From positions 1 to 32,380 of the IMG/VR virus record IMGVR_UViG_3300022927_000070: a DNA stretch of 32,380 bases; one strand, 5' to 3'. The translations under genes were made by a program, and so were the position numbers. The notes below the pieces were generated by a model that ran no database searches, was not told where the DNA came from, and was given only the letters and a program-made list of their open reading frames with translations. This DNA comes from a virus. Below, piece by piece: positions 1-32,380 of the stretch. Positions within the stretch are counted from its first letter, which is position 1; every line of letters begins with the position of its first letter.

Positions 1-230
1 AAGCTGTATCGAATGTTAATATTCAAGATACGGGATTAAAAATGGATAAGATTGAAACACCGTACACCGCATTTAATAATGCAGATAATTTGAACATTGT
101 TCGATACTTCACGCCAGAAGGCAAGTATGACACATACAATACTGTAGCAATTAAGACCATTCTAACTTCTAATAACGCAAACATTGTACCTTCTGTGAAT
201 GATTATAGAGTGATTGCCGTATCAGCATGA
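1..230 (+). CDS. C-terminal fragment of a virion (tail/baseplate-type) structural protein
   Basis: The frame is open from the left edge (first full codon at 3) to the TGA at 228-230, so this is the last 75 or so residues of a longer protein. The Met at 42 is internal, because coding sequence continues upstream of it without a stop. The visible tail contains a segment like VAIKTILTSNNANIVPSV followed by DYRVIAVSA. That resembles the C-termini of large phage baseplate or tail structural proteins, where a beta strand is followed by a closing strand of the type 'R-x-I-A'. The following gene starts inside its stop codon (ATGA overlap), so the two are probably translationally coupled. Position in a T4-like order suggests a baseplate-wedge or fibre-attachment protein. 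The fragment is too short to assign it a T4 gene number. Confidence 0.6.
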   Translation, partial: AVSNVNIQDTGLKMDKIETPYTAFNNADNLNIVRYFTPEGKYDTYNTVAIKTILTSNNANIVPSVNDYRVIAVSA

Positions 231-427
231 TGATAAATAAAGAAGAATATGTAAAGAATGAAGATGGCGCAGTAGTCGCGCAAGATATATCTGAATATGA
301 GAGATATAAATTGCAAAGAGAAAGCGTTTTAAAAAGAAAGAATCTAGAACAAAAAGTAGAAACTTTAGAAAAAGAACTTAACGACCTAAAAAGTAGGTTA
401 TATCACATAGAAAATAGGTTAACTTAA
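227..427 (+). CDS. Small coiled-coil protein (66 aa), possible fibre-assembly partner
   Basis: This short, highly charged protein starts at an ATG overlapping the upstream stop (ATGATGA); a second ATG at 230 is an alternative start. The last 35 residues or so form a heptad-like run, with Leu, Val and Ile at a/d spacing among Lys/Glu (LEQKVETLEKELNDLKSRL), which predicts a parallel coiled coil. There is no signal peptide or membrane segment. Its TAA shares one base with the ATG of the 1452-aa repeat protein at 427, so the two are likely translated together. Two other small coiled-coil proteins in this window (7093-7335 and 25248-25475) also sit next to fibre genes. A role like T4 gp57A, a 79-aa helical tail-fibre chaperone, is conceivable but unproven. 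A structural trimerisation peptide is the alternative. Confidence 0.7.
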   Translation: MMINKEEYVKNEDGAVVAQDISEYERYKLQRESVLKRKNLEQKVETLEKELNDLKSRLYHIENRLT

Positions 428-3400
428 TGGCACTCAATTCAGGCTTTGCAAATTTAGATCCAGTTTCCGATACTTTTAGTGATTGGCTGAATAAAACAAA
501 TGAGATGATAACTCTCATGCGAGAGGATGTCATCACTGCGAATACAGCGGGTGCTGAAACATCTGGTGATGCTATTCTTGTCGGAAGTTTTTACGCAAAT
601 AACTTAATCGCTCACGACTCACTGAGAGGCGGTGACTATGCCGCATCGGATACTCTTTACATTTCATCAAATGTACACGTACAAAACACTGCGCTTGATA
701 CTATTATTTGGAAAGATTTTGAAGTAAATGGTAATTCACACTTCGGTGCTACTGCTAACGGCTCACATACTGTTCAAATTACTGGTGATTTTCTAGTATC
801 ACTCGATGCTACATTCCAAAATGATATGTACATCGATGGCACTTCAGCGAATGCTGTACAGTGGCTATCTGCTACAGATGAAATGAATTTCAATGACAAT
901 GTAGAATTAACATTCGGCACTGACAGCGATCTAGTGATTAGACATAATGGCACTGACAGTGAAATCGCAGACAACGGTACAGGCAATCTTTACATTCGAG
1001 CAACGAATCTTACGCTGTCTGCGAATGATGGCTCACGATATATCGTAGGTAACGATGGAACTTCAGTAGAAATCTTCTCGCCTGCCGCGAATACATTGGA
1101 AGTCACAATCACCGATGTAGGCATGAAAGTTGAGAACGAAGCGAATACAAATACATTGACCGTTCGCTCTACGTCTAGATTGCAAGGTAACATCGGCATC
1201 GAAGGCTCAACAAATGCCAACACTGTTACATGGGACAAGACTACTAACACTCTGAATTTTGATGATAATAACTTCGCAACATTTGGCACGAGTGGTGATC
1301 TTTCAATTTATCACAACGGTACCAACTCACTGATTGAAAATAATACAGGTGAGATGATTGTTCAGGCTGATAATTTCACACTTAGAGGTGATACAGCACT
1401 TGAAACAATGATGGACGCTGATTTAAATGGCGCTGTTAGACTATTCTATGATGCAAGCGTACATACTACTGCAAAACTTGTTACTCAAGAAGGTGGTATT
1501 ATCGTTACTGGTAATACAGTTGCGGATGGTTTCGTAGCAGGAGACAATGAGAAAGTACAACTCGGTGATGCACAAGATTTGGAAATGTATCATGACGGTA
1601 CAAACTCGCGCATTGATAGTAAAACTGGTGCCATCGTAATTAAAAATACTGAGGCTGATAATGATATTATTCTATCAGCCGATGACAGCACAGGAACTGG
1701 TCAAACAGATTACTTTAGAGCAGACGGTTCAACAGGTGATGCTATATTGTATCACTACGGCTCTCAAAAACTTGCTACTAAATCTATCGGTGTCGAAATC
1801 GAAGGCGAAGCAAACACTGATACACTCAGAGTTCAATCTACTTCAGACTTCGAAGGCAATATTAATATTCAAGGTTCAACAAGTGCTGATACTGTCACAT
1901 GGACAAAATCAACTAACACAATGAACTTTGATAGTAATAACTTCGCAACATTCGGTACTGGTGGCGAACTATCTGTTTTCCATGATGGAACTAATTCTTA
2001 TATCAGAAACACAACTGGTGAATTAATTGCACAAGGTAATGGAATTACTCTGCGAAGTCACACTGGAACAGAAAGCTACTTGACTGCTGACGTAAATGGC
2101 GCAGTCAGTCTTTTCTATGATGCAAGCGTACATACTACTGCAAAACTTGTTACTCAAGCGGGCGGTGTTACTGTCACAGGTAATGTCGTAGCAGATGGAT
2201 TTGTTGCTGGCGATGGAGAGAAAGTTCAACTGGGCAACGCTCAAGACTTAGAAATCTTCCATGAAGCAACAGGCAATTCAATCATTCAAGAGAATGGCGC
2301 AGGCAGCCTCGTATTAAAAGCAAATAATACTATTATTCAAAGCACTGCTGGCGAGAACTACTTCCAGGGTGTCGCAGATGGCGCCGCAACAGTATACTAT
2401 AATGGTAATGCCAAACTTGATACCAAATCAGATGGTGTTGATGTAACAGGACTCACAACGACAGACACACTTGAAGTTCAAGGCGATGCAACGTTTGATG
2501 GAACTTCTACTGATGTTTTGCAATGGGTATCTGCAAGCGATACTCTGAACTTCGATGATTCTGTTAAAGCTACGTTTGGTACTGATGGTGATATGAAAGT
2601 ATATCACACTGGTACTACAGGTATTATTGATTCGCTGAACACAGATATTATATCGAATACCTCACTTGATGTCAAGACTAATGCGTTAATTATTGAGTCT
2701 GCAACAGGCGAAAACTATATTACTGCGACTGTTAACGGTCAAGTTGATCTTTACTTCGACAATAATGTTAAACTCGAAACTAAAACTGGTGGCATTCAAG
2801 TCACTGGTAACGTAGTCGCTGACGGTTTTGTTGCGGGAGACGGCGAGAAAGTTCAGCTAGGCGCATCACAAGACTTACAAATCTTCCACGAGGCGACTGG
2901 TAACTCTATCATTCAAGAGACAGGCTCAGGTAGTCTTGTACTCAAAGCAAATAACTCAATCATTCAAAGCACATCTGGACAGAATTACTTCCAAGGTGTT
3001 GCAGGTGGTGCCGCTACACTTTATCACGCTGGTAGTGCGAAGATTGATACAACCAATGGCGGTGTTGAAGTTACTGGCGATGCAAATACGACTACTCTAC
3101 ATGTACAAAGCACAGCATCATTTGATGCAGATGTGAACTTTGATGGCACTACTGTCGATGCAGTTACATGGAGTGCATCTGCGAATACTTGGACATACGG
3201 TGATAATGTAACTGTATTCTTTGGTCCATCTGACTTCTCTATTGCGCATGATGCTACTGATACGAACCTGATAAACAGAACTGGCGATCTTTATATTCAA
3301 CAAAGTGCTGACGATAAAGACGTTATCATTCAAAGCGATGACGGTGCTGGTGGTGTAACTGAATATATCCGCGCTGATGGTTCTATATCTGGAACGATTC

Positions 3401-4785
3401 TTTACTCTGCTGGAACAAATAGACTACAAACAACGAATACGGGTGTAACAGTCACTGGTGTTGCAATAGCAGACGGCTTGACAATGGGCACAAACGAAGT
3501 CATTCGACTCGGCTCTAACAATGTCACTGGCGATCTGCAAATATATCACAATGGTGTTGATACTGGTTATTTGATGAATCAAACTGGCAATCTCGATATT
3601 AGAACTGCCAGTGGGTTTGATATCAGATCATCGACCACACCTGCGACTTACTACATGCGTGGTCAACAGTCAGGTGATATTAAGATTTATCACCCAGCAA
3701 CAAATTCTTATAAGTTTCAAACAACAACTAGTGGCATAAAAGTAATTGGCAATGTTGAAGCTGATGGCCTTATCATGGGCGATGGCGAAAGTGTTAGACT
3801 TGGTAATGACACAGACTTGACGATTCAACACAGCGGCACAAACGGTATTATTGAAAACAATACTGGCACACTGTATATTCAATCTAATACGATCACTCTT
3901 CGAAGCGATCAAGGAACACCTGAGCCTTTCATCACTGCTGTTGTTGACGGTGGAGTCACATTATATTATAATAATGGTGTTGCACTTACAACAAGAAGCG
4001 GCGGCACAGATATTGCAGGCGAAGCAAATACTGGAACACTGCTTGTCAATGGCATCTCTAATACTGCTGGCATAGCATATTTCCAAAGCTCTGTTCAACC
4101 AACTACTACAGGAAATGATTTAGGCACAAGTTCTCTTCGATGGGATGCTTTCTTGACGAACGTTGATGCTGATGGTTATATTCAGCCTACGTCAAACACA
4201 CAAAATCTTGGTCAAACAAATGCTAGATGGCAACTCTTTGCAAATACTATTAGCGCAACTGGAGCTATAGATGTAGATGGCAGTGCAACACTAGGAAGCC
4301 TGATAGTAGAAGGCACATCATTGTTTAGTGATACCATGACAGTGAATGCTGACGCAACATGTACAGCGAACGTAACAACTGAGAACTTGCAAGTCAATGG
4401 TACAGCAAACTTAAACATTCTACAGATTGTTGACCTTCACGCTAATAACTTTGCGATTGTCGGTGGTGATGGCGAGATTACACTTTCATCTAGTGCAACT
4501 GATGTTGTGATTGATACTGTACCTGCAAGTGAAAGTAGAGGCTTCAAGTACTTCATTGAAGGTAGAAATACAAACACCGACAGTTGCTATGTTGTCGAAA
4601 TTTCTGTAGCGCACAATGGAACAGATGTATTCTTCACACGATACGGTGAAGTTGCAAATAACTTTGATGCAGTTTGGAATGTCGGAATAAACGGTGCAAA
4701 TGTCGAGTTGATGGTAACATGCTCAGGCGCGGCACCAGCAACAAATGTTCACTCATTCAATATCGTTAAGTACCAAACTAGGTAG
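427..4785 (+). CDS. Giant repeat-rich virion protein, probable tail fibre/adhesin (1452 aa)
   Basis: This is a very long protein rich in Thr, Asn, Gly and Asp with almost no Cys. About ten divergent copies of a unit built on FGT-x-x-DL-x-I-x-H-x-GT-x-S-x-I-x-N-x-TG-x-L can be read between roughly residues 155 and 1160. They alternate with linkers of the type TGNVVADGFVAGDGEKVQLG. The repeats look like short beta-hairpin modules, as in trimeric beta-structured phage fibres. The last 110 residues or so (from about 1340) are not repetitive and could form a terminal beta-sandwich. The start codon overlaps the stop of the coiled-coil gene at 427; an AGG lies 8-11 bases upstream. Similar repeat proteins are common in marine T4-like phages, usually annotated only as structural or fibre proteins. 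Receptor binding is inferred, not shown. Confidence 0.8.
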   Translation: MALNSGFANLDPVSDTFSDWLNKTNEMITLMREDVITANTAGAETSGDAILVGSFYANNLIAHDSLRGGDYAASDTLYISSNVHVQNTALDTIIWKDFEVNGNSHFGATANGSHTVQITGDFLVSLDATFQNDMYIDGTSANAVQWLSATDEMNFNDNVELTFGTDSDLVIRHNGTDSEIADNGTGNLYIRATNLTLSANDGSRYIVGNDGTSVEIFSPAANTLEVTITDVGMKVENEANTNTLTVRSTSRLQGNIGIEGSTNANTVTWDKTTNTLNFDDNNFATFGTSGDLSIYHNGTNSLIENNTGEMIVQADNFTLRGDTALETMMDADLNGAVRLFYDASVHTTAKLVTQEGGIIVTGNTVADGFVAGDNEKVQLGDAQDLEMYHDGTNSRIDSKTGAIVIKNTEADNDIILSADDSTGTGQTDYFRADGSTGDAILYHYGSQKLATKSIGVEIEGEANTDTLRVQSTSDFEGNINIQGSTSADTVTWTKSTNTMNFDSNNFATFGTGGELSVFHDGTNSYIRNTTGELIAQGNGITLRSHTGTESYLTADVNGAVSLFYDASVHTTAKLVTQAGGVTVTGNVVADGFVAGDGEKVQLGNAQDLEIFHEATGNSIIQENGAGSLVLKANNTIIQSTAGENYFQGVADGAATVYYNGNAKLDTKSDGVDVTGLTTTDTLEVQGDATFDGTSTDVLQWVSASDTLNFDDSVKATFGTDGDMKVYHTGTTGIIDSLNTDIISNTSLDVKTNALIIESATGENYITATVNGQVDLYFDNNVKLETKTGGIQVTGNVVADGFVAGDGEKVQLGASQDLQIFHEATGNSIIQETGSGSLVLKANNSIIQSTSGQNYFQGVAGGAATLYHAGSAKIDTTNGGVEVTGDANTTTLHVQSTASFDADVNFDGTTVDAVTWSASANTWTYGDNVTVFFGPSDFSIAHDATDTNLINRTGDLYIQQSADDKDVIIQSDDGAGGVTEYIRADGSISGTILYSAGTNRLQTTNTGVTVTGVAIADGLTMGTNEVIRLGSNNVTGDLQIYHNGVDTGYLMNQTGNLDIRTASGFDIRSSTTPATYYMRGQQSGDIKIYHPATNSYKFQTTTSGIKVIGNVEADGLIMGDGESVRLGNDTDLTIQHSGTNGIIENNTGTLYIQSNTITLRSDQGTPEPFITAVVDGGVTLYYNNGVALTTRSGGTDIAGEANTGTLLVNGISNTAGIAYFQSSVQPTTTGNDLGTSSLRWDAFLTNVDADGYIQPTSNTQNLGQTNARWQLFANTISATGAIDVDGSATLGSLIVEGTSLFSDTMTVNADATCTANVTTENLQVNGTANLNILQIVDLHANNFAIVGGDGEITLSSSATDVVIDTVPASESRGFKYFIEGRNTNTDSCYVVEISVAHNGTDVFFTRYGEVANNFDAVWNVGINGANVELMVTCSGAAPATNVHSFNIVKYQTR
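1444..1489 (+). repeat. 46-bp exact direct repeat, copy 1 (copy 2 at 2113-2158)
   Basis: A 46-base stretch encoding FYDASVHTTAKLVTQ occurs identically at 1444-1489 and 2113-2158, inside the 1452-aa fibre-like gene. The flanking repeat units are related but diverged. An exact copy therefore points to recent duplication or gene conversion between units. Confidence 0.85.
2113..2158 (+). repeat. 46-bp exact direct repeat, copy 2 (copy 1 at 1444-1489)
   Basis: This is the second identical copy of the 46-base repeat, 669 bp (223 codons) downstream of the first and in the same reading frame. Recombination between the copies would delete or add whole modules without a frameshift. Confidence 0.85.
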
Positions 4786-4786
4786 A

Positions 4787-4794
4787 TATAAATA
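4787..4794 (+). promoter_or_regulatory. TATAAATA late-promoter-like octamer overlapping a start codon
   Basis: A perfect match to the T4 late promoter -10 octamer occupies the 8-bp gap before the ATG at 4794, and its last A is the A of that ATG. T4 late transcripts begin a few bases downstream of the octamer. A transcript from here would lack this ATG, so the site could serve only downstream genes or be a chance match. Confidence 0.35.
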
Positions 4795-5120
4795 TGGCAA
4801 CGAAAGCAAACTTAGTTATTGATCAAGGAACTGATTTTTCAACATCGATCACTTTGACCGATGATGATGGTGACGCAATTGATATATCTGGTTACACAGG
4901 CGCTGGTCAAATTAGAAAATATTATACATCTACGACAGCAATTAATTTCACAGTAACCACGAATGCTTCTGGTGTTGTAACATTGTCATTAAGTTCGAAC
5001 ACAACGAATGGAATCGAACATGGTCGTTATGTATATGATGTTGAATTAACAGATGGTAGTGGCTTAGTTTCTAGAATTATGGAAGGATTAGTCACAGTTA
5101 CTCCAGGAGTTACACGATAA
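4794..5120 (+). CDS. Small beta-sandwich virion protein (108 aa)
   Basis: The protein starts with MATKANLVIDQGTDFSTSITLTDDDG and continues with alternating polar and hydrophobic strands ending in a motif like YVYDVELTDGSG and RIMEGLVTVTPGVTR. This layout is typical of a family of small phage proteins of about 100-120 residues. They resemble the N-terminal Ig-like domain of baseplate upper proteins (BppU-N-like) and often occur just before fibre genes. There is no signal peptide or catalytic motif. It begins 9 bp after the stop of the 1452-aa protein and its TAA shares one base with the next ATG at 5120. It probably serves as a small adaptor or decorating piece in the tail or fibre complex. 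The fold is inferred from the strand pattern only. Confidence 0.65.
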   Translation: MATKANLVIDQGTDFSTSITLTDDDGDAIDISGYTGAGQIRKYYTSTTAINFTVTTNASGVVTLSLSSNTTNGIEHGRYVYDVELTDGSGLVSRIMEGLVTVTPGVTR

Positions 5121-5353
5121 TGTCACTAACAAATTACACAGTAAAATTAAATCAAAATGCTGGTAGACTCTCGACAAGAGCGCCTGTTACTCTCAGAAAT
5201 GAGAAAGTGACAGGAGGCGCATCTATTAGTAGGTTGTCTGATTTGACTGATGTGGCCGAAGTATTAAAAACAGATGGCTCATCTCTCGTATATGATTCAG
5301 ACAACGGTCGTTATGAAATTAAGGCGCAAAATTTAGATGGTGGATCTTTCTAA
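5120..5353 (+). CDS. Small virion protein with terminal DGGSF motif (77 aa)
   Basis: The start overlaps the stop of the previous gene (TAATG), and an AGGAG lies at 5105-5109. The N-terminal half is basic and Asn-rich. The second half carries a pattern frequent in phage fibre proteins, SRLSDLTDV followed by LKTDGSSLVYDSDNGRYE, and ends in LDGGSF. The fibre encoded at 5403-7058 ends in the closely similar LDGGTF. The shared C-terminal tag suggests a common contact surface or a similar trimer cap. No enzymatic motif is visible. The likely role is a minor structural or fibre-attachment component; the exact function is unknown. Confidence 0.6.
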   Translation: MSLTNYTVKLNQNAGRLSTRAPVTLRNEKVTGGASISRLSDLTDVAEVLKTDGSSLVYDSDNGRYEIKAQNLDGGSF

Positions 5354-5356
5354 ATT

Positions 5357-5364
5357 TATAAATA
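5357..5364 (+). promoter_or_regulatory. Late promoter TATAAATA
   Basis: A perfect T4-type late promoter octamer lies in the 49-bp gap between the stop at 5353 and the ATG at 5403. Initiation a few bases downstream would leave a leader of about 30 nt containing the GGAG ribosome site at 5389-5392. In T4-like phages these sites are read by host RNA polymerase with the phage sigma gp55 and the sliding clamp. Confidence 0.75.
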
Positions 5365-5402
5365 ACAATATAATAAAAAATTCATAACGGAGCAATTCAA
5401 AC

Positions 5403-7058
5403 ATGGCAAACTTAATGCAAATCAAACGGTCGAGTAATACTGCGGTACCAGCAAGTCTGTCTGATGGCGAATTAGCGTTTTCAGGAAATGGTGACGTACT
5501 CTTTATTGGTAATTTCGGCAGTGTAACTGCTGTTGGTGGCGCACGTACTCCTGGCACTCTAACCGCGAATCAGGCTATTGTTGTAGATAGCAATTCAAAA
5601 ATTAATAACATTATCGCGACTGATATCACGCTCGAAGAGCAATTGACGGCGAACGGCGCAACTGGTTCTGCTGGTCAAGTTCTTTATTCTGGCGGTGCTG
5701 CCGCTAACGCATATTGGGGCGATTCAGTCGCTGGTTCTCTTGCGGGACTTGAAGACACTGATACGACTGGCGCTGCCGCTGGCGATTTCTTGTACTTCAA
5801 TGGTAGTAACTGGGTAGATGCCGATCTTACAGATGGTAACGGTCTTTCAAAGACAGCCGTTTCAACTGCTGGATCAGAATCAATCACTCTGGATGTTACT
5901 GCTGGCAATGGTGTCACTTCAAATTCTACTGGCGTTCACGTAGAAGTTTCTGGTGATTCTTCGCTTGTTGCAAACTCTTCTGGTTTGTTCATCGATGATA
6001 GCACACTGTCAATCACTGCATCACAGATTTCTGATGACATTGCACTTGGTACTGACACTTCAGGTAACTATGTAACGTCTGTATCTGCTGGCAACGGCTT
6101 GACTGGTACTGGTCTGACTGCAACAGAAGGCGGTACTCCTAGTCTGTCTGTACTAGCGGCTAACAACACAATAGCAGTCGGTGCTGGTGGTATTGCAGTT
6201 AACGAAAGTAATCTTTCGATCACTGCTTCTCAGATTTCTGATGACATCGCACTTGGTACGGATACTTCAGGTGATTATGTTGAAGCATTGTCTCCTGGCA
6301 ATGGTATTTCAGTTGTAAATAATACAGGTGAAGGCGCTACTCCTGGTGTAAGTGTTAATGCTCAAGACGGTCTTGTTGCAAACTCTTCTGGCTTGTTCGC
6401 TGAAATCACACTTGGCACACACACTGATAGCAACTATGTTGCAAGCATCACTGGTACTGCAAACGAAGTTGAAGTTGATGTATCAACGGGTGCAGTTACA
6501 ATCGGTCTGCCTAATGATGTAACAATCGGTCAGAACTTGACAGTTTCTGGTAACCTCGTAGTTTCTGGTACTACCACTACAGTTAACTCAACAACGTTAA
6601 CAGTTGACGATCCACTGATCAAACTGGCAGACGGCAATGACACGACTGACGCGGTTGACATCGGCTTCTATGGATTGTATGATAGTAGTGGTTCACAAGA
6701 CCTTTACGCTGGTTTCTTCAGAGATTCTTCTGATGGCAAGTTCAGAATGTTCAGAGACTTGCAATCACAGCCTACAACTACAGTTAACACTGGTGGTACA
6801 GGCTATGCAGTTGCGACTCTTGTTGCTCACCTCGAAGATGACAGTGTAAGCATTACAGGTGGTTCGATCACAGGCATCACTGATCTTGCAGTAGCAGATG
6901 GTGGTACTGGCGCAAGCTCTTTCACTGACAACGGCGTCATCTACGGTAACGGTGCATCTGCACTTAGCGTAACAGCCCAAGGCGCTGAAGGTCACGTACT
7001 TCAAGCAGACGCTTCTGGTGTACCCACTTTCGGCTCACTTGATGGTGGAACGTTCTAA
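5403..7058 (+). CDS. Tail fibre-like protein with QIKR N-terminal module (551 aa)
   Basis: The N-terminus (MANLMQIKRSSN, then LSDGELAFSGNGDVLFIGN) matches the short module found at the start of many phage tail fibres and in the N-terminal region of major-tropism-determinant-type proteins; it is thought to dock the fibre on the tail. The body (about 60-540) is Gly/Ser/Thr/Asn-rich, with repeated phrases such as LTASQISDDIALGTDTSG, written here as SITASQISDDIALGTDTSG, and NGLTATEGG. This is typical of a trimeric beta-structured shaft. The C-terminus ends in LDGGTF. The start has GGAG ten bases upstream and a late promoter in the gap. A related docking module begins the collagen-like fibre at 9400. 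Receptor specificity is not predictable from sequence. Confidence 0.8.
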   Translation: MANLMQIKRSSNTAVPASLSDGELAFSGNGDVLFIGNFGSVTAVGGARTPGTLTANQAIVVDSNSKINNIIATDITLEEQLTANGATGSAGQVLYSGGAAANAYWGDSVAGSLAGLEDTDTTGAAAGDFLYFNGSNWVDADLTDGNGLSKTAVSTAGSESITLDVTAGNGVTSNSTGVHVEVSGDSSLVANSSGLFIDDSTLSITASQISDDIALGTDTSGNYVTSVSAGNGLTGTGLTATEGGTPSLSVLAANNTIAVGAGGIAVNESNLSITASQISDDIALGTDTSGDYVEALSPGNGISVVNNTGEGATPGVSVNAQDGLVANSSGLFAEITLGTHTDSNYVASITGTANEVEVDVSTGAVTIGLPNDVTIGQNLTVSGNLVVSGTTTTVNSTTLTVDDPLIKLADGNDTTDAVDIGFYGLYDSSGSQDLYAGFFRDSSDGKFRMFRDLQSQPTTTVNTGGTGYAVATLVAHLEDDSVSITGGSITGITDLAVADGGTGASSFTDNGVIYGNGASALSVTAQGAEGHVLQADASGVPTFGSLDGGTF

Positions 7059-7092
7059 ATAGATTAAACAGTTTATAAAATGAGGATATATT

Positions 7093-7335
7093 ATGTCTGA
7101 TAACGTAGAGTTTTTTAATAAGTATGTTAGTGTATTGAAAAATAAATACAATAATATGATGAGCGATATGCTTCAACTTGAGACACACAATTTGTTGTTG
7201 AATGAAGCACTTGAAGCGAGGGCACAAGAAAATGCCACACTGAAGGAAGAGATAGATAGATTGAATGCTACTATCTCTTCCAATTCAACTAAAGCAAAGA
7301 AAACAACAATCAAATCAGTAGAAACTGAGGAGTAA
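7093..7335 (+). CDS. Small coiled-coil protein (80 aa), possible fibre chaperone
   Basis: The start is supported by a GAGGA at 7082-7086. Residues 1-60 are strongly helical, with spaced Leu/Met/Ile (NKYNNMMSDMLQLETHNLLL and LKEEIDRLNATI). The last 20 residues are a Lys/Thr/Ser-rich tail. There is no signal peptide. It ends 6 bp before the next gene, whose ribosome site (GAGGAG) lies inside this gene's 3' end, suggesting coupled translation. Size and helical character are close to T4 gp57A (79 aa), the chaperone needed for trimerisation of T4 fibres. No sequence identity to gp57A was recognised, so the analogy rests on size, predicted fold and neighbourhood. A structural role inside the fibre is equally possible. 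Confidence 0.65.
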   Translation: MSDNVEFFNKYVSVLKNKYNNMMSDMLQLETHNLLLNEALEARAQENATLKEEIDRLNATISSNSTKAKKTTIKSVETEE

Positions 7336-7341
7336 TACTAA

Positions 7342-7746
7342 ATGGCGAATGCAATATATCCAGCTTACAAAGATGCTTTGTTGACTGGTGACTCTGATGT
7401 TGATTTGACGACTGGCACGATTAAAGTATCTCTAATTGATACTGATGTCTCCACATACGACTCGACTGATCAATTTTACTCTAACGTAGTTGCTGGTTCA
7501 ATTATTTCTACATCAACAATCGCAAATCCAACTGTAACTGATGGAATTTTCGATGGCGATGATGTCACGTTTACGTCTGTAACAGGCAACCAATCAGAAG
7601 CACTCATGATCTGGAAAGATACTGGAACAACAACGACTTCAAGACTCGTAGCATGGATTGATACGGGTGTCACAGGTCTTCCTATTACGCCTTCTGGTGG
7701 TAACATTGACGTTACTTGGAACGCATCGGGCATCTTCAAACTTTAA
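7342..7746 (+). CDS. Conserved phage structural protein (134 aa)
   Basis: The sequence has the hallmarks of a family seen in many tailed phages: an opening like AIYPAYKDALLTG, then VDLTTGTIKVSLIDT, FDGDDVTFTSVTGN, a central strand pair SRLVAWIDTGVTGLP and a closing GGNIDVTWNASGIFKL. Members are about 120-140 residues long, and this one is full length. The fold is probably an all-beta sandwich. Family members usually lie beside tail-fibre or capsid-decoration genes and are annotated as virion proteins without a defined role. GAGGAG upstream supports the start. It lies between a coiled-coil gene and an S74-type fibre, which favours a tail or fibre-complex role. Confidence 0.75.
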   Translation: MANAIYPAYKDALLTGDSDVDLTTGTIKVSLIDTDVSTYDSTDQFYSNVVAGSIISTSTIANPTVTDGIFDGDDVTFTSVTGNQSEALMIWKDTGTTTTSRLVAWIDTGVTGLPITPSGGNIDVTWNASGIFKL

Positions 7747-7761
7747 AGAAAAGAGAATTAC

Positions 7762-8703
7762 ATGGCCGCGACTAAAAAACAATTTGAAGTCCTAGATGGA
7801 TTAAGCGTAGACGGCATCGTAGATGTTTCTGGCAATGTAGCAATTGATACAAATGTTCTCTTTGTAAACACTGTCACAAATAGAGTTGGTATTCAAAAAA
7901 ATCCAACTCAAGGTGCATTAGATGTTAATGGAACTGTCTTCGCGACAGCGTTTAGCGGTGATGGTTCTGCACTGACTAGTGTTAATGCGGCTACAGTAGA
8001 CGGTATAGATTCTGCTTCGTTTCTCCGAAGCGATGCTGATACTACGTTTGGATCGGGCGCAACGAAAACACTTTCGATTGATTCGGCAGCCAGATTACGT
8101 GTTGTAGATGGTAAAATTCACGTAGATGATGATCAGTTTATTCAATTCGGAAATATCAGTGTGCCAGATTTATCGATACGCTGGCAAGGAAGTAATAACT
8201 ATCTTAGTTTTGCTGGCGGCGATATCAACGTCAAAAATCTCACTGGTTCCAATAACACGCCAGTGCTATACGCCGATGTATCTGCTGGCAAAGTAACCGT
8301 CAATAGAGTTCTTGATGAAATAAACGACTATAAACTAGACGTTGGCGGTGACGTTCGAATCAATGGTGACATTGTTGCAACAGGTGATGTCACTGCATAT
8401 TCTTCTGACAGAAATTTAAAAACAAACTTGAGAGTAATACCGAACGCATTAGAGAAAATGGAACACATCAATGGTTATGAGTTTGATTGGGACATTGACA
8501 AATGCAAAGAAGTTGGATTCTCTCCTAAGAATATTCATGAGCATGGTGTGATTGCACAAGAAATAGAAAAAGTAATGCCTGATCTTGTAGTAGAATCAGC
8601 ATTTGATGAAGATTATAAGTCTGTTAAATATGATAGAATAGTTTCTCTTTTGATTGCCGCTATTAAGGAATTAAAACAGGAAATTGATTTACTGAAAAAA
8701 TAA
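7762..8703 (+). CDS. Tail fibre with C-terminal intramolecular chaperone/autoprotease (Peptidase S74), 313 aa
   Basis: Residues 1-60 form a beta-rich start (FEVLDGLSVDGIVDVSGNVA; VNTVTNRVGIQKNPTQG). Residues 60-210 form a shaft with GDGSALTSVNAATVDGIDS, a common fibre phrase. The last 100 residues are a recognisable S74 endosialidase-type chaperone. It has S215-D-R-N-L-K220, which fits the Ser/Lys dyad spacing (S..K at +5) of this family. It continues with HGVIAQEIEKVMPDLV, YKSVKYDRIVSLLIAAIKEL and a final leucine-rich helix. In studied members this domain drives trimerisation and then cuts itself off just before the catalytic Ser, leaving the mature fibre. Cleavage here would remove residues 215-313. 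A second S74 protein is encoded at 19414-22083. Confidence 0.85.
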   Translation: MAATKKQFEVLDGLSVDGIVDVSGNVAIDTNVLFVNTVTNRVGIQKNPTQGALDVNGTVFATAFSGDGSALTSVNAATVDGIDSASFLRSDADTTFGSGATKTLSIDSAARLRVVDGKIHVDDDQFIQFGNISVPDLSIRWQGSNNYLSFAGGDINVKNLTGSNNTPVLYADVSAGKVTVNRVLDEINDYKLDVGGDVRINGDIVATGDVTAYSSDRNLKTNLRVIPNALEKMEHINGYEFDWDIDKCKEVGFSPKNIHEHGVIAQEIEKVMPDLVVESAFDEDYKSVKYDRIVSLLIAAIKELKQEIDLLKK

Positions 8704-8724
8704 ATTATATTATTGGAGTATATT

Positions 8725-9354
8725 ATGTCACAACTGACACCCTTCCCAGATGTTGCACTACTCAACTGTCCTGATTTTTTACAGTTAGATTATAGTTTAG
8801 AAGCAGGACTGTTAGACTACTTAGAAAATTTTTGTACCAATAGCGAAGATTATAATCCTAGCAGTGAAGGTACTGAGTCTGGCGGTATTCAAGACTCTGA
8901 AATCAGGCAGTGCAAACTTAAATTTTTTGATTATAATCATGAAAACACTGAAATGGCAGATGTATTTCAAAATCTCTTAGACCTTACATCTTCTATTAAT
9001 GATGCATATTTTAGATTTGATTTGACTGGATTTAAACATATTCAATGGACAGAGTATGGTGATGGTGATGGCGATCATTACAGTTGGCACTGTGATAAAT
9101 TTCCTGAGCCAATCTATGATAATGTAGATACTTTTATGCACAGAAAATTAAGTTTTTCACTTGTATTTTCTGAGCCTGATGAATATGAGGGTGGTGACTT
9201 TGAAGTTATGAACAGCGGTGTTAAGCAGAAGTGCGAACAAAAGCGTGGATCACTTCTAATCTTTCCAAGCTGGACTGTACATAGAGTTTTGCCTGTAACA
9301 TCTGGAAAAAGAAAATCTCTCGTTTGGTGGGCCGTTGGGCCACGATTTAGATAA
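8725..9354 (+). CDS. 2-oxoglutarate/Fe(II)-dependent oxygenase (prolyl/lysyl hydroxylase-like), 209 aa
   Basis: The start is taken at ATG 8725 because GGAG (8715-8718) lies at ideal distance; a longer frame from a TTG at 8713 would consume that ribosome site. The iron ligands are visible: H122-x-D124 in YSWHCDK and the distal H186 in SWTVHRVLPVTSGKR. R196, ten residues after H186, is the expected 2-oxoglutarate carboxylate ligand. The context PVTSGKRKSLVWW is typical of the P4H-like branch of the family. Such enzymes hydroxylate a C-H bond using O2 and 2-oxoglutarate. T4-like marine phages often carry them without known targets. It lies directly between an S74 fibre and a 1214-aa collagen-like fibre, so hydroxylation of fibre residues is a plausible but untested role. 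Action on a host or nucleic acid substrate is the alternative. Confidence 0.88.
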   Translation: MSQLTPFPDVALLNCPDFLQLDYSLEAGLLDYLENFCTNSEDYNPSSEGTESGGIQDSEIRQCKLKFFDYNHENTEMADVFQNLLDLTSSINDAYFRFDLTGFKHIQWTEYGDGDGDHYSWHCDKFPEPIYDNVDTFMHRKLSFSLVFSEPDEYEGGDFEVMNSGVKQKCEQKRGSLLIFPSWTVHRVLPVTSGKRKSLVWWAVGPRFR

Positions 9355-9357
9355 ATA
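9350..9357 (+). promoter_or_regulatory. Late promoter-like octamer GATAAATA
   Basis: The sequence matches the NATAAATA form of late promoter described for T4-like cyanophages (one base off T4 TATAAATA). It overlaps the stop codon of the oxygenase gene and precedes the collagen-like fibre gene by about 43 bp, so it could start a separate transcript for the fibre. Confidence 0.6.
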
Positions 9358-9377
9358 AAAAGATTACATAATCTTTT
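9358..9377 (+). terminator. Perfect AT-rich hairpin (8-bp arms, 4-base loop), possible terminator or RNA processing site
   Basis: AAAAGATT (9358-9365) and AATCTTTT (9370-9377) are exact inverted repeats around ACAT, and the right arm ends in TTTT. It could act as a weak Rho-independent terminator for the oxygenase transcript or as a leader hairpin for the fibre mRNA. The stem is GC-poor, so strong termination is doubtful. A second short palindrome, CTCTATATAGAG, follows at 9381-9392, just before the start codon. Confidence 0.4.
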
Positions 9378-9399
9378 GACCTCTATATAGAGAGAATAC

Positions 9400-13044
<3,645 letters not shown>

Positions 13045-13053
13045 GGATTTATT

Positions 13054-13839
13054 ATGGCACAATTGACATGGTATATACAAGATTCGATTCTGGATAATCG
13101 TGGCCTGGTTGCTAGTCTAACACCGCCTGGCACTGCGCAATATACATCTACGGGATGGGAAGTAGGCGATCTAGGAACTGGTAACTATTGCTTGATGCGT
13201 TCAGGTGTCAATAATGAAAACAATTTTTCTACTACATTACCTAGCATCGATCAGAACGATTTTCTCGAATTGGACACCAATTTACCTAATGATTTTAGAA
13301 GAAATACCATAGGAAGTAATGCAGTTCAAGCAAACCATGGCGGAATAATTTTAGAGACACCTTATAATGCAAATTTTGGAACTGGATCTTGGCAATTAGC
13401 AGTCTCAGTAAAGGCTGAACGTAGAGATTGGGATAACGGTGCAACAGGAAGAGTCATTGCGAAAATGTATAAAGCCATATTTTCGAGTACTGGTACTAAT
13501 CTGAGAGTTACACAAATTTCTGATACAACAGATGGAACAGGATGGGTAGCTGGCACAACTATTACCAGTTTGAACGACATTACAGAACAATCAAGTACAA
13601 TTACATTTTCTCCAACAACAGATGTAATACTTGATGGTAATTATGATGCGTACTCAGTAACAGGTCCAATTAGTGGATTTTTATTTTTTGCTCTAGCATG
13701 GGAAGTTACAAACAATGGAAATAATAGTAGACGAGCCAGAAGATCAGATGCAGTAATAATGCAAGGAACTAGTTTAAACGGCAATGGAAGTACAATAGTT
13801 TCGCCTACATTTAAGAAGCGTATAGCGATTACAACATAG
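13054..13839 (+). CDS. Beta-rich virion protein of unknown function (261 aa)
   Basis: The start is supported by AAGGA just upstream (stop of the collagen-like gene at 13044, gap 9 bp). The protein has no signal peptide, no coiled coil and no catalytic motif that I recognise. It is rich in Asn, Thr, Gly and aromatic residues, with alternating strands such as WQLAVSVKAERRDWDNG, GRVIAKMYKAIFSS and SGFLFFALAWEVTNNG. The overall look is that of a single jelly-roll or beta-sandwich domain with a Lys/Arg-rich end (TFKKRIAITT). It lies between a collagen-like fibre and a C1q-like protein, so a distal fibre or receptor-facing role is reasonable. I do not recognise the family. Confidence 0.6.
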   Translation: MAQLTWYIQDSILDNRGLVASLTPPGTAQYTSTGWEVGDLGTGNYCLMRSGVNNENNFSTTLPSIDQNDFLELDTNLPNDFRRNTIGSNAVQANHGGIILETPYNANFGTGSWQLAVSVKAERRDWDNGATGRVIAKMYKAIFSSTGTNLRVTQISDTTDGTGWVAGTTITSLNDITEQSSTITFSPTTDVILDGNYDAYSVTGPISGFLFFALAWEVTNNGNNSRRARRSDAVIMQGTSLNGNGSTIVSPTFKKRIAITT

Positions 13840-13849
13840 GACATAAACA

Positions 13850-14803
13850 ATGGCATTAGATTTTCCCTCATCACCAGCAGTGAATGATACATACACAGAC
13901 GACAATGCGGCTGTTTGGCAATGGGACGGCGAGAAGTGGGATGTGATCACGCGGTCTACAAAGCGAGCATTTAAAGGTGCAAAAGTTGTATTATCTTCGG
14001 ACTATAGTCTCGGATCGACATCAACAGCGATACCTTGGTCATCGGCAAACTTTGATACTGCTACACTTTGGGCACCCAGTCAACCAACTAAATTCACAAT
14101 CACAGAAAATGGTTTCTATCGTCTAAATGTTCAAGTACTCACAACGACGGCGGGTACAGGTGCTTCATATACAATTTCAATTAGAAGAAATAATATTGTA
14201 ATTTCATCTGATACAATTGCAAGTAATCAGTTCATTGTATTTGACGACATTGTGCAATTAGCTGTAGGCGATTATGTTGAAGTATTCGCAAGTGAATCGA
14301 CATCCGCAGGTGCTATAGACTCTGAAATTAGTTTCTTAGAAATTACACAGGTAGGACAGAATTTAGGAACTGGAATATCATCATGGAGTGCTTTCTCTGG
14401 TGCGAGAACATACATTACGAATTCTTTCAATTTAACAACTACGCCGACAGCAATTTCTTATGACGGTACTGTCTATGATCAAAACGCAGACGTTCTAGGA
14501 ACATTATATTGGACTGCTGTAAATGACACTAGAATTACAGTTAAAGTTGATGGCTATTATAGAGTAAAAGCATCTCTGACAACAAGTGATGCTGGATCCA
14601 ATGATAGTTATTCAATTTCTCTACAGAAAAATGCATCTGCAAATTTAGAACAGACAACAATTGGACCATCTGCTACATTGTTACTCGATGAGATTTATAA
14701 TCTAACAACAGATGATTACTTAGAAATTTATGTTGACAATAGCGATTCTACAGGATCGCTTGCTAATACAGCATATATAGAAATAACACGTTTAGGAGTT
14801 TAA
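13850..14803 (+). CDS. Fibre-associated protein with two C1q/TNF-like jelly-roll domains (317 aa)
   Basis: Residues 1-35 form a phage docking-type module (ALDFPSSPAVNDTYTDD; WQWDGEKWDVI), almost the same plan as the start of the collagen-like fibre at 19414. Two repeats follow, at about 38-168 and 180-317. Each begins with a Gly-Ala-x-V/T-Y/V-type strand, has a central 'GFYRLNVQV' or 'GYYRVKASL' strand, then SYTISIRRNN or SYSISLQKN, and ends with YVEVFAS or YLEIYVD. This strand order resembles C1q/TNF-like trimeric jelly rolls that cap phage fibres. AGGA upstream supports the start. Next to collagen-like genes, it could form a head or tip on a fibre, but the C1q assignment is by motif pattern only. 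Confidence 0.65.
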   Translation: MALDFPSSPAVNDTYTDDNAAVWQWDGEKWDVITRSTKRAFKGAKVVLSSDYSLGSTSTAIPWSSANFDTATLWAPSQPTKFTITENGFYRLNVQVLTTTAGTGASYTISIRRNNIVISSDTIASNQFIVFDDIVQLAVGDYVEVFASESTSAGAIDSEISFLEITQVGQNLGTGISSWSAFSGARTYITNSFNLTTTPTAISYDGTVYDQNADVLGTLYWTAVNDTRITVKVDGYYRVKASLTTSDAGSNDSYSISLQKNASANLEQTTIGPSATLLLDEIYNLTTDDYLEIYVDNSDSTGSLANTAYIEITRLGV

Positions 14804-14806
14804 TAA

Positions 14807-15175
14807 ATGTCCTTTGTAAAATCAACAAATGTTATCACTGATGTTGCTCTGACTGTATCAGGATTGACGGGTGGCACAAATGGTAAAATTGTTCGTATGA
14901 ATGGAACAAATACTGTTACTGATGCATCATCTGGTGATACCGCCATACAATTAAATACGGTATTATTTAAAATAGGCGATATATACTATAGTGCTGGATT
15001 GATTGAAGGTCTTAGTAGCCTGTCTGCTGGCTCTCCTTATTTCTTAGATTCAGATGGTACAATTACAGCATCGCCGCCTACGCCCTCAGCAACAGTTAGA
15101 TCACTGTTTATAGGCTTTGCTCTTAATACAACTGATTTGATTTTCAGACCTAGTATACCTATCTCAGGAACCTAA
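14807..15175 (+). CDS. Small beta-rich tail/fibre protein (122 aa)
   Basis: The start follows the previous stop by 3 bp, with AGGAG inside the end of the upstream gene. The first half holds GLTGGTNGKIVRMNGTNTVTD. The second half holds the pattern YYSAGLIEGLSSLSAGSPYFLDSDG and a final IGFALNTTDLIFRP strand. This 'YYS.G...GLS.L.AG.PYFL...G' block is a recurrent beta-domain in phage fibre and tail proteins, usually fused at the end of a longer fibre; here it is a separate gene. No enzymatic residues are evident. It probably decorates or caps one of the neighbouring fibres. It ends 3 bp before the giant gene at 15179, so co-translation is likely. Confidence 0.65.
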   Translation: MSFVKSTNVITDVALTVSGLTGGTNGKIVRMNGTNTVTDASSGDTAIQLNTVLFKIGDIYYSAGLIEGLSSLSAGSPYFLDSDGTITASPPTPSATVRSLFIGFALNTTDLIFRPSIPISGT

Positions 15176-15178
15176 TTA

Positions 15179-18100
15179 ATGGCTATTGCTAATCAGACTT
15201 ATGAATACACTGCGAATACTTCAGAGTATTTGCCACTGCCTATTAATAACAATATTGATAGAGATGGCAACTGGTTCGTTTATGTCCCAGTGAATGCAAG
15301 CAATGATACGACTGGCGGTGGAGTAAGATTTTTAAAATGGGACACACCGATTCCGCAGGTCAACACCTACTTAACAATTGATGGAACAATACCTCTGATC
15401 TATGAAGAAGTCGATGGCGCGAATGTCTATTATCATTCTTCAGCGATTGAACACGTAGGTGAAGGTGTAAACGACATTACGAATGCGGTTGAAGATGATG
15501 CGATCATCTTCGCGCACTTAGGAGCAAATGCGGCTGACGATGATGCATTCTATTGGGACAGAGTTTTTCTACAACAAGGCGACACTGATTGGCAGTACTA
15601 TCAATATCACAAACACTTGCCTTCATTTTATACACGATATGAGCAAGGCAGAGAAACTACGTCTGGCGGTGGATACATTGATCCAGAAGACAAATCTTAC
15701 GGTTATCAGATTAGTACTCGTGTTTCTTCTGCTGGTACAGCATATCAAAGCAGATTAGCAAGAATTCATACACCATCGATTGGTGGCGCGCACAACTCAC
15801 ACAATGATGTTACACTTCCGTCTGTCGGCGCAAGAAACTATATGACAGGTGGTATTATCAGAGGAACATCTGATAAGTATCATGCATTTTACTTAGCACA
15901 GAACGCATCAAACACTTCTCTTTGGGATGTGTACGCAAGAACATATAGTGATGCATCGCTTTCTTTTACATCGCAATCAACGATAGGAACATATAATCTC
16001 GCCGATCCAGTATTTGTTTTCAATGATACTTCGGGTGATCAACAGAACTGGCCTGTTCGAGCGAGTTGCGGCGATGTACTAGGATTTAAATTCTATTTTC
16101 CTGTCGTAGTAAAGAATGAAAGTAATTCTTCTCTCTACGATCTTCAGATATGGGAATTTCCAAGTGCTGATCCACCAGATCCAGGTGATATTGTAACAGA
16201 AACAATTGCATCTGGTCTATCTGTTTTTCCTGACTGTCAAGCAGTAACAGTAGGTTCAAAAATTTATTTCTTATACTCAGACTCTACAAGAGGCGGTGTG
16301 AGCGGTGAAGTATATGATGGTACTACATGGACAGACCAAGGCACAGTTTTTTCAAACTCAACATCAAATAAAGTTCGTGTACACGGATTTAGATACGACT
16401 CAGGTTCAACAAAATTTTATACTCTTCTGAGTGGAACTTCTGCAGGCGCAAGTCCGACATATGAAGGCGCTGGTGTTTATTCTTTCAAACTCGATGATGC
16501 GTTTGGTGGTTATGAACATCTTGATTATGATTCGACAAATCATACATTTCAATTAAAAGGCGAATTAACTGCTGGTTACATTGAATATGATATTGATAAT
16601 GGAGTACTTACTCGATATAACACAACAGAACCTGCTGGCATCGCAACTGATAAAAGAATTCTAGAATATGATGTCGGTAGTCCTCAGTTTATGCGTGTTG
16701 AAGAACTTACGATTGGCGGCGAGGAATATTACTATGACTCGACAATTCTACAAGACGGCAGAAAGTGTTTAGTTGGCACAGTAGAGGATCTTCCTATTGC
16801 TAACACTGCCGCTGAAAACATATTCATTACTTTCTTAGATGCTGATAATCCAGAAAGAAGACAACATTTTGTATATGGTGGTCTAGGTCAAGACTATGTG
16901 ACAGGTATCACTCAAGCATCTGACGGTAAAATATGGCTGTCTGGCTATACAAAATCAGAACTGGTCACAAAAAGAGATATTAAAGTACATGGTTTCTTGA
17001 GAAACTGTCGTGATGGTTCGAACGGAATTTATTTAAAAGACGTTGTTCGCGATTCTAATAATAATTACTACGCTATCGGTATACATGACACAGGTTTCTT
17101 CATTGTTTACAAATTCGATGATAAGTTCGAAGAAGTATGGCAAAGAAAATTTGATAGCGGATCAACTGGTAGTGATATTGCAAATCAAATTGCAATTGAC
17201 AGTAATGATAATATCTACGTCTGTGGTTCGACAGTAAACATTGGCCAAGGAAGCACAGATGCTATACTATTGAAGTTTGCTCCCGATGGCACATTAACAT
17301 GGGGTAATGCATACGGCACATCAAATTCAGAAGATGCAACTGGATGTGTTGTTACTCTAGACGGTGATACTGAATATGTTGTGCTTTCAATTAAGAGCGG
17401 CACATCAACACTATTCACCTCAATTGATCTCGATGGTAGTGTCAACGAAGTCAATGTTAGCGCAAATTTAAATGTAAATAGACTACGACCTGATGTATCT
17501 GGTGATACAAAAGGTAGATTCTTGTTTGCAGGCGACAACGGAGCAAATAAGATTCGTTATGGCATGGGAGAAATCGGCAGTACATCAAATAGAATGATTC
17601 AATGGTTGGGTGGTTTCTCTGCATCCGCAAACGGTTCTGCGAATGATATTGGTCTTTTAAATGATCCAGATGGATCAGGTAACGGTGCTGATTATGTGAT
17701 TGTCGGCGAAGAGGAGACTGATGGTTTCGTTTTAAGTGTTCAAGTAGACGAGACGTTAGGTTCTTTCGTATATAACGTAGGACAATCTTGGGCTAGAACA
17801 TTAGACACCTGTAAACTTCATGCAGTTGTTTGTGAAAACTATGCGAATCCAAACTGGAATATGGTCACTGGAACAAATCGAAGAATTCATGTTGTCGGTG
17901 AAACGACTGCTGATGGCAGAGGAATGATGGGCGCTGAGAATGGCCTGATTGTACAATATGATTCGACTGGCGCACTGCAATGGCAGAATACAATTTCATT
18001 CATGGGCAGAGAAATGCTTTATGGTGTAGTTGATGATGCTACACAAGATAATATTGTATCGGTTGGATTCAAGAGCAGTCACTCGTACGGTTCTTCTGAT

Positions 18101-19369
18101 GGCATGTTATTCAGATCATGGAAGCAAGAGTTTGGCACAGGCAACTATCATATCAACGGTAACCCAGGTGCCGCAATGTGGTATGAAGCAAGCACACTAA
18201 CTGAATCTCTAAATTCAGCAACTATATCATCTATCAGTGCGCCTGCTGACTCTACTGGTAGTCTGACTGCTACAAGCACAACAGCAACCTCTGAAATCTT
18301 CACAACAATTGAGGAATACGATGGCTCATTTGGTCCTAACGGGACATTCCAATTTTGGGCCGCATCAATTGACCTAGATGATGTTCAGATGTATATAAAC
18401 TCCGATGAATACAAGCAACAGTTGGCATCTGGTGTTGATTACGCCTTCACCAACGAAATCTTTACTTTCTATCAAGTAGCAACAGTTGGTGATGGAAGTG
18501 CTGACGATGGAAACGTATTTGGCTACGATATCATTGAACACAGCGGCGGTATGATTGTTCCTGTCGGCGTGACTTCTGGAGATATAGGAAGATTGCATAC
18601 TGGAGCATCTGGCGTATATGATTACTTATTACTTCATATTAATCCAACGACTGGAATGTTTATGTACTTTCAAAATGGATCAACTTCAGACGAAGAAGTA
18701 TATGCACTCACAGAACTTGCAGATGGTCAAATTGCATTTGTAGGAAGATCAACAGGTGATCTTGGAGATCCTACACATACGAATCTAGGTGGTTATGATA
18801 TCTTCCTTGCTATTCATGATATGACAACACACACGACAGATTACTATCAGACTGGTACAGGTTTTAATGATGTCGGTATTGGTGTTCATGATATAGGAAA
18901 TAATAAACTTGCAGTAGCATTCACTACATCTGGTGCATTCTCTGGATTTACGAACCAAGGCGGACAAGATATCGGTGTAGTTGAATTTAACTATGTAACA
19001 GATGTATGGGGAACAGCATATCAGACTGGTTCTGAATCAACTGAATTCGTTTCTCAGAACGGTAATCATAGTGCGCTTCTACCAGATGGTCGAATTGCAA
19101 TCGTAGGTCAAACTGCTGGTTTCTTCGCAGACAATGCAGTCACGACTGGTCTTCTTGATATATTCTTAGGTATCCTTGATCCGTCAGATGGAACTTGGAA
19201 ACGATTCCAGATTGGAACAGGCGCAAACGATTTCGGTACTTCAGTGAATGCAATAGGCGATAAACTATTAATCGTAGGATATACAGAAGCCGCGATCTCA
19301 GATGGACAACACGGTGTCTATCTTGAATTTGATAGTTCTAAAGGTATCAGAGGAAAGATAACGAGTTAG
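15179..19369 (+). CDS. Giant beta-propeller-like virion protein (1396 aa)
   Basis: The protein has no collagen-like or coiled-coil stretches. Many segments instead follow the beta-propeller repeat pattern: a strand ending in G, then 'DSNDNIYVCGST', 'AILLKFAPDGTLTW', 'VTLDGDTEYVVLS'. The clearest block is at about residues 625-740. A second set of blade-like units occupies roughly 1115-1390 (ELADGQIAFVGRSTGDL; LLPDGRIAIVGQTAG; 'YDIFLAIHD'). The N-terminal 440 residues contain further 'YVVK/FYF' and 'GSKIYFLYSDS' strands suggesting another propeller. Residues about 980-1090 are a Thr/Ser-rich linker and a different beta domain. Propellers in phage tails usually bind glycans or proteins. The start has AGGAA upstream. 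A spike or adhesin function is inferred; no catalytic site is identified. Confidence 0.75.
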   Translation: MAIANQTYEYTANTSEYLPLPINNNIDRDGNWFVYVPVNASNDTTGGGVRFLKWDTPIPQVNTYLTIDGTIPLIYEEVDGANVYYHSSAIEHVGEGVNDITNAVEDDAIIFAHLGANAADDDAFYWDRVFLQQGDTDWQYYQYHKHLPSFYTRYEQGRETTSGGGYIDPEDKSYGYQISTRVSSAGTAYQSRLARIHTPSIGGAHNSHNDVTLPSVGARNYMTGGIIRGTSDKYHAFYLAQNASNTSLWDVYARTYSDASLSFTSQSTIGTYNLADPVFVFNDTSGDQQNWPVRASCGDVLGFKFYFPVVVKNESNSSLYDLQIWEFPSADPPDPGDIVTETIASGLSVFPDCQAVTVGSKIYFLYSDSTRGGVSGEVYDGTTWTDQGTVFSNSTSNKVRVHGFRYDSGSTKFYTLLSGTSAGASPTYEGAGVYSFKLDDAFGGYEHLDYDSTNHTFQLKGELTAGYIEYDIDNGVLTRYNTTEPAGIATDKRILEYDVGSPQFMRVEELTIGGEEYYYDSTILQDGRKCLVGTVEDLPIANTAAENIFITFLDADNPERRQHFVYGGLGQDYVTGITQASDGKIWLSGYTKSELVTKRDIKVHGFLRNCRDGSNGIYLKDVVRDSNNNYYAIGIHDTGFFIVYKFDDKFEEVWQRKFDSGSTGSDIANQIAIDSNDNIYVCGSTVNIGQGSTDAILLKFAPDGTLTWGNAYGTSNSEDATGCVVTLDGDTEYVVLSIKSGTSTLFTSIDLDGSVNEVNVSANLNVNRLRPDVSGDTKGRFLFAGDNGANKIRYGMGEIGSTSNRMIQWLGGFSASANGSANDIGLLNDPDGSGNGADYVIVGEEETDGFVLSVQVDETLGSFVYNVGQSWARTLDTCKLHAVVCENYANPNWNMVTGTNRRIHVVGETTADGRGMMGAENGLIVQYDSTGALQWQNTISFMGREMLYGVVDDATQDNIVSVGFKSSHSYGSSDGMLFRSWKQEFGTGNYHINGNPGAAMWYEASTLTESLNSATISSISAPADSTGSLTATSTTATSEIFTTIEEYDGSFGPNGTFQFWAASIDLDDVQMYINSDEYKQQLASGVDYAFTNEIFTFYQVATVGDGSADDGNVFGYDIIEHSGGMIVPVGVTSGDIGRLHTGASGVYDYLLLHINPTTGMFMYFQNGSTSDEEVYALTELADGQIAFVGRSTGDLGDPTHTNLGGYDIFLAIHDMTTHTTDYYQTGTGFNDVGIGVHDIGNNKLAVAFTTSGAFSGFTNQGGQDIGVVEFNYVTDVWGTAYQTGSESTEFVSQNGNHSALLPDGRIAIVGQTAGFFADNAVTTGLLDIFLGILDPSDGTWKRFQIGTGANDFGTSVNAIGDKLLIVGYTEAAISDGQHGVYLEFDSSKGIRGKITS

Positions 19370-19375
19370 AGTTTC

Positions 19376-19383
19376 AATAAATA
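19376..19383 (+). promoter_or_regulatory. Late promoter-like octamer AATAAATA
   Basis: A NATAAATA match in the 44-bp gap between the propeller gene and the second collagen-like fibre, 31 bp before its ATG. The GAGAG ribosome site lies in the predicted leader. Confidence 0.6.
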
Positions 19384-19413
19384 CTAATTGTATAATAATT
19401 ATAGAGAGTACAA

Positions 19414-22083
<2,670 letters not shown>

Positions 22084-22112
22084 AAGAATAACTCACGGAG
22101 TATTTTTCTAAC

Positions 22113-25100
22113 ATGGCATTACCTACTTCAGGAAATCCAATATCACTCTCTGATATTAATATCGAGATTGGTACTTCAGCCACTGCCGAGATCAGTCTTG
22201 GTAGAAGTTACGTTCGTGCGCTTGCAGGAATACCTAGTGGTCCTATCAGTCTTTCTAACATGCACGGCAAGAGAAGAGATACTACCGTTATTACTTCTTA
22301 TTCAACTAATATTGACACAACAACTACGTTTCAAACTGGATCGGTATTTGAAACAACAACTGCATTTATAACTTCGTTCAACACGCAAACGACCACTGTA
22401 TTCTTAACTTCGTTTGACACTACTATTGTAACAGCATTTAATACGGCGTTCAACACATTAACTTCTTTTGTTACTGCCTTCAATACAACAACGGTATTTG
22501 ATACTAATTTCCAAGAAAACACAAACTTCACTCAAAGTACATCAAGAAGTACTGTCTATCAATCAAATACGAATACTGTATTCAACACTAATAGACAAAC
22601 ACAAACAACATATATTTCTTCGACTAGCAGAAATACTACAGTTGTCGGTGTGGGTGAGACAACGATTCTTACAACTTATCTTGCAGACACAAGTACTGTG
22701 TTCAATACAAGCAAAGCAACACAGACAACAAAAACAAAATCTACTAATAGAACAACAGTATTTGATATAATTGCTGATACTACAATTGTAACATCATTTA
22801 ATACTCTCACTTCTAGAGGAACATCAAGAGACACTGCCACAAGCAGAACAACAACTTTTGATACTCTCACTTCTAGAGGTACATCAAGAGACACTGCCAC
22901 AAGTAAAACAACCACGTTTGATACTTTGACGTCCAGAACAACCACATTTAATACGTCAACTGCCTTTAATACCTCATTCAATACTCTGACTTCTAGAGGT
23001 ACATCAAGAGACACTGCCACAAGTAAAACAACCACGTTTGATACGTTAACGTCCAGAACAACCACGTTTAATACGTTGACTACGTTTGTGACATCGTTCA
23101 ATACTTTAACGAGTAAGAATACTACTAAATCGACTGATACAAGCAGGACAACCACGTTTAATACTCAGACGACAACAACATTCAATACGTCAAAGCTGAC
23201 TAATTATAATACGACTAAAGATACAGCAACGTCTAGAACGACCACGTTTAATACGTTGACTACGTTTAATACTACGTACCTAACTGCGAAGTCGCGTGAA
23301 ACAGGAACAAGCAAACAGACAAATACGTCAACTACATTTAGTGAGATTACGAGTAGAAATACAACATATCAAACAAGTACTACTTTTGTAACTGTATATC
23401 AGGTATCCACTACTTACATAACCAATTTTCAAGCGAACACCTCCCGATCAACTAGTAAAAATACGACTGAATCTAGATCAACGTTGACTTCATATCAGTC
23501 TACAAGACAAACGCTTAAAAATACGAGCAGACAGACTGCTACTCAAACGACCTATATCACGAATTTTCAAGCGAACACTAGTAAACAGACATTGAAGGCC
23601 GCGAATACAACTAGAGCTACTTCGAGATCAACAACGAAGCAAACGAATGTAGGCGCACAGAAAGATACCAACTACAATACTTCTAGAAATACATTGACTA
23701 CTTACAATACAATAATTGGACTTAAAAACACATTTAGGCAAACAAGTAAAAATACATCGACTACTTTCGTGACAACCAAGCAAACTTTCTACGACTATGG
23801 ACAAATTGATACCACTTACGTAACACAGTATCAAACGGTGTTTGAAACACAGAAACAGGTTAGTACTACGTTCCTGACCGCAAAATCGCAGAATACAGTT
23901 AAAAGTACGCAGACATCAACAGTTTTTCAAACACAGAAAAACACTCTTGTGCCTGTGTCAAAAAATACTACAACTACTTACAACACTGCAACAACCTTTA
24001 ACACTACCTTCTTGACTGCTAAGTCGAGAAATACAAGTAAGCAGACAAACTATAGTAAAAACACAAGTAAGCAAACCGACGAAACAATAACCACAACATT
24101 CTCGGATCTTACTACTATCTTAACATTGACGTTAACATCGTACAATACTACTACTTCTTTTCAGGCAAATACAACTAAGAGTACTAATAAAGATACGGCA
24201 ACGTCTAGAACGACCACGTTTAATACAGTGACTACGTTCGCAACACAATATAATACTACGTTTAATACGAGCAAACAAACCGATACGGCAACGTCTAGAT
24301 CAACTGCATTTCAAACAACAACTACGTTTGTGACATCGTTCAATACTTTGACAAGTAAGAACACTACCAAAAATACGGCAACGTCTAGATCAACTGCATT
24401 TAATACTCAAACGTCAAAAACAACTACGTTCAATACAACGACTGCGTATACCACGACATTCGCCACGTTAACTTCTAGAGGAACATCAAGAGACACAGCA
24501 ACTTCTAGATCAACTGCATTCAATACACAGACGTCCAAAACGACCACGTTTAATACAACGACTGCATTTAATACTGCATTTAATACGCAGACGTCCAAAA
24601 CAACCACATTTAATACGTCAACTGCCTTTAATACCTCGTTTAATACGCTGACATCCAGAAATACAACATTCCAAGAGCAAACGGTTGTTACAACAAGCAC
24701 GGTATTTAATACGTCATATCTAGCAGATACAACTACTACGTTCAACACAAATAAAACTACTCAGACAACAAAGTCTAATAACACTACGTTCCAAGAAAAT
24801 ACAAATGTCACGAATTTGACTGTTTTTAATACTGCATTTTTTGTTGCAACAAATACAATTTACAACACGACTAATCCGACACAGACAACAGTATCTAGAA
24901 CTACAACCTTTAATACTGTGTTTCAAACGTTTGCACAAACAATCATGACAACCTCTAAAGATACACTTACGTCCAGAGGCACATCAAGAAATACACTTAC
25001 GTCCAGAGGCACATCAAGAAATACAGCATTCTTAACATCAAGAAATACTGCTATTACAAATGATACGCTGACTTCTAGAGGAACAAGTAGAGCCACCGAA

Positions 25101-25211
25101 ACAGTAACTGGTGTCGATACTTCTAGAATTACAAACACTATCTTTGATACCGTGATAGACACTGATAAGCAACAGACATATAATACTACAACTAATGAAT
25201 GGGAGCTTTGA
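22113..25211 (+). CDS. Thr/Ser/Asn-rich decapeptide-repeat fibre protein (1032 aa)
   Basis: Residues 1-50 are a known phage fibre N-terminal module (LPTSGNPISLSDINIEIG; ISLGRSYVRALAG; GPISLSNMHGKR), which argues for attachment to the virion. From about residue 57 to 1015 the sequence is almost only Thr, Ser, Asn, Asp, Gln, Lys, Arg and Phe/Tyr, with Thr near 40% in the densest parts by eye. The basic unit is ten residues, FNTLTSRTTT-like. Aromatic or basic residues fall at positions 1 and 7, Asn/Asp at 2, and Thr at 3, 5 and 9; longer variants insert extra 6- or 4-residue steps. Pro, Trp and Cys are essentially absent until the final NEWEL. The pattern predicts a repetitive beta fibre. The many Thr/Ser could accept glycans from the neighbouring glycosyltransferases (inference). 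Function unknown. Confidence 0.8.
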   Translation: MALPTSGNPISLSDINIEIGTSATAEISLGRSYVRALAGIPSGPISLSNMHGKRRDTTVITSYSTNIDTTTTFQTGSVFETTTAFITSFNTQTTTVFLTSFDTTIVTAFNTAFNTLTSFVTAFNTTTVFDTNFQENTNFTQSTSRSTVYQSNTNTVFNTNRQTQTTYISSTSRNTTVVGVGETTILTTYLADTSTVFNTSKATQTTKTKSTNRTTVFDIIADTTIVTSFNTLTSRGTSRDTATSRTTTFDTLTSRGTSRDTATSKTTTFDTLTSRTTTFNTSTAFNTSFNTLTSRGTSRDTATSKTTTFDTLTSRTTTFNTLTTFVTSFNTLTSKNTTKSTDTSRTTTFNTQTTTTFNTSKLTNYNTTKDTATSRTTTFNTLTTFNTTYLTAKSRETGTSKQTNTSTTFSEITSRNTTYQTSTTFVTVYQVSTTYITNFQANTSRSTSKNTTESRSTLTSYQSTRQTLKNTSRQTATQTTYITNFQANTSKQTLKAANTTRATSRSTTKQTNVGAQKDTNYNTSRNTLTTYNTIIGLKNTFRQTSKNTSTTFVTTKQTFYDYGQIDTTYVTQYQTVFETQKQVSTTFLTAKSQNTVKSTQTSTVFQTQKNTLVPVSKNTTTTYNTATTFNTTFLTAKSRNTSKQTNYSKNTSKQTDETITTTFSDLTTILTLTLTSYNTTTSFQANTTKSTNKDTATSRTTTFNTVTTFATQYNTTFNTSKQTDTATSRSTAFQTTTTFVTSFNTLTSKNTTKNTATSRSTAFNTQTSKTTTFNTTTAYTTTFATLTSRGTSRDTATSRSTAFNTQTSKTTTFNTTTAFNTAFNTQTSKTTTFNTSTAFNTSFNTLTSRNTTFQEQTVVTTSTVFNTSYLADTTTTFNTNKTTQTTKSNNTTFQENTNVTNLTVFNTAFFVATNTIYNTTNPTQTTVSRTTTFNTVFQTFAQTIMTTSKDTLTSRGTSRNTLTSRGTSRNTAFLTSRNTAITNDTLTSRGTSRATETVTGVDTSRITNTIFDTVIDTDKQQTYNTTTNEWEL
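22281..25190 (+). repeat. 30-bp-unit minisatellite encoding a 10-residue Thr-rich repeat
   Basis: Repeats step by 30 bp, with 12- and 18-bp variants. 24961-24990 and 24991-25020 are a perfect 30-bp tandem pair. 22869-22924 and 22989-23044 are a 56-bp exact match exactly 120 bp (four units) apart. The palindrome TCTAGA recurs a dozen or more times because Ser-Arg is often written TCT AGA. Confidence 0.85.
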
Positions 25212-25217
25212 TAAATA
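25210..25217 (+). promoter_or_regulatory. Late promoter-like octamer GATAAATA
   Basis: A NATAAATA match overlapping the stop of the Thr/Ser-rich gene, about 30 bp before the ATG at 25248. TGGAG at 25237-25241 provides the ribosome site. It would drive the coiled-coil and glycosyltransferase-like genes that follow. Confidence 0.6.
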
Positions 25218-25247
25218 AAAGTATCTAATTTTATAATGGAGTAGATC

Positions 25248-25475
25248 ATGGATATATTAGAAAGACTAGAAACTTTCGTCAATAAAAAAGATTTTGATTC
25301 GCTTGAAAGAAGACTTGAAAGTGTACTAGATATTTGCGTAGAGCATTTTAAAGAAAGCGCCGAAAGATGTGAAGAACTTGAAGATATTATTGAAACGCTC
25401 GAATACAAAATTGAAGAATTGACTGATAAAATTACACAATTGGAAAATGGTGAGGTAGATAATGACTCTGAGTAA
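25248..25475 (+). CDS. Small acidic coiled-coil protein (75 aa)
   Basis: The protein is almost entirely predicted helix. It has heptad-spaced Leu/Ile/Val in two segments, LERLETFVNKKDFDSLERRL and a C-terminal LEDIIETLEYKIEELTDKI, followed by an acidic tail. Two Cys (ICVEHF and ERCEEL) are unusual for this window. There is no signal peptide. The GGAG ribosome site is well placed. Its 3' end overlaps the next gene by 14 bp in another frame, suggesting coupled translation with the GT-B-like gene. It is the third small coiled-coil protein adjacent to a fibre gene here. A gp57A-like fibre chaperone or a partner of the following enzyme are the two ideas; neither is shown. Confidence 0.7.
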   Translation: MDILERLETFVNKKDFDSLERRLESVLDICVEHFKESAERCEELEDIIETLEYKIEELTDKITQLENGEVDNDSE

Positions 25476-26400
25476 AATGTCACTTGACGATAATTTCGGC
25501 GTAGCATCGTCTCACTTTTTCAAATCTGGTAATATTCCCCAATGCGATATCTCTCAGCAATTGAAAGATATCGTATCTCAAATACCTAAAAATGGTCCAT
25601 ATCAAACAAATGTCGAATACGATGTATGGTATGATATGAGAGACTATCCTAAAGTTCATGGTTATACTTACACTGACGTTCTTTCAACGTTTATTATGTT
25701 GAGATGCGCTTCTGCGAGACACAGTTCCGAACTAATCGATCATGTCATTCAGAACACAGAAATAAATGACAGAGGAATTAAAATATACAATCACCTTCTA
25801 GAACATAACGTTGACAAATATTCTTTGAGAAAAATAAGAAGAAAATTTGATGACACCAATCTAGACGCGGTAGTATTTCTTCCAGGAAATAATATCTATG
25901 ATGACATTGTTGATCTTGACAAGGTAGATAAATTCGTTGAAGAAAACAATGCGATGATTAAATTTCATCCTCTGACACCAGAAGTATTAGAAACGAAAGT
26001 CACAAAGCGGTACGGTAGAGACAGAGTAATTTCAAGTAAGTTCTCTGGACATGAAGTGATGGAAAAAGCTAAAGTAGTAGCGGTCGGCAAAAACTCAGAG
26101 ATGGGTTTGATATCCGCGCTGAAAGGAAAATCTGTATTTCTTTTTGATAAAGAGGTTGAAGATCGAGTTTATACGTACACTCATTTATATGATAATATCA
26201 TCGTAAAAGAGTTTGGACACTACGGTGAAAACGACACGTATGAAACAAGATTGAAAAAATTATTCTCATCTAAAGCAAGCGGTATGCTTTCTAAGTTCAG
26301 CGACATTGCAGTGGAAATCAATGAGTATTTTGAGTATTATATGGATTACCCACATGTCGCGACAACTAAAGTACAAATGGAATCTCTAGTCAATGATTGA
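25462..26400 (+). CDS. Possible GT-B-type glycosyl/polyol-phosphate transferase-like protein (312 aa)
   Basis: I recognise only part of it. The second half (about 135-235) reads like the C-terminal Rossmann half of capsule or CDP-glycerol-type transferases: a strand DAVVFLPG, then a KFHP motif (MIKFHPLTPEV), a strand ending in ISS, a helix 'GHEVMEKAK' and a strand VVAVGKNSEMGLISALKGKSVFLF. This corresponds to the usual 'S-E-x-x-x-ALxxGKPV' nucleotide-sugar-binding region. The N-terminal 130 residues are mixed alpha/beta with no motif I know. There is no signal peptide. The start at 25462 has GGTGAGG upstream and lies inside the preceding gene. It overlaps the next gene by 8 bp. It clusters with a confident multi-domain glycosyltransferase, which supports but does not prove the call. 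A structural protein is the alternative. Confidence 0.45.
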   Translation: MTLSKMSLDDNFGVASSHFFKSGNIPQCDISQQLKDIVSQIPKNGPYQTNVEYDVWYDMRDYPKVHGYTYTDVLSTFIMLRCASARHSSELIDHVIQNTEINDRGIKIYNHLLEHNVDKYSLRKIRRKFDDTNLDAVVFLPGNNIYDDIVDLDKVDKFVEENNAMIKFHPLTPEVLETKVTKRYGRDRVISSKFSGHEVMEKAKVVAVGKNSEMGLISALKGKSVFLFDKEVEDRVYTYTHLYDNIIVKEFGHYGENDTYETRLKKLFSSKASGMLSKFSDIAVEINEYFEYYMDYPHVATTKVQMESLVND

Positions 26401-27133
26401 TATTCTAATATTCAATTATGGAGATGGCTTGGTTGACATGACCGTGTCTTCAATTAAAAAAAATATGCCAGACTGGAACTATCATGTTATCAATGTTATT
26501 GCGAAAAACAAAACACTATTCTATGCTTTCAATTATTCTAAAAAAATAAAAAAGCCTGTTCTTGCTGTATCTGAAGGAATTGTCTTAAATATAAAATCTG
26601 ATGACATTCCCGTCGAGATAGAAAAATATCCAATGGTAGTGAGCAGAGAAGCAGTTTTTTCTAAGAATAACAGATATCATTCTGACTATGAACAGATAGA
26701 TTATGACATAGCGGGTAGAATTGATCTATCATTATTCATTATTAATTACAAAAAGTTTGATTTTTATCCCACTAAAAACAAAGGTGTTCTTTCTAAAATC
26801 ACGTTAGGATATATGCCTAGAAAAATGAACTTCACAACAGATATACTATTCACTACAACAATGAATCCTTATAATTGTTTGAAGTATGGTATAGATAGCA
26901 AAGATGCATCCGTGGTGAATTACGTCAGACTATTGTATAAAAAAGAACTCAAACTGAATGAGTTACTTGCTTACGATTTCGATTTGCTTAGACCTTATGT
27001 TCAGAATATAAGCAATAACAATCTAAGGTCTAACTTAATAAGACACATTCAAAGAACTCGAAAAAATTCTATTCATAAATTGAGAAGCAGAATGCAACAA
27101 GTTGAGCCACCTAGATTCTCTAATTTCTGGTAA
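26393..27133 (+). CDS. Uncharacterised protein with weak GT-A-like start (246 aa)
   Basis: The N-terminus (MIDILIFNYGDGLVDMTVSSIKKNMPDWNYHVINVI) resembles the first strand and helix of GT2/GT-A transferases, in which a strand is followed by a helix carrying 'S-I-x-x-x-x-P' and another strand. However, no clear DxD metal-binding motif follows; the equivalent place reads VLAVSEGIVLN. The C-terminal 60 residues are strongly basic and helical (LIRHIQRTRKNSIHKLRSR), suggesting nucleic acid or partner binding. It overlaps the upstream gene by 8 bp, and its 3' end overlaps the oppositely oriented glycosyltransferase gene by 14 bp. It could be a degenerate or unusual glycosyltransferase, or something unrelated. 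Function left open. Confidence 0.45.
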   Translation: MIDILIFNYGDGLVDMTVSSIKKNMPDWNYHVINVIAKNKTLFYAFNYSKKIKKPVLAVSEGIVLNIKSDDIPVEIEKYPMVVSREAVFSKNNRYHSDYEQIDYDIAGRIDLSLFIINYKKFDFYPTKNKGVLSKITLGYMPRKMNFTTDILFTTTMNPYNCLKYGIDSKDASVVNYVRLLYKKELKLNELLAYDFDLLRPYVQNISNNNLRSNLIRHIQRTRKNSIHKLRSRMQQVEPPRFSNFW

Positions 27134-29783
27134 CCTCATACACTGACGTTCCTTTGTGGCCACAGATTATAGTAGTATCACAGTGTAGTTTGTGGCCTTT
27201 TTCTCTCGCCTTTTTACAGAAGTCCATATCTTCACTGAATGTATCAGCATGATTCAATGCGCTGTGATATACAAAGTAAGGATAGCCCACGCTCAGAAAT
27301 ACTTCTCTCTTAACTAAAACACAACCAAAACCACTGCCGCCTATTTCAATCAGTGACTTATCTGGAATATTTTCAATTGGTATGTTTTTCTGACTGAGAT
27401 CATATACTTCCAATGTCTGTGTCGGTAGTCTCTGTCGATAAATGCCAGAGACATAATCGACATCATGTGCCAGCATTTTCTTCAGCGTATCTGTTTCAAA
27501 AATAATATCGCTGTCTACCGAGAAAAGATAATCATAGCCATTCACTACCCAGTGTGCAATTAGATTACGAACTTGATCGATGTTGTATCCATAGAAGAAT
27601 TGAAACTCAGTCTCGTATCCTTCTGGCACCTCAAGATCATAGATAGATTTCATTGTTTCTGGTTCAATATACTTTGCTGTCGGTATAGCAATCAAAATCT
27701 TCTTCATAGTCTTTTCACTTTTTTTTAAAATAAAGTTAGCAGTATCAGTCTGCTGATCGCCATTCACCTTATAATCGTTAATAGGATTAGTATCATTATA
27801 CATGTACACAATATCTGACACGCAAACAATCTTATCTGGATCAGCCTGCTCTATTATGTTGTAGAATGTCGCAACGTCTCCACCTGCACGATACCACTCG
27901 CCGTATGCGTCTTTAAACAGTGATTCATCTAAGTTTAATGCAAGACGACCAACAAACGTTCTCAGATGAGGATAGGGAAAGTTCCAGTTAAACTTGTGAT
28001 CACGATATGATTTATTTGCTTTTACTTCTGGTGGATAAGGCTGTGCAATCAGAGGTATATTATCAACGAGTGACCAACAACTTCCATAAGTATATTCAGC
28101 GCCTTCATGATACATATTATTATACATATTGAAGATGTTTGGATTATTGACTAGCCAATCATCGCCATCCAGAATCATTACAATATCATCCGAATAACAT
28201 CTAGATTTGATCGTTGAAATTTGATTACAGACTGCTCCCATATTTTGATCACGAGTAATGACCTCAAAAATTCTGCGAATGTCATCTCTTTCTTCACCGT
28301 TTTCGAGTCCAGTTTCAGCGATTGTATTTTCAATCACCTCGGCAGTTCGATCAGTTGATGCATCATTAATAATAATCATTCGATAATTGTCATAATCTTG
28401 TGCGGCAACAGAACGAATACATTTGTCAATATAGTTCTCTGCGTTATACACTGTCGTGATGATTACAATTGACTTTTCTGTTTGCTTTCTTACTGATGAT
28501 TCTTCGTAGTTATGGTATCTACGACCGAATACTTTATGCACTCGATTATTAATATCTGTTACTCGATGATATTCTTCGATCGGTAAGAACTCGCCTAATA
28601 GTTTGTAGAAATGCTGTTTCCATTGCAGTGCCACAGTATCCCATGTGCAAATATCTTTAACTTGATTACACGCATACATTTTTTGTTGATGGAGATAAGG
28701 TGTATTATATGCTTTGATTACCGCGTCTGCAAAGATTCGACACTGCTCATCTTCATTCAGCCACGGCAGTGACCAGTTCTTCTCTACAGGATATGGTATC
28801 TTATAACAAGCAAGATCAATTGCAGTCTCTTCGAGAGCGCCGAACTTACATGTAATCAGTGGTGTATTATACGCAAGCGACTCAAGCGTGGAGATGCCAA
28901 ACGTCTCTGGAAACGCAGATGGATATATCATGAAGGATGATTCTGCTAATATGTCTGCAATTTCTTTCTGAGAAATAATACCAGTGAACTCGATATCATT
29001 GAAAGCATGAGTAGGATCATCAACCATCTCACGCCATCTCAATTCTTGCTCATCTGGTCCATGCGATGTTCGAAAGCGATAATAACCACCGATGACTTTC
29101 AAACGAGCGTCTGGTAATTTTTCTTTCACGAGAGGCCATACTTTCTCTACGAGAGGAATCATACCCTTTGTAACTGAAGCATTATATACAAAAAGATTTG
29201 GATCTTTCTTTGACACATCTACGAAGTCGTGATACAATTGGATACCATTGCGCGTCTGAAATACATGTCGTTTCAGTATCTCATAGTTTCTACGTTTACC
29301 GTGATCACAGTTCGTTACATATGATGTGTGCCAATCAGACAGCGTGAATATCTCATGAATTCTTCCTTGCAACACGAAGTCTTCAATAAGATCATCACCA
29401 TCGCAGAATGTATCATGCATCCAAAGTACTCTGTGCCTAGATGCTAACGCGACTCTCTCAAGGTTTGGCAGTTCACTTGACCATTTAAATCTTTCTTTGA
29501 TTTCATTCGGCGCAAAAGATACTACTGATCTGGATGCTATAAATACATCGAAGCGTTTATAATTCTCAATGTTTGAAAGAGGCTCATATTTTACATTATC
29601 ATAAATACCTGGCGAAGCATCGTCACTTGTACAGTCATTGAACACATATGTGTCAAATCCGAGTTTTGACAACTCTCTAGACATAAGAATGACGGCAGAC
29701 TCAGAACCACCGAGACCGCGTTTTGTAAGTGTTGAGCCGTCATAACAGAGACCAAGGGTATCTACGATAGCAACTGTAAGCAT
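27120..29783 (-). CDS. Three-domain glycosyltransferase (GT4 + GT2 + GT-A-like), 887 aa
   Basis: Residues 1-400 or so form a GT-B/GT4 enzyme: GGSESAVILM near the start, VYNASVTKGMIPLVEKVW, then the signature SFMIYPSAFPETFGISTLES with its two Glu around residues 291 and 299. Residues about 435-640 form a GT2 domain: SIVIITTVYNAENYIDKCIRS, IINDASTDRT and the metal-binding DGDD near 538. From M693 (MKKILIAIPTAKYIEPE) a third GT-A-like domain runs to the end, with VDSDIIF near 754, GSGFGCVLVKREVF and SEDMDFCKKAREKGH near 853. Single-domain versions of each are common; the triple fusion is unusual. It is the only minus-strand gene here, with GAGG five bases before its ATG. Targets could be virion fibres, the host surface or phage DNA. 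I favour fibres because of the neighbours. Confidence 0.9.
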   Translation of the reverse strand: MLTVAIVDTLGLCYDGSTLTKRGLGGSESAVILMSRELSKLGFDTYVFNDCTSDDASPGIYDNVKYEPLSNIENYKRFDVFIASRSVVSFAPNEIKERFKWSSELPNLERVALASRHRVLWMHDTFCDGDDLIEDFVLQGRIHEIFTLSDWHTSYVTNCDHGKRRNYEILKRHVFQTRNGIQLYHDFVDVSKKDPNLFVYNASVTKGMIPLVEKVWPLVKEKLPDARLKVIGGYYRFRTSHGPDEQELRWREMVDDPTHAFNDIEFTGIISQKEIADILAESSFMIYPSAFPETFGISTLESLAYNTPLITCKFGALEETAIDLACYKIPYPVEKNWSLPWLNEDEQCRIFADAVIKAYNTPYLHQQKMYACNQVKDICTWDTVALQWKQHFYKLLGEFLPIEEYHRVTDINNRVHKVFGRRYHNYEESSVRKQTEKSIVIITTVYNAENYIDKCIRSVAAQDYDNYRMIIINDASTDRTAEVIENTIAETGLENGEERDDIRRIFEVITRDQNMGAVCNQISTIKSRCYSDDIVMILDGDDWLVNNPNIFNMYNNMYHEGAEYTYGSCWSLVDNIPLIAQPYPPEVKANKSYRDHKFNWNFPYPHLRTFVGRLALNLDESLFKDAYGEWYRAGGDVATFYNIIEQADPDKIVCVSDIVYMYNDTNPINDYKVNGDQQTDTANFILKKSEKTMKKILIAIPTAKYIEPETMKSIYDLEVPEGYETEFQFFYGYNIDQVRNLIAHWVVNGYDYLFSVDSDIIFETDTLKKMLAHDVDYVSGIYRQRLPTQTLEVYDLSQKNIPIENIPDKSLIEIGGSGFGCVLVKREVFLSVGYPYFVYHSALNHADTFSEDMDFCKKAREKGHKLHCDTTIICGHKGTSVYEVTRN

Positions 29784-29796
29784 AATAACCTCATTT

Positions 29797-29804
29797 TATA
29801 AATA
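29797..29804 (+). promoter_or_regulatory. Late promoter TATAAATA for the neck/packaging operon
   Basis: A perfect T4 late promoter octamer in the 51-bp gap between the divergent glycosyltransferase gene and gp13. The GGAG ribosome site at 29824-29827 lies in the expected leader. No matching late promoter for the minus-strand gene was found in this gap. Confidence 0.8.
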
Positions 29805-29834
29805 ACTTTATAACATCTACAATGGAGTACAAAA

Positions 29835-30578
29835 ATGGCAGTGCCATCAACTCGCTCAGAATTTAAAGAATATTGCCTCAGAGCGTTAGGCAAACCAGTG
29901 ATTGAAATCAACGTTGACGATGATCAAGTCGAAGATCGGATCGATCAAGCACTTCGTTTCTACTGGGATTATCATTTTGACGGTACAGAAAAAATTTACT
30001 ATAAGCACACTCTGACAAATGATAATATCTCTAATCAATATATAGACTTGCCTGAAAACATCATGGGCGTAGTTCGTGTTTTCGAACTAGGTGATCCAGC
30101 AACATCTGCAGGCGATCTTTTTAACATCCGATACCAAATTGCATTGAACGATCTTTACACACTCACTAATGTTGGACTAATCAACTTCACTATGACACTT
30201 CAGCATCTAGGTTTAGTTCAAGAAATTCTTGTAGGCAAAACTCCTATACGATACAATCGACACAGAAACAGACTACACATTGACAAAACTAAACAGCACT
30301 TCCAAGTAGGCGAGTATCTCCTTGTTGAAGCATATGAAGTCGTTGATCCAAACACGTACACAGATGTATGGGCTGACCGTTGGTTACAACATTATACATC
30401 ACAATTGATCAAACGTCAATGGGGATCAAACTTATCTAAGTTCGAAGGAATGCAACTTCCAGGTGGAATTACATTTAACGGCAACAAGTTGTACGATGAT
30501 GCCGATACAGAGATCAAGCGTTTAGAAGAAGAGATGATCACTAACTATAGTCTTCCTGTAATGGATATGATCGGTTAA
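29835..30578 (+). CDS. 13: Neck protein gp13 (T4-like), 247 aa
   Basis: The N-terminal block SRSEFKEYCLRALGKPVIEINVDDDQVEDRIDQAL followed by FYWDYHFDGTEKIYYKH is the hallmark of gp13 in marine T4-like phages. T4 gp13 (309 aa) joins gp14 in the head-tail neck that closes the filled head and receives the tail. This version is shorter than T4's but similar to cyanophage homologues. Further agreement comes from TDVWADRWLQHYTSQLIKRQWGSNLSKF and the terminal acidic helix. The start has GGAG eight bases upstream and a perfect late promoter. It is followed in order by gp14, gp15 and gp16, the canonical arrangement, which strongly supports the call. Confidence 0.92.
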   Translation: MAVPSTRSEFKEYCLRALGKPVIEINVDDDQVEDRIDQALRFYWDYHFDGTEKIYYKHTLTNDNISNQYIDLPENIMGVVRVFELGDPATSAGDLFNIRYQIALNDLYTLTNVGLINFTMTLQHLGLVQEILVGKTPIRYNRHRNRLHIDKTKQHFQVGEYLLVEAYEVVDPNTYTDVWADRWLQHYTSQLIKRQWGSNLSKFEGMQLPGGITFNGNKLYDDADTEIKRLEEEMITNYSLPVMDMIG

Positions 30579-30611
30579 TGATATTATATCTAAACAAAGA
30601 GAGGATGTCAA

Positions 30612-31340
30612 GTGACAACTAATGTTTTTTTCAATAATTTTGAGAGTTATGCAGAGCAGACTCTAGTAGAAAATTTGATTATCGAATCAATTCGCATATA
30701 CGGCCATGACCTGTATTATTGTCCTAGAAAGATTGAAGCGAAAGATGAAGTTTTCAATGAAGATGCCCTCTCTTCTTATAATACAGCATATTTGATTGAG
30801 ATGTATATCAAGAATGTCGAGGGCTTCGAAGGCGAAGGTGACTTCCTATCGAGATTCAATATACAGATTCGAGATGAAATTACGTTCACACTTTCGCAGA
30901 GGGTATATAACAACACAATCGGCGCTGAAGAAGTCAACACTCGACCGAGAGAAGGTGATCTGATTTACTTCCCACTCACACAGAAAGTTTATGTGATCAA
31001 ATTTGTTGAGCATGAAGCTATCTTCTATCAGATGGGATCATTACAGACCTACGATTTGCGCTGTGAAATCTTCGAGTACAGCAACGAAGATTTGAACACT
31101 GGTGTACCTCAGATTGATGAACTTGAAGAACTCTATTCGACAAACGTAGCAATCGGTAACAATGCAGACACATATGCAAATGGTGATATTATAATTAATC
31201 CAGACACAGGCAGAGCAAATAATATTTCACAGTCATATGATATGAGCAACGACCCATTCGCTGATAATGATCAATATGATGCTCAAGATTCATTTATCGA
31301 TTTTACTGAGATCGATCCATTCAGTGAGGGTAATATCTAA
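30612..31340 (+). CDS. 14: Neck protein gp14 (T4-like), 242 aa
   Basis: Translation is taken from GTG 30612, which has GAGAGGA six bases upstream and gives the conserved opening TTNVFFNNFESYAEQTLVENL. The nearby ATG at 30605 is out of frame and closes after four codons. Diagnostic segments are ESIRIYGHDLYYCPR, IEMYIKNVEGFEGEGDFLSRF and PREGDLIYFPLTQKVYVIKFVE. T4 gp14 (256 aa) forms the neck with gp13. The C-terminal 70 residues are acidic and less conserved. Its TAA shares a base with the ATG of gp15, indicating coupled translation. Length and gene order fit the family. Confidence 0.92.
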   Translation: MTTNVFFNNFESYAEQTLVENLIIESIRIYGHDLYYCPRKIEAKDEVFNEDALSSYNTAYLIEMYIKNVEGFEGEGDFLSRFNIQIRDEITFTLSQRVYNNTIGAEEVNTRPREGDLIYFPLTQKVYVIKFVEHEAIFYQMGSLQTYDLRCEIFEYSNEDLNTGVPQIDELEELYSTNVAIGNNADTYANGDIIINPDTGRANNISQSYDMSNDPFADNDQYDAQDSFIDFTEIDPFSEGNI

Positions 31341-32194
31341 TGTTCGGTCAAACTTTTTATCACGGAACACTTCGAAAATATGTGATACTATTCGGCACAT
31401 TGTTCAATAATATATGGGTGAATAGAGAAGATGAAAACGGTGCAGTTAAGCAATCATTTAAAGTGCCTCTGTCATATGGTCCTAGAGAAAAATTTCTGGC
31501 TAGAATTAACGGTCTGAATGCTGACGATCCAATGACACAGCCATTTGCGACTGTTCTACCTCGAATGGGATTTGAGATCACTGGATTTAACTATGCACCT
31601 GAGAGAAAACTTTCTACGATTAATAAATTCGTAAGAACGCCAATTCCAACTGATCAAGATAAGATGAAGTATCAATATAATCCAGTGCCTTACGATATTC
31701 AGTTTTCACTTTCAATATTTGTAAAGAACACGACAGACGGCACTAAAATAATCGAGCAGATTCTGCCGTACTTTACACCAGAATGGACAACAACAGTTCA
31801 ACTTGTCGCTGATCCAGACATCACTCTTGATGTGCCTCTTGTATTAGGTAGCGTAGCACAAGACGATGTTTATGAAGGATCATTTGAAGAGAGAAGAGCA
31901 TTGATCTGGACTGTAGACTTTACAATGAAAGGCTTCTTCTTTGGACCCAATAAGAAATCTGAAGTTATTAAACTGGCAAACACACAATTGTATGATGCAT
32001 CATTGTTCACTGACATTGACGATGCTGTTGGAAATGTGACACCAGTTTCAAAGATCAGTGTATATCCTGGACAACTAGCAAATGGTGCACCGACAACAAA
32101 TGCACAATTAACAATTGATAAGAGCGAAATCTCAAGCAATGAAAACTTTGGTTATATCATAACGGAGAGCGGTCCATTAGTAAATGGGGAATAA
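31340..32194 (+). CDS. 15: Tail sheath stabiliser and completion protein gp15 (T4-like), 284 aa
   Basis: The opening MFGQTFYHGTLRKYVILFGTLFNNIWV and the segments LPRMGFEITGFNYAPERKL and KYQYNPVPYDIQFSLSIFVKN match the gp15 family. In T4, gp15 (272 aa) forms a hexameric ring that caps the tail tube and sheath and connects it to the neck. The length here is close to that. The central Trp-containing region RALIWTVDFTMKGFFFGP is also typical. Its C-terminal 50 residues are Asn/Ser-rich and may be variable. The ribosome site GAGGG lies in the end of gp14. The gene sits in its canonical place between gp14 and gp16. Confidence 0.93.
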   Translation: MFGQTFYHGTLRKYVILFGTLFNNIWVNREDENGAVKQSFKVPLSYGPREKFLARINGLNADDPMTQPFATVLPRMGFEITGFNYAPERKLSTINKFVRTPIPTDQDKMKYQYNPVPYDIQFSLSIFVKNTTDGTKIIEQILPYFTPEWTTTVQLVADPDITLDVPLVLGSVAQDDVYEGSFEERRALIWTVDFTMKGFFFGPNKKSEVIKLANTQLYDASLFTDIDDAVGNVTPVSKISVYPGQLANGAPTTNAQLTIDKSEISSNENFGYIITESGPLVNGE

Positions 32195-32195
32195 C

Positions 32196-32380
32196 ATGAA
32201 AGAGAAACAAGTGAATGATATTTTAGATTTGAGTCCAATTGATATCGATGATGACAAAAAGCCGTTGCCTACAACATATCGGCCTAGTCTAGAAAGTAAA
32301 GACGAGATCGATACGGATTCAAAATACGTTCGGCAGAACATGTATGATCTGATTGAAAAAGGACACGGCGCAATTGATGA
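32196..32380 (+). CDS. 16: Small terminase subunit gp16 (T4-like), N-terminal part, cut by the window edge
   Basis: An ATG at 32196, one base after the gp15 stop and six bases after GGGGA (32186-32190), opens a frame that runs to the window end for 61 codons. The visible residues include an acidic, Pro-containing leader (LSPIDIDDDKKPLPTTY), then DSKYVRQNMYDLIEKGHGAID. The latter matches the first helix of gp16 proteins in marine T4-like phages, where an aromatic/Arg/Asn stretch is followed by LIEKGQ-A-I. gp16 binds DNA and regulates the large terminase gp17 for headful packaging. T4 gp16 has 164 residues; here only about a third is visible. Confidence 0.8.
   Translation, partial: MKEKQVNDILDLSPIDIDDDKKPLPTTYRPSLESKDEIDTDSKYVRQNMYDLIEKGHGAID

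Follow-up and report, generated by a model that had tools for sequence, protein, structure and literature searches.

The gene at positions 22113-25211 of the window (the whole stretch of viral DNA that was analysed, 32,380 nucleotides) encodes a 1032-aa protein that probably forms, at a rough probability of 0.78, an antiparallel beta hairpin of almost 1000 residues with mutually complementary arms, serving as a tail-fibre shaft. In the proposed arrangement, the chain would exit an N-terminal anchor domain, extend as arm 1, turn near residue 539 and return as arm 2, which would bring the C-terminus next to the anchor. The contacts on one face would be Thr to Thr, interrupted at intervals of 4 or 6 residues by F/Y against R/K, for a total of about 66 cation-pi rungs. 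The uneven intervals between rungs, together with the direction of each rung (F-R or R-F), would act as an address that fixes a single register, and two-residue indels paired on both arms would change the length with the register kept. With 437-483 residues per arm, the shaft would be long and thin with a small tip, reaching about 150-165 nm at 0.34 nm per residue. Sequence statistics establish the parity, the complementarity, its register and centre, and the persistence of the pattern in relatives; the beta conformation, the pairing within one chain, the dimensions, the oligomeric state and the fibre role are inferred from them and from the gene neighbourhood. It is fairly probable that the protein represents a class of viral proteins in which strands recognise each other by a two-letter code resembling base pairing, aromatic residues being set against basic ones along stretches that range from hundreds of residues to more than 1600, either inside a single chain or across chains of neighbouring genes. 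Such a class would be a natural sequence-addressed protein duplex for fibres of variable length. The literature on Thr-rich phage repeats, long hairpins, cation-pi zippers and peptide motifs yielded no description of it. Proteins are not known to show, at such a scale, long-range complementarity between residues that is legible by eye like an RNA stem. If structure agrees, the code would explain how a fibre is lengthened or shortened by two-residue steps without loss of register and by what means separate chains recognise their partners, and it could serve as a simple code in the design of protein duplexes. It would also mean that low-complexity Thr-rich phage proteins, which are masked by BLAST filters and fall outside family libraries, can be highly ordered.

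The open reading frame begins with an ATG and, as described in the first-pass annotation, contains a Thr-rich array. The following features were assigned:

22113..22280, + strand, N-terminal anchor-like domain (residues 1-56, MALPTSGNPISLSDIN...GIPSGPISLSNMHGK), based on tblastn relatives
22329..23639, + strand, predicted hairpin arm 1 (residues 73-509), based on the ungapped register i+j=1078
23640..23816, + strand, tip region between the arms (residues 510-568)
23712..23729, + strand, turn-like loop IIGLKN (residues 534-539), with the mirror centre at 539.0
23817..25127, + strand, predicted hairpin arm 2 (residues 569-1005), on the same basis as arm 1
25128..25211, + strand, C-terminal end (residues 1006-1032 plus stop), ending in YNTTTNEWEL, from the sequence

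A tblastn search recovered relatives of the anchor domain (about 56 aa) from 34 phage records, including those of Vibrio, Erwinia and Pelagibacter phages, and quite different, unrelated domains follow it in the Vibrio, Pelagibacter, Erwinia and other phage proteins. Profile and sequence searches with the 1032-aa protein gave no match in Pfam, PHROGs, NCBIfam or PDB chains. Its sole close relative is an identical copy on a second contig, and covariation was therefore tested in the other arrays only. The C-terminal end (residues 1006-1032) is expected to be placed next to the anchor at the fibre base; a Trp-containing cap such as YWDGSxW ends several relatives with other anchors, a likeness judged by eye. 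Within the tip region, residues 517-531 and 546-560 give a sub-hairpin centred at 538.5 (score 7.4, weak alone) and may pair with a register offset of one.

The core of the protein (residues 59-1032) contains 35.7% Thr and no Cys. Pro had also been reported as absent, but it occurs twice in the array, at residues 614 and 922. The tenfold autocorrelation expected from the first reading is present, with z=13.5 at lag 10 for F, Y, R and K taken together (FYRK). Successive FYRK residues are spaced by 4 (82 times) or 6 (59 times), and in this protein the two spacings alternate more often than chance predicts, with 89 adjacent 4/6 gap pairs vs 54 expected (z=6.6). Gap sizes in the array are mixed (4/6/8/10/12), and higher-order repeats are found at lag 40. 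A two-residue parity is stronger than the tenfold order: nearly all even lags of the autocorrelation are positive or close to zero and nearly all odd lags are negative. Counted from a large residue in 14 distinct arrays, the even offsets carry Thr in 74-92% of cases and the odd offsets in only 19-37%, and the common gaps are 6, 4, 8 and 10. Strict 6+4 order is strong in the 1032-aa protein only, the values in four relatives being z = 3.6, 2.4, 2.1 and 2.0. The Thr-rich 6+4 rhythm that had been noted is thus real, but the decapeptide is not the fundamental unit. As read from the sequence, the basic unit is x-Thr, a dipeptide whose Thr gives way to F, Y, R or K at every second or third occurrence. 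This parity is what an extended beta strand would give, and in such a chain it would put Thr on a single face.

The mirror correlation of large residues peaks at residue 539.0 with z=12.8 (block shuffles at most 7.0), and this centre coincides with the turn-like IIGLKN. In the register i+j=1078, arm 1 (residues 73-509) and arm 2 (residues 569-1005) align without gaps at a local score of 107.6, compared with at most 15 in shuffles. The large-large pairs in this register are aromatic-basic in 66 of 68 cases, with one aromatic-aromatic and one basic-basic pair (Fisher p=6e-17 on the aromatic/basic identities). Counted from the basic side, 66 of the 76 R/K residues in the arms face F/Y, and about 10 of the 76 have no aromatic partner. 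Shuffling of the aromatic and basic labels on fixed positions lowered the net score to at most 26 vs 65 observed, which indicates that positions and identities both matter. The first-pass annotation had treated aromatic and basic residues as one interchangeable class; the two classes are instead complementary between the protein halves, and lumping F, Y, R and K together hid the pairing rule. The mirror signal was not detected in the collagen-like fibres and other proteins of the window, and 204 non-array ORFs scored as a control reached 15.0 at best (median 7). The scoring scheme was devised after the pattern had been seen in the 1032-aa protein and in a family of small arrays (family A), and was then applied unchanged to new arrays. 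In pooled arrays, aromatics that lack a basic counterpart tend to lie across from L, I, V or T, and N is often opposite S on the other face.

The antiparallel sense of this signal bears on the earlier analogy with ice-binding proteins and on the rival reading of the array as a beta-solenoid with Thr ladders and about ten residues per coil. The Thr-rich composition, the TxT runs and the tenfold autocorrelation agree with such a fold, but the complementarity is antiparallel about one centre and the best parallel register of the 1032-aa protein scores 25 vs 65, which is not the signal of a parallel stack of fixed coil length. Tenfold order is not general, gaps are mixed, and the commonest indel between relatives is two residues, which a coil of fixed length should not tolerate. 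The solenoid form is accordingly very improbable, whereas both the strict two-residue parity and the tail-fibre neighbourhood are in keeping with the wider suggestion of a fibre-like beta fold bearing rows of Thr. Parallel pairing was rejected, antiparallel pairing being far stronger in the 1032-aa protein and in two-gene relatives. The repeat of about 15 residues of the adenovirus-type triple beta-spiral was not found (lag 15 z of -4.1 for identity and -5.7 for FYRK).

Related arrays differ from one another in ways that preserve the mirror register. In a comparison of L012 with L031 (62% identity), both residues of five rungs have switched class (e.g., RF to FR), and the register is kept at 75% of paired positions; in 1000 trials with the arm-2 indels placed at random, it was kept at a mean of 12% (sd 10%, maximum 56%). 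Indels are even-sized in 24 of 24, 24 of 25 and 17 of 17 cases in three homologous pairs, the first two of which share a protein, and only 8 of 12 gaps are even between L010 and L005/L016. Thr codons are under purifying selection: between L010 and L016 they show 176 synonymous differences and 37 that are not. As an alternative, the array could be a linker that is disordered, rich in Thr and possibly glycosylated; its parity would then arise from DNA repeat expansion in multiples of six bases. The low complexity, the higher-order repeats at lag 40 and the nearby gene for an 887-aa glycosyltransferase are compatible with it. Slippage, however, does not yield aromatic-basic complementarity, whether within a single gene from one half to the other or across a pair of genes, and Thr itself is kept while its codons vary synonymously. 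No DNA inverted repeat accounting for the mirror was found, and inverted repeats were rejected as the source of the symmetry. A disordered linker thus has hardly any probability. N-glycosylation through the sequon-like FNTT/FNTS was also rejected, as the neighbouring transferase is a GT1+GT2 fusion and not of the HMW1C type.

Viral contigs were scanned with a DNA pattern, which gave 29 stretches, nearly all of the same grammar; a second DNA pattern, run later, gave new arrays that also abide by the rule. The bacterial genomes scanned with the DNA pattern contained two chance matches, neither of them in arrays. Antiparallel complementarity was found in dozens of related viral arrays, and the tip-centred register rule was also found in DLP6, L010, L012, L017, L026, L031, L085 and family A. 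Aromatic-basic and like-like rungs number 37 vs 2 in DLP6, 91 vs 3 in L012 and 124 vs 2 in L017. Seven one-gene arrays, including the 1032-aa protein, have 500 aromatic-basic, 10 aromatic-aromatic and 2 basic-basic rungs. The largest arms, of 1665 residues, belong to L144 (226 aromatic-basic rungs, 0 like-like), and L104 has 90 aromatic-basic and 0 like-like rungs. The L144 array is encoded on the - strand by a single ORF of 3395 aa that is open at the contig end; it would exceed 500 nm if extended. The mirror centre lies within an inserted non-array domain in L012, L017, L026 and L031. Behind its main hairpin with a Gly-rich tip domain, L026 has a second, shorter complementary hairpin at residues 1305-1526 (score 15.6, marginal), and it is possibly a branched fibre.

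Family A comprises 18 distinct proteins of 230-322 aa that have a different anchor and a non-array element in mid-protein (TADENTQG, GGKSGG and others); the family profile gave no PDB match. The arms on either side of this element are nearly equal in length (e.g., 78/77, 100/99, 110/109 and 115/117), ranging from 71 to 117 residues in the 14 members with the middle located, which suggests a chain going out and back. Anchors differ among the arrays (the small anchor domain, a baseplate wedge domain in L010 and DLP6, and others), and the same array behind different anchors is expected of a modular shaft. The protein AMQ65900.1 of Stenotrophomonas phage DLP6, annotated as a baseplate wedge subunit and located at the gp7 position, carries the same array with the tip-centred mirror code joined to a baseplate wedge domain, whereas the 1032-aa protein has the small anchor. 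Homologous gp7-position baseplate wedge proteins are encoded by L052 (5995-9861), L053 (5995-8298) and L054 (5983-7569). The array is present in the wedge protein of DLP6 and absent from those of Caulobacter phage Cr30 and Rhizobium phage RHph_I1_18, and in proteins at this position it appears to be an optional extension. DLP6 is the only cultured phage found with the array. Searches of phage records with the arrays by tblastn gave almost no matches, probably because BLAST masks such low-complexity sequence.

Several arrays without an anchor domain (L009, L029, L006 and L014) show no strong self-complementarity, and neither do the fragments of L030. If the code reflects strand pairing, these arrays should have a partner strand in another ORF, and a complementary antiparallel strand is indeed encoded next to the array in all five records. 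The partner scores are 128, 153, 78, 181 and 114 (shuffles at most 16), and the rungs summed over the five records are 379 aromatic-basic, 2 aromatic-aromatic and 0 basic-basic. Clear two-gene cases number four of the five records, of which L093 and L094 are closely related to each other; the fifth is L095. The second array ORF at the L029 locus scores 94 antiparallel vs 13 parallel. In L092, A188-664 pairs with B19-495, like a hairpin cut at the tip. L135 contains two array genes (+ 857 and + 4795) with a cross-complementary score of 216 and self scores of 73 and 71. L095 has an array with an anchor like that of the window, spread over two overlapping ORFs (1325-3869 and 3808-6691) and split at the tip domain; it may be one gene with a frameshift, an assembly error or a split gene.

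The two-gene relatives indicate pairing of separate polypeptides, and the complementarity of the 1032-aa protein could likewise operate between chains, in antiparallel copies (i vs 1078-i) or in neighbouring chains of a trimer. Intramolecular and intermolecular antiparallel pairing would leave the same statistics in the sequence, and the needles of T4 gp37 are trimers of out-and-back chains (PMC6957217). However, the strands of two-gene relatives with full coordinates are laid out as a hairpin cut at the tip, and one-gene forms have a tip domain at the mirror centre, which an antiparallel dimer of 300 nm would put in mid-fibre. Pairing between chains is therefore unlikely, though it deserves some weight, and the hairpin within one chain is preferred; a trimeric fibre or a trimer of hairpins is possible. 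Two AlphaFold2 predictions were too poor to use, one made from an 18-sequence alignment of a 310-aa relative (mean pLDDT 37, strands) and the other from residues 437-641 alone (pLDDT 53, helix).

The nearest known arrangement is the T4 gp37 needle (residues about 882-1009), in which the chain runs out to the tip and back to the collar and the tip binds the receptor (PMC6957217). By its sequence, with a single mirror register centred on a loop, the 1032-aa protein is predicted to share the out-and-back antiparallel arms with the tip at the end, and it may work like the gp37 needle. The needle arms are about 50-60 residues long, in contrast to 437-1665 here, and the needle is Gly/Ser-rich, with HxH motifs in its sequence and iron sites held by His, whereas the 1032-aa array contains no His. 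The gp37 sequence has no aromatic-basic mirror code (score 5.4), and the 1032-aa protein was consequently kept apart from the gp37 needles.

Aromatic and Arg side chains of neighbouring strands stack alternately in thrombospondin type 1 repeats and in the WSXWS motif, where the ladders consist of a few Trp/Arg layers in one small domain, with Cys. The predicted stacking in the Thr arrays is similar, but it uses F/Y and R/K in tens to hundreds of rungs between two strands without Cys; the 1032-aa protein contains a single Trp (residue 1030), no Cys and no Trp-Arg(-Cys) layers. Triple-stranded beta-helix shafts, of which T4 gp5 is among the examples of phage spikes and fibres in PMC4576200, are long thin beta shafts of phage adhesion machinery, as is proposed for the array. 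They are built from three chains around a common axis, an arrangement in which mirror complementarity is not expected.

The gene neighbourhood and the modularity of the array point to a fibre role and host contact. Two collagen-like fibre proteins of 1214 and 889 aa are encoded upstream of the 1032-aa gene (9400-13044 and 19414-22083 of the window), the second with a C-terminal S74 chaperone domain, and genes for the neck and the tail-sheath stabiliser lie downstream. The host recognition cluster of pelagi- and cyanomyophages lies between VrlC and the neck genes (PMC7029224), and the gene layout of the window matches it. In HTVC008M, the same anchor domain is found a few genes upstream of the neck genes. 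The array is most likely a long thin shaft in the tail-fibre gene cluster of a T4-like virus of the cyanophage/pelagiphage type. The 887-aa glycosyltransferase, a fusion of GT1- and GT2-type domains, is encoded inside this fibre cluster at 27120-29783 on the - strand.
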